A DNA stretch of 64,000 nt, from assembly GCF_024494685.1 (NCBI RefSeq), contig NZ_JANHDM010000004.1, positions 124,001-188,000 of the forward strand. The letters are read 5' to 3'. Made by a program: the position numbers and the translations under genes. The DNA comes from Halorubrum rubrum. GTDB taxonomy: Archaea; Halobacteriota; Halobacteria; Halobacteriales; Haloferacaceae. The notes under the pieces are model-generated. The model was not told the origin of the DNA. It worked only from the letters and a program-made list of their open reading frames with translations, and searched no databases. Below are positions 1 to 64,000 of this stretch, piece by piece. Positions within the stretch are counted from its first letter, which is position 1. The number at the start of each line of letters is the position of its first letter.

Positions 1-1
1 T

Positions 2-1624
2 CCCGCCGGCGTGAGACTCGCGATCGAGGCGGGGCGTGAGCGCAAGTTCACGATGTTCTTCCGGGCGCGGGAGACCCGGAACGCCCGAACCGAGCAGTTC
101 TACGCCGTGTACACCACGCGGGACGGGTCGATGCGGGAGTTCATCGACGCGCTGCGGGACCGGATCGAGGCCGAGTGGGGATACACGATAGACGACTCCG
201 CCGACGACATGAGCGTCTTCCGGGCGCTCGACGCCGGCAACACCTCGCTGCCGGGCTCCGATCAGGACAGAGCGATACTCGAGGAGCTGGTCGGCTCGCG
301 GCAGGGCGGGACCGTCGGCGTGCGCGACGCGGAGAGCGCGCTCGGGCTCGTCAACGAGCTCATGGGCACGTACAACCGCGCCGCCGTCGCGGACTCGCCG
401 GAGTCGAACGCGCTGTCGGATTTCGATCTGGTGGTCGCCCCCGACGGGTCGAGCGGCATCGCCCCGATCGGCGACACCGAGGAACGGTGGGAGTCGACGA
501 AGGAGTCGATCCGCAGCCGGCTCATCGACGAGGAGATCGCCTCGATCAACGAGTCCGTCCAGACGCTCTCGCGGGAGCACGGCCTCTCGAGTTCGGAGAT
601 CCGGCGGCGGGTGAGCCAGCGCGTCCCGGCGTTGAGCGCGCCGAGTTCCGGCGGCTCCACGGCCGACCGGCTCTCGAGTGCGGGCTCCTCGAGCCGGTTC
701 GACATGGCCGAGATCGGCAAGTACGTCGCCATCGGCGCGATCGTGTTGATCGTGTTGATCGGCGGGTTCTTCGGCGCGAGCGCCCTCGGCCTGATCGGCG
801 GCGGGGGCGGCGACGACCCCGGCGCAGCCAACGGGACGGACGCCGCCCTCGCCACGATCAGCGGGAGCGTGGTCGACGCGGACGGAGAGACGATCGATTC
901 GTCGGTCGAGGTGACCGCGGAACGGATCGTCGACGCGGACGGAAACGAGACGGATGGCCCGGCGAACACGACGACGGCGGAGGGCGGAACGTTCACCCTC
1001 GAGAACGTCTCGACCGGAACGTACGAGATCTCCGCCGAATCGACCGAGGTCTTCGAGTACGGAACCGCGAAGGTCGACGTCACCGAGAACGGGACCAACG
1101 AGGTCGAACTCGCCCCGACCAGCGCGACCGTGAGCGGTACGGTCGTCGACACGAACGGCGACGAACTCAACGCGACGATCGAACTCCTCGACGGGAACGG
1201 CGAGACCGTCGACTCCGTCGAGGGGAGCAGTTACGATTTCAGCGTCGACGACCTCGAGGGGAGCTACACCGTGCGCGCCCAGGCCGACGGCCACGAGTCG
1301 GCCGAGCACACCGTGGAGTCGTTCGGTGAGCAGGCTGACATCGAACTCGAATCGACGGGAGTAAGTCTCACAGGAGATATCAGCGACACGAACGGGGAAG
1401 CGATCGAGAACGCGACCGTCGAGGTGACGATCGCTCCGGGTGACGTCCGAACGGCGACATCCAGCTTGATCGGAGAATACGAGGTCACTGGGATCCCCTC
1501 GAACGGGGAATATCGGGTTGAAGTAAGCGCTGATGGTTACGAGACGAAATCGCGAACCGTCGACTTCAGCGGGGAGAACCAGGTCTTCGAGGAGGACTTC
1601 GATCTCAACTCGTCCCAGTCGTAG
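2..1624 (+). CDS. Membrane protein with three carboxypeptidase-regulatory-like repeats (5' partial)
   Basis: The reading frame is open through the left edge, so the N-terminus lies outside the window; the first internal start is a GTG at 11. Counting from there, residues 1-230 form an acidic, predicted soluble domain I do not recognise. A strong TM helix follows at about 237-262 and then a Gly-rich hinge. Three beta-sandwich repeats of 75-90 residues follow, starting near 279, 371 and 449, each with the 'SGxVVDxxGxx...ATV' signature of CarboxypepD_reg-like domains. Several N-x-T/S sequons suggest that this part is outside the cell. The topology is therefore cytoplasmic domain, TM, extracellular stalk. 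Function unknown; sensing or surface adhesion are possible. GC drops slightly near the 3' end. Confidence 0.75.
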   Translation, partial: PAGVRLAIEAGRERKFTMFFRARETRNARTEQFYAVYTTRDGSMREFIDALRDRIEAEWGYTIDDSADDMSVFRALDAGNTSLPGSDQDRAILEELVGSRQGGTVGVRDAESALGLVNELMGTYNRAAVADSPESNALSDFDLVVAPDGSSGIAPIGDTEERWESTKESIRSRLIDEEIASINESVQTLSREHGLSSSEIRRRVSQRVPALSAPSSGGSTADRLSSAGSSSRFDMAEIGKYVAIGAIVLIVLIGGFFGASALGLIGGGGGDDPGAANGTDAALATISGSVVDADGETIDSSVEVTAERIVDADGNETDGPANTTTAEGGTFTLENVSTGTYEISAESTEVFEYGTAKVDVTENGTNEVELAPTSATVSGTVVDTNGDELNATIELLDGNGETVDSVEGSSYDFSVDDLEGSYTVRAQADGHESAEHTVESFGEQADIELESTGVSLTGDISDTNGEAIENATVEVTIAPGDVRTATSSLIGEYEVTGIPSNGEYRVEVSADGYETKSRTVDFSGENQVFEEDFDLNSSQS

Positions 1625-1759
1625 TCATTCTCTCCGACCGAACTCTCACCGGAACCGACCCCGAGCCGTGGGTCGCCGTCGAGTACGTTCCCGGCGAACT
1701 CGAGCAGTCGAGTTCAGAGACTTCCTATTGGGGGGAATTCCTTTGATCGCCGATCGACT

Positions 1760-2428
1760 CTATTCGTCTCGCTCCAGCGACTCGAAGAGCCGTTCGATCC
1801 GCTCGCGTTCGCCCTCGGCCTCGGCGGGGTACGCGCCGGCGACGAGGACCACGTCCTCGCCGCGCTCGACGATGGTGAGGTGGATGTACCCTCGTTCCTC
1901 GGTGCCGTCGGGGAGGACGACGGTCGCCTCGTAGACGCTCACCTCGGTGGTCTCGCCGAACACCTCCTGTTCGATCGTCTCGTCGAGCTCCGGGTCGCGG
2001 ATCTCGCCCTCGTACTCGGCGCTGATCTCGCCGCGCGCCTCCTCGATCAGTTCCTCCTCGTCCATGTTCGCGAGCGGGCTGAGCTGCTGGCCGGCCGCGG
2101 AGACGCCGGGCGTGCTCACGACCGCGAACACCGACTGCTCCTGGCCGGTCAGCTCCGACTCGATCTCCCGGAGGTACGCGCGGACCTCGGTGCGCGCGGT
2201 GAACTCCCGCCGCTGGCCGAACTCCTCGAACTCCTCTTCGACCACGACTGTCTCGTTTCGAACCTCCTCGAAGCCGGTCTCCTCGACGCTCGACTCCGCC
2301 GGCTCGGCCGGCTCCGCGGACCGCTCGATCTCCTCCTGTGTCGCGACCTCGACCGCGTCGGTACACCCGCTCAGGGCGATCGTCCCCGCGGTGGCCCCCG
2401 CAACCAGGAATCGACGACGTGATGGCAT
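1760..2428 (-). CDS. Tat-type lipoprotein, DUF6517-like
   Basis: This 222-aa protein starts with a twin-arginine leader (SRRRFLVAGATAG) and a lipobox (ALSGC), so it should be exported by Tat and lipid-anchored at the outer face of the membrane. The mature part is acidic, starts with a Glu-rich linker, and carries the pattern of the haloarchaeal DUF6517 lipoproteins ('TPGVSAAGQQLSPLANM', then a region with 'GYIHLTIVERGEDVVLVAG'). Function is unknown in this family. An AT-rich promoter 27 nt upstream of the ATG suggests a leaderless transcript. It is convergent with the preceding membrane protein. Confidence 0.75.
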   Translation of the reverse strand: MPSRRRFLVAGATAGTIALSGCTDAVEVATQEEIERSAEPAEPAESSVEETGFEEVRNETVVVEEEFEEFGQRREFTARTEVRAYLREIESELTGQEQSVFAVVSTPGVSAAGQQLSPLANMDEEELIEEARGEISAEYEGEIRDPELDETIEQEVFGETTEVSVYEATVVLPDGTEERGYIHLTIVERGEDVVLVAGAYPAEAEGERERIERLFESLERDE

Positions 2429-2450
2429 ACAGTGACACGTTCTCGATCGC

Positions 2451-2460
2451 TTAATATATC
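2451..2460 (-). promoter_or_regulatory. TATA box of the DUF6517 lipoprotein gene
   Basis: On the minus strand this reads gatatattaa, centred about 27 nt upstream of the ATG at 2428. This fits an archaeal TATA box feeding a leaderless mRNA. Confidence 0.6.
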
Positions 2461-2553
2461 ACTTGTCCATCTATTCTCGATATCGATACCGAATCATTGC
2501 GGGCTTCGAACCGGCACGGGATCGATCCCGCGTCGTCGACGTGGGGCGGTCGC

Positions 2554-5244
2554 TCAGTCGAAGACCGCCAGCCTGAGCACCCGCGCGAACTCGCCGATCG
2601 AGTCGTACCGTTCGTCCGGGTCCGGGTCGATCGCGCGGGTTATCGGCCTGTCGAGCGCCGACGGCACGCCGGCGTGCTCGCTCGGCTTCGCGGGACGGTG
2701 GCCCGCTGGCGGACTCCCCGTCGCGGCGTGATACGCGAGCGCGCCGAGCGCGTACGTGTCGGGTTTGCCCCGCCAGAGCGGCTCCTCCGAGTCGGGGAGC
2801 TGTTCGGGGGCCGTGTACGGCGAGGCCGCACGCGTTCCGTGTTCGGGCGTGTCCACCACCGAACTGACGCCCCAGTCGTCGACGATTCCCGTCGGTTTCG
2901 TCCCCGAACCGACGACGCGGACCGTCTCCGGCGAGAGGTAGTAGTGTCTGACCGTGTACCGGCTGGCCTGCGACATCGCCTCGGCGGCGTCGACGACGGG
3001 CGAGAGCCGGGCCGCGGGGTCCTCGGGCGGGTCGTCGAGGTGGTCGCCGAGCGTGGGGACGTCCTGGATCGGATCGGTGAGGATCCACGGGTACGGCTCG
3101 GCTCCGGACCCGTACACCGTGACGATCCCGTCGTAGTGGCTGACGCTGCCCCAGTCGGTGGCGACGGAGCGGAACCGCTCCGTGAGACCCCTCCCTTCCG
3201 CGGCGTCCGGAAGCGCCAGGATCCGTCCGTCGCTGCCGTCGATCCGCTCGTCGGTGACGGCGTACGCGACGAGCGGCCCGACGGACCCGAGTGAGTCGAT
3301 CGACGAGAGCTCGTCCACCGCCGCGAGCAACGGGGCCCCGTCCGAGCCGGCGGTCTCGACGCCCGTGCCGGCGGCCTCGACGCCTGTACCGGTTCCGCCG
3401 CCGCTGTCGGTGGCTTCCGGGTCCTCCTCCGGTCCGGTGGACGCGCGAGTCGACGACGCGGTCGACGAGTCGCCCGTCGTCTCCGGAGACGACGCGACGC
3501 CGTCGGAGGCGTCAGCGGTCCCGGACGCGTCGATCCCGGCGTTCTTCGTCCCCGTTACGCCGGTCGCCTCCGAGTCGCTGGCTCCCGCGACGCCCGTCGA
3601 ACTCGTCTCGTTCGCTTCCGGCGACGTCGGTCCGGTCGACGAGGGGCCGGCGTCCGCTCCCGCTCCCGTCACCGGGGAGGAACCGCCCGAGTTCGCACCG
3701 AGGAATCGATACGCTGCGAGCGCGACGACCGTGAGCCCGCCGGCGGCGCCGAGGAGCCCGACCGCCGGAATCCCGCTCGCCCAGCCCGAGGCGCCCGAAC
3801 CGGCCGCGGTGCCGTCGTTCGAACTGGCTCCCGACTCGGCGGTGCTTTCGTCGGAAGGGCCGGAGCCACCGTCGTCGGCGCCGCCGTCCGTGGAGTCGTC
3901 GGCGTCCGGATCCGTCGAGTCGTCCGAACCGGTCGAACCGGTCGAACCGCTCGAGGAGTCGCCTCCCCCCTCGAACTCGACGCCCGCCGCCACGTGATGG
4001 TGTCCGAGCGTCCCGAGCGACGTCCGCGACCCGACGCCGTGGCCGTCGCCCGCGAGGTCGACGACCGTCGGCGAGGAGAAGACCGCGTCCTCGGGGTCGT
4101 CGAACAGCCATCGTCGCTCGCCGCTCTCGGCGTCGAATCCGTACACCTCTCCGGCGGCGTTCCCGACGAACACCGTTCCCTCCCGGACCGTCGGCGAGGA
4201 GTTGACCTGATCGCCGGTGTTCTTCGACCACTCCGGATCGCCGTCCTCGGCGTCGAGCGCGTACAGCGACCCGCCGACGGAACCGACGTAGACGGTGCCG
4301 TCGACGACCGTCGGCGAGGAGACCACGCCCGCGATCCCGTCGCTCGTCCACCGCTTTTCACCCGTCTCGGCGTCGAGCGCGTGGAGCCCGACGTCGACCC
4401 CGACGGAGCCGACGTAGACGGTGTCGTCGACGACCGTCGGCGAGGAGAAGACGATGTCCCCGAGGTCCGTGCTCCACGTCGTCTCGCCGGCCTCGGCGTC
4501 GACCGCGTACAGTCGCTCGTCGAAGGAGCCGACGTAGAGCGTCCCGTCGACGACGGCCGGCGACGAGGAGAGTCCGTCCTCGGGGTCCGAGACTCGCCAC
4601 CGCTCCGTCCCGTCGGCGGTCGCGAGCGCGAGGATCGCTCCCGTCTCCGTTCCGACGTGGAGCGTCTCCCCGTCGACGGCCGGCGAGGAGACCACGGCGC
4701 TCACGGCGTCGGAGACGCGCCACTCCTCCGTTCCCTCGCTCCGATCGAGCGCGACGATCGATCCGGAGCTGGACCCGACGAACACCCGGTCGTTGATCAC
4801 GGTCGGCGAGGAGACGATCCCCCCGTCCTCGCCGTCGCCGGCCTCGAAGGACCACACGGAGTCGCCGGTTTCGGCGTCGACCGCGTACAGCGAGCCGTCC
4901 GTCGATCCGACGTAGACGGTGCCGTCGACGACCGTCGGCGAGGAAGAGACCGCGTCGCTCGGCTCCTCGAAGCGCCAGACCGCCTCGCCGGTCTCGGCGT
5001 CGACCGCGTACAGCGAGCCGTCGTCGGAGCCGACGTAGATCGCTCGATCCGGTACGTGGTTCGTCGCCGCCGCGGTCGGTAACTCGTCGGCTATCCCCCA
5101 CGCCGAGACGCCGATCGCCGACAACATTCCGGCCGTCCCGCGGAGCACGGACCGCCTGGCGGGCCGACCCCGGATCGCCGACGCTCCGGCACCGTCCCGG
5201 TCGCGACTCGTCCCCGATCCGTCGGGCCCCGTCATGCCGAACAC
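2554..5244 (-). CDS. PQQ-type beta-propeller, TM, C-terminal pseudokinase receptor
   Basis: Predicted 896 aa. An N-terminal Tat-like leader (ARRSVLRG plus hydrophobic stretch, about residues 28-55) is followed by eight tandem PQQ/PQL-type propeller repeats ('YVGSxDGSLYAVDAETGxxxW', about 65-400). A Ser/Asp-rich linker leads to a TM helix (about 500-520, 'VGLLGAAGGLTVVALAAY') and a second low-complexity linker. The last 250 residues look like a Ser/Thr kinase fold: HYYLSPETV where HRDLKPEN is expected, DDWG in place of DFG, an APE motif (YTAPEQL) and a helix-F Asp (DTYALG). The catalytic HRD Asp is absent and no beta-3 Lys is obvious, so I call it a pseudokinase. Inferred topology: propeller outside, pseudokinase inside, hence a candidate receptor. 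Ligand and partners are unknown. Confidence 0.75.
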   Translation of the reverse strand: MFGMTGPDGSGTSRDRDGAGASAIRGRPARRSVLRGTAGMLSAIGVSAWGIADELPTAAATNHVPDRAIYVGSDDGSLYAVDAETGEAVWRFEEPSDAVSSSPTVVDGTVYVGSTDGSLYAVDAETGDSVWSFEAGDGEDGGIVSSPTVINDRVFVGSSSGSIVALDRSEGTEEWRVSDAVSAVVSSPAVDGETLHVGTETGAILALATADGTERWRVSDPEDGLSSSPAVVDGTLYVGSFDERLYAVDAEAGETTWSTDLGDIVFSSPTVVDDTVYVGSVGVDVGLHALDAETGEKRWTSDGIAGVVSSPTVVDGTVYVGSVGGSLYALDAEDGDPEWSKNTGDQVNSSPTVREGTVFVGNAAGEVYGFDAESGERRWLFDDPEDAVFSSPTVVDLAGDGHGVGSRTSLGTLGHHHVAAGVEFEGGGDSSSGSTGSTGSDDSTDPDADDSTDGGADDGGSGPSDESTAESGASSNDGTAAGSGASGWASGIPAVGLLGAAGGLTVVALAAYRFLGANSGGSSPVTGAGADAGPSSTGPTSPEANETSSTGVAGASDSEATGVTGTKNAGIDASGTADASDGVASSPETTGDSSTASSTRASTGPEEDPEATDSGGGTGTGVEAAGTGVETAGSDGAPLLAAVDELSSIDSLGSVGPLVAYAVTDERIDGSDGRILALPDAAEGRGLTERFRSVATDWGSVSHYDGIVTVYGSGAEPYPWILTDPIQDVPTLGDHLDDPPEDPAARLSPVVDAAEAMSQASRYTVRHYYLSPETVRVVGSGTKPTGIVDDWGVSSVVDTPEHGTRAASPYTAPEQLPDSEEPLWRGKPDTYALGALAYHAATGSPPAGHRPAKPSEHAGVPSALDRPITRAIDPDPDERYDSIGEFARVLRLAVFD

Positions 5245-5381
5245 TAGTCAGACCGATGCCATGAGTGTTTCCTCCCCGGTCGAATCCGCCGGCCGCCACA
5301 AGAGTCATCCGACGCCGACCCGGAGTCGTCACCGACGCGGTCGAGGTCGGAGACCGGCCGCTCCCCGCTCTCCCCTCCATC

Positions 5382-6251
5382 ATGAAACGCTATCCGTCGC
5401 TTCCGACCGTTTCCGACGCTCCCGAGGGGCTCCTCTCTGGACATCTCTGGCTCCTCGAACTGATCGACGGCTGGCACCTCCGGTTCCGGATGACCGACTC
5501 CGGGCTCATCCGGTTCGGCGATCGGGAGGCCGTCTACGACGACCCCGGCGAACTCCCGGACGCGTACGGCCACGCGGTCCGCCACGTCAGAGAGCGGTTC
5601 GACCGGGAGACGCTCCGGGACGCGGTCGAGGACGTGTCCGACGTCGTCTTCTTCGGCGTGGCGACCGGCCGGCGAACGATCGGGTACGACTGGTCCCGGA
5701 CGCCGTCGTTTCTCGGACACGACGTGTGGTCGGCGGACGCGGGCGCGTTCCGGCCGCCGGACGCCGCGGAGGCGATCTTCGAGCGGCTCGGGCTCGATCC
5801 GGTGAACGCCGTCGAACGCGAGCGCCGCGCTCGCGACTTCGATCCCGAGTCCTACGCCGTCCCGTCGTCCGCGTGGTACGACGGCCCTGCGGCCGGGGTC
5901 GTCGTCCGGAACAAGGCGGGCGGTCGGGGCGTGATCCGGAACGAGATCACTGAGAACAGAGGCGGTGACGCCGATGTCGAACGAGGCGGTGACGCTGGCG
6001 CCGATGACGTCTCGCCCACGGACGCGGCCGCGACCTACGGGAGCCGCGAGCGCCTCCGACGGATCGCGACGCGGATCGCTGACCGCGGCCGCCCGGTCAC
6101 GACCGACGCGCTCGCGGAGCGGGCGTTCGAGGCGTTTCTCCGCGAGCGACATCCGGACGTCTCCAGGGAGGGCGAGGGCTCGACCCGGAGGGTGATCCGC
6201 TCGGAACTCCGCTCCCGATCCCGGCGGTTTCTCGACGACCGGAGCGAGTGA
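5382..6251 (+). CDS. RNA/DNA-ligase-like nucleotidyltransferase fold protein, catalytic motifs altered
   Basis: I chose the ATG at 5382 (289 aa) over the longer frame from 5265 because the family-like sequence starts at MKRYPSLP. The N-terminal half resembles the adenylyltransferase domain of T4-Rnl2-like RNA ligases: a motif-I region 'LLELIDGWHLRF' (residues 24-35), a motif-III region 'FFGVATG' (90-96) followed by 'GYDW...FLGHDVW', and a motif-IV/V region 'AGVVVRNKAGGRG' (171-183). The expected catalytic Lys (KxDG) is Leu27, the motif III Glu (FGE) is Val, and the motif IV Glu (EGVV) is Ala. The C-terminus is acidic and then basic, with no clear domain. It may be a non-catalytic RNA-end binder. 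Annotation rests on motif pattern only. Confidence 0.6.
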   Translation: MKRYPSLPTVSDAPEGLLSGHLWLLELIDGWHLRFRMTDSGLIRFGDREAVYDDPGELPDAYGHAVRHVRERFDRETLRDAVEDVSDVVFFGVATGRRTIGYDWSRTPSFLGHDVWSADAGAFRPPDAAEAIFERLGLDPVNAVERERRARDFDPESYAVPSSAWYDGPAAGVVVRNKAGGRGVIRNEITENRGGDADVERGGDAGADDVSPTDAAATYGSRERLRRIATRIADRGRPVTTDALAERAFEAFLRERHPDVSREGEGSTRRVIRSELRSRSRRFLDDRSE

Positions 6252-6318
6252 CCCGTCGGGAGGACGCGGTGCTCGTCGCGGTCGAGCGCGACGCCCCCCA
6301 CTCGAGCGAGTTTCCCGG

Positions 6319-6834
6319 TCATCCGCGACCGACGACGGCGCGGAGATCGCCTCGGTACGCGGTCGCCGCGACCGCGAGGGTCGCCGCCGCACCGACCGGG
6401 AGGACGGTCAGCCATCCCGAGACGGCCCCGACGCCGAACCGACCCGCCACGCCCACCCCCACCCACAGGCTCGCGATCGCGGCGAGAAGCAGGAGCCCGC
6501 CCGTCACGCGCCGGTCCTCGCGGCCGACCGCGACGCCGCCGCCCGCGCTGATCGTCGCGAGCAGGTGGAAGGCGGTCGCGAGCGGCCAGACGCGGATCGA
6601 CCGCGGGAGCGCCCCGAAGCGGCGCGGCCCGTCGGCGAAGTAGGTCCAGACCGGGTAGGCGTCAACCCCGAACGGCGATCCGACCGCTCCCGTACCGACG
6701 AGTCCCCACAGGCTCACGAGCGTCGGATCGCCGGCCGAACCCGGAACGACGGCGACGGGGACCGCCAGCAGCGTGGCGACCGCGAGCAGTTCCCGGCGGC
6801 TGCTGACGGTCGCCCGTGCTCGATGGTCCGGCAT
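6319..6834 (-). CDS. TIGR04206-like haloarchaeal membrane protein
   Basis: This 171-aa hydrophobic protein is started at the ATG at 6834 (MPDHRARATVSSRREL); the longer frame upstream is Arg-rich and non-coding in character. Four or five TM segments are visible: 'LLAVATLLAVPVAVVPG', 'LVSLWGLVG', 'WPLATAFHLLATISAGGG', 'GLLLLAAIASLWVGVGVAG' and a C-terminal helix. Layout resembles the TIGR04206 family of unknown function. It is divergent from aglM, with a 134-nt intergenic region. Confidence 0.6.
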   Translation of the reverse strand: MPDHRARATVSSRRELLAVATLLAVPVAVVPGSAGDPTLVSLWGLVGTGAVGSPFGVDAYPVWTYFADGPRRFGALPRSIRVWPLATAFHLLATISAGGGVAVGREDRRVTGGLLLLAAIASLWVGVGVAGRFGVGAVSGWLTVLPVGAAATLAVAATAYRGDLRAVVGRG

Positions 6835-6968
6835 GCGACCGCGTAGTCGGGGCGGGGAGTTAACTCGGTCGGCGGTCCGCCGGAAACGGTCGACGGTCGG
6901 CGTGGACGCGGAGGTGACGAGCGCGTGGACGCGGAACGTTCTTGCCTCCGGGACGCGCGCACCCACAC

Positions 6969-8285
6969 ATGCGAGTGAGCGTCGTCGGAAGCGGCTACGT
7001 CGGAACGACCCTCGCGGCCTGCCTCGCGGACGCGGGCCACGACGTGACCGCGGTCGACATCGACCCCGACGTGGTGGCGGCGATAAACGACGGGCACGCG
7101 GCGATCCACGAGCCGGGCCTCGACGAGCTGTTGGCCGAACACGCCGGCGACCGCCTCCGGGCGACGACCGCCTACGACGGCGTTCCCGACGCCGATCTGA
7201 CGTTCCTCGCGGTCGGAACTCCGTCGAACTCCGACGGGAGCATCGACCTCGCCGGACTCTCCGCGGCCGCGGAGACGGTCGGCAAGGCGATCGCGAGGGC
7301 GAGCGACGGAGCGACCGGCGGGACGGGGGAGAACGATCGCCACCTCGTCGTGATCAAGAGCACGATCACGCCGGGAGGCGTGGCGACGATCCGCGACGCG
7401 GTCCGCCGGGGCGCGGGACCGGTCGCCGACCGCGTCGAGGTCGCGACGAACCCGGAGTTCCTCCGCGAGGGAACCGCGGTCGCGGACTTCAAACAGCCCG
7501 ACAAGGTCGTCTTCGGCACGGAGGCGACGTGGGCGCTGGATCGGCTGGAGGCGCTCTACGAGCCGCTTCTGGAGACCACTGACGCCCCCGTCGTCCGAAC
7601 CGACCCCGAGACGGCCGTGACCATCAAGTACGCCAACAACGCCTTCCTCGCGTCGAAGGTGTCGCTCGCAAACGACCTCGGCAACGTCTGTAAGGCGTTC
7701 GGGATCGACGCCTACGAGGTGATGGACGCGGTCGGGCTCGACGACCGGATCGGCGCGCGGTTCCTCCGGTCGGGGGTCGGCTGGGGCGGGAGCTGTTTCC
7801 CGAAAGACGTCGACGCGCTCCGCGCCGCGGCCCGCGAGCAGGGGTACGAGCCCGCGATGCTCGACGCCGCGGTCGCGGTCAACGACGGCCAGCCCGAGCG
7901 CATGCTCGAGCTGCTCGATTCCCACGTCGACGTCGCGGGCGATCGCGTGGCCGTCCTCGGGTTGGCGTTCAAGCCCGGCACCGACGACACGCGCAACTCC
8001 CGCGCGATCCCCGTCATCGAGGGGCTACTGGAGCGGGACGCGGCGGTCGTCGGCTACGACCCGGTCGCGACCGAGACGATGCGCGAGCGCTTCCCCGACA
8101 TCGAGTACGCGGAGTCGGCGGGGGAGGCGATCGAAGGTGCGGTCGGCGCGCTCGTGGTGACCGATTGGGACGAGTTCGCGGCGTTAGACGGGGAGTTCGA
8201 CGCGATGGCCGAACCCGTGGTGATCGACGGTCGACGGATCGTCGAGCGGCGCGAGGGGATTACGTACGAGGGGCTGACGTGGTAG
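6969..8285 (+). CDS. aglM: UDP-glucose 6-dehydrogenase AglM
   Basis: NAD-dependent oxidation of UDP-glucose to UDP-glucuronate, the donor used in haloarchaeal N-glycan assembly (Haloferax AglM). The 438-aa protein begins at [13 protein letters not shown]; the upstream in-frame GTG/ATG extension has no family sequence. It shows an N-terminal Rossmann motif (GSGYVG), the 'NPEFLREG' segment, a central '[17 protein letters not shown]' helix, the catalytic-Cys loop '[12 protein letters not shown]' and a C-terminal NAD-dehydrogenase domain ('[14 protein letters not shown]'). Complete and normal in length. GC-rich like the chromosome backbone, unlike the island that begins just downstream. A related nucleotide-sugar dehydrogenase substrate cannot be excluded. 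Confidence 0.85.
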
Positions 8286-8507
8286 CGTGGTCTCGTCGCC
8301 GATGCCGGCGACCGAGTCGTGGTTGTCGCCGTAGCGGTCGATGATCTGTTCGGCCTTGTAGCCGACGACACTTCGCTCTGTGAACCTACAGTCGATCAGG
8401 TCGTCGAAGACGTGTCGCTGGAAGGTATGTCGGTGACCCCGACGATCGTCTTCGGTGATCAGTTGGAGACGCGTGCCCTTGCCTGTAGCAAGTACGATCG
8501 TTTGTAT
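8286..8507 (-). pseudogene. Remnant of aglF-like sugar-nucleotidyltransferase
   Basis: On the minus strand the frame from 8507 reads IQTIVLATGKGTRLQ, then LITEDDRRGH, and later VVGYKAEQIIDRYGD. This matches the N-terminus of glucose-1-phosphate uridylyl/thymidylyltransferases (normally MQxVVLAAGxGTRLRPLTEDxPKG ... VVGYKxEQIIxxYGD). The initiator is ATA instead of ATG, parts between the motifs are missing or scrambled, and nothing remains after about 70 codons, where it runs into the end of aglM. It is tail-to-tail with aglM; in Haloferax, aglF and aglM act in the same pathway. Clearly non-functional. Confidence 0.65.
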
Positions 8508-8516
8508 CTCTAATGA

Positions 8517-8720
8517 GAGTGGTGTGGTGAATACTTTGTTACTAAGCTATACGGCGCGATTGATAGTCGAGCCCAGGCAAAGGTATTCATTCATGCGTGC
8601 GCCAAGCATGATTGCTTCGATCACGTCTACTTCCTTCCGAAGCAAGATGAAATCGTTCGTGGGTTCCCATGTACGCTATTGGGATGTGGCCGGACAGAAG
8701 TGGAACGACAGACGAACCAT
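8517..8720 (+). pseudogene. Probable IS6-type transposase remnant
   Basis: The frame that includes 8544 has no start codon but stays open for about 95 codons. It reads KLYGAIDSRAQAKVF and then AKHDCFDHVYFLPK. This resembles the 'WLYAAID...' first catalytic Asp and the 'EKHDxxDxVFLVD' second catalytic Asp regions of haloarchaeal IS6-family transposases, with the second Asp lost. No terminal inverted repeats were found. It lies between the aglF-like remnant and the flippase and could explain the disruption. The similarity is from memory of the family, hence modest confidence. Confidence 0.4.
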
Positions 8721-8729
8721 TATAATTGT

Positions 8730-10193
8730 TCAATCTCTCAAATCCTCGCCGAAAAGACTGATCTGTACGGGAAGGTTGTCAACGATAGTCTTCCGGAAAC
8801 GGCTTGAGATCGTGAGCAGTGTTGTGAAATACACTGCCGCCCCCAACCCGACTAACGCGAATACGACGACGATGTTGAGGCCGACGATCGAGTATGTGGA
8901 CTCTAGCCATACACCGGTATAGACGAACAAGCCCATGATCGCCGCAGCGATCCACTGTTTGGCGATCTCTCCGACTGGGATTGAGAACGTGATCAATGAC
9001 GAAAGTACAGCGTAAGCCATACCAAGGCTCACAGCGACGGAAGCGGCCGTCGCTGTAGCTGCGCCGACGACACCGAAGCGGGGAATGATACTGAGATTTA
9101 GTACCACGTTTCCGATAATGAATACAGTATTGACACGAAACGACAGATCGGGCCGATCGATCGCGTTTAATGTATTCGTGAACTGACGCTGATATCCTTG
9201 AATTAGTGTGGCGACGATAAGCACGGAGAGAACGACTGCTCCTCGGGAGAATTCCTCTCCGTACACTCGAAGGAGTCGTTCGCCGAGGATCGTTCCGCCA
9301 ACTAACCCGGGGATCAAAATTAATCCCGCAAATGCGAGAGCGGTTTCGAAGAGATCGGCGACCGCTTCTCGGTCTTCATCGGCGGACAACGAGCTCATTT
9401 CAGGGAACAGCGTCTGACTCAACGAACCACCGAACAGTATCAGAAAGACGGCGACGTTCCAAGCCGCCGTGTAGATACCGACAAGCGAGGACGACACGAA
9501 AAAACCGAGAATTGACACGTCCACCCAGTTGAACGCTCGCGAACGGAGAGAACCGATCCATGAGAACTTCGCGTACGAAATTATACTTTGGAAGTGAGAA
9601 CGTCGGGGTAGCGTTATTCGACCGAAGTTCTGGACGACTATCCACGTTCCGAGTACTGCGACGAGTGCGTATCCTATAGCGTATCCAGCAAACAGACCGA
9701 CTAGACCGAGGCCCATAAAAAGTGTAGAGATCTGAACGATGCTCCGGGTTCCCGTTCGAATCGGATTGAAAATACCCGACACGTGAACGAGACTCTGTCC
9801 CTTTAAAACGGCGTTCACCAACGACTGAGCAAGGTTCACGAACAGCAATAGAACAACGAATTCCGCAGCAGGGTACCCGATATAACTGTTTACTGACTCC
9901 CTGAACAGGATCACGCAAATGGCGACCGCTACGAAGAGGATGGCACTAATGGACACGCCCGCGATAGCGTACGTACTCTGTGATTCTCCCTCACTGATAC
10001 GTTTCGTGATGGCACCAGGAACGCCCATCTTCGTGAGAATACCCAACCAAGCGATCATCGAGAGAACGAGATAGTAGGTGCCGAGGCCGTTGGAACCGAG
10101 TATGCGTCCGATAAACACGGTCGCGACGAACCCAAGCACGGATGACGAGAAACGGGACGCGAAGTGGATAATTGACGTCTGTCCCAGACGCAT
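8730..10193 (-). CDS. Oligosaccharide flippase, Wzx/AglR type
   Basis: Polytopic membrane protein of the MATE/PST (polysaccharide flippase) superfamily, 487 aa with about 14 predicted TM helices. I start it at the ATG at 10193 (MRLGQTSIIHFASRF) because haloarchaeal members begin there and a TATA-like element lies about 26 nt upstream; an in-frame start exists at 10262. Probable role: flipping the lipid-linked glycan across the membrane before AglB acts. GC is clearly lower than in aglM or aglB. The 3' end abuts pseudogene debris. The substrate glycan is unknown. Confidence 0.8.
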   Translation of the reverse strand: MRLGQTSIIHFASRFSSSVLGFVATVFIGRILGSNGLGTYYLVLSMIAWLGILTKMGVPGAITKRISEGESQSTYAIAGVSISAILFVAVAICVILFRESVNSYIGYPAAEFVVLLLFVNLAQSLVNAVLKGQSLVHVSGIFNPIRTGTRSIVQISTLFMGLGLVGLFAGYAIGYALVAVLGTWIVVQNFGRITLPRRSHFQSIISYAKFSWIGSLRSRAFNWVDVSILGFFVSSSLVGIYTAAWNVAVFLILFGGSLSQTLFPEMSSLSADEDREAVADLFETALAFAGLILIPGLVGGTILGERLLRVYGEEFSRGAVVLSVLIVATLIQGYQRQFTNTLNAIDRPDLSFRVNTVFIIGNVVLNLSIIPRFGVVGAATATAASVAVSLGMAYAVLSSLITFSIPVGEIAKQWIAAAIMGLFVYTGVWLESTYSIVGLNIVVVFALVGLGAAVYFTTLLTISSRFRKTIVDNLPVQISLFGEDLRD

Positions 10194-10215
10194 GTATCGA
10201 TTGGCGTGAGAGAGG

Positions 10216-10223
10216 ACAATAAG
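10216..10223 (-). promoter_or_regulatory. TATA-like box of the flippase gene
   Basis: On the minus strand this reads cttattgt, about 26 nt upstream of the ATG at 10193. It supports a leaderless start at that codon. Confidence 0.45.
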
Positions 10224-10282
10224 GGCTCCTTTTCGATACTGGTAAGAGCAGTTCTCGTCCAATTTCGGCGCACTGAACGAGA

Positions 10283-11695
10283 CTACGTCATGTAGCCGAG
10301 TTCGTGGAGGCGCTGTTCGACTTCGCGCTCTAGTTCATTTTCCTCCTCAGTCATGTTCGCGTTCGATAATTGTCCTATTATCGACTCCACGTACTCCCTG
10401 TCAGCAGATCCTGTGTGGCGACTAGTGTCGGGAGTGTACTGAACTCGATCTCCACGACGAACCGCATCAACAACCACTTGCCCGTCGTGCTCCCGACAGA
10501 TGGCATGCCATGGTCCAAAATACGATTCCCGCTTATTTCGAGGAATCGGCAGCTGATCGCCAGGTTCTGCGATTCTGTATGATGTCGTAATCGTGATCCC
10601 GTCGTTCGGCGTAAACCGTGTTCGTTCTCCGTTGACTGCTTTCTCCACGACAGCAGGGAATCGTGTAAGTGTCGCAGGAGCATTCACGGAATCACCGCTG
10701 AACTGCCCAGGATGTTTGACGACGAGTGGTACGTGTGACACCTCATCGCCGATTCCCCAGCTATGATCGATGAGTTGAACCTCATCGTTCAGTACGCTGT
10801 ATTCACCGAAGCCCTCTCCGTGATCACTGGTCACTACAACGAGTGTTTCCTCGAGTTCGTCTACGGATCGCAGATATTCCAGCAGATCACCTACATAGGC
10901 GTCTGCTTGCCGGATACAATCGTCGTAGAGACTCTCGGTGGCTTCCAGCTCCCAGAACGGCCTCTCTCCTAGATACTTGGTAGTGAGGGGCCCTCCCATC
11001 GCCTCACGGTGGAGCTTCTGAAGAGTCTCTCCACCCCAACGATCGAACTGATCCAGTGGTATGTACGGATAGTGTGCGTCCATGAGATTGAGACAAGCCG
11101 CCCAGGGACCATCACCGGAGTCTCGCCACTCTCGAAACTCCTTGATGTACTCGCCGCCATGCTCACGCTTCGGGTCGTGTGTGGCTTTCGACCGACCGAA
11201 CTCACGAGATAGGCCGTTGATGATCGCCTTGAGTGGCGCATCGGAACGGAAACCAGCACGGAGGTACTCTAGATAGTTCGGATCGCCTTTGACCTGTTTC
11301 GGCCCCATCGCTTCGGGAAATGCGAGCTCTCGGCGCTTCGGACCGACGACGGTCTGAAAGAAGGAGGAGAGGTTGGACGATTCCGCGACAATCGAATTCG
11401 GGGTGAATAGCCCGGTCTGATAGCCCTTCTCGGCTAAGTCCTCCCAGATAGTATGCCCTGGTTGAATACTTGCCCCGTGAGAAGTGGCACGGTGTTCAGC
11501 GACGTGATATCCCGTAAATAGACTCACGTGGCTTGATATACTATGGATACCGGACGCGCGTGCGTTCGTGTAGGTTGTTGAATTCTCGGCAAACTCATCT
11601 AGATTCGGCGTCGTATCTCTTGGATATCCCAAGTGTCCAACGTTCTCTGCCCGTACGCTATCGAGTATCACCAAAAGAACGTTCGGCTGATTCAT
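10283..11695 (-). CDS. Sulfatase-family hydrolase/transferase
   Basis: A 470-aa member of the alkaline phosphatase superfamily. The metal-binding Asp lies in 'NVLLVILDSVRAENVG' near the start, the nucleophile region is 'SISSHVSLFTG' (Ser where many sulfatases have Cys, and Ser where Pro is usual), and the second metal site is 'VTSDHGEGFGEY'. No signal peptide or TM helix is evident, so it probably acts in the cytoplasm. In haloarchaeal glycan clusters such proteins are common, but their reaction (sulfate or phosphate ester hydrolysis or transfer) is not known. It is in the AT-rich island, same strand as the flippase and 89 nt upstream of it, so co-transcription is possible. A TATA-like stretch lies at 11711-11720. 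Confidence 0.75.
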   Translation of the reverse strand: MNQPNVLLVILDSVRAENVGHLGYPRDTTPNLDEFAENSTTYTNARASGIHSISSHVSLFTGYHVAEHRATSHGASIQPGHTIWEDLAEKGYQTGLFTPNSIVAESSNLSSFFQTVVGPKRRELAFPEAMGPKQVKGDPNYLEYLRAGFRSDAPLKAIINGLSREFGRSKATHDPKREHGGEYIKEFREWRDSGDGPWAACLNLMDAHYPYIPLDQFDRWGGETLQKLHREAMGGPLTTKYLGERPFWELEATESLYDDCIRQADAYVGDLLEYLRSVDELEETLVVVTSDHGEGFGEYSVLNDEVQLIDHSWGIGDEVSHVPLVVKHPGQFSGDSVNAPATLTRFPAVVEKAVNGERTRFTPNDGITITTSYRIAEPGDQLPIPRNKRESYFGPWHAICREHDGQVVVDAVRRGDRVQYTPDTSRHTGSADREYVESIIGQLSNANMTEEENELEREVEQRLHELGYMT

Positions 11696-11819
11696 GGGTA
11701 TAGGTCAGGAGTATATTTGTATACTTTGATGGGAGAAAGACCAAAAGATCTCTGATGAGAGTTTTTCGTCTTATGAGTAGTTCGGTACAAATATACACAC
11801 ACGAGACTGATCGTTAGTA

Positions 11820-12813
11820 ATGGCAGTCAGTTTTCAGAAATGGGTGTCACAGAGCCTTTCTAATCTCCGTAATAGCAGTAAGCCGCTCACGTTGCGGTTC
11901 ATACGCCCGATATACTACATTTACGTCGCCTTTCTTCTTAGTATCACAAAATGGCGACCGTAGGGAACGAATATTTTCGAGCGTGAGTGGGATGCTCTAA
12001 TTCTTCTTGATGCCTGCCGTGTAGACGCTCTTCGTGAAGTCGAGGACGAGTACGATTTTATAGCGGTGGAGGAGACGATGATATCTATTGGGAGTACGCC
12101 GTTCGAATGGATGACTCATATCTTTAATTCTAGATAGTAGTAACGAGATCGAACAGACGGCGTACATTTTCGGTAACGGCTACACGGATCGCGTTTTCGG
12201 CCAGGGAGGTGATACCGGACATGCCGCGGTGCCATTCGGACCAACTGAGTACGATGTCATTGACGACGAGGATTTCGGTTACCTCGAAGAACTCTGGCGA
12301 GGAAAATTTGGTGAAGACACCGAGTGGATGATCAACGGTAATGCCAGTTCACGAACCCATCTGAAATACACTACTGATAGAGCGATTAGAGCGGGTTGAG
12401 AACGTCAGACGGAGCAACTCGTCCACTACATGTACCCGCACGATCCGTTTTCGCTTGCTGATCGTTCTGAACTGTTTCGGCCGTTCGACGCACTCCGTTC
12501 CGGAAATGTTACCCGAGAAGCCGCTTGGGACGAATACCTGACCCATCTCAAGCTCGTCTTAGACGAGGTAGAGCGTTTACTGGAGAATCTGGATGCGAAT
12601 GATGTAATAATCACCGCAGATCACGGTGAGGCGTTTGGTGAGTACGGGTTCTACAGGCATGTCATCGACTGTCCGCTACCGTGTATGCGGAAAGTACCTT
12701 GGGTGAATACCTCTGCAACGGACTGCGAGAAGTACGAATCGCATGCTCCCGCCCCTGAATCTACGAACGAAACAACAGCTGAGGATCGTCTTGAGGATCT
12801 AGGATACTTATAA
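11820..12813 (+). pseudogene. Degenerate sulfatase-superfamily gene
   Basis: From the ATG at 11820 a frame reads into TKWRP, a TAG stop, then GTNIFEREWDALILLDACR. After FEWMTHIFNSR it hits another stop, and the sequence continues in a second frame (EQTAYIFGNGYTDRVFG) until RAG-stop near 12400. It then resumes in a third frame as EQLVHYMYPHDPF through 'VIITADHGEAFGEYGF' to EDRLEDLGYL at 12813. The order of parts equals that of the intact protein at 53747-54622 (EWD...LDACR, HYMQPHAPY, TADHGEAFGE). One nonsense mutation and two frameshifts are directly visible. The central metal-binding segment is well conserved, suggesting recent decay. Confidence 0.8.
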
Positions 12814-12829
12814 ACTAGATACTATCAAC

Positions 12830-14020
12830 TCAGTTGGTTCTGAGGGTGCTCTGGAGAGTCTCATCAAGTTTGTCCACGTCAACTCGAATGTCTAATCCAT
12901 CCTGCTCACATTTGAGATATTGATACTCATGATTCATATTTTCTGCGAGGCGGTCGAACGTTGCCATCGTTTTGTCTCCGAATAGTTCGACTACGGTCAG
13001 GTCTTCGCCGTACAGTATGTTCGTCAATCCTGCTCCATGGGGTCCTACGACGAGTTCGGCGCTACTGAACAGTTCAACCTGTTCTTTCACACTGAGTTCT
13101 CCCAGCAGATACGTATCGATGTTGTAGCGGTCAAGGACTTGCTGTACGGCGTCATGATTTGCAATACGACGGACAGTTGCATCCTCACGTGCGACGAAAA
13201 CACGCTTATCGTGATTGTCATTATATCTGAGACCAGCTCTCATTCGGTCACGGATCCAGAAACACTCTCTCGGAATCGGATCAGGAAATGTCGGAACGAC
13301 AAGCGTTTCGACTTTCATTATATTGGCTCCGAATCCTACAATGTCCCCGGAGTAATCCAGTAATTCGAGAGATTCATCCATCCAAGAAGAGCGTTCCTTC
13401 GGAATGAGTAGCGTCGGATACGTTCCAGTCAGATCACCATATTTTTCGAGTAATCGTACGCGGATTAGACACTCAGCTGTCCAGTGGTAGTAGTTGTTCC
13501 ACGGTGACGCAGCAAAGGTAGCTGTTCCAATTTGTTGGTCCGCAGTAGCTCTCCCTTGGAGAGCGTTGAGTGTCGGTCGAATCCCATTCTTCGCCATTGA
13601 TTGGGATACCGAAACACCAGTTCGTCTGGGAACGAGGGGAGGAGTTCCAACTGAATCTGCTATAACTGTTCCCCGGTTAGTGACCCCAGGACCAGCCGGC
13701 CCTAGGAGCGTTACGTCGGAGAATTCGCAGACGAACCTATCGCCGGCAATATACTCGCTCGGCTCATCTAATCCTCGAAATCCAGATAATCCCTTGAGTC
13801 GCATGGGTTCCTCGAATTCATCGAATACATAGCATTGCTCTAGGTCGTATATCTCATCCCGACTTAGAACGTCGATTCTCTCTCGGAGATACTTTTTACA
13901 CACGATTCTGTAGAGGAGGAGATCTTGGATTAGGACATCACGGCCCTCAAAAAGAAGTTCTCTCACTCCGTCTTTCCGGAATTTCCGAAGTGACCGGGCC
14001 GGTAGTTCACCGAGATCCAT
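12830..14020 (-). CDS. Glycosyltransferase family 61 protein (DUF563)
   Basis: Predicted 396 aa from the ATG at 14020; a TTG five codons upstream is an alternative start. The C-terminal half has the GT61 pattern: 'ASPWNNYYHWTAECLIRVRLLEKY', then 'KRVFVAREDATVRRIAN' and the family signature 'VVGPHGAGLTNILY'. GT61 enzymes transfer pentose or GlcNAc-type sugars; the acceptor here is unknown. No TM segment is visible, so it should act at the cytoplasmic face. It belongs to the AT-rich island and its start overlaps, head to head, the start of a decayed GT2 gene. Confidence 0.75.
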   Translation of the reverse strand: MDLGELPARSLRKFRKDGVRELLFEGRDVLIQDLLLYRIVCKKYLRERIDVLSRDEIYDLEQCYVFDEFEEPMRLKGLSGFRGLDEPSEYIAGDRFVCEFSDVTLLGPAGPGVTNRGTVIADSVGTPPLVPRRTGVSVSQSMAKNGIRPTLNALQGRATADQQIGTATFAASPWNNYYHWTAECLIRVRLLEKYGDLTGTYPTLLIPKERSSWMDESLELLDYSGDIVGFGANIMKVETLVVPTFPDPIPRECFWIRDRMRAGLRYNDNHDKRVFVAREDATVRRIANHDAVQQVLDRYNIDTYLLGELSVKEQVELFSSAELVVGPHGAGLTNILYGEDLTVVELFGDKTMATFDRLAENMNHEYQYLKCEQDGLDIRVDVDKLDETLQSTLRTN

Positions 14021-14042
14021 GTCGACTAAACCCAAGACCGGG

Positions 14043-14665
14043 AATGTTTTTAATCACATCGATCAACGAGATTCTCCTCCATTTGAAGTCATTATAGTTG
14101 ACAACGGCTCAATAGACGAAATATCAAATGTTATTAACGAATTCGAAGAAGAATACCCCGAGATCGTTGTCGGTTATAAGGAGGAAGATATTCAGAGTTC
14201 TTACGCGGCTCGAAATACGGGAATTACATACACATCCGATGAAATGCTCGCATTCACTGATACAGATGTTAAGTTGAAAATGACTGAATCTCGGAAGTTT
14301 GCAAAATTTTTCAAGAAGAGAATATTGATTATTTAGGCTGTAACATTGAAATGTACATTCCAGAGGGAGAGAATACGTTCTGGGCACGCTATGATGTCGT
14401 GATGGGGCTTCCTGTCGAACATTATCTGAAATCTAAACAGTTCGCACCGACATGTGCGCTGGTTATTCGGAAAGAGATCATCAAGCAAGTCGGGAAGTTC
14501 GACCAATCATTAGTGTCCGGTGGCGACAAAGAATTCGGCAAGCGCGTACACAAAGCAGGGTTCAACAGTAGATACGCCGCTAACATCATTGTACGCCATC
14601 CTGCTCGAACCACATTTAAGGCCCACCTGAAGAAAGCTGCGCGAATTGGTGAGGGACAAGTCTAA
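14043..14665 (+). pseudogene. Degenerate GT2 glycosyltransferase, decayed paralogue of the gene at 15196
   Basis: Frame one reads FEVIIVDNGSIDEISNVINE, then SSYAARNTGITYTSDEMLAF, ending at a TAG near 14336. A second frame picks up at DYLGCNIEMYIPEGE and continues APTCALVIRKEI ... SGGDKEFGKRVHKAGF ... VRHPARTTF until a premature stop at 14665. Each block aligns in order with the intact GT2 at 15196-16092 (IVDNGSTDNT, SYAARNRGIEHASGDILAF, DYLGCNVE, APTCALLVRREI, SGGDREFGERVHKAGY). The N-terminal strand and the C-terminal 70 residues are missing, and there is at least one frameshift. Confidence 0.8.
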
Positions 14666-14931
14666 CTCTGGCATCGCTACGATCTTGCTGTCCATCCGCT
14701 TTCTCCGGTTCGTCTACTCCCACCCTCCCCTCGTAGAATCAAGAATAGAACACAGGAATCTCAAACCCCCTTTGTTAATTTATTTAATCTTGTATATTGT
14801 AAAATTTTTAAACTATACAATCTGTAAAGGTGTACTCTCAGTTAAGACGTGAATGACTCTATTTTGGACCTGACTCCGCAAATATAGAACGTTATAGCAC
14901 TTTCTTACAAATAAGAGTGATCTCATCTGTG

Positions 14932-15189
14932 GTTTCATCTATTGTTGATCATTTTGAATGGGATCTATTACAGATTCAATATCGACTCCACTCTGGATAT
15001 CTTGAGAGAACCGTTGGTGGTGTCAAAGCCTTGTTTGAGGTGAATTCCTACGGATTGTTGACTATCAGAACGAAGAGTTTGTGATCAAATCTCTCTTAGG
15101 AGAGATGGAACCGAATGACATTTTTTGGGATTTACTGTTGATATTCTTCGAAGACGTAACGATAAAATACGTTTACTCGCGAACTCAAT
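14932..15189 (+). pseudogene. FkbM-type methyltransferase remnant
   Basis: This lies in a low-GC stretch of about 530 nt (14666-15195) without an intact gene. One frame reads DHFEWDLLQIQYRLHSG, then RTVGGVKALFEVNSYG, and stops near 15084. The next frame continues NEEFVIKSLLGEMEPNDIFW D before similarity ends. This order matches the region before the SAM-binding motif in FkbM methyltransferases ('TVxGxxAxFxV ... EExFLxxLLxELxPDDVFWDVGANVG'). The SAM-binding motif itself is gone. The rest of the interval (14666-14931) shows nothing recognisable. Confidence 0.5.
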
Positions 15190-15195
15190 AGACGA

Positions 15196-16092
15196 GTGAC
15201 CCAAGAGCGAATAGCCCATCTGGTTGTTCCAGTGTATAATGATACAAGCGGTATCTCGAAAACTCTCGAATCTGTTTTATACCTATTAAATTCTTCAGCA
15301 ATCTCCGAAATCCTCATCGTCGACAACGGCTCCACAGACAACACTGCCAACGTAATTCGTAACTACGCAGAAAACTACCAAAAGGTCCATCTCCTCGTTG
15401 AAGATGAGATACAGGGTTCCTATGCTGCTCGCAATAGAGGAATCGAACACGCGAGCGGTGATATTCTAGCCTTCCTTGACGCCGACGAAACTGTCGACGA
15501 GGACTGGTTGGAAACAGCCCTCAAAACAATGGAGGAACAAGACATCGATTACCTCGGGTGTAACGTCGAACTCACGTGCCCGAAAGACACCCTCGTTGGC
15601 AGATACAACGCTCAAACTGGTTTCCCTGTGAAGGAATATCTCGAGGAGGAGAACTACGCGCCAACGTGCGCACTTCTCGTCCGCCGAGAAATATTCGAAG
15701 ACGTAGGACTCTTCGATAGCCGACTCATCTCGGGGGGCGATAGAGAGTTCGGCGAACGCGTCCACAAAGCGGGCTACAAGCAAGGATATGCCGAGGACGC
15801 CATCGTCTACCATCCCGCCCGAACCTCATTCGAGTCCCTCGCGAAAAAGAACTTCCGCGTTGGGCGGGGATTCTGTCAGAAACAGCGCTACTACCCGGAT
15901 CGCTACGGGAAACCAGGGATCCCGCCGAGGCCCGACGGACCGAGTGGAGAGGACGGTGACGCCCCCGATTCGTCGCTCACGCGTCTCGCGTTCGCGTTCC
16001 TCTCAGTCGCCATGCTTGCGTGTCGCGGCCTCGGCTATTACTACGAGTTCCTGTTCGGCGAGGAAAGAGACTTTCCCGAACCTACGCGTTAG
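15196..16092 (+). CDS. Glycosyltransferase family 2 (GT-A fold)
   Basis: A 298-aa GT2 enzyme that begins at a GTG. The nucleotide-sugar-binding strand is 'HLVVPVYNDTSGISKTLES', followed by 'ILIVDNGSTDNT', the DxD-type 'AFLDADETVDEDW' and a conserved 'SGGDREFGERVHKAG' segment. A hydrophobic stretch near the C-terminus ('LAFAFLSVAMLACRGLGYY') may anchor it to the membrane, as expected for a dolichol-phosphate-dependent transferase. The first 600 nt are AT-rich like the island, whereas the last 250 nt have backbone-like GC, suggesting a recombination edge within the gene. Its end overlaps the end of aglG (convergent). Confidence 0.8.
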   Translation: MTQERIAHLVVPVYNDTSGISKTLESVLYLLNSSAISEILIVDNGSTDNTANVIRNYAENYQKVHLLVEDEIQGSYAARNRGIEHASGDILAFLDADETVDEDWLETALKTMEEQDIDYLGCNVELTCPKDTLVGRYNAQTGFPVKEYLEEENYAPTCALLVRREIFEDVGLFDSRLISGGDREFGERVHKAGYKQGYAEDAIVYHPARTSFESLAKKNFRVGRGFCQKQRYYPDRYGKPGIPPRPDGPSGEDGDAPDSSLTRLAFAFLSVAMLACRGLGYYYEFLFGEERDFPEPTR

Positions 16093-17020
16093 CCTTCTCG
16101 ATTAGGTCCGGCGTCACCACCGCGTACAGATACCCCAACCCGACCGCTCCAGTAAACACGCCGATCGCCGCCAACTGTGCCACCGCGGCTCGCGACGGTG
16201 ACCGAACGAGCCCCTCCAGCCGTCGCGGCACCCTATCCGTCACCAGCCACTTCAGATACTCTCCCTTGGCGTCGGGCGCGTCCGGGTACAAAAGATCCAT
16301 CACGCGCTTGGAGTACCCCTGCCAGAACGACCGAAACAGCAGCCAGCGAAATTCCCCTCGGTACTCGAACAGGGTGTGGTGGACGACCGCGTCCTCCGCG
16401 TACACCATTCCCTTCCCGAACTGTTCCAACAGACGGATCCCGACCGGAGCCTCGTGCGCTTGGAGGTGTTTGTCACCCTTCCGTCCCGTGTTCGGATCGT
16501 ACCCGCCGACCTCGAGGAACTGCTCCCGTCGGTACGAGATGTTCGACCCGTACGTGTTCCGGACCTCCTCGCCGTCCTCCGCGAAGCCAGGTTCGACACA
16601 GCCGACGAGCCAGTAGAACTCCTCGGGGAAGAAGTCGGGCCGGTCACCCTGCCAGTCGGGTTTGACGTCGCCGCCGACCGCGATCGCGTCGGTCGTCTCG
16701 TACACCTCGACGAGCGACTCGATCCAGTCGTCCTCCGCGACTCCGTCGTCGTCAATGAACGCGATGATCTCGCCGGAGGCCAGTTCCCCACCCTTCGTCC
16801 GGCTGTAGGAGATCCCGCGGTTCTCCTCGTTGTCGTGGATCACGACGTTCTCACGAGCACCAAAGTCCTCCAGTGCTCGCTCGTACACTTCGGGGTTGCC
16901 GTCGATCACCAACACGACCTCGATCGGGTCGTACGTCTGGGAGAGTGCGCTCTCGACGGCCTCCGTGAACGCGTCGTAGCGGTCCATCGTGTACGTACAG
17001 ACGACGACGGAGACCTTCAT
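16082..17020 (-). CDS. aglG: GT2 glucuronosyltransferase AglG-like
   Basis: A 312-aa GT2 enzyme with 'KVSVVVCTYTMDRYDAF', 'ENRGISYSRTKGGE', the DxD-type 'AFIDDDGVAEDDW' and 'DVKPDWQGDRPDFFPEEF', closely patterned on Haloferax AglG, which adds glucuronate to glucosyl-dolichyl phosphate. One TM helix near the C-terminus ('VAQLAAIGVFTGAVGLGYLYAV') suits work at the membrane. It is divergent from aglB with about 97 nt between starts; a TATA-like cttattcg lies 25-30 nt upstream. Its donor would be the product of AglM. The paralogue AglI is an alternative. Confidence 0.75.
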   Translation of the reverse strand: MKVSVVVCTYTMDRYDAFTEAVESALSQTYDPIEVVLVIDGNPEVYERALEDFGARENVVIHDNEENRGISYSRTKGGELASGEIIAFIDDDGVAEDDWIESLVEVYETTDAIAVGGDVKPDWQGDRPDFFPEEFYWLVGCVEPGFAEDGEEVRNTYGSNISYRREQFLEVGGYDPNTGRKGDKHLQAHEAPVGIRLLEQFGKGMVYAEDAVVHHTLFEYRGEFRWLLFRSFWQGYSKRVMDLLYPDAPDAKGEYLKWLVTDRVPRRLEGLVRSPSRAAVAQLAAIGVFTGAVGLGYLYAVVTPDLIEKANA

Positions 17021-17074
17021 CGGCCGGCGGTTTCTCCGCGTCGCGAATAAGCGTTCTGACCGAGTCGTGCTCGG

Positions 17075-17080
17075 TATATA
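17075..17080 (+). promoter_or_regulatory. TATA box of aglB
   Basis: The sequence ggtatataac has its tatata core at 17075-17080, about 40 nt upstream of the aglB ATG. This predicts a 5' leader of roughly 15 nt. Confidence 0.6.
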
Positions 17081-17117
17081 ACAAGGCTTATGGACGTTTT
17101 CGAAGAGTCATCGTGTA

Positions 17118-20100
17118 ATGAGCCAGCGAACCGACACCGCCGAGGAGGACGACGCTCCCCTCGACCTCCTCAAGCGGTGGTACCACGTCCCGGCCCTCCT
17201 CGGGATACTGGTCTTCATGCTGTGGACCCGCCTCCGATCGTACGGCAACTTCGTCCGCGACGGCGAGGTGTACTTCCGCGGGAACGACCCGTGGTACCAC
17301 CTCCGCGAGACGAGCTACCTCCTCGAGAACTGGCCGAACACGCTCCCGTACGACGTGTGGACCGGGTTCCCGTTCGGGAATCAGGCGGGACAGTTCGGCA
17401 CCCTCTGGGACCACATCATGGCCGTGGGCATCTGGATCGCCGGTCCGATCATGGGCGGCCCCGAGGAGGTCATGCTCGTCATGGCACCCATCGCGGGAGC
17501 CCTCGTCGCGGTCCCGACGTACTTCATCGCGCGGCGATTCGTCGACCGCCCGGCCGCCCTCGTGGCGTCCGGCGTGCTCGCGCTCCTTCCGGGCACGTTC
17601 TTCACCTACTCGCTCGTCGGGTTCCCCGACCACAGTGCGGCCGAGGTGTTCTTCCAGTCGGTCGCCGTCCTCGCGTTCCTCGTCGCCTTCGCGGCCGCGG
17701 AGCGTGACGTGCCCGTCTGGGAGCTCGTCGTCGACCGCGACTGGGACGCCCTCCGCCGCCCCGTCGCGTACGCCGCCGCCGCCGGCGTCGCGCTCGGCCT
17801 CTACATCTGGACGTGGCAGCCGGGGATCCTGATGGTCGGGTTCACCGGCGTCTACCTCGCGCTCAAGATCACGAGCGACACGTACCACGGCAGGAGCCCG
17901 GAACCGATCGCCTTCGCCGGATCCGTCTCGATGGGCGTCGCCGGACTGATGCAGCTGATCCCCCTCGACACGTTCTCGTTCGACGTGACGGGCTACTCGC
18001 TGCTCCAGGTGATCCTCCCGATCGGCGTCGCCGTCGGCGCGGTCTTCCTCGCGTGGCTCGCCCGCCAGTGGGAGTCACGCGAGCTCGAAACCGAGACGTA
18101 TCCGGCGGCGGTCGGCGGTCTGATCGTCGCGTCCGCCGGATTCCTGTGGCTCGCGCTTCCGTCGCTGTGGTCGACGCTCTCGAGTAACCTCCTGAACTTC
18201 GTCGGCTTCAGCGCGAGCGCCAGCTTCCAGACGATCGGGGAGGGTGCGCCACCGCTTCAGGACGCCTCCTTCGCGGAATTCGTCCTCGGTCAGTACGGTC
18301 TCGCCTTCTTCCTCGCGCTCGCGGCGGTCCTCTACGTCGTCGCGCGCCCGCTCTACCGCTCCGAGGACCCGAACCACACGCTGTACATTCCGGCCGCACT
18401 CGCGGTCGTCGGCTCCGTCTACGCGGTACCCCAGCTGTACGGCGCGGTCGGCGGCCTCGTCGGCGTGGGCTGGCAGGTGGTCGGGCTCGTGCTCGCGGCG
18501 GGGTTCCTCGTCGGCGCGACGTTCCTCGTCGAGTACGACGCCGAGGAGCTCTACTTCGTCGTGTGGGCGGCGTTCATCGGAAGCGCCGCGTTCACCCAGA
18601 GCCGCTTCAACTACTACCTCGCGGTGGTCGTCGCGGTCGGCGCGGCGTACTTCCTCCAGGTCGTCTTCGACGCGATCGACCTCACCTCGCTCCGTGCCCT
18701 CCGCGAGATCGAGGGGTGGCAGGTCCTGACCGCGGTCGCGGTGCTCGCGGTCCTCCTCGTGCCGCTCGTGGGGGTCGCCACGCCGGTGTGGACCGCGGGC
18801 AACTCGACCGGACCGGGCAGCGTCGTCGAGTGGGACGAGAGCCTCCAGTGGATGAACGACGAGACGCCGCACCCCGGCGAACTGGAGGGTGCCGACAACT
18901 CCATGGAGTACTACGGAACCTACGAACGCCCCGCCGACGGCGACTTCGACTACCCGGAGGGCGCGTACGGCGTCCAGTCGTGGTGGGACTACGGCCACTG
19001 GATCACCACCCGCGCCGAGCGGATCCCCAACGCCAACCCGTTCCAGCAGAACGCCGCCGAGGCGGCGAACTACCTGCTTGCGCCGAGCGAGGACGCCGCG
19101 CGGGAGGTGCTCGCGAGCCAGAGCGAGGAGGGCGAACACACCCGATACGTGATGGTCGACCGCGAGATGGCCTCGCCGAACTCCAAGTTCGGCGCGCCCG
19201 TGACGTTCTACGACGAGGGGAACGTGACGCGGGAGGACTTCAACCGACCCATCTACCGACAGGGTCAGCAGGGCGGGTTCGGTACGGTGATGCAGGTGAA
19301 CACTCAGCGTTACCACGAGAGCCAGATGATCCGGCTGTACGAACACTACGGCAGCGCGGTCGAGCCCGAGCCGGTCGTGGTCGACTGGGAGACGCAGACG
19401 GCGGAGACGGCGGACGGCGAACGGGTCGAACTCGCCGTGCTCCCCGAGGATCCACGGTCGATGGTCCGCCAGTTCGAGAACGTCTCCGCGGCCCGCGAGT
19501 ACGTCGAGGAGGACGGGAGCGCCCAGGTCGGCGGGGTCGGCGGGCTTCCGTCCGAGCGCGTCGACGCGCTCGAACACCACCGGCTCGTCCACGCGACCGA
19601 GTCGCAAGGGCAGTCGGCCTCGGCACGACAGGTGCGGGTGCTCCAGCAGCTCGGCGTGGACTTCGAGGAGGTCCTCGGCGAATCCGCGCTCGCCGCGTTC
19701 CAGGATAACTGGGTGAAGACGTTCGAGCGCGTCCCCGGCGCGACGATCGAGGGAAGCGGCGCGGAGCCGGGCGAGGAAGTTCGAGCGGCCGTCGAAATGG
19801 AGAAACCTTCCGGCGAGACGTTCGTCTATCAACAGTACACAGAGGCCGATAACGATGGTAACTTCGAGTTCACAGTGCCGTACTCGACGACCGGATACGA
19901 CGAGTTCGGGCCTGAGGAGGGGTACACCAATACGAGCGTGCGGGCGACCGGTCCCTACGAGGTCACGACGGGTGTGGCGTCAGGCGACGACGACGTGACC
20001 CCACAGGCCGGACGGGTGAACGTCACCGAGGCACAGGTGATCGGCGAGGATGACGCCGCCGCGACCGTCGAACTCGAACAGGTCCTGTCGGGAGACGACG

Positions 20101-20204
20101 GTGGAAGCGGGTCCGACGAAGGCAGTACCGGCACAGCCGACGACGAGACGAACGAGTCGAGCGGCTCGCTCGTCGCCCCCGAACGCGTCGCCGTGGCCAC
20201 CTGA
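17118..20204 (+). CDS. aglB: Oligosaccharyltransferase AglB (STT3 family, GT66)
   Basis: The 1028-aa catalytic subunit that transfers the dolichol-linked glycan to Asn in N-x-S/T on the outer face. The N-terminal half is polytopic (about 13 TM helices). The first acidic catalytic loop is 'YFRGNDPWYHLRETSYLLENW' at about residues 53-73, followed by 'GFPDHSAAE'. The soluble C-terminal half begins near residue 570 and holds the hallmark WWDYG at 622-626 (VQSWWDYGHWITT). A 'VMVDREMASPNSKF' segment occupies the region where archaeal DK-type motifs are found. The acidic C-terminal tail, about 25 residues of Gly/Ser/Asp, ends in VAPERVAVAT. Full length for the family. The DUF368 gene follows after 5 nt. 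Confidence 0.95.
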   Translation: MSQRTDTAEEDDAPLDLLKRWYHVPALLGILVFMLWTRLRSYGNFVRDGEVYFRGNDPWYHLRETSYLLENWPNTLPYDVWTGFPFGNQAGQFGTLWDHIMAVGIWIAGPIMGGPEEVMLVMAPIAGALVAVPTYFIARRFVDRPAALVASGVLALLPGTFFTYSLVGFPDHSAAEVFFQSVAVLAFLVAFAAAERDVPVWELVVDRDWDALRRPVAYAAAAGVALGLYIWTWQPGILMVGFTGVYLALKITSDTYHGRSPEPIAFAGSVSMGVAGLMQLIPLDTFSFDVTGYSLLQVILPIGVAVGAVFLAWLARQWESRELETETYPAAVGGLIVASAGFLWLALPSLWSTLSSNLLNFVGFSASASFQTIGEGAPPLQDASFAEFVLGQYGLAFFLALAAVLYVVARPLYRSEDPNHTLYIPAALAVVGSVYAVPQLYGAVGGLVGVGWQVVGLVLAAGFLVGATFLVEYDAEELYFVVWAAFIGSAAFTQSRFNYYLAVVVAVGAAYFLQVVFDAIDLTSLRALREIEGWQVLTAVAVLAVLLVPLVGVATPVWTAGNSTGPGSVVEWDESLQWMNDETPHPGELEGADNSMEYYGTYERPADGDFDYPEGAYGVQSWWDYGHWITTRAERIPNANPFQQNAAEAANYLLAPSEDAAREVLASQSEEGEHTRYVMVDREMASPNSKFGAPVTFYDEGNVTREDFNRPIYRQGQQGGFGTVMQVNTQRYHESQMIRLYEHYGSAVEPEPVVVDWETQTAETADGERVELAVLPEDPRSMVRQFENVSAAREYVEEDGSAQVGGVGGLPSERVDALEHHRLVHATESQGQSASARQVRVLQQLGVDFEEVLGESALAAFQDNWVKTFERVPGATIEGSGAEPGEEVRAAVEMEKPSGETFVYQQYTEADNDGNFEFTVPYSTTGYDEFGPEEGYTNTSVRATGPYEVTTGVASGDDDVTPQAGRVNVTEAQVIGEDDAAATVELEQVLSGDDGGSGSDEGSTGTADDETNESSGSLVAPERVAVAT

Positions 20205-20209
20205 TCCGG

Positions 20210-21154
20210 ATGGCGGACGTTCGGGACTGGCTCGTCGTGTACCTGAAGGGGCTGGCGATGGGGTCCGCCGACGCGGTTCCGGGCGTCTCGGGCGGCACCA
20301 TCGCGCTCATCGTCGGTATCTACGAGCGGCTGATCGCGGCGGTGACCGCGATCGATCCCGACCGGATCGCGCGCGTGCTCGCCGGGATACGAGCGAGCGA
20401 CCGCGCCGACGCGCGGGCCGCGTTCCGCGAGGTCGACGGGGGGTTCCTCACCGTCCTCGGCGCGGGGATCGGAACCGCCGTCGTCCTCGTGTTGAGCCTC
20501 GTCGACGCGCTCCTCGCGGCGGTTCCCGTCGCGACGTACGGGTTCTTCTTCGGGCTGATCGCCGCCTCCGCGTTCGTGCTCTACGGCGCGGTCGATCTGG
20601 AGACGACGGGCAGGAAGGCGGCGGCGGTCTGCGGCTTTCTCGCGGCGTTTCTCGCGTCGGGGTACGCCGCGACCGCGCTCGGCCACGCGCTCCCGGTCGT
20701 CTTCTTCTCGGGGGCGGTCGCGGTCAGCGCGATGGTCCTCCCCGGCCTCTCGGGATCGCTGCTCCTGGTCGTCCTCGGACAGTACGAGTTCATGTCGGGG
20801 ACGCTCGGCGCGTTCCTCGACGGGATCGCCGCGGCGGCCGCGGGCGAGGGAACCGCCGGGATCGTCGGGGCCCTCCCGCCGATCGTCGCGTTCCTCGCCG
20901 GCGGGGTCCTCGGGCTGTTCACGATCGCCCACGCGGTTCGACGCGCGCTCGAGGCCGCCCGCGCCGCGACGCTCGCGTTCCTCGTGAGCCTGATCGTCGG
21001 CGCGCTCCGCGCTCCGGTGATCGAGGTCTCGATGCGGCTCGCCGACTCTGGCGGGACGTGGGGCGAGGCGTTCCCGCGATTCGCGGCCGCCGCGGTCGCC
21101 GGCGCGGTCGCCGTGATCGCGATCGATCGGCACGCGGGCGTCCTCGAGTACTGA
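20210..21154 (+). CDS. DUF368 (PopT-type) polyprenyl-phosphate transporter
   Basis: This 314-aa polytopic protein has the DUF368 signature at its start ('YLKGLAMGSADAVPGVSGGTIALIVGIYERLI') and a second, symmetry-related motif ('VSAMVLPGLSGSLLLVVLGQYE'). In bacteria, DUF368 proteins (PopT) return undecaprenyl phosphate from the outer to the inner leaflet. In this archaeon the matching carrier is dolichyl phosphate, released by AglB. It begins 5 nt after aglB on the same strand, so it is almost certainly co-transcribed. That placement suggests a role in dolichyl-phosphate recycling; the substrate is an inference. Confidence 0.85.
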   Translation: MADVRDWLVVYLKGLAMGSADAVPGVSGGTIALIVGIYERLIAAVTAIDPDRIARVLAGIRASDRADARAAFREVDGGFLTVLGAGIGTAVVLVLSLVDALLAAVPVATYGFFFGLIAASAFVLYGAVDLETTGRKAAAVCGFLAAFLASGYAATALGHALPVVFFSGAVAVSAMVLPGLSGSLLLVVLGQYEFMSGTLGAFLDGIAAAAAGEGTAGIVGALPPIVAFLAGGVLGLFTIAHAVRRALEAARAATLAFLVSLIVGALRAPVIEVSMRLADSGGTWGEAFPRFAAAAVAGAVAVIAIDRHAGVLEY

Positions 21155-21174
21155 GTTCGACCGCGGCCGCCCTG

Positions 21175-21840
21175 TTATACCACCTTCGTCGAGACGGCGA
21201 TCCCCTCGCCGACCGGGAGAATCACGGTCTCGACCGCGTCGTCGCTCCGAACCACGTCGACGTACTCGCCGATCCCGCGGGTCGCCGCGTCGACGTCGGC
21301 GCTCGGCAACGGCTCGCCGTCCGCCGCGTGAGCGACCAGGCGCTCGAAGTCGACGGGTCCGGCGGTCACGTTGTCGGCGACCACGACGCCGCCGGTTCGG
21401 AGCGTGGGGAGGACGGACCGATAGGCGTCCACGTAGCTCGCCTTCCGGTGGTCGATCAGGACGGCGTCGAAGGGGCCGTCGTACCGATCGATCGTCTCCA
21501 TCGCGTCGCCGACTTCGAAGGTCACGCGGTCGGCGTAGCCGTACTCGTCGGCGAACTCGCGGCCGCGCTCGGCCTCCTCGGCGTCGAACTCGGTACAGAC
21601 GACCGTATCGGCACCGCCCCGGAGGAACCACGTCGCCGAGTAGCCGAAACCGGAGCCGAACTCGAAGACGCGCTCGGCGTCGGCCAGCCGCGCGAGGAGC
21701 CGGAGGACGGCTCCCGCTTCCGGGCCGATGATCGGGAACCTCCACTCGTCGGCGAGCGCGGCCATCTCAGCCTGGACCGCCGTGTGTTCGGGTGCCGTCG
21801 CCGCGAGGAACCGCCTGGTGTGCTCGGGTAGGACGTCCAT
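21175..21840 (-). CDS. SAM-dependent O-methyltransferase
   Basis: A 221-aa class I methyltransferase of the catechol/caffeoyl-CoA O-methyltransferase group. I start it at MDVLPEHTRRF because the twelve codons upstream are atypical. SAM-binding motif I is 'VFEFGSGFGYSATWFL', followed by 'VVCTEFDAEEAERG', 'FDAVLIDHRKASYVDAYRS' (metal-site Asp region) and 'GGVVVADNVTAG' (a second metal-site Asp). Substrate unknown. Its end lies 20 nt from the end of the DUF368 gene (convergent). Confidence 0.8.
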   Translation of the reverse strand: MDVLPEHTRRFLAATAPEHTAVQAEMAALADEWRFPIIGPEAGAVLRLLARLADAERVFEFGSGFGYSATWFLRGGADTVVCTEFDAEEAERGREFADEYGYADRVTFEVGDAMETIDRYDGPFDAVLIDHRKASYVDAYRSVLPTLRTGGVVVADNVTAGPVDFERLVAHAADGEPLPSADVDAATRGIGEYVDVVRSDDAVETVILPVGEGIAVSTKVV

Positions 21841-22018
21841 GCGGGCGGATCGGGGCCACGACATAAAACCGTCCACGTCGACGAGCCGCCCACGTCGGCG
21901 ACCGCGTTATCGACTCGAGCCGGTTCGCGTCCCTCCGGTTCCGCCGGAACGCCGGACCACCGGACCGCCGGCGGGGTCGGGTCAACCGTTAAGTCGCGGT
22001 CGGTCGACCGTGTAGGTA

Positions 22019-23695
22019 ATGTACGACCCCGAGGAGCTTGCCGAGATCCGGGAGGCGAAGGAGTCCTGGGAGGAGGGAACCTACGGCGACACCGTCGACC
22101 GGTTCGGGGAGCGCGAGGAGGAGTTCACGACCGACACCGGCGGCCAGTCGGTCGACCCGCTGTACACCCCCGCCGACGTCGCCGATCACGACTACCGCGA
22201 GGACGCCGGGTTCCCCGGCGAGGAGCCGTACACGCGCGGCGTCTACTCGACGATGCACCGCGGCCGGCTCTGGACGATGCGGCAGTACGCCGGAATGGGC
22301 ACGGCCGCCGAGACCAACGAGCGGTTCCGGTACCTCATCGACGAGGGCTCCTCGGGGCTCTCGATGGCGTTCGACCTCCCGACGCAGATGGGGTACGACT
22401 CCGACGCCGCGATGGCCGAGGGGGAGGTCGGCCGCTCGGGGGTTGCCATCGACACGCTCGACGACTTCGAGACCGTCTTCTCCGGCATCCCCCTCGACGA
22501 GGTCTCCACGTCGATGACGATCAACGCGCCCGCCGCCGTGTTGCTCGCGATGTACGTCGCCATGGGCGACCAGCAGGGCGTCCCGAGATCGGAGCTGCGC
22601 GGGACGATCCAGAACGACATCATGAAGGAGTACGTCGCCCGGAACCTCTACATCTACCCGCCGGAGCCGTCCATGCGGCTCATCACCGATATCTTCGCGT
22701 TCTGCGCCGAGGAGGTCCCCGGATTCAACACCATCTCCATCTCGGGGTACCACATCCGAGAGGCCGGCTCGACGGCCGCCCAGGAGGTGGCGTTCACGCT
22801 CGCGAACGGGATCGAGTACGTCGAGGCCGCCCTCGACGCCGGACTGGACGTCGACGAGTTCGCCCCCCAGCTCTCCTTCTTCTTTAACGCCCACAACAAC
22901 GTCTTCGAGGAGGCGGCGAAGTTCCGGGCGGCCCGCCGGATGTGGGCGCAGATCATGGACGAGCGGTTCGACGCGACGGACCCCAAGTCCAAACAGCTGA
23001 AGTTCCACACCCAGACCGGCGGCTCCACGCTGACCGCCCAGCAGATCGAGAACAACGTGGTTCGAGTCGCCTACCAGGCGCTGGCGGCGGTGTTGGGGGG
23101 AACCCAGAGCCTCCACACGAACGGGAAGGACGAGGCGCTCGCGCTCCCCACCGAGAAGTCGGTGCGGACCGCCCTGCGCACCCAGCAGATCCTCGCACAC
23201 GAGTCGGGCGCGGCCGACACGATCGACCCGCTCGCCGGGAGCTACTACGTCGAGAGCCTCACCGACGGGATCGAGGAGGAGGCGTTCGAGATCCTGGCGG
23301 AGATCGACCGTCGCGGCGGCGCGCTCGAGGCGGTCGAGAGCCAGTGGGTCCAACGGCAGATCCAGGACGTCGCCTTCGAGCGCCAGCGTGAGATCGAGGA
23401 GGGCGAGCGCGTGATCGTCGGCGTCAACGAGTTCCGGGTGGACGAGGAGCCCGAGATGGACCTAGAGGAGGTCGATCCCGAACAGGAGGCCGAACAGCGC
23501 GAGCGGCTCGAGGGGGTCAAGGCCGGCCGCGACGACGAGGCGGTCGAGGCCGCGCTCGCCGCGGTCCGGGAGGCCGCCCGCGGCGGGGAGAACGTGATGC
23601 CCCCGATCGTCGACGCGGTGAAGGCGTACGCGACCGTCCAGGAGGTCTCGGACGTGTTCCGCGAGGAGTTCGGCGAGTACAGCCCCGGCCGATGA
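22019..23695 (+). CDS. mcmA1: Methylmalonyl-CoA mutase large (catalytic) subunit
   Basis: A 558-aa TIM-barrel domain of the B12-dependent acyl-CoA mutases, which interconvert (R)-methylmalonyl-CoA and succinyl-CoA in propionate and branched-chain amino-acid breakdown. Visible motifs: '[25 protein letters not shown]', '[17 protein letters not shown]', '[16 protein letters not shown]' and '[14 protein letters not shown]'. The B12-binding domain is absent, as in archaea where it is a separate small subunit, not found in this window. The stop overlaps the start of the next gene (ATGA). The epimerase gene is 1.4 kb downstream. A ttaag box lies about 27 nt before the ATG. Confidence 0.92.
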
Positions 23696-24186
23696 CGTCC
23701 GCCGATCCGACGCCGACTGGCGATCCGACGACGTCCGCCGATCCGACGACGTTCACCGATCCGACGCCGACCGAGGGTGGAGGTCGCCGGCCGCCTCGAC
23801 GGCGATTCCTCGCCGCGGCCGGGGCGGCGGCGTCGGCCGCGCTCGCCGGCTGTGGCGGCGTGGTCCCGGAGACCGCCCCTGACGACGACGGCCCCAACGA
23901 GGTGACGGTCGAGAACGCCACCGACTCGGCGGTCGAGGTCGCGGTTCGCGTGGTGGACGGCGAGGGGGAGACTCTGTTCGGTCGCGTGTTCGCGCTCGAA
24001 CCCGAAACGATCGCGTCGCGTGACGGGTTCGAGGCGGTCCCCGAGGAGGTTCACGCGTTCACCGCGGACGGCCTCTCGCGAACGTGGCGGTACGACCCCG
24101 ACCTGCCGATCGAGTTCGAGTGTGAACCGAAGGACGTCGGGCTCACCCTCCGAGAGGACGCGATCGAGCCGTGGTACGGCTGCTGA
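23692..24186 (+). CDS. Tat lipoprotein with Thr/Pro-rich N-terminal repeat
   Basis: This 164-aa protein overlaps the mutase stop by 4 nt. An unusual 30-residue N-terminus carries repeats of DPTPT/DPTTSA before the Tat leader '[19 protein letters not shown]', whose final Cys forms a lipobox. The mature part is a small beta-rich domain starting '[22 protein letters not shown]', with a C-terminal '[23 protein letters not shown]' holding two Cys that could pair. Function unknown. A start nearer the RRRFL motif (such as an alternative codon) would remove the repeats, but no ATG is available there. Confidence 0.65.
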
Positions 24187-24216
24187 GATCGGCTCGGGGG
24201 CGACTGACGACCGCCG

Positions 24217-25020
24217 TCAGCTCGCGCCGCGGACGACGTGGCCGTACTTCAACAGCGCGACGAACACCGCGCCGCCGAAGGCGTTTCCGATCGTCGCCAG
24301 CACGAGGAATCCGACGTAGTCAACCGGGGTGATCGCGGGCGACATGAACAGCCCGAACAACACCTCCACGTTGCCCGCGATCGAGTGGGGTAAATGGAGG
24401 AGCCCGATGGTTCCGGTGACGACCAACACGAGGATCAGCCGGCTCGTCGTCTCTTGGGCCGCCGCGATCAGCCACGCCAGGAGGCCCATCAGCCAGCCGG
24501 CGAAGACGCCGCCGACGAACAGCCACGGGAGGTCGTGGGTGACGAGTTTCAACGCGATCGTCTCGAACGCGGCCGGCGTCACGACGCCGAGTTCCGGCAT
24601 CAACAGGATCACGAGCAGGGTGAAACAGAGCCCCCCGACGAGGTTGCCGACGTACACCAGTCCCCAGAGCCGGCCCAGGTCGCGGAGCGACGCCTGACCG
24701 TCGAGGACCGGGATCACCGCCAGTGTGGTGTGTTCAGTGAACAGCTCCGACCTCCCGAGGATCACGAACATGAACCCGATCGAGTAGACGCCCGCCAACA
24801 GCAGCTCGGTGGTGAGGTCGCCGAATCCCCCCGGCGAGAGGGTCAACACCACCGCCATCATCAGCGGACCGAACCCGATGTCGAGCCCGGCGGACAGCCC
24901 CGAGAGCAGGAGTCCCGACCGCTCGCGGTTCATCTCGTGGAGCGCGCCCTCGAGGATCGTATCGAGGATGGTCCGGGAGGTCTTCTGCTCCGTCTGCGCG
25001 TCGGGGCTCTGGTCGGACAC
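24217..25020 (-). CDS. Formate/nitrite transporter family protein
   Basis: A 267-aa FNT-type channel with six TM helices. Recognisable segments are 'SGLSAGLDIGFGPLMMAVV', 'GRSELFTEHTTLAVIPVLDG', 'YVGNLVGGLCFTLLVI' and 'IGNAFGGAVFVALLKYGHV'; the E-L-F-T-E-H-T segment corresponds to the conserved pore-loop region of the family. I place the start at the GTG at 25020 (VSDQSPDAQTEQ); the much longer frame reaching 25656 runs over the divergent epimerase gene and is not coding in character. The transported anion (formate, nitrite, lactate or other) cannot be read from sequence. Confidence 0.82.
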   Translation of the reverse strand: MSDQSPDAQTEQKTSRTILDTILEGALHEMNRERSGLLLSGLSAGLDIGFGPLMMAVVLTLSPGGFGDLTTELLLAGVYSIGFMFVILGRSELFTEHTTLAVIPVLDGQASLRDLGRLWGLVYVGNLVGGLCFTLLVILLMPELGVVTPAAFETIALKLVTHDLPWLFVGGVFAGWLMGLLAWLIAAAQETTSRLILVLVVTGTIGLLHLPHSIAGNVEVLFGLFMSPAITPVDYVGFLVLATIGNAFGGAVFVALLKYGHVVRGAS

Positions 25021-25139
25021 GACTCGTTCGATCTCTCGTTCGGCGGCACCCAAACCTTTCCCTCCGGGCGGCTCCTGCCGCGACGGCCGGGTCGGTCGCG
25101 CCGCTCGACTATAAGTCGGAGCCGCGCCGTCCTTCCGGC

Positions 25140-25532
25140 ATGCGCTTCGATCACGTCGGCGTCGCCGCGCGCGACGCCGCCGAGCTGGCCGGCCTGTTCT
25201 CCGAACTCCTCGAGACGCCGGTCGCCCACGAGGAGACGTTCGACGGAATGCGCGTCGTCTTCCTCGAGTTCGACGACGGCGGCTACTTCGAGCTGCTGGA
25301 GCCGACGCGGGGGGGACCGATCGCCGACTACCTCGACCGCGAGGGGCCGGGGATCCACCACGTCGCGCTCGCGACGGACGACCTCTCCGCGGCGCTCGAC
25401 CGCGCCCGCGACTCCGGCGTCGACCTCGTCGACGAGGAGCCCCGGCCCGGCGCGTGGGGTCACGAGGTCGCGTTCCTCCACCCCCGGTCGACCGGCGGGG
25501 TGCTCGTGGAGTTCGTCGACCCCGACCACTGA
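25140..25532 (+). CDS. mce: Methylmalonyl-CoA epimerase
   Basis: A 130-aa vicinal-oxygen-chelate protein that converts (S)- to (R)-methylmalonyl-CoA, the substrate of the mutase encoded upstream. Metal ligands expected for the family are visible in 'RFDHVGVAARD' (His), 'GPGIHHVALATDD' (His) and the C-terminal 'GVLVEFVD' (Glu). Length is standard. An actataag element 29 nt upstream suggests a leaderless transcript, divergent from the FNT gene. Confidence 0.88.
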   Translation: MRFDHVGVAARDAAELAGLFSELLETPVAHEETFDGMRVVFLEFDDGGYFELLEPTRGGPIADYLDREGPGIHHVALATDDLSAALDRARDSGVDLVDEEPRPGAWGHEVAFLHPRSTGGVLVEFVDPDH

Positions 25533-25558
25533 GCGGACCACTGAGTTCGACGGCTCCG

Positions 25559-26206
25559 TCACCCGCCGTCCCGGCGGCGGCCGAGGAGCCCGATCGCCAT
25601 CCGCCGGGCGACGTACGCGACCGCGTTGGACGCGTGGAGGACGACGAGAAGCCCACAGAGCGCGACCGGCACCGCTAAGGCCGCCTCCGGGAGGGTATCG
25701 ATCGTCCACGTGACCGGATCGCCGTTGACGGTCCCGAACTCGACCGTGTACGGGTACCGGACCGGCGCGGCGACGAGCGAGAGCACGGTCGCGATCCCGA
25801 ACAGGAGAAACACCGCGGGGACGGCGATCCAGACCTTCAACGAGAGGAACCCGAGTCCCCTCCACGTCGACGACGCGTCGACGTACCCCTTCGCGAGCGG
25901 GAGCAACCCGTCGGCGTCGTCGGGGACGTCGTCCGGACGCCGGAGGTCGAGCGACCACGCGGCGTTCGCCAGTCGGCGTTCGATCCCGGCGAGGAGTCGG
26001 GACCCGATCAGGGTCGCGAACAGGACCCCGACCCCGACGGCGACGACCGAGAGGAGGGTCCCGAACACGACCCCGAAGGTGAGCAGCATCGAGTAGGCGA
26101 TACCGAGCGGCGCACTGACGAGCAGGTACGCCAGGTTCGCGTACGTTCGACGGTCGGCGACGACGCCGACGACCGGAACGGCGGAGGGCTTACGGAGGGA
26201 GACCAT
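25559..26206 (-). CDS. Putative sensor-domain membrane protein
   Basis: A 215-aa membrane protein with the layout of the 'Sensor' domain found in actinobacteria and haloarchaea. Two TM helices lie near residues 20-65 ('LAYLLVSAPLGIAYSMLLTFG', 'LLSVVAVGVGVLFATLIG'), then 'STWRGLGFLSLKVWIAVPAVFLL', and a C-terminal pair around 'VPVALCGLLVVLHASNAVAYVAR'. No kinase or output domain is attached. The start at MVSLRKPSAV was chosen because the upstream frame is an antisense-like Arg-rich stretch. Confidence 0.7.
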   Translation of the reverse strand: MVSLRKPSAVPVVGVVADRRTYANLAYLLVSAPLGIAYSMLLTFGVVFGTLLSVVAVGVGVLFATLIGSRLLAGIERRLANAAWSLDLRRPDDVPDDADGLLPLAKGYVDASSTWRGLGFLSLKVWIAVPAVFLLFGIATVLSLVAAPVRYPYTVEFGTVNGDPVTWTIDTLPEAALAVPVALCGLLVVLHASNAVAYVARRMAIGLLGRRRDGG

Positions 26207-26262
26207 GTCGATTCGGCCGGCGGCTCGTGAAAAAACGGTTCCGCTCTCGGTTCGGGGGCAGG

Positions 26263-27783
26263 TCACTCCCGGTGATCGGTGGTGTCGTCGGCCGCGTCGG
26301 AGCCGTCGCCCGCCTCGGAAACGTCGCCCGCCTCGGCGGAGGCCGCGGTGGCCACGCCGTCCGCGAGGTCGGCCGCGATCCCAGTGTAGCCCGCGGGGGT
26401 CAGCGCCCGCAGCTCCTCGCGGACCGCCGGGTCGACGTCGAGGTCGTCGAACAGCGCGCGGAAGTCCTCGAGGGTGACCCGCGAGCCGCGGGTGAGCGCC
26501 TTGACGCGCTCGTAGGCGTCGGTGTCGCCCTCGCGTCGAAGGATCGTCTGGACCGCCTCGCCGATCACCTCGGGGGTCGCCTCCAGCTCCTCGCGCATGA
26601 CGACCTCGTTCGGGACCACCTTCGCGAGCCCGTCTGCCGTCTTCGAGTAGCCGACCAGACAGTGGGCGAACGCGGCACCCACGTTGCGTTTCACCGTCGA
26701 GTCCGAGAGGTCGCGCTGGAGCCGCGAGGTCGTGACGTAGTCGGCGAGGAAGGTGAGGTCGGAGTTCGCCTTCGAGAGGTTCCCCTCGGCGTTCTCGAAG
26801 TCGATCGGGTTCACCTTGTGCGGCATCGTCGACGAGCCGGTCTCGCCCTCCACGGCGCGCTGCCCGAGGTAGCGGTCGGAGACGTACAGCCACGCGTCGA
26901 GGTCCAGATCGAGCAGGACGTTGTTCACGCCCCGGAGCGCGTCGAACAGCGCCGCGAGGTCGTCACACGGGTTCACCTGCGTCGCGAGCGGCGCGTGATC
27001 GAGCCCGAGTCCCCACACCACGGAGCGGGAGACGCCCCGCCAGTCGACGTCGGGGTAGGCGGCGACGTGGGCGGCGTAGGTGCCGGACGCGCCGGCGAGC
27101 TTGCCCGAGAGGCCGTCGACCGCGGCGTCGACGCGGCCGAGCGTCCGGCCGAGCCGCGCGGCGTAGACGGCCATCTCCTTGCCGAACGTCGTCGGCGTCG
27201 CCGGCTGGCCGTGCGTCCGCGCGAGCATCGGCGTGTCGCGGTGCTCGTGGGCCAGTTCGACCAGCGCGTCGCGCACCTCGCGGATCGCGGGCACGAGCAC
27301 CTCGCGGACCGCCGGCCCGACGAGCAGCCGGTGGGCGAGGTTGTTGACGTCCTCGCTCGTGAGGCCGAAGTGGATCCACGGGAACAGCGCCTCGGGATCC
27401 GCGAGCGTCCCGGCCTCGCCGAGTTCCTCCAGGCGCACCCGCAGGAAGTACTCGACGGCCTTCACGTCGTGGTTGGTGGCGGCGTATCCGGCCGCGCCCT
27501 CGACCTCCAGGTCCTTGATCAGCCTCGCGTCCTCCGCCGAGAAGGACGCGTGGAGGTCGCGCAGGGCCGCGGCCTCCGCCCCGTCGAGCGCGATCGGCGT
27601 CGCCTCGAGGTCGGCCAGTTCGATCAGGTACTCCACCTCCACGCGGGTCCGCGCCCGCATGAGCGCCGCCTCGCTCGCGTACGGCGAGAGGGAGGCGGTT
27701 CGGCCGGCGTACCGCCCGTCGAGCGGGGAGACGGCCGCGAGCGGGTCCGAGCGCGAGAGTCCGGGGATCGGATCGTCGGTCAT
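26263..27783 (-). CDS. purB: Adenylosuccinate lyase
   Basis: A 506-aa fumarase/aspartase-superfamily enzyme that acts twice in purine synthesis, splitting SAICAR and adenylosuccinate with release of fumarate. Signature regions: 'PLDGRYAGRTASLSPYASE', 'IHFGLTSEDVNN', 'ARTHGQPATPTTFGKEMAVYA' (catalytic His) and the flexible signature loop 'ETGSSTMPHKVNPIDFENAEGN'. An acidic tail of about 35 residues follows the usual family end. The ATG at 27783 is used since the upstream 17 codons are not family-like. It is divergent from the PurN-AICAR transformylase gene, so the two purine genes share one 168-nt promoter region. Confidence 0.93.
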   Translation of the reverse strand: MTDDPIPGLSRSDPLAAVSPLDGRYAGRTASLSPYASEAALMRARTRVEVEYLIELADLEATPIALDGAEAAALRDLHASFSAEDARLIKDLEVEGAAGYAATNHDVKAVEYFLRVRLEELGEAGTLADPEALFPWIHFGLTSEDVNNLAHRLLVGPAVREVLVPAIREVRDALVELAHEHRDTPMLARTHGQPATPTTFGKEMAVYAARLGRTLGRVDAAVDGLSGKLAGASGTYAAHVAAYPDVDWRGVSRSVVWGLGLDHAPLATQVNPCDDLAALFDALRGVNNVLLDLDLDAWLYVSDRYLGQRAVEGETGSSTMPHKVNPIDFENAEGNLSKANSDLTFLADYVTTSRLQRDLSDSTVKRNVGAAFAHCLVGYSKTADGLAKVVPNEVVMREELEATPEVIGEAVQTILRREGDTDAYERVKALTRGSRVTLEDFRALFDDLDVDPAVREELRALTPAGYTGIAADLADGVATAASAEAGDVSEAGDGSDAADDTTDHRE

Positions 27784-27951
27784 GTCCGCGAGTGCCCCCG
27801 GAGCGCGCAAAAGCGTGTCGATGGAACTACCCACGGAGGTGTATACTCACGCGACGTTGACGGCAACAAGGTCGGATACTTATCCTCGATCGTGGATATT
27901 CGACCGACGACGACCGTAACGGATAAACGCGGTCGGTCGGAGGGATCGGAC

Positions 27952-29556
27952 ATGAAGATCGCCGGACTCGCCAGCAACCGGGGACGGAACCTGCGACACA
28001 TCGCCGACGTCGCGCCGGCCGGCGCGGAGCTGTCGGTCGTGTTAACGAACCGCGAGGGCGCGCCGGTCCTCGAGGCGGCCGCCGAGCGGCGGATCCCGAC
28101 CGAGGTCGTCGTCCGCGAGGAGGGCGAGTCGCGAGAGAGCCACGAGCGCCGGATCCTCGACCGGCTCTCGGGGTACGACTTCGACGTCGTCTGTCTGGAC
28201 GGCTACATGCGGGTGCTCACGGAGGAGTTCCTCGCGGCCGCCCCGACGACGCTGAACGTCCACCCCTCGTTGCTGCCCGCGTTCCCCGGCACCGACGCCC
28301 ACGAGCAGGTGCTCGAGGCGGGCGTCAGGACGACCGGCTGTACCGTCCACGTCGTCACCGAGGCGGTCGACGACGGCCCGATCCTCACCCAGGAGCCGGT
28401 CCCGGTCTACGACGACGACGACGCCGCGTCGCTGAAGCGCCGGGTCCTCCAGGAGGCGGAGTTCACCGCGTATCCACGGGCGGTCCGGTGGTTCGCGGAG
28501 GGGAACGTCGATATCGAGACCGACGACGACGGGATCCCCCGGTCCGTCCGGATCGACGGCGACACCGGCGGCTCCTTCCCGGCCCGGCGGTTCGTCTCGG
28601 AGGACCGCGCCGACTCGCTGCGCTACGGCGAGAACCCCCATCAGGAGGCCGCGCTGTACGCGGACCCCGCCTGCGAGGAGGCGAGCGTCGTCGGGGCCGA
28701 GGAGTTGAACCCCGGCTCGAAGGCGATGGGGTACAACAACTACAACGACGCCGACGCCGCGCTCGGGCTGATAACGGAGTTCGACGAGCCGGCCGCCGCC
28801 GTGATCAAACACACTAACCCCGCCGGCTGCGCGACGAGCGACACGCTCGCGGACGCGTACGACCGGGCGCTCCGGACCGACGCCAAGTCGGCGTTCGGCG
28901 GGATCGTCGCCTTGAACCGCCGGTGTGACGCCGACACCGCAGAGGCGATCGCGGAGTCGTTCAAGGAGGTCGTCGTCGCGCCCGGCTACACCGACAGCGC
29001 GCTCGACGTCCTCGGCGAGAAGAAGAACCTCCGCGTGCTCGACGTGGGGCCGCTCGGCGAGGGCGAGGCGCGCTTCTCCGAGCGCTTCGTCGAGAAGCCG
29101 ATCGTCGGTGGACGGCTCGTCCAGGAGCGGGACCGCCAGTCGCCGACCGCCGCCGACCTGGAGTTCGTCACCGAGCGCGACCCCACCGACGAGGAGGTCG
29201 ACACGATGCTGTTCGCCTGGAAGACGCTCAAACACGTCAAGTCCAACGGCATCCTGTTCGCGACGGGCACCGAGACGGTCGGCGTCGGCATGGGGCAGGT
29301 CTCCCGCGTGGACGCGGTCACGCTCGCGGCGATGAAAGCCGAGAAGGACGCGGAGGGGAAGTCGGCCGAGGGGGCCGTGATGGCCTCCGACGCGTTCTTC
29401 CCGTTCCCGGACGCGATCGAGGAGGCGGCCGACGCCGGCATCGAGGCCGTGATCCAGCCCGGCGGCTCGGTCAACGACGAGGACGTGATCGCCGCCGCCG
29501 ACGACCACGGCATGGCGATGGCGTTCACCGGATCGCGCTGCTTCCGCCACGACTGA
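27952..29556 (+). CDS. Fused GAR transformylase (PurN) and AICAR transformylase
   Basis: A 534-aa two-domain folate enzyme. Residues 1-185 are PurN-like: 'IAGLASNRGRNLRHI' at the start, 'DVVCLDGYMRVLTEEF', then the catalytic 'LNVHPSLLPAFPGTDAH' and 'GCTVHVVTEAVDDGPILTQ'. From about residue 205 it is the AICAR formyltransferase half of PurH: 'LRYGENPHQEAALY', 'MGYNNYNDADAALGL', 'IKHTNPAGCA', 'KSAFGGIVALNR', 'SDAFFPFPDAIEEAADAG', 'VIQPGGSVND'. The IMP cyclohydrolase domain of bacterial PurH is missing, as in archaea that use PurO. One protein thus covers both formyl transfers. The ATG at 27952 starts the PurN domain exactly; the longer frame from 26227 is antisense to purB. Confidence 0.9.
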   Translation: MKIAGLASNRGRNLRHIADVAPAGAELSVVLTNREGAPVLEAAAERRIPTEVVVREEGESRESHERRILDRLSGYDFDVVCLDGYMRVLTEEFLAAAPTTLNVHPSLLPAFPGTDAHEQVLEAGVRTTGCTVHVVTEAVDDGPILTQEPVPVYDDDDAASLKRRVLQEAEFTAYPRAVRWFAEGNVDIETDDDGIPRSVRIDGDTGGSFPARRFVSEDRADSLRYGENPHQEAALYADPACEEASVVGAEELNPGSKAMGYNNYNDADAALGLITEFDEPAAAVIKHTNPAGCATSDTLADAYDRALRTDAKSAFGGIVALNRRCDADTAEAIAESFKEVVVAPGYTDSALDVLGEKKNLRVLDVGPLGEGEARFSERFVEKPIVGGRLVQERDRQSPTAADLEFVTERDPTDEEVDTMLFAWKTLKHVKSNGILFATGTETVGVGMGQVSRVDAVTLAAMKAEKDAEGKSAEGAVMASDAFFPFPDAIEEAADAGIEAVIQPGGSVNDEDVIAAADDHGMAMAFTGSRCFRHD

Positions 29557-29599
29557 GCGGGCGACCGTCCCGCCTCCGGCTACCGTTTCCCCTCCGAGC

Positions 29600-30295
29600 T
29601 CACGGTTCCTCCCGCAACCCGTCGACCAGCTCGCGGAGCGTCGCGAGCGGGTACTGGCCGGGGGCGGTCGCGTCCGCCGCGTCGACCGGCGCGTACCCGA
29701 TGCGCGAGCCGTACACCGGGGCCACCGCGCGGGTGTGTCGGCCGGGCTCGCCCATACACATCGTCGCGACGCGGCGGCCCGCGGCGGTCGCCTCGTTGGT
29801 CGCGCGCAGCATCGCGAGCGCGTCCTCGCGGCCGTTCGCGGTGGTCGCCAGCTTCCCCACGTCGCCCTCGCTCGCCGCGTCCGCGAGCAGGTCGACGAGC
29901 GTCCCGACCTCCGGCGTCGACTCGAAGTCGTGGACGGAGGCGATCACCTCGACGCCCTCTTCGCGGGCGCTCGATCGCAGGGCGGTCGCGTGCGAGCGTT
30001 CGCCGGTCGGCGCGTTCCCCCGAAGCGCGGCGAGCTCGACGTCGACCGCGACGACCGCCTCGTGCGCGAGCGCCTCCGCGAGCGCGTCGTACCGGCCGAG
30101 GTCGTCGGCCTCCCCGCCCTCCCAGTCCGCGCGGTTCGTGACGACGAGCGGGAGCGCCCCGTCGTACGCCGCGAGCTGGTCCAGCGGCTCCTCGGCGAGG
30201 TCCATGCGGAACTCCACGGCGTCGGCCGCCTCGCGGGCGCGCGGCTCCGCGGACAGGTCGGTGGTGCTCGCCGCGAGAACGAACTCCTCGAACAT
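29600..30295 (-). CDS. aroD: 3-dehydroquinate dehydratase, type I
   Basis: A 231-aa TIM-barrel enzyme for the third shikimate-pathway step. The Schiff-base Lys lies in 'GDVGKLATTANGRED', the catalytic His in 'EVIASVHDFESTPEV', and substrate-binding Arg in 'AVEFRMDLAEEP'. The C-terminal loop 'GSRIGYAPVDAADATAPGQYPL' closes the active site. Length is standard. It precedes a small membrane protein gene on the same strand (25 nt). Confidence 0.9.
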   Translation of the reverse strand: MFEEFVLAASTTDLSAEPRAREAADAVEFRMDLAEEPLDQLAAYDGALPLVVTNRADWEGGEADDLGRYDALAEALAHEAVVAVDVELAALRGNAPTGERSHATALRSSAREEGVEVIASVHDFESTPEVGTLVDLLADAASEGDVGKLATTANGREDALAMLRATNEATAAGRRVATMCMGEPGRHTRAVAPVYGSRIGYAPVDAADATAPGQYPLATLRELVDGLREEP

Positions 30296-30320
30296 GTCCG
30301 GCCCTTCGGGGGTGGGGGAG

Positions 30321-30722
30321 TTAACTGTCCCCGTCAGACCGGGACTCCGCCCGGACGGCCTCGGCGCGTCCGCCGCGGACGGCTCTGAGCCAGCCGGCGG
30401 CGACCGCGAGGAGGCCGCCGAGGAGCAGGACGACGGAGAGCGCGTCGACGCCGCCGGCGACGCCGTCGAGCCCGAGCGCGAGGATCGCCCCCCCGAGCGC
30501 GACGATCGCGAGCGCGCGGAATCGGTCGGGCGTGAGATCGCGGCCGGCGACGGCGGGGTCGACGCCCGCCCCCGCGAGCAGGTACGCGACGCCGGCGATC
30601 ACGCAGCCGACGCCGGCGACGAGGAGGGCGGCGCGGCCGCCGCCCCCGCCCGTGGTGACGAGGAACCAGCCGGCGACGAGCACGAGCGAGACGCCGGAGA
30701 GGAGGTCGCGTGAGCGGGTCAT
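30321..30722 (-). CDS. Small haloarchaeal membrane protein
   Basis: A 133-aa protein with four predicted TM helices ('LLSGVSLVLVAGWFLVTTG', 'ALLVAGVGCVIAGVAYLLAG', 'ALAIVALGGAILALGLDG', 'VVLLLGGLLAVAAGWLRAV'). No recognisable domain. It lies between aroD and a TFB gene, all on the minus strand. Confidence 0.6.
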   Translation of the reverse strand: MTRSRDLLSGVSLVLVAGWFLVTTGGGGGRAALLVAGVGCVIAGVAYLLAGAGVDPAVAGRDLTPDRFRALAIVALGGAILALGLDGVAGGVDALSVVLLLGGLLAVAAGWLRAVRGGRAEAVRAESRSDGDS

Positions 30723-30773
30723 GGTCCGTGGATCGTATCGGGAGGGTGAGAACGAGCGAGTCGATCCGCGCGG

Positions 30774-31745
30774 TTACGCGACGAGGCCGTCCTCGGCCTC
30801 GAGCAGCTCGTGGTAGCGGTTCCGGATCGTGACCTCGGAGATGTCGGCGACCTCCGAGACCGCTGCCTGCGTCGTCTTCTCGTTGGTGAGGAGGGCGGCG
30901 GCGTAGACGGCGGCGGCCGCGAGGCCGACCGGCGACTTCCCGCTGTGGACGCCCTTCTCCTTCGCGTTCTTCAGGAGGCCCTTCGCGCGCATCTCCGACT
31001 CCTCGGAGAGCTCGAGATCCGAGGCGAACCGGGGAACGTACTGCTCGGGGTCGGCGGGTTTGACCTCGAGTTTGAGCTCGCGGACGACGTAGCGGTACGT
31101 CCGGGCGATCTCCGCCTTTTCGACGCGGGAGACGTCGGCGATCTCGTCGAGGCTGCGCGGGACGCCCGCCATCCGGGCGGCGGCGTACACGCAGGACGTG
31201 GAGACGCCCTCGATGGAGCGGCCGGGGAGGAGGTCCTCGTCGAGCGCGCGGCGGTAGATGACCGAGGCGGTCTCGCGGACGTTGTCCGGTAGCCCGAGCG
31301 CGGAGGCCATCCGGTCGATCTCGCCGAGCGCCTGCTTCAGGTTGCGTTCCTTCGAGTCGCGCGTCCGGAACCGCTCGTTCCACTTCCGGAGTCGCTGCAT
31401 CTTCTGGCGCTGGCGCGCGCCGAGCGACCGGCCGTACGCGTCCTTGTCGCGCCAGTCGATGTTGGTCGAGAGCCCCTTGTCGTGCATCGTGTTCGTCGTG
31501 GGCGCGCCCACGCGGGACTTCTCGTCCTTCTCGCGGGAGTCGAACGCGCGCCACTCCGGGCCACGGTCGACCGAGTCCGCCTCGACGACGAGCCCGCAGT
31601 CCGCACACACGGTCTCCCCGTGCTCCTCGTCGTTGATGACTTGGCCGTCACACTCCGGACAGCGCAGCGTCTCGTCGGTGCTTTCCGATTCCTCTTCCGT
31701 CTCCCCGCGGGTGCGACTCCCTCGGGTATGTAGTCGTTCGGTCAT
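30774..31745 (-). CDS. tfb: Transcription initiation factor IIB (TFB)
   Basis: A 323-aa TFB. After an acidic lead, a zinc ribbon is seen as 'CPECDGQVINDEEHGETVCADCG' in split form (CPEC and CADC pairs, residues about 30-50). The B-finger/linker follows ('GPEWRAFDSREKDEKSRVGAP', then 'TNIDWRDKDAYGRSLGARQ'), then two cyclin repeats: 'LGLPDNVRETASVIYRRALDE' with 'SCVYAAARMAGVPRSLDEIADVSRVEKAEIARTYRY', and 'KGVHSGKSPVGLAAAAVYAAALL' with the recognition helix 'VSEVADISEVTIRNRYHELLE'. It recruits RNA polymerase to TBP-bound promoters. Haloarchaea carry several TFB paralogues; which one this is cannot be told. Confidence 0.95.
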   Translation of the reverse strand: MTERLHTRGSRTRGETEEESESTDETLRCPECDGQVINDEEHGETVCADCGLVVEADSVDRGPEWRAFDSREKDEKSRVGAPTTNTMHDKGLSTNIDWRDKDAYGRSLGARQRQKMQRLRKWNERFRTRDSKERNLKQALGEIDRMASALGLPDNVRETASVIYRRALDEDLLPGRSIEGVSTSCVYAAARMAGVPRSLDEIADVSRVEKAEIARTYRYVVRELKLEVKPADPEQYVPRFASDLELSEESEMRAKGLLKNAKEKGVHSGKSPVGLAAAAVYAAALLTNEKTTQAAVSEVADISEVTIRNRYHELLEAEDGLVA

Positions 31746-31990
31746 AGCTCTCTGTCCCCCGGTGTAATCGAGAACGCTCGGGAGCAGTCTTGTCCGATAG
31801 ACGGGCGAACGTAACTTAAAAGACCCGGAACGTGTCGCCGCGCCGGCGACGAATGAACACGATCGATCACAAGAGTTGTCGACGAGTGACGCCGGCGAGG
31901 AGATCGGCGGCGGAGCCGGCCGCCGTTCGACGGTCACCCCCGTCCCCCGCGATCCGAACGCTTTCGAGCCGCGGGAGCGAACTCCACACC

Positions 31991-32773
31991 ATGACCGACC
32001 CTCGCGTCGTCTCGCTCGCGCCGAGCGCGACCGCGACCCTCTCCGCGCTCGGCGCGGCCGAGTGCCTGGTGGGCGTCACCCGTCACTGCGACCCGCCGTC
32101 GGACGCCGGATCGGCGCACGGAGTGGACCCCGTCGCCGTCGGCGGGTGGACGACGCCGTCCCTCGACCGCGTCGCGGAACTCGACCCGGACGTGGTGTTC
32201 ACGAGCGACGGCCTCCAGACCGGGATCGCGGAGGAGTGTCGCGAGCGGGGCCTCGCCGTCGACCACCGCGAACCGGCCACGCTCGCGGACGTGATCGAGG
32301 ACTTCCGCGGGATCGCCCGAACGGTCGGACGACCGGACGCGGGCGCGGAGCTGGCCGCCGACGCCCGCGAGCGGATCGAGGCGATCGGGGACGCGAGCGC
32401 CGACGCGGCCAACGACGAGCGCGCGGACCGCCCCGTCGTCTACTGCGAGGAGTGGTCGGACCCGCCGATGGCCGCGGGCAACTGGGTCCCCGACGCGATC
32501 CGGGCCGCCGGCGGCCGCTACCCGTTCGTCGACGCGGGCGAGCGCTCCCGCGAGGTCGACCCCGAGGCGGTCGCGGCCGCCGACCCCGACCGCGTCGTCG
32601 TCCACGTCTGCGGGCGCGGCGACCGAGTCGATCCCGCGACCGTCGCCGAGCGCGAGTGGATCGACGCGCCGGTCCACGTGATCGACGACTCGCTCTTGAA
32701 CCAGCCGAGCCCCGTCCTGATCGACGGGATCGAGCGGCTCGCTGGGCTGTTCGCCGACGAGGCGGAGCCGTGA
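31991..32773 (+). CDS. BtuF-like cobalamin-binding protein without signal peptide
   Basis: A 260-aa helical-backbone metal-receptor fold related to BtuF/FepB periplasmic binding proteins: 'RVVSLAPSATATLSALGAA', 'VGVTRHCDPPSD', 'LDPDVVFTSDGLQTGIAEEC' and 'YCEEWSDPPMAAGNWVPDAIRAAGG'. No export signal is visible when started at the ATG at 31991, so it is predicted cytoplasmic, unlike true BtuF. No permease or ATPase gene is adjacent. Its end overlaps the DUF84 gene by 4 nt (GTGA), so the two are translationally coupled. Confidence 0.75.
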   Translation: MTDPRVVSLAPSATATLSALGAAECLVGVTRHCDPPSDAGSAHGVDPVAVGGWTTPSLDRVAELDPDVVFTSDGLQTGIAEECRERGLAVDHREPATLADVIEDFRGIARTVGRPDAGAELAADARERIEAIGDASADAANDERADRPVVYCEEWSDPPMAAGNWVPDAIRAAGGRYPFVDAGERSREVDPEAVAAADPDRVVVHVCGRGDRVDPATVAEREWIDAPVHVIDDSLLNQPSPVLIDGIERLAGLFADEAEP

Positions 32774-33348
32774 CGCCGGACCGGGGACCGCGTGTCGGCG
32801 TCGGCAGCGGGAATCCCGCCAAGCGGCGGGCGGTCGAGCGGGCGCTCGGGATCGACGGATCCGCCGACGGCGGGTCCGACGTCGACGGGTCGATCGAGGC
32901 CCCCGCGCCGACCGTCGAGTCCGTCCCGGTCGCCTCCGGCGTGAGCGAGCAGCCGACCGGCCACGCCGAAACCGTCGCCGGCGCGGAGAACCGCGCGGCG
33001 GCGGTCCTCGAGAGGGGGGGATACGACCTCGGCGTCGGCCTCGAGGGCGGCGTCGCCCGGTTCGAGGGCGTCGACGGCCTCTTCCTCGTGATGTGGGCGG
33101 CCGTCGACGACGGCGACCGCGTCGGCCGCGGCGCGGGGCCGAGCCTCCGTCTCCCCGACCGCGTCGCCGACCGCGTCGAGTCGGGCGCGGAGCTGGGGCC
33201 GGTGATGGACGACGTGCTCGACACGACGGGCGTCGCGCGACGCGGCGGGGCCGCCGGCGCGCTGACGAACGGGAGCCTCGACCGCGCCGACGCGCTCGCC
33301 GCCGCGGTCTCCGGCGCGCTCGGTCCCTTCGTCTCCGATCTGTACTGA
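32770..33348 (+). CDS. Inosine/xanthosine triphosphatase family (DUF84/YjjX)
   Basis: A 192-aa member of the DUF84 (YjjX/Mj0226-like) family that hydrolyses non-canonical purine NTPs. It starts with GTG overlapping the previous stop. Family segments are 'VGVGSGNPAKRRAVERAL', 'GVSEQPTGHAETVAGAENRA', 'YDLGVGLEGGVARFEGV' and 'GAAGALTNGSLDRADAL'. An inserted Asp/Ser-rich loop of about 20 residues (near 'GSADGGSDVDGS') is unusual but typical of halophilic proteins. Confidence 0.8.
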   Translation: MTPDRGPRVGVGSGNPAKRRAVERALGIDGSADGGSDVDGSIEAPAPTVESVPVASGVSEQPTGHAETVAGAENRAAAVLERGGYDLGVGLEGGVARFEGVDGLFLVMWAAVDDGDRVGRGAGPSLRLPDRVADRVESGAELGPVMDDVLDTTGVARRGGAAGALTNGSLDRADALAAAVSGALGPFVSDLY

Positions 33349-33504
33349 CGGCAGAACCGATCCGGAAACCCGGATCGAGGCCGGTTCGGGCTCGAGATTC
33401 GGAGTTCGGGATTCGTACCGCAACGGCCCGTCGGCGGGGGTCCGACGAGCCGATATCGCGTCGAAACCGCACGACGTGACGGTGTTAACCCGATCTACCA
33501 ACCG

Positions 33505-33511
33505 CCTTTTG
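33505..33511 (+). promoter_or_regulatory. CCTTTTG promoter box of the DUF7123 gene
   Basis: The sequence ccttttg is centred about 28 nt upstream of the ATG at 33536, the spacing expected for the TATA element of a leaderless gene. Confidence 0.4.
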
Positions 33512-33535
33512 GGGGTAGCCTTCCTGTGTGGTGAC

Positions 33536-33790
33536 ATGAGCACGGCACGCGCGGAGCCCGTCGCGGTCGAACCGACCGGCCTCTCCGAGAAACAGACGCG
33601 GATCCTCGAGTACCTCCGGACCAACGCGGACGACCGAACCTACTTCAAATCGCGGCTGATCGCCGACGAGCTCGGCCTCTCCGCGAAGGAGGTCGGCGCG
33701 AACATGGGTGCGGTCGCCGACGCGGCCGGCGAGCTCGACGTCGAGAAGTGGGGCTACTCCTCGGGCACGACGTGGATGGTGACGGCCTAG
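33536..33790 (+). CDS. DUF7123 small winged-helix-like protein
   Basis: An 84-aa haloarchaeal conserved protein. After a 16-residue tail, the body 'LSEKQTRILEYLRTNADD', 'YFKSRLIADELGLSAKEVGANM' and 'LDVEKWGYSSGTTWMVT' has the order of helices and beta-wing of a winged helix-turn-helix domain. Probably binds DNA, target unknown. It is convergent with a second HTH gene. Confidence 0.75.
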   Translation: MSTARAEPVAVEPTGLSEKQTRILEYLRTNADDRTYFKSRLIADELGLSAKEVGANMGAVADAAGELDVEKWGYSSGTTWMVTA

Positions 33791-33820
33791 CGGACCCCCG
33801 TCGCGGCGGCCGAGCGGCGA

Positions 33821-34423
33821 CTACGGGTCGTAGCTGACGAGCGAGGCCGCGTCGTCGGCGAACGCGACCGCGTCGGCGTCGAAGGAGTCCGCGTACCGCA
33901 CGACGAGCGTCAACAGCCGCTCCGGCTCGGTCAGCTCGTAGCCGTCGGCGCGGTCGAGGAGGTCGGCCGCGGCCAGATCGCCCGCCGCGGCGCTTATCGT
34001 CGGCCGGGAGACGCCGAGCGCGTCGGCGATCTCCGCGCCCGTCGCGTCGGGGTCCGAGAGCAGCGCGAGGACCATCCCCCGCGGCGTCTCCCGGCGGAGG
34101 TAGCCGAGCGCCCGCTTGTCGAGGGCGTCGAACCGGCCGGCCGGGAAGTACCGGCGGTAGTCGGCGTCCTTCGCCGACTCGATCTCGCCCGCCTCCTCGA
34201 GCTTCCGGAGGTGGTACTGGGCCTCCCCCGTCCCGAGCCGGAGGTCGTCGCGGAGCTTCGAGAAGTGCGCCCCCGGCGTGGAGGGTACGTATCCGCGGAT
34301 CGCCTCCCGCGTCTCGTTGGTGTCGTCCGCGGCGCTCGCGGTTCCGACGAACGGGGCCGCGGCTCCGACGGCGGCGAACCGCCGCAGGGTTCGGCGTTTC
34401 CGTTCGTCGACCTCTTCGGTCAC
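33821..34423 (-). CDS. Tandem winged-HTH regulator with signal-peptide-like N-terminus
   Basis: A 200-aa protein from a GTG start (VTEEVDERKRRTLRRF); a TTG nine codons upstream is possible. Residues 8-34 look like a Tat-type leader (KRRTLRRFAAVGAAAPFVG, then TASAADD with an Ala-x-Ala site). Then follow two winged HTH units: 'AHFSKLRDDLRLGTGEAQYH' with 'LRKLEEAGEIES', and 'GMVLALLSDPDATGAEIADA' with 'LGVSRPTISAAAGDLAAADLL'. A DNA-binding protein with an export-like segment is odd; it may be membrane-tethered, or the segment may only be a hydrophobic helix. Confidence 0.75.
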   Translation of the reverse strand: MTEEVDERKRRTLRRFAAVGAAAPFVGTASAADDTNETREAIRGYVPSTPGAHFSKLRDDLRLGTGEAQYHLRKLEEAGEIESAKDADYRRYFPAGRFDALDKRALGYLRRETPRGMVLALLSDPDATGAEIADALGVSRPTISAAAGDLAAADLLDRADGYELTEPERLLTLVVRYADSFDADAVAFADDAASLVSYDP

Positions 34424-34488
34424 GCTCCGTGATACGCGATCGCCCGGCAAAAGCGCTTCGTTCGGGTCGGAAACGTCGAATCTCCGTC

Positions 34489-35625
34489 TCAGCTCTCCTC
34501 TGCCGGCTCGACCTCGCCGTCGGGAACCTCCTCGTCCATCTCCTGGATGACCTCGTCGGCCGACTTGATGTTCGCGCCCGCGTCGCCGGTCTTGACCGCC
34601 TCGGCCTCCTTCTCGAGCTCCTCGACGTCCATCTGGGCCGCCTCGTCGATCTGACCGAGGATCTCGTCGATGTCGTCGAGACCGAGCATCTTGCGGGTGT
34701 CCTCGTCGAACTCGAGTCCCTCGAGGCCGTCCATCTCCTGGACGTCCGACCCCGAGAGCGCCTTGCCGTAGCGGCCGACGAGGCTCGTGAGCTCCTGCGG
34801 GAGCACGAACGTCGTCGACTCGCCCTTCCCGATCTCCTCGAGCGTCTCCATGCCGCGCTCGATGATGGCGCGCTCGCCCATCGACTCGGCGGAGCGGGCG
34901 CGAAGCACCGTCGAGATGGAGTCACCCTGCGCCTCGAGGATCTGGCTCTGTTTCTCCCCCTGCGCGCGGATGATGTTCGACTGCTTGTCACCTTCCGCCT
35001 GTTCGACCGCCGAGCGGCGTTCCCCCTGCGCTTCGAGGATCATCGCCCGACGCCGGCGCTCCGCGGAGGTCTGTTGCTCCATCGCCTGCTGGACGTCCTT
35101 CGAGGGGTTGACCTCGCGCACCTCGACGCTCTCGACGCGGATCCCCCACTCGTCGGTCGGCTCGTCGAGCTCGCGGCGGATCTTCGCGTTGATCTCCTGG
35201 CGTTTGTTCAGGGTGTCGTCGAGCTCCATGTCGCCGAGGACGGCCCGGAGCGTGGTCTGGGCGAGGTTGGAGACGGCGTTCTTGTAGTCGTCGACCTCGA
35301 GGAACGCCTTCTTCGCGTCCATCACCTTGATGTAGACGACCGCGTCCGCGGTCACCGGCGAGTTGTCACGCGTGATCGCCTCCTGGCGGGGCACGTCCAG
35401 CGTCTGCGTCCGCATGTCGAACGCGTACGTCCGCGAGACGAACGGCGGGATGAAGTTGATACCCGGCTCGAGCAGCTTCCGGAACTCGCCGAACACCGTC
35501 AGCGCCTCCTTGTCGTAGGCGTCGACGATCTCGACGGACTGCCAGAGCGTGACGACCACCAGCATGAGAAACAGGAGGCCGACGCTCACCAGTCCGAAAC
35601 CGGTTTGGAGGGGAAGTGGGTCCAT
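34489..35625 (-). CDS. SPFH/stomatin-prohibitin family membrane protein
   Basis: A 378-aa protein with one N-terminal TM helix ('FGLVSVGLLFLMLVVVTLW'), an SPFH (band 7) domain ('KLLEPGINFIPPFVSRTYAFDMR', 'ITRDNSPVTADAVVYIKVMD', 'GIRVESVEVREVNPSKDVQQAM') and a long Glu/Ala/Gln-rich coiled coil ('AILEAQGERRSAVEQAEGDKQS' type repeats). The acidic C-terminus ends EVEPAEES. Such proteins form oligomeric rings that organise membrane regions and proteases. The usual NfeD partner gene is not adjacent. Confidence 0.87.
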   Translation of the reverse strand: MDPLPLQTGFGLVSVGLLFLMLVVVTLWQSVEIVDAYDKEALTVFGEFRKLLEPGINFIPPFVSRTYAFDMRTQTLDVPRQEAITRDNSPVTADAVVYIKVMDAKKAFLEVDDYKNAVSNLAQTTLRAVLGDMELDDTLNKRQEINAKIRRELDEPTDEWGIRVESVEVREVNPSKDVQQAMEQQTSAERRRRAMILEAQGERRSAVEQAEGDKQSNIIRAQGEKQSQILEAQGDSISTVLRARSAESMGERAIIERGMETLEEIGKGESTTFVLPQELTSLVGRYGKALSGSDVQEMDGLEGLEFDEDTRKMLGLDDIDEILGQIDEAAQMDVEELEKEAEAVKTGDAGANIKSADEVIQEMDEEVPDGEVEPAEES

Positions 35626-35649
35626 ACCGTGGATTAGGTCATCGGACGC

Positions 35650-35657
35650 TTAATAGT
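35650..35657 (-). promoter_or_regulatory. TATA box of the SPFH gene
   Basis: On the minus strand this reads ctattaag, about 27 nt upstream of the ATG at 35625. Confidence 0.5.
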
Positions 35658-35724
35658 TCGCCCGCCGGCCGATCCCGTCCGGAGGATAACAAACCCTAAA
35701 AGCGGGGTCGTCGACCGATCCGGT

Positions 35725-36468
35725 ATGTCTCTGCGGGTCGGTCGGCTGGGTCTCGCCGACGCGGTCACGGTGGCCAACGCCGCGGTCGGCTTCCTCGCGG
35801 TCGTCGCCGCCACCGTCGACGCCGCGCTGGCGGCCCGGCTGATCCTGTTGGCCGCCATCGCCGACGGCCTCGACGGCGTGGTCGCCAGACACCGGGGGTC
35901 GACGCCCGCGGGGCCGTACCTCGACTCGCTCGCGGACGTCGCCTCCTTCGGCGTCGCGCCCGCGGCCCTCGTCGCCGCCATCGTTCTGGAGGCCGACTCG
36001 TTCGCCGCGAGCCCGTTCCTCGTCGCCGGCGGCCTCGGGGCCACGGCCCTCTTCGTCGCGATGGCGGTCGCCCGGCTCGGGCTGTACACGGCCTACGACA
36101 GCGGGAGCCGCGAGACCGTCGGGGTGCCGACGACGCTCGCGGCGACGGTCCTCGCGGCCGCGGTGCTGGCGGGCTACGCCGCGCCGGTCCCGCTCGTCGT
36201 CGCGACCGCGGCCTTCGCGGTGCTCATGGGGTCGACGGTGACCTATCCCGATCTACACGCACAGGACGCGCTCGTGATGGGGTTCGTTCAGGCGGCCGTG
36301 GTGGTGACGCCGGTCGCGCACGCGCTCACGACCGCGCTCCCCCCGTGGATCGGCGAGGGGTTCGCGTTCGCGCTGTTGTTCCTCTCGGGCGGCTACCTCC
36401 TCCTGGGTCCGCACTTCTACTGGGGAGACGGGATCCGACCGCCCGAGGAGGACGTCGACCGGGCCTGA
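35725..36468 (+). CDS. pssA: Archaetidylserine synthase PssA
   Basis: A 247-aa CDP-alcohol phosphatidyltransferase with about seven TM helices. The catalytic signature is 'DGLDGVVARHRG' followed by 'GPYLDSLADVASFG', giving the DG..AR...G...D...D arrangement. It forms archaetidylserine, the precursor of archaetidylethanolamine. In haloarchaea this PssA type is tied to the archaeosortase ArtA system that lipid-anchors S-layer proteins. ArtA and the decarboxylase PssD are not in this window. A ctaaaag box lies about 27 nt upstream. Confidence 0.85.
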   Translation: MSLRVGRLGLADAVTVANAAVGFLAVVAATVDAALAARLILLAAIADGLDGVVARHRGSTPAGPYLDSLADVASFGVAPAALVAAIVLEADSFAASPFLVAGGLGATALFVAMAVARLGLYTAYDSGSRETVGVPTTLAATVLAAAVLAGYAAPVPLVVATAAFAVLMGSTVTYPDLHAQDALVMGFVQAAVVVTPVAHALTTALPPWIGEGFAFALLFLSGGYLLLGPHFYWGDGIRPPEEDVDRA

Positions 36469-36535
36469 CGACGGACGTGGAGGCCTCTCGCGGCGGGACC
36501 GAACGATACCCGAGAAAGGGTCGCGGCGGGGCCGT

Positions 36536-37267
36536 CTACAGCAGCTCGTCGAAGTCCTTGTGGCGGGTGATGTCGACGCCCTCGTCGGTGACGACGGCGA
36601 CGTTGATCCCGTTACCGGACGCGAGGTCGCGCTCGACGGCGGACTGGATCGCCTTCGCGGCGATGGTCTTCGCCTCCTCGACGGTGACGTCGTCGTGGTA
36701 CTCCTGTTCTAAGACGCCGAGGGCGTACTGCGAGCCGGAGCCGGTGACGGTGTACTCCTCCTCGGTGGTTCCGCCCAGCGCGTCGATGGAGTAGATGTGG
36801 GCTCCCTCGTCGTCGACGCCGCCCAGGATCGGCTGGACGATGAAGAACGCGCCCGTGCGGAGGAGGTTGCCGGTGAGCGTCGAGAGCGCCTCCATCGACA
36901 TGTCCTTGCCGCGCCGGGCCTCGTAGAGGTTGGTCTCCGCCTTGAGCGTCGAGATGAGGTTCTGGGCGGCGGAGACGGAGCCGGCGATGGTGAGCGCGCC
37001 GCGGGGGTGGATCTCCTCGACCTTCTGGACGTCCTTCGAGGAGACCATGCCGCCGAGGGAGGCGCGCATGTCCGTCGCCATCACGACGCCGTCGGCGGTG
37101 CGGATGCCGACCGTCGTCGTACCGGTCTTCATCTCGCCCTCGCCGTCGGCCTGTGCGGCGCGGCGCTCGCTGTGTTCGAACTCGCCGAGCTCCGGGCCGA
37201 AGACCGGCTGGTCGCGGCCGAGTTCGAGGGACGCCCCGTCGGAGAGATCGTCGGTCGGTGTTCGCAT
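36536..37267 (-). CDS. psmB: Archaeal 20S proteasome beta subunit
   Basis: A 243-aa catalytic beta subunit. A 49-residue propeptide ends at 'GEGEMKTG', and autocleavage exposes Thr50 as Thr1. In mature numbering, Asp17 ('ATDMRASLGG') and Lys33 ('KDVQKVEEI') are present, as are the later Asp/Ser sites ('YTVTGSGSQYALGVLE'). It forms the inner rings of the 20S core, with alpha subunits encoded elsewhere. A TATA-like element (tttatcag on the minus strand, 37291-37298) lies about 27 nt before the ATG. The in-frame extension to 37717 is rejected because the propeptide start fits the family. Confidence 0.95.
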   Translation of the reverse strand: MRTPTDDLSDGASLELGRDQPVFGPELGEFEHSERRAAQADGEGEMKTGTTTVGIRTADGVVMATDMRASLGGMVSSKDVQKVEEIHPRGALTIAGSVSAAQNLISTLKAETNLYEARRGKDMSMEALSTLTGNLLRTGAFFIVQPILGGVDDEGAHIYSIDALGGTTEEEYTVTGSGSQYALGVLEQEYHDDVTVEEAKTIAAKAIQSAVERDLASGNGINVAVVTDEGVDITRHKDFDELL

Positions 37268-37479
37268 TACCGCCTCGTTGGCCCCTCGCGCTGATAAAGG
37301 CAACCCTTCGGGGACCCGCCGCCGGTTCCGACGACCATATCCGGGACGGGGGACGGCGGAACGGCGATCAGCCGAAACGGGCCGGAAGCCGGCGGAAACC
37401 CGGATCAAACGGTTGACGATCGATGCCGTGGCTCGGCGGGGACTGAGTCGACGGAAACGACGAAAGGCGTTCGCTCGGA

Positions 37480-37653
37480 TTACTCCTCGGCGGCCTCGAT
37501 GGCCTCGGTGGTGGTCTCGACGAGCCGGTGAACCGGGATGTTGATTCCGAGTTGCTTGCGGGCGAAGACGGCCACGGGGAACGCGGAGATCCCGATGGCA
37601 ACGGTCGCCTGGTGGAGGCCGAAGAGGGCCGCCGTGCGGATGCGGTCGAACAT
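37480..37653 (-). CDS. Small conserved haloarchaeal membrane protein (57 aa)
   Basis: A 57-aa protein starting MFDRIRTAALFGLHQATVAI, with one hydrophobic helix ('FGLHQATVAIGISAFPVAVFA') and an amphipathic C-terminus ('KQLGINIPVHRLVETTTEAIEA'). Codon use fits the genome and a strong TATA box lies 30 nt upstream, so I regard it as real although short. Function unknown. Confidence 0.7.
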   Translation of the reverse strand: MFDRIRTAALFGLHQATVAIGISAFPVAVFARKQLGINIPVHRLVETTTEAIEAAEE

Positions 37654-37681
37654 GGGTCTTCGATGGTCCGAAGTCGAGGGC

Positions 37682-37690
37682 CGTATATAT
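37682..37690 (-). promoter_or_regulatory. TATA box of the 57-aa membrane protein gene
   Basis: The palindromic cgtatatata element lies about 30 nt upstream of the ATG at 37653. The remainder of the 337-nt gap up to 37990 holds a tctattacg box about 28 nt before the GTG of the next gene and otherwise nothing I can name. Confidence 0.6.
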
Positions 37691-37990
37691 ACTTTGTGAC
37701 CGGCATGCCGTGGACACCCCGGCGCAGTCTGGCGATTTTCTCGAACGTTTCGGATCAATTGAACTTCCGTCGGCGGATCACGATCGAGGCGTATCCCAAG
37801 CCGGTCGAACCCGACTCGTTTCCATAACTTATGGGAATCCCTCGCCGCGCATGCGCCTACCTGCGGCGGCTCTCGACGGGCGTTCGGAGGCCGCGTCGAT
37901 CGGCGCTCGCGGCGACGACGCGGCGCGGTCGATCGCCGGCTCGGTTCGGTATCGAACGGTCTATTACGGGTCGCGTTCCTACCGGGTTCC

Positions 37991-38689
37991 GTGAAGAACG
38001 TCACCGACCGCACGCGCAACCCGTTCGGGATGCGGCCGGACTGTCCAGCGTTCGTTCCGGGGTACGGCGACGCCAACGCCGACTTCCACGTGATCGGTGA
38101 CCACCCCGGCGTTCACGGCGGTCTCGAGGAGCGGATCCCCTTCACCGGCGAGCCGTGGTCGTCGGCGTTCCTCGGAGCGTTGACCGACGCCGGGCTCCTC
38201 GCGGGAGTCGACCGGGGCGACGTCCCGCGCGACGCCGACGGCGAGGGCGACGCCCCGTCCGGAGCGGGAGACGACGATTCCGGTCGGGTGTCGACGGACC
38301 GGACGTTCCTCTCGTACCTCCACATGTGTCTGCCCGACGGGGAGCCGACCGCGGCCTCCTACGACGACATGGAGCGGTACTTCGACGCGGAGCTCCGGGC
38401 GATCGCCGCGCACGTCCTCCTCCCGGTCGGCGCGAAAGCGACCGACCACGTCCTCCGGCAGTACACCGCTCGCGCGTGGAAGACCGAGGTCGACATGGAC
38501 GCGCTCCACGGCGAGGAGCTGCTCGGATCGGGCTGGCTCGTCCTCCCGATCAAAGACCCCGGAGAGTGGGAGGACGGCGACGCCGACGAGCTGGTCGAGG
38601 CGCTCCGGCGGCTCCGCTCGACCGACTTCCGGCGCGAGACCGACCTCGGCCGGTTCATCGCCGGCAGCGACCCGTACCTCGTCAGGTGA
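37991..38689 (+). CDS. Uracil-DNA glycosylase-superfamily protein
   Basis: A 232-aa protein with a GTG start. It shows a degenerate family-4/5-like motif: 'GDHPGVHGGLEERIPFTGEPWSSAF' stands where GExPGxxE...PFVG is expected, then 'TFLSYLHMCLPDGEPTAASYDDMERYFDAELRAI' and 'HVLLPVGAKATDHVL' (matching the 'ARPRVVVALGATA' helix region). It has an acidic insert of about 35 residues. The four Cys ligands of the Fe-S cluster of family 4 are not evident. Activity on uracil is therefore uncertain. Confidence 0.65.
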   Translation: MKNVTDRTRNPFGMRPDCPAFVPGYGDANADFHVIGDHPGVHGGLEERIPFTGEPWSSAFLGALTDAGLLAGVDRGDVPRDADGEGDAPSGAGDDDSGRVSTDRTFLSYLHMCLPDGEPTAASYDDMERYFDAELRAIAAHVLLPVGAKATDHVLRQYTARAWKTEVDMDALHGEELLGSGWLVLPIKDPGEWEDGDADELVEALRRLRSTDFRRETDLGRFIAGSDPYLVR

Positions 38690-38861
38690 TCCGCGGCCGG
38701 GAGGTCACCCACGTCGCCGACGCGCGCCGCCGCGGAAGCGTCGAATTTCGGCCCGAATGTGCGGGCAGTATCTGACGTTCGTCCCGAAATCGACGCGTTC
38801 GCCCCGAGGATCGGTGGAGTTCGCTCGCTTCGGGCGGTCATATTTGTCGCCACTGCGCGGA

Positions 38862-38868
38862 TTTTATA
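38862..38868 (+). promoter_or_regulatory. TATA box of candidate small RNA
   Basis: The sequence ttttata inside attttatacgata is the only strong TATA element in the gap 38690-38992. A start about 25 nt downstream would be at about 38890-38893, exactly at the first hairpin of the candidate RNA. Confidence 0.5.
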
Positions 38869-38889
38869 CGATACCCGGCGTTCGTTATC

Positions 38890-38977
38890 ACGACGCCCGG
38901 ACCGATCGGGCGTCGGCCGCAGGACTGGTACTCCAACGCGCGGCTTGGTCAGGACCGGCCCACGCGGGCCGGTTTTT
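38890..38977 (+). ncRNA. Candidate structured small RNA
   Basis: A gap of 303 nt between the UDG-like gene and the asparagine-synthase-like gene holds no good ORF, but it does hold an RNA-like architecture. There is a TATA box at 38862-38868, then an 8-bp perfect hairpin (gacgcccg 38892-38899 with cgggcgtc 38907-38914), then a middle part with ccgc...gcgg pairing (about 38917-38943), and finally a GC-rich terminator-like hairpin (accggccc 38954-38961, loop acgc, gggccggt 38966-38973) followed by a T run to 38977. Predicted length about 88 nt. It is not a tRNA (no T-loop). It does not match any haloarchaeal RNA I know. Transcription is inferred. Confidence 0.45.
38954..38977 (+). terminator. 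Hairpin plus T-run terminator
   Basis: An 8-bp perfect GC-rich stem with a 4-nt loop is followed by a run of five T on the plus strand (38973-38977). Orientation fits an end for a plus-strand transcript, either the candidate small RNA or read-through from the gene ending at 38689. Confidence 0.5.
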
Positions 38978-38992
38978 CCACGGAATTCGGAT

Positions 38993-40210
38993 TCAGACGG
39001 TGCCCTCGAGCAGCGCGTCGACGTACCGCCCGACGTGGTCGTCCATCCGGCGTTTGAACCCGTTCCGCCGTGCGAGCCGGTCGATCTCTCGCGAGACGTA
39101 CGTGCCGTACTGGACCGCCTTCTTGTCGGCCGCGTACGCCGACTCCGGGACGCGTCCGGCCGCGGCGCGCCGGAGCGCCACCTTCCGCTCGTCGGCGGTC
39201 GCGAGCAGGTCGCCCGGCAGCCGAAGCGCGGCGTCGACGACGCGGTCGTCGAGCAGCGGCGCGACGGGCTCGACGCCGGCGGCCCGCAGCGCCGGCACGT
39301 CGCGTTCGAGCTGGGCGGGGAGGGTCCGAACCGTCTCGGTCCGCGCACCCCGGACGGTGTCGGCGTCGACGCGGTCGTCGTTCGCGGGGTCGACGACCTT
39401 GCTGTAGCCGCCGAACAGCTCGTCGGCCCCCTGGCCGACCGCCAACCGATCGATCCCGTCCGCCGCGGCGGCCTCCGCGGTCAGGTACAGCGGGACGGCG
39501 ATGTTGAGGTCCATGGGGTTCCGGCGGCCGGTCGCGGACGCGATGTCGGGGATCGCCCGCCGGAGGTCGTCGTGCGAGAGCGCCACCACCCGTAGGTCCA
39601 GCTCCATCTCGGCCGCGGCCTCCCGCGCGGCCGCGACGTCGTGACACCCCTCGAACCCCGCGACGTAACACGGCGCGTCCGGGACCGCGCTCGCGACGAG
39701 CGCCGAGTCGACCCCGCCGGAGAACGCCACGGCGAGCCGACCGGTCGAGGGATCGGCCGTCTCGGCGGCGAACTCGGCGAGGGTCGCGTCGATCGCGTCG
39801 TCGACGGCGGCCTGGGCGGCTCCAGGCCTCGAGGGGGCGTACGTCGGGAGCGACCAGCGACGGTCGCGTTCCGACGCCGAGACGACCGATCCGGCCGGGA
39901 CCGGCTCCGGGTTCCGGAGGTCGTTCCGGTCGAAGCTCCACGCCCCCGGCTCCGCGGGGTCGGTCGCGTCGGTCTCGACGAACAGGGGCTGACGTCCGAG
40001 GACGTCGCGGACGAGGACGGGGTCGCGAGCGACGGTCCGGTCCGGCTCGTCGACCGCCGCGCGGGGATCCGCGAGGAGCCCGGCGAACCCGCGGGTTCCC
40101 GGAAGCGGGTCGCGATCGCGGATCGCGTCGGCGACGAGGCTCGCGGACGCGCCCCGGAGACGAGTCGTGTCGGAGCGATCGGGAGTCCCGTCGGGTCGGT
40201 CGGCGGTCAT
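38993..40210 (-). CDS. Asparagine-synthase-like ATP pyrophosphatase
   Basis: A 405-aa protein. The C-terminal half (from about 130) is an asparagine synthetase B-type domain: PP-loop 'LAVAFSGGVDSALVASAV', 'GFEGCHDVAAAREAA', 'IAVPLYLTAEAAAADG' and 'AVGQGADELFGGYSKV'. The N-terminal part is a reduced Ntn-like domain, but the catalytic Cys2 of a glutaminase is absent (it starts MTADRPDG). It may use ammonia or make another amide or adenylated product. The start codon overlaps nothing; the PHP gene lies 13 nt upstream on the same strand. Confidence 0.8.
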   Translation of the reverse strand: MTADRPDGTPDRSDTTRLRGASASLVADAIRDRDPLPGTRGFAGLLADPRAAVDEPDRTVARDPVLVRDVLGRQPLFVETDATDPAEPGAWSFDRNDLRNPEPVPAGSVVSASERDRRWSLPTYAPSRPGAAQAAVDDAIDATLAEFAAETADPSTGRLAVAFSGGVDSALVASAVPDAPCYVAGFEGCHDVAAAREAAAEMELDLRVVALSHDDLRRAIPDIASATGRRNPMDLNIAVPLYLTAEAAAADGIDRLAVGQGADELFGGYSKVVDPANDDRVDADTVRGARTETVRTLPAQLERDVPALRAAGVEPVAPLLDDRVVDAALRLPGDLLATADERKVALRRAAAGRVPESAYAADKKAVQYGTYVSREIDRLARRNGFKRRMDDHVGRYVDALLEGTV

Positions 40211-40223
40211 CGCGTTCGCCCCG

Positions 40224-40907
40224 TCACCGGAGTCCGTCGATCGTTCGGAAGGCCCGGCGTTTCGCCCCGCCGGCGAACTGTCGCAGCGAGACGCGCCACG
40301 GCGTGCGCTTCCCGACGACGCTGGTCCGGCCGTCGGCGACGGCCTCGAGGATCGCGTCGGCCGAGCGCTCGTCCGCGTCGACCTCGGTGACCGCCTGGCC
40401 GACCATCTCGGAGATGTGCGCGTCGCTGCCGGCGGTCATCGGGAGGTTCCGGCGGACGGCGAACGTCTCCGCCTGGCGGTTCGCGCGGCCGGTGAAGAGC
40501 CGGGAGTTGTACACTTCGATCGCGTCGGCGCTCGCGAGCTGCTCGTCGGAGACGTGCGCGGCGACGCCGTGGCGCGTCTTCTGGAAGGGGTGGGGGACGA
40601 CCGCGATCCCGCCCGCCTCGCGGATCCGGTCGAGCGTCTCGTCGAACGGGAGCCCGCTGGGAACGAGCTCGTCGATCCCGAACGCGAGCACGTGGCCCGC
40701 CGCGGAGGTCACCTCCATGCCGACGATCCCGACGAGGCCGTAGTCGGCGGCCTTCGCGGCCGCCTCGATGCTCGCGTCGATCTCGTCGTGGTCCGTGACG
40801 GCGAGCGCGTCGAGCCCGACCGCGGCGGCCTGCTCCAAGAGGAGATCGACCGGGTCGCGCCCGTCGTGGGACAGCGCCGAGTGGGAGTGCAGCTCGACCG
40901 ATAGCAC
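40224..40907 (-). CDS. PHP-domain phosphoesterase
   Basis: A 227-aa PHP protein. Metal-ligand motifs are clear: 'VELHSHSALSHDG', 'ALAVTDHDEID', 'GMEVTSAAGHVLAFG', 'GIAVVPHPFQ', 'AIEVYNS' and 'TAGSDAHISEMVG'. The family includes histidinol-phosphatase-like and nuclease-like (RNase AM/3'-5') members; this single-domain form with a C-terminal 'WRVSLRQFAGGAKRRAFRTI' basic tail is common in haloarchaea and of uncertain substrate. Confidence 0.85.
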   Translation of the reverse strand: MLSVELHSHSALSHDGRDPVDLLLEQAAAVGLDALAVTDHDEIDASIEAAAKAADYGLVGIVGMEVTSAAGHVLAFGIDELVPSGLPFDETLDRIREAGGIAVVPHPFQKTRHGVAAHVSDEQLASADAIEVYNSRLFTGRANRQAETFAVRRNLPMTAGSDAHISEMVGQAVTEVDADERSADAILEAVADGRTSVVGKRTPWRVSLRQFAGGAKRRAFRTIDGLR

Positions 40908-40973
40908 GGCCTCCCCTTCGGGAGTCGTCTTAAAAAGCGGCCCGGTCCGGTGCGGCGGCGGACGCGAGGGAAC

Positions 40974-41240
40974 TCAGAAGGCGCTCTCGCCGACCGTCTC
41001 CCGGTACGTCCCGGATCCGGTGTGGGTCGAACCGTCCCACGTGTCGACGGCGACCAGCACGCGGGTGTTCACCGCGTCGGCCGGCGCGTCCTCGATCCGG
41101 AGCGTCGAGTCGCCGATACGGGCGACCGCCGTGTCGCCCTCCCTGCCGGTGACCATCACCTCGATCGCGTCGCCCGGCTCGTAGTCGGGCGTCGAACTCC
41201 TGAACGACCACCCGGCGAGGAACTTGTCGAGCGCGCTCAT
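40974..41240 (-). CDS. DUF7513-like small protein
   Basis: An 88-aa protein, 'MSALDKFLAGWSFRSSTPDY' then 'GDAIEVMVTGREGDTAVARIGDSTLRIED', with a C-terminal 'GTYRETVGESAF'. The beta-rich core looks TRAM/OB-like, as in the haloarchaeal DUF7513 family of unknown function. Its ATG overlaps the stop of the upstream NhaC gene by 4 nt, so the two are co-translated. Confidence 0.65.
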   Translation of the reverse strand: MSALDKFLAGWSFRSSTPDYEPGDAIEVMVTGREGDTAVARIGDSTLRIEDAPADAVNTRVLVAVDTWDGSTHTGSGTYRETVGESAF

Positions 41241-42775
41241 GCGCGCGACACCTCCTCGGAGGTCCGATCGGGAACGTACTCCCGGCCGAATCCGGTGACC
41301 GCCGCCGCCAGGAAGACGATCACGAGGAACCAGCCGTGGAACACGTACGGCACGACCTCGATGGGATTGACGACCATCTCCGGTCCGTACTCGGCGCCGA
41401 GGCCGTCCGGCCCGACCATCACTTGGTAGCCGACCAAGACGCCGCCTGCCCACGGGAAGATGTACCCGAGCGCCGACGTGTTCGCGTCCAGGATGTTGGC
41501 CCGACGGTAGCCGTTGATGTTGAACTTCTCGCCGATCCGCGCGATGTACGGCGCGATCGCGATCTCCGCGGCCGTGTTGATCGTGATCATCCCGTTTATC
41601 GCGGCGGTACCGAGCACCATCGTCACTTCGGCTCGGCGGACGTTGGTCGCGACGGAGTTCAAGAGGAACTCCTGGATCGCCGCGAAGCCGCCGCCGCGGA
41701 TCATGATCTGCGCCATCGACACGATGAGGAGGGTCAACACGATGAGCGGGAAGAACCCGATCGCGCCGGTGTAGAGGCTCCCGCCGACGCTCGCCGTGTC
41801 GCCGACCGCGACGAACGGCAGCGCGGTGACCGTCCCGGCCTCGGTCACGGTGAACACGAGAACGTCGCTCACGGACGAGAGCCCGAGCCCGAGGTTGAAG
41901 CCGACCGCGACGACGAGGCCCCAGGAGATCGCCTCGACGATGTGTCGCCCCGCGACGGCGGTGGCGATCACGACTCCCATCGAGACCAGATGGACCAAGC
42001 CGGGCGCGGTCGCCGTGTCGCGGAGGGCGGCGGCGCCTTCCAGGCTCGCCCCCGACAGCATCGAACCCATGATCAGGTAGGCGACGAAGGCGGGCACCGC
42101 GGCGACGATCGCGTACTTGAATCGTGAGGCGACGACGCCGCCGATGTCGGCGTCCTGCGTCACCGCGCTCACGATCGTCGTGTCGCTGACGGGCGCGAGG
42201 TTGTCGCCGAAGACGGCGCCCGAGAGGATCGCCGCGAAGAGCAACACCGGGCTCGCGCCGATGAGGACGCCGGCCGGGAAAAAGAGCGTCACGAACGCGA
42301 CGGTGGCTCCGTACCCCGTTCCGATCCCGGTCGCGAGCAGGCCGCAGAGGACGAACGCGGCCGCCGGGAACGTCGCCGCGCCGACGTTGAGCGCGTCGGC
42401 AGCGAAGATGAGTCCCTCGACGAAGCCGCCGACCTGGAGCGTCTCGGCGAACATGCCCGCCCACAGCCACGCGACGATCGCCGTCGCGGCGACGCGTTGG
42501 GTCATCCCCTCGAAGATGGTGTCCGCGTACGTCTTCCAGTCGCCACGCACGAAGAACATCCCGAGGATCGTCCCGATCAGCGCCCCGATCACCAGCCCGT
42601 TCGTGTCGCCGATTCCGAGGACGCCGCTCTGGAAGACGGCCCAGAGAATGAAGAATCCGAGCGGGAGCGTGCTCGCCCACTTCCCGCCGTAGAAGCTGAT
42701 CCGCGGTTCGGCCTCGGAACCGCCACCGGCGTCCATCGAGACGGACGAATCCCCGCCGTCTGGTCGGTCTGTCAT
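41237..42775 (-). CDS. NhaC-family Na+/H+ antiporter
   Basis: A 512-aa polytopic protein with about 12 TM helices, of the NhaC/YheL group. Typical segments: 'LPLGFFILWAVFQSGVLGIGD', 'GIGTGYGATVAFVTLFFPAGVLIGASP' and 'AVFGDNLAPVSDTTIVSAVTQDADIGG'. The ion-binding Asp residues of NhaC lie in the last of these. Possible amino-acid or dicarboxylate exchange cannot be excluded, since the superfamily is broad. The ATG at 42775 follows a ttaaatt box about 43 nt upstream, leaving a short leader. Confidence 0.85.
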   Translation of the reverse strand: MTDRPDGGDSSVSMDAGGGSEAEPRISFYGGKWASTLPLGFFILWAVFQSGVLGIGDTNGLVIGALIGTILGMFFVRGDWKTYADTIFEGMTQRVAATAIVAWLWAGMFAETLQVGGFVEGLIFAADALNVGAATFPAAAFVLCGLLATGIGTGYGATVAFVTLFFPAGVLIGASPVLLFAAILSGAVFGDNLAPVSDTTIVSAVTQDADIGGVVASRFKYAIVAAVPAFVAYLIMGSMLSGASLEGAAALRDTATAPGLVHLVSMGVVIATAVAGRHIVEAISWGLVVAVGFNLGLGLSSVSDVLVFTVTEAGTVTALPFVAVGDTASVGGSLYTGAIGFFPLIVLTLLIVSMAQIMIRGGGFAAIQEFLLNSVATNVRRAEVTMVLGTAAINGMITINTAAEIAIAPYIARIGEKFNINGYRRANILDANTSALGYIFPWAGGVLVGYQVMVGPDGLGAEYGPEMVVNPIEVVPYVFHGWFLVIVFLAAAVTGFGREYVPDRTSEEVSRA

Positions 42776-43132
42776 GTGATCATCTCGCCTACGAATCGAT
42801 CTCACAGGGAGAATTTAAGCACTGCTTTCCGTCGACGGGGATCTCGACGCCATCGATCCCGGACGGTTCCGACGGCTCTTCGCGAGGTCGACAAGAACAC
42901 GCTTAAGCGTTCGGGCGTCGACCGGTCGAACGGGAACAGCACAGCTGCGGATCCGACGCGCCGGGGCCTCTTCGCCCACGGCTTGGGAACGTAGCGGTGC
43001 ACCGCCGCCCGGCGACGCGAGAGCGGCCCGTTTCGGGCCCGTCGGACCCGCTCGCGAACGCGAGCGCTCCGAGAACCGCGTCCCGCGGGCGGCGGTCACG
43101 TACTCGCGGTTGTGCCGTTCCAACACCAGACA
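42776..43132 (+). promoter_or_regulatory. Long divergent intergenic region with structured rps15 leader
   Basis: A 357-nt gap between the NhaC antiporter and rps15. The left part holds the antiporter promoter (gcttaaattc on the minus strand, near 42814-42823). A palindromic cgcttaagcg element near 42900-42908 could drive rps15, leaving a leader of about 200 nt. Within the leader lie two perfect hairpins: ggcccg-ttt-cgggcc (43025-43039) and gctcgcg-aa-cgcgagc (43050-43065). No coding signal was seen. Confidence 0.4.
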
Positions 43133-43600
43133 ATGGCACGAATGCACACGCGCCGTCGCGGTTCGTCCGGTTCGGACAAGCCGGCGACGGACGAGAACCC
43201 GGAGTGGAGCGACGTCGACGCCGAGGACATCGAGTCCCGCGTCGTCGAACTGGCGGAGCAGGGCGAGGACCCGAGCGTCATCGGGATCACGCTGCGCGAC
43301 GAGGGCGTCAAGGGCGTCCCGGTGCCCGACGTCAAGCTCGCAACCGGCAAGAAGGTCACCGAGATCCTCGAGGAACACGACGCCGAGCCCGACCTGCCCG
43401 AGGACCTGCGGAACCTGCTCGCACGCGCGGTTCGCCTGCGCGAGCACATGGCCGAGAACGGACAGGACTACCAGAACAAGCGCGCGCTCCAGAACACTGA
43501 GTCGAAGATCCGCCGGCTCGTGAACTACTACCGCGGCGACGAGCTCGACGAGGACTTCGTTTACACCTACGAAAACGCCGTCGAACTCCTCGAGGAGTAG
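43133..43600 (+). CDS. rps15: 30S ribosomal protein S15 (uS15)
   Basis: A 155-aa archaeal uS15 starting MARMHTRRRGSSGSDKPA. It has the archaeal/eukaryotic N-terminal extension ('PEWSDVDAEDIESRVVELAEQG') and the core 'SVIGITLRDEGVKGVPVPDVKLATGKKV', then 'RALQNTESKIRRLVNYYRGDELDEDFVYTYE'. First gene of the rps15, RecJ-like, pcc1, rps3ae operon. The upstream M at 43112 is in frame but not family-like. Confidence 0.96.
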   Translation: MARMHTRRRGSSGSDKPATDENPEWSDVDAEDIESRVVELAEQGEDPSVIGITLRDEGVKGVPVPDVKLATGKKVTEILEEHDAEPDLPEDLRNLLARAVRLREHMAENGQDYQNKRALQNTESKIRRLVNYYRGDELDEDFVYTYENAVELLEE

Positions 43601-43673
43601 CCGCCACGCCGGCCCGACGACCCGCCGAACCGATCCCCCACCGCCACACCGACCCGATCCCACCGACCAGCCC

Positions 43674-44834
43674 GTGACCGAGACCACCGCCGACTCCGCG
43701 CCCGCCCCCGACGCGCTCGCCAGCGTCCTCGCCGACGCGCCGTTCGTCCGGCTCGTCGCGACCGACGACGGCGACGCGCTCGCGGCCGCCGGAACGCTCA
43801 CTCGCGCGCTCCGGGAGCGGGAGGTGCCGTTCCAGGTCCGGATCGCACGCGACCCGGTCCCCGACGCCGAGGGCGACGACGTCGCGGTGGTCCTCGGGGC
43901 CGACCGGGGTCCACACGCGGTTCCCGGCGCGGGACGGCCCGCGAGCACGACCGCCTTCGCGGTCGCCCGCGAGTTGGGCGTCGAGCCCGACCCCGTGATC
44001 GCGCTGGCCGGGGTCGTCGCCGCGGGCTCCGTGCCCGGCACCGACGGCTCGGGCGACGCGCTCGAGGCCGCGGAACGCGCCGGACTCGTCTCGCGCCGAC
44101 CCGGCGTGGCGGTGCCGACCGCGGACCTGGCCGACGGGCTCGCGGCCTCGACGCTGCTCCGGACGCCGTACTCAGGCGACGTCGAGGCGACGCGGGCCGC
44201 CCTCGCGGCGCTCGACCTCCCGGCGGAACTCGACGAGGACGCCCACCGACGATTGGCCTCGCTCGTCGCCGTCGACGTCGCCGCCGCCGAGGACGCGAGC
44301 GCGCGGAGCGCGGCGGCGGTCGAGCGCGCGCTCCGGCCGTACGCGATCGACGCGGACGCGGCCCCGTTCGAGACGGTCGGCGGTTACGCCGACGTCCTCG
44401 AGGCGCTCGCGCGCGAGGAGCCGGGGACGGGCGTCGCCCTGACGCTCGCGGCCGATCCGGGGGACGGCCTCCGGGCGGCCGCCGTCGACGCCTGGCGCTC
44501 CCACGGGACCGCTGCCCACCGCGCGGTCGACGCCGCGACGACCGGCCGGTACGACGGCTGCCTCGTCGCCCGCGTCGACGCCCCGGCGGGCGTGCTCCCC
44601 GTGGTCGCCCGGATCGTCCGGGACTTCCGCTCGCCGGAGCCCGTCACGATCGCCCTCGGGGAGTCCTCGGGGACGATCGCGGCGTCCGCGACCGCGGACC
44701 GCGGGATCGGGGACGCCTGCCGGTCGGCCGCCCGCGAGGCGGGCGGCGAGGGCTGGGGGAACGGAACCCGCGGCGGGATCGCCGTCGACGGGGACCCGAC
44801 GGACGCGCTGGCCGCGCTCCGGGGGTCGCTATGA
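43674..44834 (+). CDS. RecJ-like protein with degenerate DHH motifs
   Basis: A 386-aa protein with a GTG start, in the position of the RecJ-like gene of the haloarchaeal S15-KEOPS-S3ae cluster. The fold pattern of DHH phosphoesterases is visible: 'FVRLVATDDGDALAAAGTLTRAL' (Asp pair of motif I), 'DDVAVVLGADRGPH' (motif II) and a late 'GYDG...APAGVLPVVARIV' and 'GESSGTIAASATA' resembling DHHA1. However, the DHH triad itself is not seen, so nuclease activity is doubtful; archaeal Cdc45/RecJ homologues can act as scaffold for GINS/MCM. Its stop overlaps the pcc1 start by 4 nt. Confidence 0.75.
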   Translation: MTETTADSAPAPDALASVLADAPFVRLVATDDGDALAAAGTLTRALREREVPFQVRIARDPVPDAEGDDVAVVLGADRGPHAVPGAGRPASTTAFAVARELGVEPDPVIALAGVVAAGSVPGTDGSGDALEAAERAGLVSRRPGVAVPTADLADGLAASTLLRTPYSGDVEATRAALAALDLPAELDEDAHRRLASLVAVDVAAAEDASARSAAAVERALRPYAIDADAAPFETVGGYADVLEALAREEPGTGVALTLAADPGDGLRAAAVDAWRSHGTAAHRAVDAATTGRYDGCLVARVDAPAGVLPVVARIVRDFRSPEPVTIALGESSGTIAASATADRGIGDACRSAAREAGGEGWGNGTRGGIAVDGDPTDALAALRGSL

Positions 44835-45220
44835 GCGACGACCCGGTCGCGGACGGATCGGCGGTCGCGACCGACGGGGAGGCCCCGGCCGCCGGGCGGG
44901 GCGGGTCCCGGACCGCGGCGGTCCGGACGACCCACGCCGACGCCGACCTCGTCGCCGCCGCGCTCGCGCCCGACGACACCGACTCGATGGCGGTCCGCGT
45001 CGACGGCGACGCGATCGACTGCCGGATCGAGCGGCCGACGACGGGCGGGCTGCGGTCGACCGTCGACGACTACGTGGTGAACCTGCGAGTCGCGGAACGG
45101 ATCGTCGAACGCGCACGCGAACACCGAACCGCTGATAGGGCGGTCGGCGACGAGACGACCGCCGACGCGGCGGAGACACGAGACACCGACACGGACACAC
45201 ACACCGACACCAACACATGA
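44831..45220 (+). CDS. pcc1: KEOPS complex subunit Pcc1
   Basis: A 129-aa protein, dimerisation subunit of KEOPS, which makes t6A37 in tRNAs that read ANN codons. The core is 'SRTAAVRTTHADADLVAAAL', then 'DSMAVRVDGDAIDCRIERPTTGGLRSTVDDYVVNLRVAERIV', the usual two-strand/helix pattern of Pcc1. Acidic tails at both ends (Asp/Thr repeats at the C-terminus) are halophilic decoration. Overlaps by 4 nt with both neighbours. Other KEOPS genes are not in the window. Confidence 0.85.
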   Translation: MSDDPVADGSAVATDGEAPAAGRGGSRTAAVRTTHADADLVAAALAPDDTDSMAVRVDGDAIDCRIERPTTGGLRSTVDDYVVNLRVAERIVERAREHRTADRAVGDETTADAAETRDTDTDTHTDTNT

Positions 45221-45858
45221 GCGAACGATCAGTTTCCAAGAGCAGAGAACAGAAACGCTGGTACGACGTACTGGCACCCGAACAGTTCGACCGCGCGGCG
45301 CTCGGCGAGACGCTCGCCGACGAGCCCGACCAGGTGGTCGGCCGCACGATCACGACGACCCTGGGGGAGCTCACCGGCGACTCCAGCGCGAACAACACGA
45401 AGCTCACGTTCAAGATCACCGACGTGGGCAGCGACACGGCGTACACCGAGTTCATCAAGTACGAGCTGACGCGCGATTACCTGCGCTCTCTCGTCCGCCG
45501 CGGCGCGTCGAAGGTCGAGGCGTCGATCACGGTCGTGACGACCGACGACTACCGGATCCGCGTCCAGCCGGTCGCGCTGACGACGAAGAAGGCCGACCGC
45601 TCCCAGGAGAAGGCGATCCGCCGCGTCATGATCGACAAGGTCCACGCCGCCGCCGAGGAGCGCACCTTCGAGTCGTTCGTCGACGCGATCGTCGACGGCA
45701 ACCTCTCGTCGGCGATCTACGCCGACGCGAAGACGATCTACCCGCTGCGCCGCGTCGAGGTCCAGAAGCTGACCCTCGAGGCGCGCCCCGAGGAGATCGC
45801 CGCCGAGGAGGAGGCCGCCGTCGACGTCGACGCCGACGACGTCGCGGTCGACGAGTAG
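45217..45858 (+). CDS. rps3ae: 30S ribosomal protein S3Ae (eS1)
   Basis: A 213-aa archaeal eS1: 'SKSREQKRWYDVLAPEQFD', 'VVGRTITTTLGELTGDSSANNTKLTFKITDV', 'FIKYELTRDYLRSLVRRGASKVE', ending in a halophilic acidic tail (AAEEEAAVDVDADD). Last gene of the rps15 operon, overlapping pcc1 by 4 nt. Confidence 0.96.
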   Translation: MSERSVSKSREQKRWYDVLAPEQFDRAALGETLADEPDQVVGRTITTTLGELTGDSSANNTKLTFKITDVGSDTAYTEFIKYELTRDYLRSLVRRGASKVEASITVVTTDDYRIRVQPVALTTKKADRSQEKAIRRVMIDKVHAAAEERTFESFVDAIVDGNLSSAIYADAKTIYPLRRVEVQKLTLEARPEEIAAEEEAAVDVDADDVAVDE

Positions 45859-45963
45859 CCCCCCGGAGGACCCCGTTCCCTTTTCGATCGCCGCGCGACC
45901 GCCACGAGAGCGACGATATCCGGGAGACGAAACGTTGAAACGCCGTTCGGGCGAATCACGGGT

Positions 45964-46242
45964 ATGGAACTGCGGGTCATCGAGAAGACCGACACGGAAC
46001 TCCGCATCGAGATCGCCGGCGAGGACCACACGTTCATGAACGTGCTGAAGGGCGCGCTGTTGGAGACCGAGGACGTCGCCGCCGCGACCTACGACGTGAA
46101 CCCCGAGCAGTCCGGCGGCCAGACCGACCCCGTGCTCACGGTGAAATCCGAGTCCGGCGATCCCCTCGACGCCGTGGAGGCGGCGGCGGCGTCGATCACG
46201 GACCGCACGACCGCGCTCCGTGACGCCGTCTCGGCCGCCTGA
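45964..46242 (+). CDS. rpoL: DNA-directed RNA polymerase subunit L (Rpo11)
   Basis: A 92-aa Rpb11/AC19-like subunit that pairs with Rpo3 in the RNA polymerase assembly platform. Segments: '[33 protein letters not shown]' and '[23 protein letters not shown]'. Length is standard. A short leader from a gttgaaac box is likely. Confidence 0.93.
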
Positions 46243-46274
46243 ACTCGACTAATCCGCGGTGGGAACCGTCCGAA

Positions 46275-46281
46275 CCCTTTT
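46275..46281 (+). promoter_or_regulatory. CCCTTTT promoter box of the 37-aa ORF
   Basis: The sequence ccctttt lies about 29 nt upstream of the ATG at 46307, the same box and spacing as upstream of the RPA gene. Confidence 0.35.
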
Positions 46282-46306
46282 GCTGTGGTGCGGCGTGTTC
46301 GGCGGT

Positions 46307-46420
46307 ATGAGTATCCCGCTTCACGACGAGATCCGAACGGGAACGCTCCGGAACGTCGCCGACCAGTGTGGCGCGCTCGACTTCGACGAATTCTGTAAGT
46401 GGATCGACCGAAACGTCTGA
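46307..46420 (+). CDS. Small 37-aa protein with two Cys
   Basis: The ORF encodes MSIPLHDEIRTGTLRNVADQ, then CGALDFDEFCKWIDRNV. Almost every codon ends in G or C, with the same bias as neighbours, and a CCCTTTTG box lies 29 nt upstream. I do not recognise the family. Its length is near the limit for calling by coding bias alone. Confidence 0.45.
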   Translation: MSIPLHDEIRTGTLRNVADQCGALDFDEFCKWIDRNV

Positions 46421-46523
46421 TCGGTGACAAAACGTATCGGATCCGATCACCTGATACGATCGATATCGTTTCGGGCGACCGCGAGGGACCATAGCTAAGT
46501 AGCGACTCCCCATTCGTAGGCGT

Positions 46524-47570
46524 ATGCCGCCGAGCGTGCTCATGTTAGGTTGGGGGTATCCGCCGAACGTCACCGGCGGGTTGGACGTCCACGTCGGGGA
46601 GCTGTTCTCCGGGCTGCGCGACGAGTTCGACGTGGACGCGAAGCTGGTGTTGCCCGCCGAGTTGGCGCCCGACGACGAGCCGGGGCTGGAGGGCGTCGAG
46701 ACCGGCGAGGGCGACGTGGCGACCCGCGTGGGGCGCCTCAGCGACCGCTTCGTCGAACTCGCCCCCGACTACGACGTGATCCACACCCACGACTGGTTCG
46801 GCTACGGGCCGGGCCGGGAGGCGTCGCGAGCCTCGGACGCGACGTGGGTCTCCTCGTTCCACTCGCTGGCGAGCGACCGGAACATCGACCCGCCCACGCG
46901 CGAGGTCGAGACCGAGCGACGGCTCGCGAACGCGGCCGACGTCAACATCGCCGTGAGCGAGATCGTCCGCGCGGACATCCGGGAGCTGTACGGGGCCGAC
47001 TCGCGCGTCGTCTACAACGGCTTCTCGACGCCGACGTTCTCCGGGAAGGACGTCCGTGCGGACCTCGGGATCGACGGCGAGATGCTGTTCTTCGTCGGGC
47101 GACACACCGATCAGAAGGGGATCTCCCACCTGCTGTACGCGATGAAGAAGCTCCGCGGCCGCGACGTCACGCTCGTCGTCGGCGGCTCCGGCCACCAGAC
47201 CGAACAGCTGAAGCGGTTCGTCGAGCTGCTGGGGATAGGAGAGAAGGTCGAGTTCGTCGGCTACGTGCCCGAGGCGGAGCTCGGCGACTACTACGCCGCG
47301 AGCGACGCGTTCGTCTCGCCCTCGTTTTCCGAGCCGTTCGGTATCACGATCACCGAGGCGCTGGAGGCGGGCACGCAGGTCGTCTCGACGCGGTGTGGCG
47401 CTGCCGAGATCCTGCCGGAGGGCTGTCTGATCGAGGTCACGCCGGACTCGGAATCGATCGTCGACGGGCTCGCGGCCGCGCTCGACCGCGAGTCGCCGCC
47501 GGAGTACGAGCGCCGCGACTGGTCGGCGGTCGCCGAGGACACCTTGGACATCTACGAGGACGTCGCCTGA
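46524..47570 (+). CDS. Glycosyltransferase family 4/5-like, glycogen-synthase type
   Basis: A 348-aa GT-B enzyme. N-terminal 'VLMLGWGYPPNVTGGLDVHVGELF' has the glycogen/starch-synthase-like G-G-L donor loop, followed by 'YDVIHTHDWFGYGPG'. The C-terminal half holds 'LFFVGRHTDQKGISHLLYAM', 'VTLVVGGSGHQTEQL' and the E-x7-E motif 'SFSEPFGITITEALEAG'. No TM segment. Product unknown; such haloarchaeal proteins are often annotated glycogen synthase without proof. Confidence 0.85.
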   Translation: MPPSVLMLGWGYPPNVTGGLDVHVGELFSGLRDEFDVDAKLVLPAELAPDDEPGLEGVETGEGDVATRVGRLSDRFVELAPDYDVIHTHDWFGYGPGREASRASDATWVSSFHSLASDRNIDPPTREVETERRLANAADVNIAVSEIVRADIRELYGADSRVVYNGFSTPTFSGKDVRADLGIDGEMLFFVGRHTDQKGISHLLYAMKKLRGRDVTLVVGGSGHQTEQLKRFVELLGIGEKVEFVGYVPEAELGDYYAASDAFVSPSFSEPFGITITEALEAGTQVVSTRCGAAEILPEGCLIEVTPDSESIVDGLAAALDRESPPEYERRDWSAVAEDTLDIYEDVA

Positions 47571-47623
47571 GCGGCGCGGAGAGCCGGCCGTCCGACCCCG
47601 TCCCGATCCCGTCTCGACTCCGT

Positions 47624-47965
47624 CTAGTTCTCCCGGTACACGTCGAGTTCGGTCGCCGGCTCCGGGTGTCGGATCCGGAAGCCGTCGGCCGTCTCGATCA
47701 CGCCGCGAGTGCTGTCGGTCGCCCCGCGGTAGGGGGTGCCGTCCTCCTCGCGGGCCGCCGCGCCCTGGTACGGCGAGGTGTACGGTGACGCGTACGACGA
47801 CTCCGAGACCGGGTCGTCGAAGCTCTCCGGCGGGAGGTAGATCCGCTCGCCGCCGGCGGAGCGAACGACCACCGCGACGTCCCGCGTCCCGGTCACGTCG
47901 ATGACGGTCCGTTCCGCCGTGACGCGCGTGTCGATCCCGACCTCGTTCGCCTCGATGTCGGCCAT
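47624..47965 (-). CDS. DUF7510-like haloarchaeal protein
   Basis: A 113-aa acidic protein, with 'TVIDVTGTRDVAVVVRSAGGERIYLPPESF' in the first half, a Tyr/Ser/Pro-rich middle (YASPYTSPYQG) and 'TRGVIETADGFRIRHPEPATELDVYREN' at the end. The layout matches the DUF7510 family, of unknown function. It is divergent from the RPA operon with an 85-nt spacer. Confidence 0.65.
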   Translation of the reverse strand: MADIEANEVGIDTRVTAERTVIDVTGTRDVAVVVRSAGGERIYLPPESFDDPVSESSYASPYTSPYQGAAAREEDGTPYRGATDSTRGVIETADGFRIRHPEPATELDVYREN

Positions 47966-48017
47966 GTGCCCCCCTGCGGACGGGAGCGGTTTAGCTGTGC
48001 CGGACGGGAGGGGTGAA

Positions 48018-48024
48018 CCCTTTT
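48018..48024 (+). promoter_or_regulatory. CCCTTTTG promoter box of the RPA operon
   Basis: The sequence cccttttg lies about 28-30 nt upstream of the ATG at 48051. Confidence 0.4.
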
Positions 48025-48050
48025 GTGCGGTCGCGTCGAACTCGCGAGCG

Positions 48051-49325
48051 ATGGACGTCAACAGCCATGCCGAGGAGCTCGCCTCCGACCTCGGCGTAGA
48101 CAAGGCGGAGGTCAAAGCGGACCTGGAGAACCTACTCGAGTACAGCGTCCCGATCGACGAGGCCAAACAGAGCGTCCGGCGGAAACACGGCGGCGGTGGC
48201 GGCGGGTCGAGTCCGACCCCGGAGTCCGTCGACCTCGCCGAGATCACGACCGACCACGGGAACGTCACGGTCACCGTCCGGGTGCTCACTCGCGGAACCC
48301 GCACGATCCGGTATCAGGGCGACGACCTCACGATCCGCGAGGGGGAGCTCGCCGACGGGACGGGGACGATATCCTACACCGCCTGGCAGGACTTCGGGTT
48401 CGAGCCGGGCGACTCGCTCACGATCGGCAACGCCGGCGTGCGCGAGTGGGACGGCGAGCCCGAGCTCAACCTCAACGAGTCGACGACGGTCGCGATCGCC
48501 GACGAGCCCGTCTCCGTCGACCGCGAGGTGGGCGGCGACCGCGACCTCGTCGAGATCGCGGCCGGTGACCGCGGCCGCAACGTGGAGGTCCGGGTCCTGG
48601 AGGTCGAGTCGAAGACGATCTCGGGTCGGGACGGCGAGACGGAGATCCGGGAGGGCGTCGTCGGCGACGCGACCGCGAGGCTCCCCTTCACCGACTGGGA
48701 CCCGCGTCCGGAGCTGGAGGCGGGCGCCGACCTCCGGATCGAGGACGTGTACGCCCGCGAGTTCCGCGGCGTCCCCTCGATCAACCTCACCGAGTTCACG
48801 ACGGTGACGCCGCTTCCGGACCCCGTCGAGGTGACGGAGAGCGCGCCGCGGCTGTCGGTCGCGGAGGCGGTCGCCTCCGGCGGGGTGTTCGACGTCGAAC
48901 TCGTCGGGAACGTCCTCGAGGTGCGCGACGGCTCCGGGCTCATCGAGCGCTGTCCGGAGTGCGGCCGCGTGATCCAGAACGGCCAGTGCCGGAGCCACGG
49001 CGAGGTCGACGGCGAGGACGACCTCCGCGTGAAGGCGATCCTCGACGACGGCACCGACACCGTCACCGTCGTGCTCGACTCCGACCTCACGGCCGCGGTG
49101 TACGGCGGCGGGCTCGAGGAGGCGCTCGCGGCCGCGACCGACGCGATGGACAAGGACGTCGTCGCGGAGTCGATCGCCGAGACGCTCGAGGGCGGGGCCT
49201 ACCGCGTCCGCGGGAGCCTCTCCGTCGACGAGTACGGCGCGACCCTCGACGCCACGGCGTTCGAGGCGGCCGACGACGACCCCGCCGACGCGGCCCGCGC
49301 GACGCTCGCGGAGGTGCGCGCATGA
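48051..49325 (+). CDS. rpa1: Replication protein A, multi-OB single-stranded DNA-binding protein
   Basis: A 424-aa RPA. A short helical N-terminus ('LGVDKAEVKADLENLLEYSVPIDEAK') and Gly linker lead to OB fold 1 (about 65-155), OB fold 2 (about 178-272) and a third OB containing a zinc finger, CPECGRVIQNGQCRSHG (residues about 303-320). Together with the next two genes it forms the operon known in Haloferax as rpa1-rpap1-rpe (RPA, RPA-associated protein, calcineurin-like phosphoesterase). Binds and protects ssDNA in replication and repair. Stop overlaps the RPAP start (ATGA). The symbol rests on operon order and OB layout. Confidence 0.88.
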   Translation: MDVNSHAEELASDLGVDKAEVKADLENLLEYSVPIDEAKQSVRRKHGGGGGGSSPTPESVDLAEITTDHGNVTVTVRVLTRGTRTIRYQGDDLTIREGELADGTGTISYTAWQDFGFEPGDSLTIGNAGVREWDGEPELNLNESTTVAIADEPVSVDREVGGDRDLVEIAAGDRGRNVEVRVLEVESKTISGRDGETEIREGVVGDATARLPFTDWDPRPELEAGADLRIEDVYAREFRGVPSINLTEFTTVTPLPDPVEVTESAPRLSVAEAVASGGVFDVELVGNVLEVRDGSGLIERCPECGRVIQNGQCRSHGEVDGEDDLRVKAILDDGTDTVTVVLDSDLTAAVYGGGLEEALAAATDAMDKDVVAESIAETLEGGAYRVRGSLSVDEYGATLDATAFEAADDDPADAARATLAEVRA

Positions 49326-50845
49326 GCGACGACGGACCGGGCACCCGCGAGGTCGCCCACCGGCTGTTCGCGGCGGAGTTCGACGACGCCTCCCTGTCGT
49401 ACTCCGAGAGCGACGAGGAGCGCGCCCCGAACTACGTCGTGACGCCGACGGGTGCGCGAGTCAACCGGCTGTTCGTCGCGGGCGTGCTCACCGAGGTCGA
49501 GCGCGTCAACGACCAGACGAGCCGCGGCCGGGTCGTCGACCCCTCCGGCGCGTTCGTGACGTACGCCGGCCAGTACCAGCCGGACGAGCAGGCGTTCCTC
49601 GAACGCGCGGAGACGCCCGCGTTCGTCGCGTTGACGGGCAAGGCCCGGACGTTCGAGCCGGAGGACTCGGATCGGGTGTTCACCTCCGTCCGCCCGGAGA
49701 GCCTGAACGAGGTCGACGCCGACACCCGCGACCGGTGGGTCGTCTCCGCGGCCGAGCGGACCCTCGACCGCCTCGCGGTCCTCGAGCGGGCGATCGCGTC
49801 CGACCTCCGCGGCGAGGAATTGCGAGGCGCGCTCGAGGCCGGCGGGGCCTCCGCGTCGCTCGCGGCGGGGATCCCCAAGGCGCTCGCCCACTACGACACC
49901 TCGCCCGCGTACGTCGAGGCGGTCCGACGGATGGCCGTCGACGCGCTGGAGCTGATCGCCGGCGAGCGCGACGAGGTCCGCCCTCCCGAGATCGCGCCCG
50001 ACGCCGGCGGCGACGCGACGATCGGCCCGCTGCCCGACACCGACGTGCGAGTCGAGACGGCGGCCGGAGCGGACGCGGCGACGCCGACCGAGCCGGACGA
50101 ATCGACCGAACCGGACGAGCCGGACGAATCGACCGAACCGGACGAGCCGGACGAATCGACCGAGCCGTCGATCGGATCGCAGGAAGCGACCGACGAGTCG
50201 GTACTCGACTCCACCGACGAGGCTCCCTCGGACGAGTCCACGCCGACCGGGGCGGTCGACGACGGACCGGAGGACGCCGACGTCGCTGACGGCCCCGACG
50301 GTCTCGGCGACTTCGGCGGGGCCGAGGACGCCGGTGACGACGACGACGGTGCTGTCGACGATTCCGACGATGCCGACGACGAACCCGGTCTCGGCGACTT
50401 CGACGACGACGGGACGGACGAGATGTACGAGCTCGACGACGACGAGCGCGAGGAGATCGAAGCCGAGTTCGGCACCGACTTCTCGACCGGATCCGAGGTC
50501 GACGAGCCGGGCGAAGCCGACATCGACGTGCCCGAACCCGACGAGCCGTCCCCGGACGCCGAGAGCGTGAGCGACGTCGAGCCCGCGGACGCCGGAACCG
50601 CCGCCAAAGACGACGCCGCCGATCCCGACGAGACCCTCGCCCCCGACGACGTCGACCTCGAGGCCGCGGCGGTCGAGGAGATGGAGGCGCTCGACGACGG
50701 CGACGGCGCGGACCGCGAGGCGGTCGTCGAGGCGGTCGCGACCGAGCACGGGGTCGACCCCGAAGCCGTCGAGGAGGCCGTCCAGGACGCGCTGATGGGC
50801 GGGAAGTGCTACGAGCCGGGAGACGGGCTACTCAAGGCGATCTGA
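49322..50845 (+). CDS. rpap1: RPA-associated protein RPAP (COG3390)
   Basis: A 507-aa protein. Residues 1-220 are an OB-fold domain ('REVAHRLFAAEFDDASLSYS', 'RVNRLFVAGVLTEVERVND', 'SRGRVVDPSGAFVTYAGQYQ', 'PAFVALTGKARTF') that partners RPA. A long, extremely acidic disordered stretch (about 225-440) includes a 9-residue tandem repeat. The C-terminal 60 residues, 'DREAVVEAVATEHGVDPEAV', then 'EEAVQDALMGGKCYEPGDG', look like a small winged helix as in the C-terminus of RPA32. The start overlaps rpa1; the stop overlaps the phosphoesterase start (TGATG). Confidence 0.85.
   Translation: MSDDGPGTREVAHRLFAAEFDDASLSYSESDEERAPNYVVTPTGARVNRLFVAGVLTEVERVNDQTSRGRVVDPSGAFVTYAGQYQPDEQAFLERAETPAFVALTGKARTFEPEDSDRVFTSVRPESLNEVDADTRDRWVVSAAERTLDRLAVLERAIASDLRGEELRGALEAGGASASLAAGIPKALAHYDTSPAYVEAVRRMAVDALELIAGERDEVRPPEIAPDAGGDATIGPLPDTDVRVETAAGADAATPTEPDESTEPDEPDESTEPDEPDESTEPSIGSQEATDESVLDSTDEAPSDESTPTGAVDDGPEDADVADGPDGLGDFGGAEDAGDDDDGAVDDSDDADDEPGLGDFDDDGTDEMYELDDDEREEIEAEFGTDFSTGSEVDEPGEADIDVPEPDEPSPDAESVSDVEPADAGTAAKDDAADPDETLAPDDVDLEAAAVEEMEALDDGDGADREAVVEAVATEHGVDPEAVEEAVQDALMGGKCYEPGDGLLKAI
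50096..50167 (+). repeat. 27-nt in-frame tandem repeat in the RPAP linker
   Basis: Two full and one partial copy of a 27-nt unit encode DESTEPDEP (50096-50122, 50123-50149, and 50150-50167 for DESTEP). The first two copies are identical at the nucleotide level, so expansion is recent and the copy number probably varies between strains. Confidence 0.8.
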
Positions 50846-51645
50846 TGGCCGCGGTCGAGCCGGTCGTCGGCGAGCCGGCGGCCGTCGCCGACCTGGGCGA
50901 CGAGCGGGCGCTGCTCGTCGCTGACGTCCACGCCGGCATCGAGGTCGGCCTCCGCTACGAACGCGGGGTGGAACTCGAGAGCCGCGCCGACGAGCGACGG
51001 GACCGGATCCGTTCGCTGATCGACCAAACCGGCGTCGATCGGTTCGTCGTTCTCGGCGACCTCGCCCACCGCGTCGGCGCGCCGGAGGGCAGAGAGCGCG
51101 ATGAGATACAGGCGCTCGTGGCGGCGGTCACGGAGCGCGTTCCGATCACGCTGGTCGAGGGAAACCACGACGCCGGCGTCGCGGAGGCGTTCGCCGACCG
51201 TCTCGACGTGATCGGTCCCCGCGGTGGCGTCCTGTGTGGGAGCGGCGGGTCGACCGGCGACGGGTCCGGCGTCGCCGTCCTCCACGGTCACACCCGGCCC
51301 GACCCGTCACTCCGGTCCGCGGACGTGGTCTGTATGGGCCACGAGCATCCGCAGGTCAGACTCGAGGACGCGGTCGGTGGGTCGCGGACCGAGCGCGCGT
51401 GGTTACGCGGTCCGTTGAAGTCGTCCGTCTTCGGGAATGGAGACGACCCGGACGGAGCCGGTCGGGAGTCCGCGGAGATCGGGCCCGAACTCGTCGTGTT
51501 TCCGGCGTTCAACGAGCGCTCCGGGGGCACGTGGATCAACGTCGAGGGGGAATCGTTTCTCGCACCGTTCCTCCCGGACGGGCTCGTCGCCGGCGACGCC
51601 TACCTCCTCGACGGGACGCGGCTCGGCGACTTCCGCCGGATCTAA
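50845..51645 (+). CDS. rpe: Calcineurin-like metallophosphoesterase of the RPA operon
   Basis: A 266-aa metallophosphoesterase with all metal-binding motifs: 'ALLVADVHAGIEVG' (DxH), 'FVVLGDLAHRVG' (GDxxH-like), 'LVEGNHDAGV' (GNHD), 'VLHGHTRPD' and 'CMGHEHPQV' (GHxH). It is the third gene of the RPA operon, overlapping RPAP by one nucleotide. The substrate is unknown; the family includes nucleases and phosphodiesterases. Confidence 0.85.
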   Translation: MAAVEPVVGEPAAVADLGDERALLVADVHAGIEVGLRYERGVELESRADERRDRIRSLIDQTGVDRFVVLGDLAHRVGAPEGRERDEIQALVAAVTERVPITLVEGNHDAGVAEAFADRLDVIGPRGGVLCGSGGSTGDGSGVAVLHGHTRPDPSLRSADVVCMGHEHPQVRLEDAVGGSRTERAWLRGPLKSSVFGNGDDPDGAGRESAEIGPELVVFPAFNERSGGTWINVEGESFLAPFLPDGLVAGDAYLLDGTRLGDFRRI

Positions 51646-51654
51646 GCTCCGATA

Positions 51655-52749
51655 TCACTCGACGAGGTCCTCGGAGAGCGGCCAGCCGTCGTCGACCGTC
51701 GCGGCGGGGTCGTCCGGCGTTCGCGCGTTGCGGTAGAGGTGTTCGAGGTTCTCCAGCGTGCGGTCGACGTCGAACCGCTCGATGGCGGCCCTCGTGTCCC
51801 GATCCGTGGAGAGACAGGTCTCTACCGCCTCGACCAGCTCCTCGCGGTCGCCGCTGGCGAATCGTTCGCCGTTTCCGGGACCGATCGTCTGATCGAACGG
51901 TGGAACGTCGGCCGCGGCGACGGGCGTGCCGCAGGCGTTCGCCTCGAGCGTCGACAGCCCCAGCGTGTCGCCGGTCGAGGCCGTGACGAACGCGTCGATG
52001 GAGGAGTAGAAGATCGGCAGGTCCTCGCGCGGAAGGAAATCGCGGACCGTCGCGTTCTCCGGTGCGTCGCGTTCGAGCGCCTCGCGGCGCGGTCCCTCGC
52101 CGACCACGACGAACCGATATTCGGGGAGGCTCTCGGCGGCTCGCAGGATCTCCTCGACGTTCTTCTCCATGCTCAGCCGGCCGCTGTACCCGATCACGGT
52201 TCGGTCGGGGTACCAGTCCTCCGCGGTCGGCTCGAAGAAGTCCATGTCGATGCCGACCGGAAGCGGGACGTGCTCGACGTCGCGGTCGATCCGCTTCGTC
52301 GAGGCGGTCACGACGTCGAACGTCCGGAGGAACGCGTTCTCGAGCGGGACGTACAGCCGCGAGAGCGCCGTTGCGGCCGCCTCCGATCCGACGCTCTGGT
52401 GGAAGTACTCCTCGAGCGGCGTGTGGTGTGTGTACACCGAAGGCACGTCGCGTTTCCAGGCGTAGTACCGGCCGAGCATCCCGACCGGTGCGGGGCCGTG
52501 ACAGTGGACCACGTCGAGCGTCGGCAGCGTCGAGAGGCGGCGGTACGTCGGGATCCGATATCCCTTATAAAACGGGTTCGGGAGGGACCTGACCGGTATC
52601 TCCCGGTCGTCGGGCTCGTAGTCGCCGTCCGGATATATCACGTACACCTCGTGGCCCTTGGCCTCCAGCTCCTCGCGCCAGAGGTCGATAGTGTACGTGA
52701 CGCCGTCGATTCCGGGGAAGTAGCTGTCGGTGAAGAAGCCGATCCGCAC
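51655..52749 (-). CDS. GT4 glycosyltransferase (second gene of pair)
   Basis: A 364-aa GT-B enzyme with a GTG start directly after the stop of the upstream gene (0-nt gap). 'IGFFTDSYFPGIDGVTYTIDLW' at the start, 'LDVVHCHGPAPVGMLGRYYAW', then 'TVIGYSGRLSMEKNVEEIL', 'FVVVGEGPRREAL' and the E-x7-E-like 'STGDTLGLSTLEANACGTPV' resemble the GT4 group of PimB/diacylglycerol glucosyltransferase-type enzymes. The acceptor might be a lipid. No TM segment. Confidence 0.85.
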   Translation of the reverse strand: MRIGFFTDSYFPGIDGVTYTIDLWREELEAKGHEVYVIYPDGDYEPDDREIPVRSLPNPFYKGYRIPTYRRLSTLPTLDVVHCHGPAPVGMLGRYYAWKRDVPSVYTHHTPLEEYFHQSVGSEAAATALSRLYVPLENAFLRTFDVVTASTKRIDRDVEHVPLPVGIDMDFFEPTAEDWYPDRTVIGYSGRLSMEKNVEEILRAAESLPEYRFVVVGEGPRREALERDAPENATVRDFLPREDLPIFYSSIDAFVTASTGDTLGLSTLEANACGTPVAAADVPPFDQTIGPGNGERFASGDREELVEAVETCLSTDRDTRAAIERFDVDRTLENLEHLYRNARTPDDPAATVDDGWPLSEDLVE

Positions 52750-53736
52750 TCAGACCACCTCCTCGTACAGCGACCGGTAGCGCTCCGCGACCGCATCGAG
52801 CGAGAACTCCTCGCTCCGGGCGGCCGCGTTCGCGCCGAGCCGGTCTCGGAGGTCGGGGTCGGCGAGCCGTTCTATCGCCTCGACGAAGGCGTCGACGCCG
52901 GCGTCCGCCGCGGTCTTTACACACTCCCGGCCGTCCTCGAGCCACGCGAACGGCTCGATGTCGCGGACGACCGCCGGTTTCCCCGCGGTCATCGCCTCCA
53001 GCAGGGCGATCCCCTCGTTCTCCTCGTGGGTCGGGAAACAGAACACGTCGCCGGCGGCGTACGCTCCCCGGATGTCGTCGACGTAGCCGGTGAACGTACA
53101 GTTCTCCGGCGACTCCTCGATCAGCGCCGTCGTCTCGCGACCCTTCAACGACAGGTCCAGCGGCCCGAACCACGCGAAGTCGACGTCGGGCAGCCGGCGG
53201 GCCGTCTCGACGAACGTCTCGAGTCCCTTGCGTTTGATCACGTGGCCGACGAGGAAGACGACCGGCGCCTCGAGGTCGTACCGCTCGCGGTAGGTCGCCT
53301 CCAGCGCCTCGAAGCCGGCGAGCTTCTCGCGGTCGACCCCGTTCGAGATGACCGTCGTCGGGACGTCGACGTACGACTCGATCACTCCGCGGTTGTACTC
53401 CGAGGGACAGACGAGCGCGTCCGCGAGCCCGTACGCCCACTGGAGGTACGGCCGGAGCGGCCTCGCGAGCGCGTTCGTGAACCGGAAGCTGTCGCCGAAG
53501 TCCTCGGCGGTGACGTGCGCGTTCGCGACGACCGGCACGCCCCGTCGGGCCGCGCGTCGCGCGTACCACGCAGACCGGGGACCGAGCAGGTTACAGTGGA
53601 ACACGTCGGCCTCGAGCGTCGGCTCCGTCGTGTACTCGATCCCGAGCCGGTCGAGCATCTTCCGCTGGTGGGCGACGGACTCGCGGATCCCCCCCGTGAC
53701 CCGCGACTCGAACTCGAAGTAGTGGCTCACCTTCAT
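52750..53736 (-). CDS. GT4 glycosyltransferase (first gene of pair)
   Basis: A 328-aa GT-B enzyme: 'KVSHYFEFESRVTGGIRESV' at the start, 'EADVFHCNLLGPRSAWYARRAA', 'NAHVTAEDFGDSF', then 'VVFLVGHVIKRKGLETFVETA' and 'FPTHEENEGIALLEAMTAGKPAV' (E-x7-E motif). It lies 10 nt after the sulfatase-superfamily gene and immediately before the second GT4, so the three are one operon. Donor and acceptor unknown. Confidence 0.85.
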   Translation of the reverse strand: MKVSHYFEFESRVTGGIRESVAHQRKMLDRLGIEYTTEPTLEADVFHCNLLGPRSAWYARRAARRGVPVVANAHVTAEDFGDSFRFTNALARPLRPYLQWAYGLADALVCPSEYNRGVIESYVDVPTTVISNGVDREKLAGFEALEATYRERYDLEAPVVFLVGHVIKRKGLETFVETARRLPDVDFAWFGPLDLSLKGRETTALIEESPENCTFTGYVDDIRGAYAAGDVFCFPTHEENEGIALLEAMTAGKPAVVRDIEPFAWLEDGRECVKTAADAGVDAFVEAIERLADPDLRDRLGANAAARSEEFSLDAVAERYRSLYEEVV

Positions 53737-53746
53737 CGTCCGGCGG

Positions 53747-54622
53747 TCACGTCACTTCGAGCCACGGCACCTCCATCAGCGGCGGAATGTGCGTCTCGAT
53801 GTGGTGTTCCCAGACGCCCTCCTCGCCGAACGCCTCGCCGTGGTCGGCGGTGACGACGACCGTCCCGTCGAGCTCGTCGACCAGGTCGGCGACGGACTCC
53901 AAGGCGATCCGCAGGTTCTCCTCGTATAACCGGAGCGCGGCAACTCGTGTGCCGTCCTTCACGAGGTCGGCCGGATCGAGCTCCAGCCAGAGCCCGGCCT
54001 TCTGGGCGAACTGGCTGTCGTCCAGTCGGCTCTCGATCTTCGGTCGGATCGAATCGCTGAGCGAGGAGAGCAACCCGTCGCTCCCGTCGTCGCCGTCGAC
54101 TCCGTCCTCGTTCGCCTCCTGCTCTTGGCGTTTGATCCCCTTCTGGATCTGTTTGAGCTTCTGGCCCTTGCCGCGCGAGAGGTACGGCGCGTGCGGCTGC
54201 ATGTAGTGGAGCACGGTGCGGTCGGCGGCCTCGACCGCGGCCTGCTCGTCTCTGAACGCCTCCGCGATCCCCCCCGGCGGGACCGTCCCGAGGTCGTCGT
54301 CCCAGCCGGTCTTCCAGACGTCGTGGATGTCGCTGATGTGGTCGGAGGCGGTCCACTCGTAGTCGCAGCTCGCGCCCCACTTGAGCTCGTTCAGCGGGAT
54401 CCCCAGGTCGTTGATGAAGGGATTCCCGGAGAAGTACGCGATGTCGTGATCGCCCGTGAACGTTCGGTAGGCCCACTCGGGCGTCGAGGAGCCGACGCTC
54501 CAGCGCTTCTCCAGGTCGCCCTCGAGGTAGTCGTCGTAGACGTCCCGGAACACGTCGTATCGACACGCGTCGAGCACCAGACAGTAGTCCCACTCCGATT
54601 CGAGGAAACGCTGGTCTTCCAT
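53747..54622 (-). CDS. Sulfatase/alkaline-phosphatase-superfamily protein, short form
   Basis: A 291-aa protein beginning 'MEDQRFLESEWDYCLVLDACRYDVFRD' in split view (EWDYCLVLDACR carries the first metal Asp), with 'SSTPEWAYRTF' in the nucleophile region (Ser/Thr), 'VLHYMQPHAPYLSRG' and the distal metal site 'VTADHGEAFGEEGVWEHHIE'. It is the intact counterpart of the pseudogene at 11820-12813. No signal peptide, so cytoplasmic. First gene of the GT4 operon, with a TATA-like caataag element about 35 nt upstream. The reaction is unknown. Confidence 0.8.
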   Translation of the reverse strand: MEDQRFLESEWDYCLVLDACRYDVFRDVYDDYLEGDLEKRWSVGSSTPEWAYRTFTGDHDIAYFSGNPFINDLGIPLNELKWGASCDYEWTASDHISDIHDVWKTGWDDDLGTVPPGGIAEAFRDEQAAVEAADRTVLHYMQPHAPYLSRGKGQKLKQIQKGIKRQEQEANEDGVDGDDGSDGLLSSLSDSIRPKIESRLDDSQFAQKAGLWLELDPADLVKDGTRVAALRLYEENLRIALESVADLVDELDGTVVVTADHGEAFGEEGVWEHHIETHIPPLMEVPWLEVT

Positions 54623-54726
54623 CGGTTGCGGGTACGTTTCGGATCGAACGTTGTATTCTTATTGATCCGGACCCGTCGCCGCGTCCGATCAGACGTTTCA
54701 AGTTCGCTACCCCGATAGGGTCGGGC

Positions 54727-55746
54727 ATGGCCGACGGAAACCGCCGCGCGCTGCTTCTCGGGTCGTTCGCGGCGGTCGCCGTTCTCGCGGTGCTGTTCTT
54801 CCTCGTCGGGGCGGGGGACGTCCTCGACGTCCTCTCGTCCGCGGACCCGGCGTACGTGGCGGCGACCGCGGCGTTCGCGCTCTGCTGGCTGGCCGCCTGG
54901 GGGCTGATGCTCCGGACCGTCCTCCGCTCGCTCGACGTCTCGATCCCCGTCCACACGTCCGTGCTCGTCTACGTCGGGGCCGTCTTCGCGAACAACGTCA
55001 CCCCGTTCGGACAGGCCGGCGGCGAGCCGGTCGCCGCGCTGCTCATCTCGAAGGTCTCCGACTGCCGGTACGAGACCGGGCTCGCCGGCATCGCGAGCGT
55101 CGACGTCCTCAACGTCGTCCCCTCCCTCTCCCTCGTCTTCGTCGGCGTCGGCTACTACGCGACCACCGCCGCCGTCGGCGACCGCCTCGGAACCGCGGTC
55201 GCCTCGGCCGTCGCGCTGGTCGGCGGCGTCGTGCTCGCCATCGCGGTCGTCTGGCGGTACCGCGAGACGCTCATCGTGCGGCTCCCGGCGTTCGTCACCC
55301 CGTGGGTCGACCGGCTCGGGCGAGGACGGTACGACGCGGCGACGCTCGAGGCCGACCTCACCGGACGGCTGACCCGATTTTTCGACGACATCGAGCGCGT
55401 CGGAACCGACCGGTGGCGGCTGTCGATCGTCGTCGCGCTGTCGCTTCTGGGGTGGCTCGCGCAGGCGATCGCGTTGACGGCGGCGTTCGCCGCGGTCGGT
55501 CACGCGATTCCCCCGTACGTGGTGCTCTTCGCCATCCCGCTCGCGAACCTCGCCGGCGCGACGCCGATGCCGGGCGGTCTCGGGGGGATCGAGGCCGCCT
55601 ACGTGGCGTTGCTCGTGCCGATCACCGGGATCGATGCCTCCGTGATCACCGCCGCCGTGCTCGTGTTCCGCGGCGGAACCTACTGGACGCCGATCGTGCT
55701 CGGCGGGGTCGTGACCTCGGCGCTCGGCGTCCACATGCTGCGGTGA
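54727..55746 (+). CDS. UPF0104 / flippase-like membrane protein (LPG-synthase TM fold)
   Basis: A 339-aa membrane protein with about eight TM helices and the UPF0104 (MprF/AglD C-terminal-like) pattern: 'VLVYVGAVFANNVTPFGQAGGEPVAALLI' and 'YVVLFAIPLANLAGATPMPGGLGGIEAAYVALLVP'. Relatives are implicated in moving lipid-linked molecules between leaflets. It is divergent from the GT4 operon with a 104-nt spacer, so a shared surface-lipid or glycan role is plausible but inferred. Confidence 0.8.
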   Translation: MADGNRRALLLGSFAAVAVLAVLFFLVGAGDVLDVLSSADPAYVAATAAFALCWLAAWGLMLRTVLRSLDVSIPVHTSVLVYVGAVFANNVTPFGQAGGEPVAALLISKVSDCRYETGLAGIASVDVLNVVPSLSLVFVGVGYYATTAAVGDRLGTAVASAVALVGGVVLAIAVVWRYRETLIVRLPAFVTPWVDRLGRGRYDAATLEADLTGRLTRFFDDIERVGTDRWRLSIVVALSLLGWLAQAIALTAAFAAVGHAIPPYVVLFAIPLANLAGATPMPGGLGGIEAAYVALLVPITGIDASVITAAVLVFRGGTYWTPIVLGGVVTSALGVHMLR

Positions 55747-55810
55747 CCGAGCTGCCGGAGACCAGCCACCGTACCCGCCGCACCCGCCGCGTCCGCCGGC
55801 GACTCGGCCG

Positions 55811-56305
55811 CTACTCGACCGGTCGGAACCGGAACCCGTCCCACGCCTGGCTCGCGGGCTCGCGGATCCCCGCGCCGGGCTCGCGGAGCTCCTCGGCGTA
55901 GACGGGGGCGACGCGGTCGCCGATGGCGACGTCGTACGTCTCGCCGTCGGGGTCGTCGGGGTCGACCGCGACCTGTCCGAGCGCGCGAACCGGCGGGCCG
56001 TCGTACCCCTCGTCCGTCTCGAACTCGACTATCGCGAGCGTGTTGGGCTCGCGGACGCCGGGCGGCGTCGCCGTCGAGGTGGTCCACGTCACGACGCGCG
56101 CCTCGCGGTCGCGGAGGTCCACGGTCCCGACCCGCTCCGCGCCGTCCGGCCCGACCGGGTGCGGCGGGTAGGTGACCGTCCCGTCGGCGTACTCGGCCGC
56201 CTCGAAGACCGGTTCGCCGTCGGTTCCGTCGGCCGATCCCGTCTCACCCGCCGTGTTCGTCGCGTCCACCGCGTCCGTCGTCCCCGTCGTGTCGTCGTCG
56301 GTCAT
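55811..56305 (-). CDS. OB-fold protein of the DUF35 type, thiolase partner
   Basis: A 164-aa acidic protein: a disordered Thr/Asp-rich first third, then 'EYADGTVTYPPHPVGPDGAERVGTVDLRDREARVVTWTT' and 'NTLAIVEFETDEGYDGPPVRALGQVA', which follow the C-terminal OB fold of DUF35 proteins. The rubredoxin-like zinc ribbon seen in many relatives is absent. Its start overlaps the thiolase stop by 4 nt; archaeal thiolases work in complex with DUF35 proteins. Confidence 0.75.
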   Translation of the reverse strand: MTDDDTTGTTDAVDATNTAGETGSADGTDGEPVFEAAEYADGTVTYPPHPVGPDGAERVGTVDLRDREARVVTWTTSTATPPGVREPNTLAIVEFETDEGYDGPPVRALGQVAVDPDDPDGETYDVAIGDRVAPVYAEELREPGAGIREPASQAWDGFRFRPVE

Positions 56306-57462
56306 TGGCTTCCCTCCAGGATCGCCGTCGTCACGCAGTTCCCGAACCCGCCGACGTTACACGCGAGTCCGGTGTCGGCGTCGACCTGCCGCGGGCCGGC
56401 GTCGCCGGTGACCTGCTTGACTATCTCGTACACCTGTGCGACGCCGCTCGCGCCGAGCGGGTGGCCCTTCGATTTGAGCCCGCCCGAGGTGTTGATGGGG
56501 AGGTCGCCGTCGCGGTCGGTGACGCCCTCCTCGACCGCCTTCCACCCCTCGCCCTTCTCGAAGAAGCCGAGGTCCTCGCTCTGGAGGAACTCGAGGATGG
56601 TGAACATGTCGTGGAGCTCCGCGACGTCGACGTCGTCCGGGCCGACCCCGGCCATCTCGTAGGCGATCGCCGAGGAGTCGACGACGCCGCCCATCGTGGT
56701 CGGGTCCGCGCGCTCGTGGACGACGTGGGTGTCGGTCGCGCCGCCGATCCCGGAGATCACGGCGTACTGGTCGTCGGGGACGTACTCCTCGGCCACGGAT
56801 TCGGGGCAGAACACGAGCGCGGCCGAGCCGTCGGTGATCGGACAGAAGTCGTACAACCGCAGCGGATCCGCGACGACCGGCGACTCGAGGACGGTCTCGA
56901 GGTCCACCTCCTTGCGGAACTGGGCGTGGGGGTTGTCCACGCCGTTTCTGTGGTTCTTCACGGCGACCTTTCCGAGACTCTCGCGTGGGGCGTCGTAGGT
57001 GTCCAGGTAGAGCCGCGCGGTGAGCCCCGCGAAGGAGGGGAGCGTCACGCCGTGTTTGTACTCGACGGGGTGGGTGAGCGAGGCGATCACGTCGGTCGCC
57101 TCGGCGGTGCTTCGGTGGGTCATCTTCTCGCCGCCGACCAGCATCGTGAGGTCGCTCGCGCCGGAGGCGATCGACTGCCAGGCGGCGTAGACGCCCGCGC
57201 CGCCCGAGGAGGAGGTCTGGTCGATCCGCGCCGTGTACGCGGGCGTTGCCGCCAGGTCGTGTGCGAGCGCGTTCGGGACGCCGGTCTGTCCCTCGAACTC
57301 GCCGCTGGCCATGTTCGAGACGTACAGGTGATCGAGGTCGCCGCCGTCGACGCCGGCGTCCGCGAGCGCCGCCTCGCCCGCCTCCGCGAGCAGTTCCCGA
57401 ACCCACGCGTCGCGCTGCCCGAACCGGGTCATCGACGCGCCGATGATCGCTACGCGTTCCAT
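56302..57462 (-). CDS. Thiolase (acetyl-CoA acetyltransferase family, SCP2-like)
   Basis: A 386-aa archaeal thiolase: 'VAIIGASMTRFGQRDAWVREL', 'ARIDQTSSSGGAGVYAAWQSI' (Ser where bacterial thiolases have the first Cys), 'AELHDMFTILEFLQSEDLGF', 'NTSGGLKSKGHPLGASGVAQVYEI' (catalytic His) and 'GLACNVGGFGNCVTTAIL' (catalytic Cys region). It may form acetoacetyl-CoA for mevalonate synthesis or degrade acyl-CoA; no HMG-CoA synthase gene is adjacent. Overlaps its OB-fold partner by 4 nt. ATG at 57462 chosen from family alignment. Confidence 0.88.
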   Translation of the reverse strand: MERVAIIGASMTRFGQRDAWVRELLAEAGEAALADAGVDGGDLDHLYVSNMASGEFEGQTGVPNALAHDLAATPAYTARIDQTSSSGGAGVYAAWQSIASGASDLTMLVGGEKMTHRSTAEATDVIASLTHPVEYKHGVTLPSFAGLTARLYLDTYDAPRESLGKVAVKNHRNGVDNPHAQFRKEVDLETVLESPVVADPLRLYDFCPITDGSAALVFCPESVAEEYVPDDQYAVISGIGGATDTHVVHERADPTTMGGVVDSSAIAYEMAGVGPDDVDVAELHDMFTILEFLQSEDLGFFEKGEGWKAVEEGVTDRDGDLPINTSGGLKSKGHPLGASGVAQVYEIVKQVTGDAGPRQVDADTGLACNVGGFGNCVTTAILEGSQ

Positions 57463-57522
57463 ACGTCCGGGTCCGACCGGCACACCAAAAGCGTGCCTCT
57501 CGGCGGGCGACGGGCCGGGAGA

Positions 57523-59865
57523 TCACTCCGCGCGCCGGCCGGCGTGTCCCGGATAGTCGCGTTCGAACCGGGTTTCCAGCTCCTCGCGGTCGAGCCGGAT
57601 CACCACCGGCCGGCCGTGCGGGCAGGCGTAGGGGTTCTCACACGCGTCGAGCCGGTCGAGGAGGTCGACGACCCTCCCCTCCGTGAGCGACGTCTTCCCG
57701 GTCACCGACGGATGACACGCGAGGTCGGCGAGCAGTTCGTCGACCGCGTCGGCCACCGAGTTCGAGTCGGGCGCGGCAGTGGATTCGGCGACCTCGGCGG
57801 CATCGGCGTCCGTTTCGTCACCGTCGGCCGGTTCGGCGGTTCGAGCCGCGTCCGAGACGAACTCCGTGAGCACGTCCCGAAGCAGCTCGGGGTCGAGCGC
57901 GGCGTCGAAGACCGCGGGGACCGCCTCGACGACGACCTCGCGTTCGCCGGTACGCTCGGCACGGAACCCGACCCCCGACAGCTCCGCCAGGAAGTCGCCG
58001 AACAGCGCCGCCTCCCGCGCCGTCAACTCGACCGTCACCGGCTCCGCGAGCGCCTGGGCCGGCGGCCCCTCGGCGAACTCCCGACGGAGTCGCTCGTAGT
58101 TCACCCGCTCGTCCGCCGCGTGCTGGTCGATCAACACCAGCCCGTCGGGGGCCTCGGCGACGACGTACGTGTCGTGGAGCTGGCCGAGCACGCGGAGCGA
58201 CGGCAGCGAGTCGTACGCGCGCTCGGCGCTCGTCTCCTCGCCGCCGAGGGTTCGCTGGTTCGTCGCGGCACGTCGGGGCGTCGGATCGGCGCCGACGGCG
58301 GACTCGGGATCGGAGCCGCCGGCCGATCCGGAGTCGACGCCGACGGATCCGGAGTCCGGGTCGACGGCGGAACCGGAGTCGAGAGCCGCGTCGCGGTCGG
58401 CGGGACCGGAACCGTCCGCCGGCGATCGGGCGACCGCGTCTGCGGGTCGACCGTCCTCGCCGGCCTCGGTTCCCGCCTCGGCGTCGTCGGCCTGCCAGCT
58501 CCGCGGGGAGGGACGGTCGGACGCCGGACCGCCCGCGTCGTCGTCGCGGCCCGAGCCGCGGTCCCCGTCGGCGTCGCGGTCCGACTCCCCCGTGAGCCCC
58601 TCGACCGACCAGGCGTCCTCGTCGTCCGGGTCGAGTTCGGTCGCCGACGCCGGATCCGGACCGGCCGCTGACGCGGATTCGGGATCGGCGGTTCCGTCTC
58701 CGCCCGGATCGGCTTCGTCCGCTTCACGTCCGCTTCGCCCGTCCGCGACGCCCCCGCCGACGACCTCGCCGTCCGCGGTCTCGGGGACGACGTCGACCTC
58801 GTCGGGGGCGGACCGTCCACGCGGCGCGGTCGACCGGATCAGCCCGTGATCGAGGAGTGCCTCCTCGACGGCCGACTCGACCGCGGCTCTGACTCCGGCC
58901 TCGCGGTCGAACCGAACCTCGAGCTTCCGCGGGTGGACGTTCACGTCGACCTCGTCGGGGGGGATCTCGACGAACAGCACCGCGAACGGGTAGCGGTCGG
59001 GCGCGAGCTGGCCGCCGTACGCCTCCAGCACCGCCTCGCGGAGCGCGCCCGCGGTGACGTAGCGCTCGTTGACGTACGTCGCGAGGTAGTCGCGGGCCGA
59101 ACGGGTCGTCTCCGGGTGCGAGACGAGGCCCGTGACGCGGTTCGCCGGAAGACCCTCGTCCGCCCCCGCCGCCGGCTCCCAGTCGACCGGGACCATCGAC
59201 TCGGCGACCTCGCGGCCGTACACCGCCAACACCGCCGACCGGAGGTCGCCGTTCCCCTCGGTCGCGAACGTCTCGCGGCCGTCGTGTTCGAGCGAGACGG
59301 CCGCGTCGGGGTTCGCGAGCGCGTACCCCGTGACGACCGTGTTGACGTGGTCGAACTCCGTGGTCACCCGCTTGAGGAACTTCTTGCGGGCGGGCGTGTT
59401 ATAGAAGAGGTCCTCGACCTCGACGGTCGTCCCCGTCGGACACCCCGCGGGGCGCACCTCGCCGATGTCGCCGCCCTCGACGGTGATCTCCGCGCCCGCT
59501 TCGGCACCCGGCGGCCGCGACCGGACCGTCAGCCGCGAGACCGCCCCGACCGTGTACAGGGCCTCGCCGCGGAAGCCGAGCGTCCCGACGCCGGCCTCCA
59601 GGTCGTCGATGTCGGCGATCTTCGAGGTGGCGTGTTCGGCGACGGCCGCCTCGAGCTGGTCTTCCGGGATCCCGACGCCGTCGTCGCGGACGCGGATCCC
59701 CTCGGTGCCGCCGGCCTCGACCGAGACGGCGACGCGGCTCGCGCCCGCGTCGAGGCTGTTCTCGACCAGCTCCTTCACGACGCTGGCCGGTCGCTCGACC
59801 ACCTCGCCCGCCGCGATCCGCTGGATCGTCCGCTCGTCCAACCGCTCGATGTCGGGCGGCTCCAT
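57523..59865 (-). CDS. mutL: DNA mismatch repair protein MutL with endonuclease motif
   Basis: A 780-aa MutL. The GHKL ATPase is complete: 'IAAGEVVERPASVVKELVENSLDAGA' (motif I), 'RDDGVGIPEDQL' (II), 'GTLGFRGEALYTVGAVSRL' (III) and 'NTPARKKFL'. A 250-residue disordered Asp/Ser-rich linker follows. The C-terminal domain carries 'VLIDQHAADERVNYERL', which fits DQHA(x)2E(x)4E, plus 'LACHPSVTGKTSL' and the zinc-site 'CENPYACPHGRPVVI', so it should be a nicking endonuclease. No mutS is in the window. The start at 59865 is preceded by a ttcaag box about 33 nt upstream; the longer frame is an Arg-rich artefact. Confidence 0.92.
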   Translation of the reverse strand: MEPPDIERLDERTIQRIAAGEVVERPASVVKELVENSLDAGASRVAVSVEAGGTEGIRVRDDGVGIPEDQLEAAVAEHATSKIADIDDLEAGVGTLGFRGEALYTVGAVSRLTVRSRPPGAEAGAEITVEGGDIGEVRPAGCPTGTTVEVEDLFYNTPARKKFLKRVTTEFDHVNTVVTGYALANPDAAVSLEHDGRETFATEGNGDLRSAVLAVYGREVAESMVPVDWEPAAGADEGLPANRVTGLVSHPETTRSARDYLATYVNERYVTAGALREAVLEAYGGQLAPDRYPFAVLFVEIPPDEVDVNVHPRKLEVRFDREAGVRAAVESAVEEALLDHGLIRSTAPRGRSAPDEVDVVPETADGEVVGGGVADGRSGREADEADPGGDGTADPESASAAGPDPASATELDPDDEDAWSVEGLTGESDRDADGDRGSGRDDDAGGPASDRPSPRSWQADDAEAGTEAGEDGRPADAVARSPADGSGPADRDAALDSGSAVDPDSGSVGVDSGSAGGSDPESAVGADPTPRRAATNQRTLGGEETSAERAYDSLPSLRVLGQLHDTYVVAEAPDGLVLIDQHAADERVNYERLRREFAEGPPAQALAEPVTVELTAREAALFGDFLAELSGVGFRAERTGEREVVVEAVPAVFDAALDPELLRDVLTEFVSDAARTAEPADGDETDADAAEVAESTAAPDSNSVADAVDELLADLACHPSVTGKTSLTEGRVVDLLDRLDACENPYACPHGRPVVIRLDREELETRFERDYPGHAGRRAE

Positions 59866-60083
59866 CACTGCTCGTGGGTGAGGGCAGCGAGTACTTGAAA
59901 CCGTCCCCGACAAGTGGACGGCCCAACGCGATCCGGTGCGGTGGCGCGCCGGTGAGCGGGTGCGACAGCACCCGCGAACCGCTCGCGAGGGAGTCGGCCG
60001 ACCGGAGCGACGCGGAGGGCGGACGACGAGGCTGGGGAGGCGTGAGGTGCGGGGCGGTCGCGGTCGGGTGGGACTTAAAGGGG

Positions 60084-60181
60084 CAGTTGCGAGGGCGAAG
60101 CACGGCGACGTAAGCACCGGAGCGAAGGAGCGAGAGCGACTGAGCGAAGAGCGCAACGAGTCGCGCGAGTCCTCGCAACTG
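60084..60181. repeat. Inverted-repeat element with GAGCGA-rich core
   Basis: In the 389-nt gap between mutL and the CDGSH gene, an 11-bp perfect inverted repeat (cagttgcgagg 60084-60094, cctcgcaactg 60171-60181) brackets a purine-rich core with repeated gagcga units (60120-60151). A close copy of the core is present in opposite orientation at 60741-60764. The style matches dispersed intergenic repeats of haloarchaea. The rest of the gap (59866-60083 and 60182-60254) holds nothing I can identify apart from the mutL promoter. Confidence 0.6.
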
Positions 60182-60254
60182 GGGCTTTGGAGGCGTTTTC
60201 CGAGGTCGCGTTCCCCGCTTCGTCCAGCCGAGCGACTGGGAGTTTGGAAGTCCG

Positions 60255-60491
60255 TCACTCGTCCGCGTAGACGATCTCGGCCACCTCCCGCCGCGGTCCG
60301 TCCGGATCGTCGTTCGCGTACTTGTAGAGGACGCCGTCCTCCTCGTCGGCGGCGGCCTTGTGCGAGCCGTCACAGAGCGGTTTCGACCCCGAGAGCCCGC
60401 ATCGACAGACGTAGATCAGGCCGTCGTCTCCCATGTCCGTCTCGTTGAGCCGCACCGGTTCCGCCGCCTCGTGTGTGACTTCACGGGCCAT
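60255..60491 (-). CDS. CDGSH iron-sulfur domain protein
   Basis: A 78-aa protein with the 2Fe-2S ligand set C-x-C-x8-C-x3-H in 'CRCGLSGSKPLCDGSHKA'. It starts MAREVTHEAAEPVRLNETDM. Single CDGSH domain, no TM segment, so soluble; likely electron transfer or cluster carrier. Flanked on both sides by repeat sequences. Confidence 0.85.
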   Translation of the reverse strand: MAREVTHEAAEPVRLNETDMGDDGLIYVCRCGLSGSKPLCDGSHKAAADEEDGVLYKYANDDPDGPRREVAEIVYADE

Positions 60492-60660
60492 GCGGGCACG
60501 CACGGTTCGAGCCGGAATACGGTTTGTGGCCGCAAAACGGATCCGAACCGGGACCGAGAACTCTCGCTCACTGCGTTCGCTGCGCCTTTCTCGTCGGGCT
60601 CGAATCGCTCCTGCTCTCTCACTCCAGCCGACTCGCTTCGCTCGTCGGCTTCCGTTCAGT

Positions 60661-60683
60661 GCGCGGGACCGGATTCGAACCGG
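60661..60683. repeat. Partial copy of tRNA-Leu 3' end (copy 1)
   Basis: The sequence from gcgcgggacc to gaaccgg is identical to the acceptor 3' strand, T arm and T loop of the tRNA-Leu gene at 60874-60958 (23 bp), but no D arm or anticodon arm follows. Such end-fragments are what integrase attachment sites leave behind. Confidence 0.75.
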
Positions 60684-60740
60684 AACCGGACGTGCTCGCT
60701 CCGTTGCGCGCGACCGGTAGGGTTCGAACCGGCCTGCTCC

Positions 60741-60764
60741 CTCGCTCAGTCGCTACGCTCCTTC
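60741..60764 (-). repeat. Second copy of the GAGCGA repeat core
   Basis: On the minus strand this reads gaaggagcg-tagcgactgagcgag, differing from 60124-60147 by one small indel. It lies between two partial tRNA copies. Confidence 0.6.
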
Positions 60765-60770
60765 ACTTAG

Positions 60771-60792
60771 TGCGCGGGACCGGATTCGAACC
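60771..60792. repeat. Partial copy of tRNA-Leu 3' end (copy 2)
   Basis: The sequence tgcgcgggacc followed by ggattcgaacc is identical to the last 22 nt of the tRNA-Leu gene including the discriminator base. Spacing to copy 1 is 111 nt and to the real gene 103 nt. Confidence 0.75.
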
Positions 60793-60873
60793 TCAGTCAC
60801 TCCGCTTCGCTCCGTTCCCTGCTTCGAATCCTCCGTCGCGCATACATGCCTCTCACGTTCGTTCGAGGCAGTA

Positions 60874-60958
60874 TGCGCGGGACCGGATTCGAACCGGCGG
60901 ACCCCTACGGGATAGCGTCCTAAGCGCTACGCCTTTGGCCTGGCTCGGCAACCCGCGC
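60874..60958 (-). tRNA. tRNA-Leu (anticodon UAG)
   Basis: An 85-nt class II tRNA. The acceptor stem gcgcggg pairs with cccgcgc, with discriminator A at 60874. The anticodon stem tagcg/cgcta encloses the loop cttagga, giving anticodon UAG. A long variable arm (tcccgtaggggtcc) and the T arm gccgg-ttcgaat-ccggt complete the cloverleaf. CCA is not encoded. No intron is seen. Confidence 0.92.
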
Positions 60959-61037
60959 GCGTTAACCGGTAGGCGAAACCGATTCAAGAACCTGACGAAC
61001 GCCGGCCCGACCCGCCGCGACCGCGAAGCCCGCGGCT

Positions 61038-61045
61038 CCTTTTTG
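61038..61045 (+). promoter_or_regulatory. CCTTTTTG promoter box of the TFIIB-cyclin-like gene
   Basis: The sequence cctttttg is centred about 28 nt upstream of the ATG at 61070. Confidence 0.4.
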
Positions 61046-61069
61046 TACCTCGGCCGCCAACCACGCGGC

Positions 61070-61378
61070 ATGTACCGGGCGAGTGACCGCGTCGATAACG
61101 CCGAGTGGATCGACCGCATCGAGGACGCCTGCGCGACTCTCGACCTCGACGAGGACGCCTGCTCGACCGCGACCGACTTGTTCCTCTCGGAGATCCCCGA
61201 CGAGGAGCGCTCGAAACCCGCCACCGCCGCCGCCAGCCTCTACGCCGCCGCGCTGATCCGTGGCCAGGAGCGCCCCCAGTCCGCCGTCGCCGACGCCATG
61301 AGCGTCTCGAGACTCTCCGTCCAGCAGCGCTGGAAACCCCTCCTGGAGAACGCCGGCTTCTCGCCGCCGACGTGGTGA
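61070..61378 (+). CDS. Single cyclin-repeat TFIIB-like HTH protein
   Basis: A 102-aa protein: 'WIDRIEDACATLDLDEDACSTATDLFLSEIPD', 'KPATAAASLYAAALIRGQERPQSAVADAMSVSRLSVQQRWKPLLE'. This is the helical order of one TFIIB cyclin repeat with its recognition helix, without zinc ribbon or second repeat. It may modulate TFB function or act as a DNA-binding regulator. The start at 61070 is backed by a promoter box; the longer frame upstream only spans tRNA and repeat debris. Confidence 0.75.
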   Translation: MYRASDRVDNAEWIDRIEDACATLDLDEDACSTATDLFLSEIPDEERSKPATAAASLYAAALIRGQERPQSAVADAMSVSRLSVQQRWKPLLENAGFSPPTW

Positions 61379-61397
61379 CGCCGTCGGAAGGAGAGAC

Positions 61398-62036
61398 TCA
61401 CCGCGGCGTCGCCACGACCCCGAGGTGGTCCTCGTGGAACCGGTCGAGCCGACCGGTCTCGAGCACCTCGTAGGCCCCCTCCAGCTCCGCGAGCACCTCC
61501 GTGAACACGTCGTCCGGCTCTGCGGTGACGTCCTCGCTGCGCGCTTTCACCGCCAGCAACAGCCGCCCGTCGTCGGCGAGGAACCGCGCGTTCCGCGTCG
61601 CCACCGCGGCCTGTCCGCGCGTCGCGACGTCCTGGACGAGCGCGTCGAGGTCGCTCTCGACGACGTGCGCGTACGTCTCCGGCTTCCGGGCGTCCTTCAG
61701 GAGGGGAAACAGCCGGTCGCGGGGTTCGGCCGCCTCGAGCAGGTCCCGCGCCGGCCGCGGGGCGAACTCCACCGCGTACGTCGCCCCGGCGAAGTCGGCG
61801 ACGTGGCTGACGGTCGTCCCCGAGGCCGCGCCGAGGTACAACACGGTCTCGCCGCCGGAGAGGCCGACGTCGAACCCGAGCTCGAACATGCCGCCGAGCT
61901 TCGACCGCTCCGGGTCCCACGCGCGCCACTCGCCGTCCGTCGGCTCGCCGTAGACCGGCGTGCCGCGAGTCGCCAGCCGCGCCTCGCCGTCGATCTCGCG
62001 GCGTTCGACGCCGGCGGGAAGCGCCGAGCTACTCAT
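61398..62036 (-). CDS. flpA: Fibrillarin-like rRNA/tRNA 2'-O-methyltransferase
   Basis: A 212-aa fibrillarin that methylates ribose 2'-OH positions guided by box C/D sRNAs. Motifs: 'TPVYGEPTDGEWRAWDPERSKLGGMFELG', the SAM-binding 'VLYLGAASGTTVSHVADF', 'YAVEFAPRPARDLLE', 'LKDARKPETYAHVVESDLDALVQDVA' and 'LLLAVKARSEDVTAEP'. The start overlaps the nop5 stop by 8 nt, the usual pairing with its partner protein. Confidence 0.94.
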   Translation of the reverse strand: MSSSALPAGVERREIDGEARLATRGTPVYGEPTDGEWRAWDPERSKLGGMFELGFDVGLSGGETVLYLGAASGTTVSHVADFAGATYAVEFAPRPARDLLEAAEPRDRLFPLLKDARKPETYAHVVESDLDALVQDVATRGQAAVATRNARFLADDGRLLLAVKARSEDVTAEPDDVFTEVLAELEGAYEVLETGRLDRFHEDHLGVVATPR

Positions 62037-62904
62037 CGCCGTCCCCCGTCTCGTCCCCGTTCGCGTCCGCCCGCGCCCGGATCGTCGCCATCCGCTCGCG
62101 GAGGTCCTCGTGGAGCACCTCGCGGTACTCGCCCGAGTAGTGGTCCGCGCGCGCCGCGAGCGCCAGCTTCCCCGCGAGCGCCCGCGCGGCCGACCCGCGG
62201 TCCTCGGGGCGGGTCCCCCGGACGAACTCGTGGGTGTAGATGATCCCGTGTTTCGGCGAGGGAGCCCGCCCGGAGAGGTGCGCGAACAGGGCGTCCTCCG
62301 CACCGAGCACCTGGACGGTCCCCGAGGGCTTCCTCGCCAGCGACTCCAGCCCGCCCGCGAGCGCGATCAGCCGCGCGGCGAGCTCCGGGCCGGCCATGTC
62401 GGCGAGGTTCGGCGCGACCGCGGGCGCGACCCGGTCGATCGTCGCCGCGAGCTCGTCCCGCTCGTCCGCGAGGGCGGCCGCGCGCGCGGCCAGCGAGATC
62501 ACTCGTCGGTCGAGGTCGTCGTCGGGCTCCCGCTCGGCGATCGCGCGGGCTCCCGCGATCCCGGAGTCGGCGCCGTCGAAGCGGCTCCCCGCCCACTCGA
62601 CGGCCCGCTCCGCGAGTTCGTTCGCGACGCGCTCGCAGTCGTCCATGGCGCGGACGGCGTGGATCAGCTGCCGGTCGTCCGCGCGCTCGCGCTCCGCAAC
62701 GGCCTCGCGGGCCGCGTGGAGGGTACTCTCGCGGAGACGGTCGTAGTAGTCGCCGGCGTCGGCCGCGAAGCCGGACGCGACCGCGAGACGCGGCCAGTCC
62801 GCCGGGACCTCCGCGCTGCCGCCCTCGATCGCGTCGCGGGCGGCGTCGAGGTCGTCGGGCGGAACGGACGCGAACCAGCCCGCGTCGCTCTCGTCGGTGG
62901 TCAT
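62029..62904 (-). CDS. nop5: Nop5/Nop56-family box C/D RNP protein
   Basis: A 291-aa scaffold that links L7Ae-bound C/D sRNA to fibrillarin. It has an N-terminal fibrillarin-binding part, the coiled-coil section and the Nop domain with 'VAPNLADMAGPELAARLIALAGGLESLARKPSGTVQVLGAEDALFAHL' and 'KHGIIYTHEFVRGTRPEDRGSAARALAGKLALAARADHYSGEY'. Acidic tail. A tatatgcg-type promoter lies about 28 nt before the ATG at 62904. Confidence 0.94.
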   Translation of the reverse strand: MTTDESDAGWFASVPPDDLDAARDAIEGGSAEVPADWPRLAVASGFAADAGDYYDRLRESTLHAAREAVAERERADDRQLIHAVRAMDDCERVANELAERAVEWAGSRFDGADSGIAGARAIAEREPDDDLDRRVISLAARAAALADERDELAATIDRVAPAVAPNLADMAGPELAARLIALAGGLESLARKPSGTVQVLGAEDALFAHLSGRAPSPKHGIIYTHEFVRGTRPEDRGSAARALAGKLALAARADHYSGEYREVLHEDLRERMATIRARADANGDETGDGDE

Positions 62905-62927
62905 ACTCGGAGAACTGCGCGCGAACT

Positions 62928-62937
62928 CGTATATGCG
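62928..62937 (-). promoter_or_regulatory. TATA box of the nop5-flpA operon
   Basis: On the minus strand this reads cgcatatacg, centred about 28 nt upstream of the ATG at 62904. Confidence 0.55.
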
Positions 62938-63008
62938 TCCCGGTGTGTCGGTCGAACGTCGTTCCGGGGTAGTTTCCGGCCGACGGGGCCGACGGATCCC
63001 CGTCCACC

Positions 63009-63254
63009 TCAAGCGGCGGATTCGACCGATTCCGCGTCGTCGTCCGCCGAGTCGCCGTCGTCCTCGGACCGCAGGCCACCGAGGAGGCCGCACTCGCCGA
63101 CTCGGACCTCCCCGATCGTCGCGCCGGCGAGGCCGCCGAGCGCGCCGCCGGTGCTCGCCGCGTTCCGGTTCACCAGCCCGCCGACCGCGGCCCCGACGGC
63201 CGCGCCGACGGCGGCGTACTTCGCCCGTGAGATCGCGGTTCTGATTCGTCCCAT
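63009..63254 (-). CDS. Small glycine-zipper-like membrane protein
   Basis: An 81-aa protein with a Gly/Ala-rich hydrophobic stretch ('AAVGAAVGAAVGGLVNRNA' and 'GGALGGLAGATIGEV') resembling glycine-zipper helices, and an acidic, cytoplasm-type tail rich in Asp/Ser/Glu. A ttgtaaac element (63275-63286 region, minus strand) lies about 26 nt upstream. Function unknown. Confidence 0.6.
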   Translation of the reverse strand: MGRIRTAISRAKYAAVGAAVGAAVGGLVNRNAASTGGALGGLAGATIGEVRVGECGLLGGLRSEDDGDSADDDAESVESAA

Positions 63255-63346
63255 GCGCCGAACTACTCGGTTCGTTTACAAAAAGGTGTCCGTCGGCCGA
63301 CCGCGACGGCGGCCGGTCGCCCGGCTCCGACGCCGACTCGGCGACC

Positions 63347-64000
63347 CTACTCGCGGGCGATCGGCGTCGTCATACAGTGGAGACCTCCCGCCCCGTTCGT
63401 GAGCGCGGCGCGCGGGATCCCGATCCCGTCGGGCAGGACGTCCACGCCGCGGTCGCGGAGCGCCTCGATCGTGGGGTTCTCCTCGGGCCGGTACTCCCCG
63501 TCCCCGTCGGGCTCGTAGAGCGGGATCACGGTGCCGTCGTCGATCGCGAGGAAGTTTGTCGGCCACCGCTCCCCGTCGGCGACGTCGATCACGTCGAACC
63601 CCTTCTCGTCGCGCACGTACTCCAGCGTCGAGGTCGTGTGGCTGTGCTCGTAGACGTCGCCGCGCTTGCGGTAGACGTCGACGTCGGCTGCGGCCGCCAG
63701 GTCGGCGTCGAGCACGGCGAGCCCCTCGGCGGCGATGTTGAACCAGCCGAGCAGGTGCATCACTCGCGAGCCGAGCCCGCGGTCGACCCGGTGTGTCCGG
63801 TCGGCCTCCAACGGCGCGCGCACCAGCCCGAACTCGTCGTAGGACACCGCCCCGTCCCGCATGAGTCGCTCGCCCGCCTCGTAGCTCGTCCGGATGACGT
63901 GCTCCTCGCCGTCCACCTCCGCGGAGACGCCGAGCAGCGCGAACTCGCCGGCGGGCATGAACTCGCCGCCCTCGAGCGGCTCGCCCGTCATCTCGTAGCG
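63347..64000 (-). CDS. Arginine-deiminase-family (pentein) enzyme, 5' partial
   Basis: The frame runs through the right edge, so the N-terminus is missing; 217 codons are visible. It contains 'LEGGEFMPAGEFALLGVS' (pentein E-x-x-E/D region), 'HSHTTSTLEYVRDEKGF' (a conserved His region), 'PTNFLAIDDGTVIPLYEPDGDGE' and the terminal 'NGAGGLHCMTTPI' with the catalytic Cys near the C-terminus. This is the layout of guanidine-group-modifying enzymes such as arginine deiminase and related amidinohydrolases. Exact substrate cannot be told. Confidence 0.75.
   Translation of the reverse strand, partial: RYEMTGEPLEGGEFMPAGEFALLGVSAEVDGEEHVIRTSYEAGERLMRDGAVSYDEFGLVRAPLEADRTHRVDRGLGSRVMHLLGWFNIAAEGLAVLDADLAAAADVDVYRKRGDVYEHSHTTSTLEYVRDEKGFDVIDVADGERWPTNFLAIDDGTVIPLYEPDGDGEYRPEENPTIEALRDRGVDVLPDGIGIPRAALTNGAGGLHCMTTPIARE

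Follow-up and report, generated by a model that had tools for sequence, protein, structure and literature searches.

A DUF368-family gene paired with aglB across the Halobacteria, a candidate for the return of dolichyl phosphate

Proteins of the DUF368 family have been reported to translocate undecaprenyl phosphate (PMC9876793). Two such translocases, VCA0040 of Vibrio cholerae and PopT (SAOUHSC_00846) of Staphylococcus aureus, share the PF04018 domain and the PGxSG repeat motifs with the archaeal protein described here. The UptA/DedA flippases (PF09335) have been proposed for the same task in bacteria, but they belong to a different Pfam family. A haloarchaeal DUF368 protein of the same class as ours, HVO_RS12060 of Haloferax volcanii, is the one tested by complementation, and it partly complements a V. 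cholerae vca0040 mutant; action of archaeal DUF368 proteins on polyprenyl phosphates has thus already been suggested (PMC9876793). According to PMC3871713, H. volcanii assembles glycans on dolichol phosphate and AglB transfers them on the outer face, the haloarchaeal N-glycans studied so far are carried mainly on dolichyl monophosphate, and separate dolichyl-phosphate carriers are used for other sugars. PMC4335974 treats the crossing of loaded lipids in haloarchaea as unsettled, with AglR said only to be involved. AglR of H. volcanii acts at a membrane step of the same pathway, but it has been reported for outward movement of dolichyl-phosphate-mannose, opposite to the direction proposed below for DUF368.

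The stretch of DNA analyzed, hereafter the window, comprises 64,000 nucleotides of the Halorubrum rubrum genome. An earlier note had placed a DUF368 gene 5 nt past aglB on the same strand, and both open reading frames were found in that arrangement (Table 1). The aglB product scored 920.1 bits against TIGR04154 (archaeosortase-associated STT3, cut-off 450) and above the cut-offs of PF02516, PF22627 and PF18079 (the STT3, AglB_core-like and AglB_L1 domains). Its translation includes SWWDYGHW, the region of the WWDYG catalytic motif, which together with the TIGR04154 score identifies it as AglB. The sequence TATATAA is found 36 nt ahead of the aglB ATG, while neither an AT-rich nor a TATA box was detected in the 80 nt ahead of the DUF368 gene. 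With a TATA box ahead of the first gene only, the locus has the look of a two-gene operon set in an N-glycosylation cluster. The arrangement suggests one shared transcript, and the 5-nt junction is likely to provide translational coupling. The locus differs from those of VCA0040 and PopT in that its DUF368 gene appears to be operonic with an oligosaccharyltransferase gene; moreover, the host is an archaeon without peptidoglycan, in which dolichyl rather than undecaprenyl phosphate is expected. A profile search of the genome found PF04018 in a single copy. The cluster to the left of the aglG-type gene contains a sulfatase gene as well as the GT2, GT61 and flippase genes, and a convergent methyltransferase gene is located to the right of DUF368. 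The presence in this cluster of the aglG-type gene and of a candidate for the forward flippase was counted in favor of carrier return.

Table 1. Features of the aglB-DUF368 locus and its cluster (positions within the window)
Feature	Position	Strand	Remarks
MOP/Wzx-type flippase, candidate for the outward (forward) step	8730..10262	-	PF01943 66.4 bits, PF03023 32.2 bits
GT61-type glycosyltransferase, same cluster	12830..14035	-	PF04577 71.7 bits
GT2 glycosyltransferase, same cluster	15196..16092	+	PF00535 107.7 bits
aglG-type gene (glucosyl-dolichyl phosphate glucuronosyltransferase), divergent from aglB	16082..17020	-	NF041394 equivalog 500.8 bits, cut-off 440
TATATAA, likely TATA box of the aglB-DUF368 transcript	17075..17081	+	read in the sequence
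aglB	17118..20204	+	archaeal oligosaccharyltransferase, 1028 aa, WWDYG motif
Stop/start junction TGA-TCCGG-ATG	20202..20212	+	TGA at 20202-20204, ATG at 20210, 5-nt gap
DUF368/PopT-family membrane protein gene	20210..21154	+	314 aa; candidate dolichyl-phosphate transporter
First conserved DUF368 motif, DAVPGVSGGTIALIVGIYERL	20270..20332	+	broken helix in model
Second conserved DUF368 motif, SAMVLPGLSGSLLLVVLGQYEFM	20726..20794	+	repeat of first motif

The DUF368 protein scored 193.6 bits against PF04018 (cut-off 26), a family whose current Pfam name is undecaprenyl phosphate translocase-like. Its scores against the NCBIfam PopT equivalogs NF052564 and NF052563 were 161.8 and 69.7 bits, both below the 400-bit cut-off. 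This result counts against a role in carrier return, and because of it the protein was filed as a family member and not as an equivalog. Both family motifs, PGVSGG...GIYE and PGxSG...GQYE, are invariant or nearly so from archaea through bacteria. In an alignment of 44 archaeal and bacterial sequences the motif columns were invariant, including P24, G25, S27, G28, G29 and T30 in the first motif and M175, L177, P178, G179, S181, G182 and Y192 in the second. The N- and C-terminal halves of the protein align with each other (E 4e-7) around PGVSGGT...GIYE and PGLSGS...GQYE. An AlphaFold2 model (mean pLDDT 93.2, pTM 0.87) is all-helical and has helix breaks at residues 22-27 and 177-181, one per motif. 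We regard the protein as a membrane protein of pseudo-symmetric build, with one PGxSG broken-helix motif in each half. Sequence searches of solved structures returned no match at E up to 1, and a Foldseek search of the model against the PDB returned none under E 0.5. The likeness detected by VIA-align to ZIP zinc transporters (best Z 9.4) and to MFS halves (about 7-8) is in the range of common helical arrangements, and it was dropped.

The linkage was then followed across the class. Of 194 Halobacteria genomes, 192 contain PF04018 and 193 contain TIGR04154; linkage was counted in the 191 genomes with placed copies of both genes. In 125 of these 191 genomes DUF368 directly follows aglB on the same strand, and in a further 8 a single gene lies between them. 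In the other 58 the genes are unlinked or on separate contigs, some of the latter cases being due to draft assemblies. Linkage reaches 46 of 64 genera and is present in each of the nine families with data. The earlier note had named linkage limited to close relatives as an outcome that would speak against its proposal; instead, the adjacency extends beyond the genus and spans the class Halobacteria. One genome of the genus of the window is devoid of both aglB and DUF368, which was counted in favor of carrier return. Gaps were measured in 46 loci, one per genus. Three loci have a gap of -4, six of -1 and two of 0; the gap does not exceed 9 nt in 21 loci and stays below 160 nt in 42. An inserted gene is present in four loci and belongs to the same family in three of them; judged by sequence, this family looks like UDP-glucose dehydrogenase. 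None of the 46 loci contains a fusion of the two genes. Because the genomes of the class are related, counts alone leave inertia possible, and the neighbor families within 6 kb of the same 46 loci were used as a control for shared ancestry. The next most common family was found in 20 loci, where its position varies, and 18 loci have, just ahead of aglB, a gene on the opposite strand that belongs to a single family. Neither DedA nor any other conserved neighbor of aglB was found at a rate like that of DUF368 in the 46 loci. The neighbors turn over while the pair persists and, since no other family is present in more than 20 of the 46 loci, the pair is not merely a piece of a frozen block.

A tree of 92 DUF368 proteins placed the halobacterial copies in one group (support 100/100), the deepest branches of which are held by linked copies. 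Most of the unlinked copies, 20 from the f3 and f4 families of genomes, form one clade (98/92) nested among linked copies, inside a set in which all other members are f1 copies (100/100). Many f3 and f4 genomes possess just one copy, and it is unlinked; one genome retains both an f1-type and a linked copy. On the simplest reading of these sequences, the linkage would be ancestral in Halobacteria, and an f1-type copy would have spread, displacing the linked copy from some lineages. DedA was found beside unlinked copies in one case, and no DedA-sized family recurs at those loci. Two genomes break the co-occurrence, and both count against carrier return: a single case, among those seen, of AglB without DUF368, and G118, a genome rated 100% complete that has DUF368 and no STT3/AglB family protein. 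Since G118 keeps DUF368 without STT3, the protein probably has users other than AglB.

As haloarchaeal N-glycans are carried mainly on dolichyl monophosphate, AglB is expected to free dolichyl phosphate, the kind of lipid that DUF368 proteins have been reported to act on. Once its glycan has been removed, a monophosphate carrier is left as dolichyl phosphate, which has to regain the inner leaflet before it can be used again. In the pathway that we propose, glycans would be assembled at the inner face with dolichyl phosphate as carrier, and the loaded lipid would be flipped outward, possibly by the product of the MOP-type flippase gene of the same cluster. AglB would then move the glycans onto surface proteins and leave dolichyl monophosphate on the outer leaflet, from which the DUF368 protein would carry it back to the inner leaflet to be loaded again. 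The supply of transporter would be matched to the release of carrier by AglB through co-transcription and through stop and start signals that lie close together or overlap. For the archaeal protein the substrate, the direction of transport and the matched expression are what we infer. The reported translocation, the cross-rescue and the linkage combined make the return of dolichyl phosphate the most likely role of DUF368, and we assign a probability of about 0.68 to the reading that the gene encodes a polyprenyl-phosphate transporter serving AglB. A stronger version, in which both proteins are made from one message as a dedicated recycling module and perhaps form a complex in which AglB passes released dolichyl phosphate straight on to the transporter, is put forward only tentatively and seems to us rather doubtful; if true, it would give archaea their first assigned step of dolichyl-phosphate recycling. 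The proposal of the earlier note that an archaeal DUF368 protein retrieves the spent dolichol carrier is thus strengthened by the class-wide, ancestral linkage and by the fit of the substrate, and weakened by the lack of DUF368 in many archaea that have AglB, by one genome suggesting that its use need not be exclusive to AglB, and by DedA as a second candidate.

The behavior of G118 and of the many f3 and f4 genomes with an unlinked sole copy is also what could be expected of a general polyprenyl-phosphate transporter. Such a protein would return the carrier in the way outlined above without being dedicated to AglB: it would serve all dolichyl-phosphate pathways (N-glycans, terminal mannose transfer and exopolysaccharide) and sit beside aglB only because AglB is the largest consumer. 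The separate carriers for other sugars described in PMC3871713 agree with this alternative, but the ancestral and lasting pairing is with aglB and not with other dolichyl-phosphate enzymes, and we regard it as unlikely, if worth keeping in mind. DedA proteins, which were found in 70 of 70 haloarchaea tested, count against an assignment of carrier return to DUF368. They may share this work and, because they are present in every haloarchaeon tested, a single DUF368 deletion could be nearly silent.

The remaining alternatives change the cargo or the direction. DUF368 could move another lipid or serve envelope homeostasis toward salt or pH, the pairing with aglB being an ancestral co-expression with no common substrate. 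Sit et al. proposed a role for DUF368 in high-salt adaptation and noted its enrichment in Halobacteria (PMC9876793), and outside this class the neighboring genes are unrelated. Nonetheless, the partial complementation of a bacterial undecaprenyl-phosphate translocase mutant by the archaeal protein (PMC9876793) and the persistence of the pair while its neighbors turn over make this explanation improbable. It is more improbable still that DUF368 works in the reverse direction, helping dolichyl phosphate, free or loaded with glycan, to reach AglB on the outer face. This idea draws on the lack of a fully assigned haloarchaeal protein for the outward lipid-linked glycan step, in which AglR is only said to be involved (PMC4335974). 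However, it is the free lipid phosphate that DUF368 proteins are reported to carry, and the window cluster already includes a MOP-type flippase for the loaded lipid.

The class-wide pairing of DUF368 with an oligosaccharyltransferase appears to be new. Neither the pairing nor a joint mention of the two genes was found in the open-access journal articles covered, which likewise gave no archaeal phenotype for HVO_RS12060; no title on archaeal glycosylation was found among the DUF368 papers listed for 2022-2026, and the relevant passages of PMC3871713 and PMC4335974 do not mention recycling of dolichyl phosphate. A gene tied to the oligosaccharyltransferase across the class is a named, deletable candidate for dolichyl-phosphate return in tractable haloarchaea. 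For Halorubrum lacusprofundi, a strain deleted for aglB is already available (PMC10384203). In addition, gene order in a domain without peptidoglycan offers outside support for the handling of polyprenyl phosphates by DUF368 proteins in general.

Beyond Halobacteria, the survey of archaeal genomes suggested by the earlier note gave a mixed picture. In a sample of 148 genomes of the phylum, AglB core was present in 138, and DUF368 was found in about 21 further genomes from the rest of Halobacteriota. It was adjacent to aglB in none of these approximately 21; its neighbors are uracil salvage genes, methanogenesis marker 12, phosphoglycerate mutase and a tRNA ligase. Direct adjacency to aglB is thus confined to Halobacteria. 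In three genomes of one family (f29) aglB and DUF368 are within about 15 kb of each other, which was set aside as linkage, DUF368 adjoining a uracil permease gene and upp. A 968-aa gene beside DUF368 in Methanobrevibacter, considered as a possible AglB, actually encodes an Ig-like/lipase-like protein. In the controls M. jannaschii, S. acidocaldarius and M. acetivorans the STT3 family was present and DUF368 was not found; this result and the unrelated housekeeping neighbors elsewhere in the phylum were counted against carrier return. DUF368 is therefore patchy among AglB-bearing archaea, and it is not a general archaeal solution. Among 116 Thermoplasmatota genomes, 19 carry DUF368. Four of these 19 have a same-strand run made up of an STT3 gene, AMMECR1, pyrC, DUF368 and an inositol-phosphatase-like gene, with STT3 and DUF368 two genes apart. 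As judged from gene order, this run, which was counted in favor of carrier return, is a second, looser and operon-like link between STT3 and DUF368, mixed with housekeeping genes; prs is located upstream of it where tested.

The gene order around aglB and DUF368 varies among the surveyed genomes. At three loci (L079, L092 and L095), one gene of the same UDP-glucose dehydrogenase-like family is inserted between the two, an arrangement that may represent an intermediate state preceding the loss of linkage. In the window, two tandem short ORFs look like the halves of one broken GT2 glycosyltransferase, which resembles an intact GT2.

GT2-type features in the window
Feature	Position	Strand
Short ORF, apparent GT2 half	14019-14336	+
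Short ORF, apparent GT2 half	14351-14665	+
Intact GT2	15196-16092	+

A search for STT3/AglB in the Halobacteria genome G118 (family f4, 4.3 Mb, completeness rating 100%) produced no match above the cut-off; despite this, one DUF368 gene is present. Neither AglB nor DUF368 was matched in the 180-contig assembly of G186, from the same genus as the window, and this double absence reflects either their joint loss or an assembly gap across the operon.

On contig C91 of genome G130, ~450 nt separate the unlinked DUF368 gene of locus L163 from an oppositely oriented DedA-family gene; both families have been put forward for one and the same function. Four Thermoplasmatota loci (L178, L253, L254 and L255) keep the order STT3-AMMECR1-pyrC-DUF368-inositol-phosphatase-like, with prs upstream of STT3 in those checked for it. 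In L254 the run continues with PcrB, which acts in ether-lipid synthesis, and with a flavoprotein.
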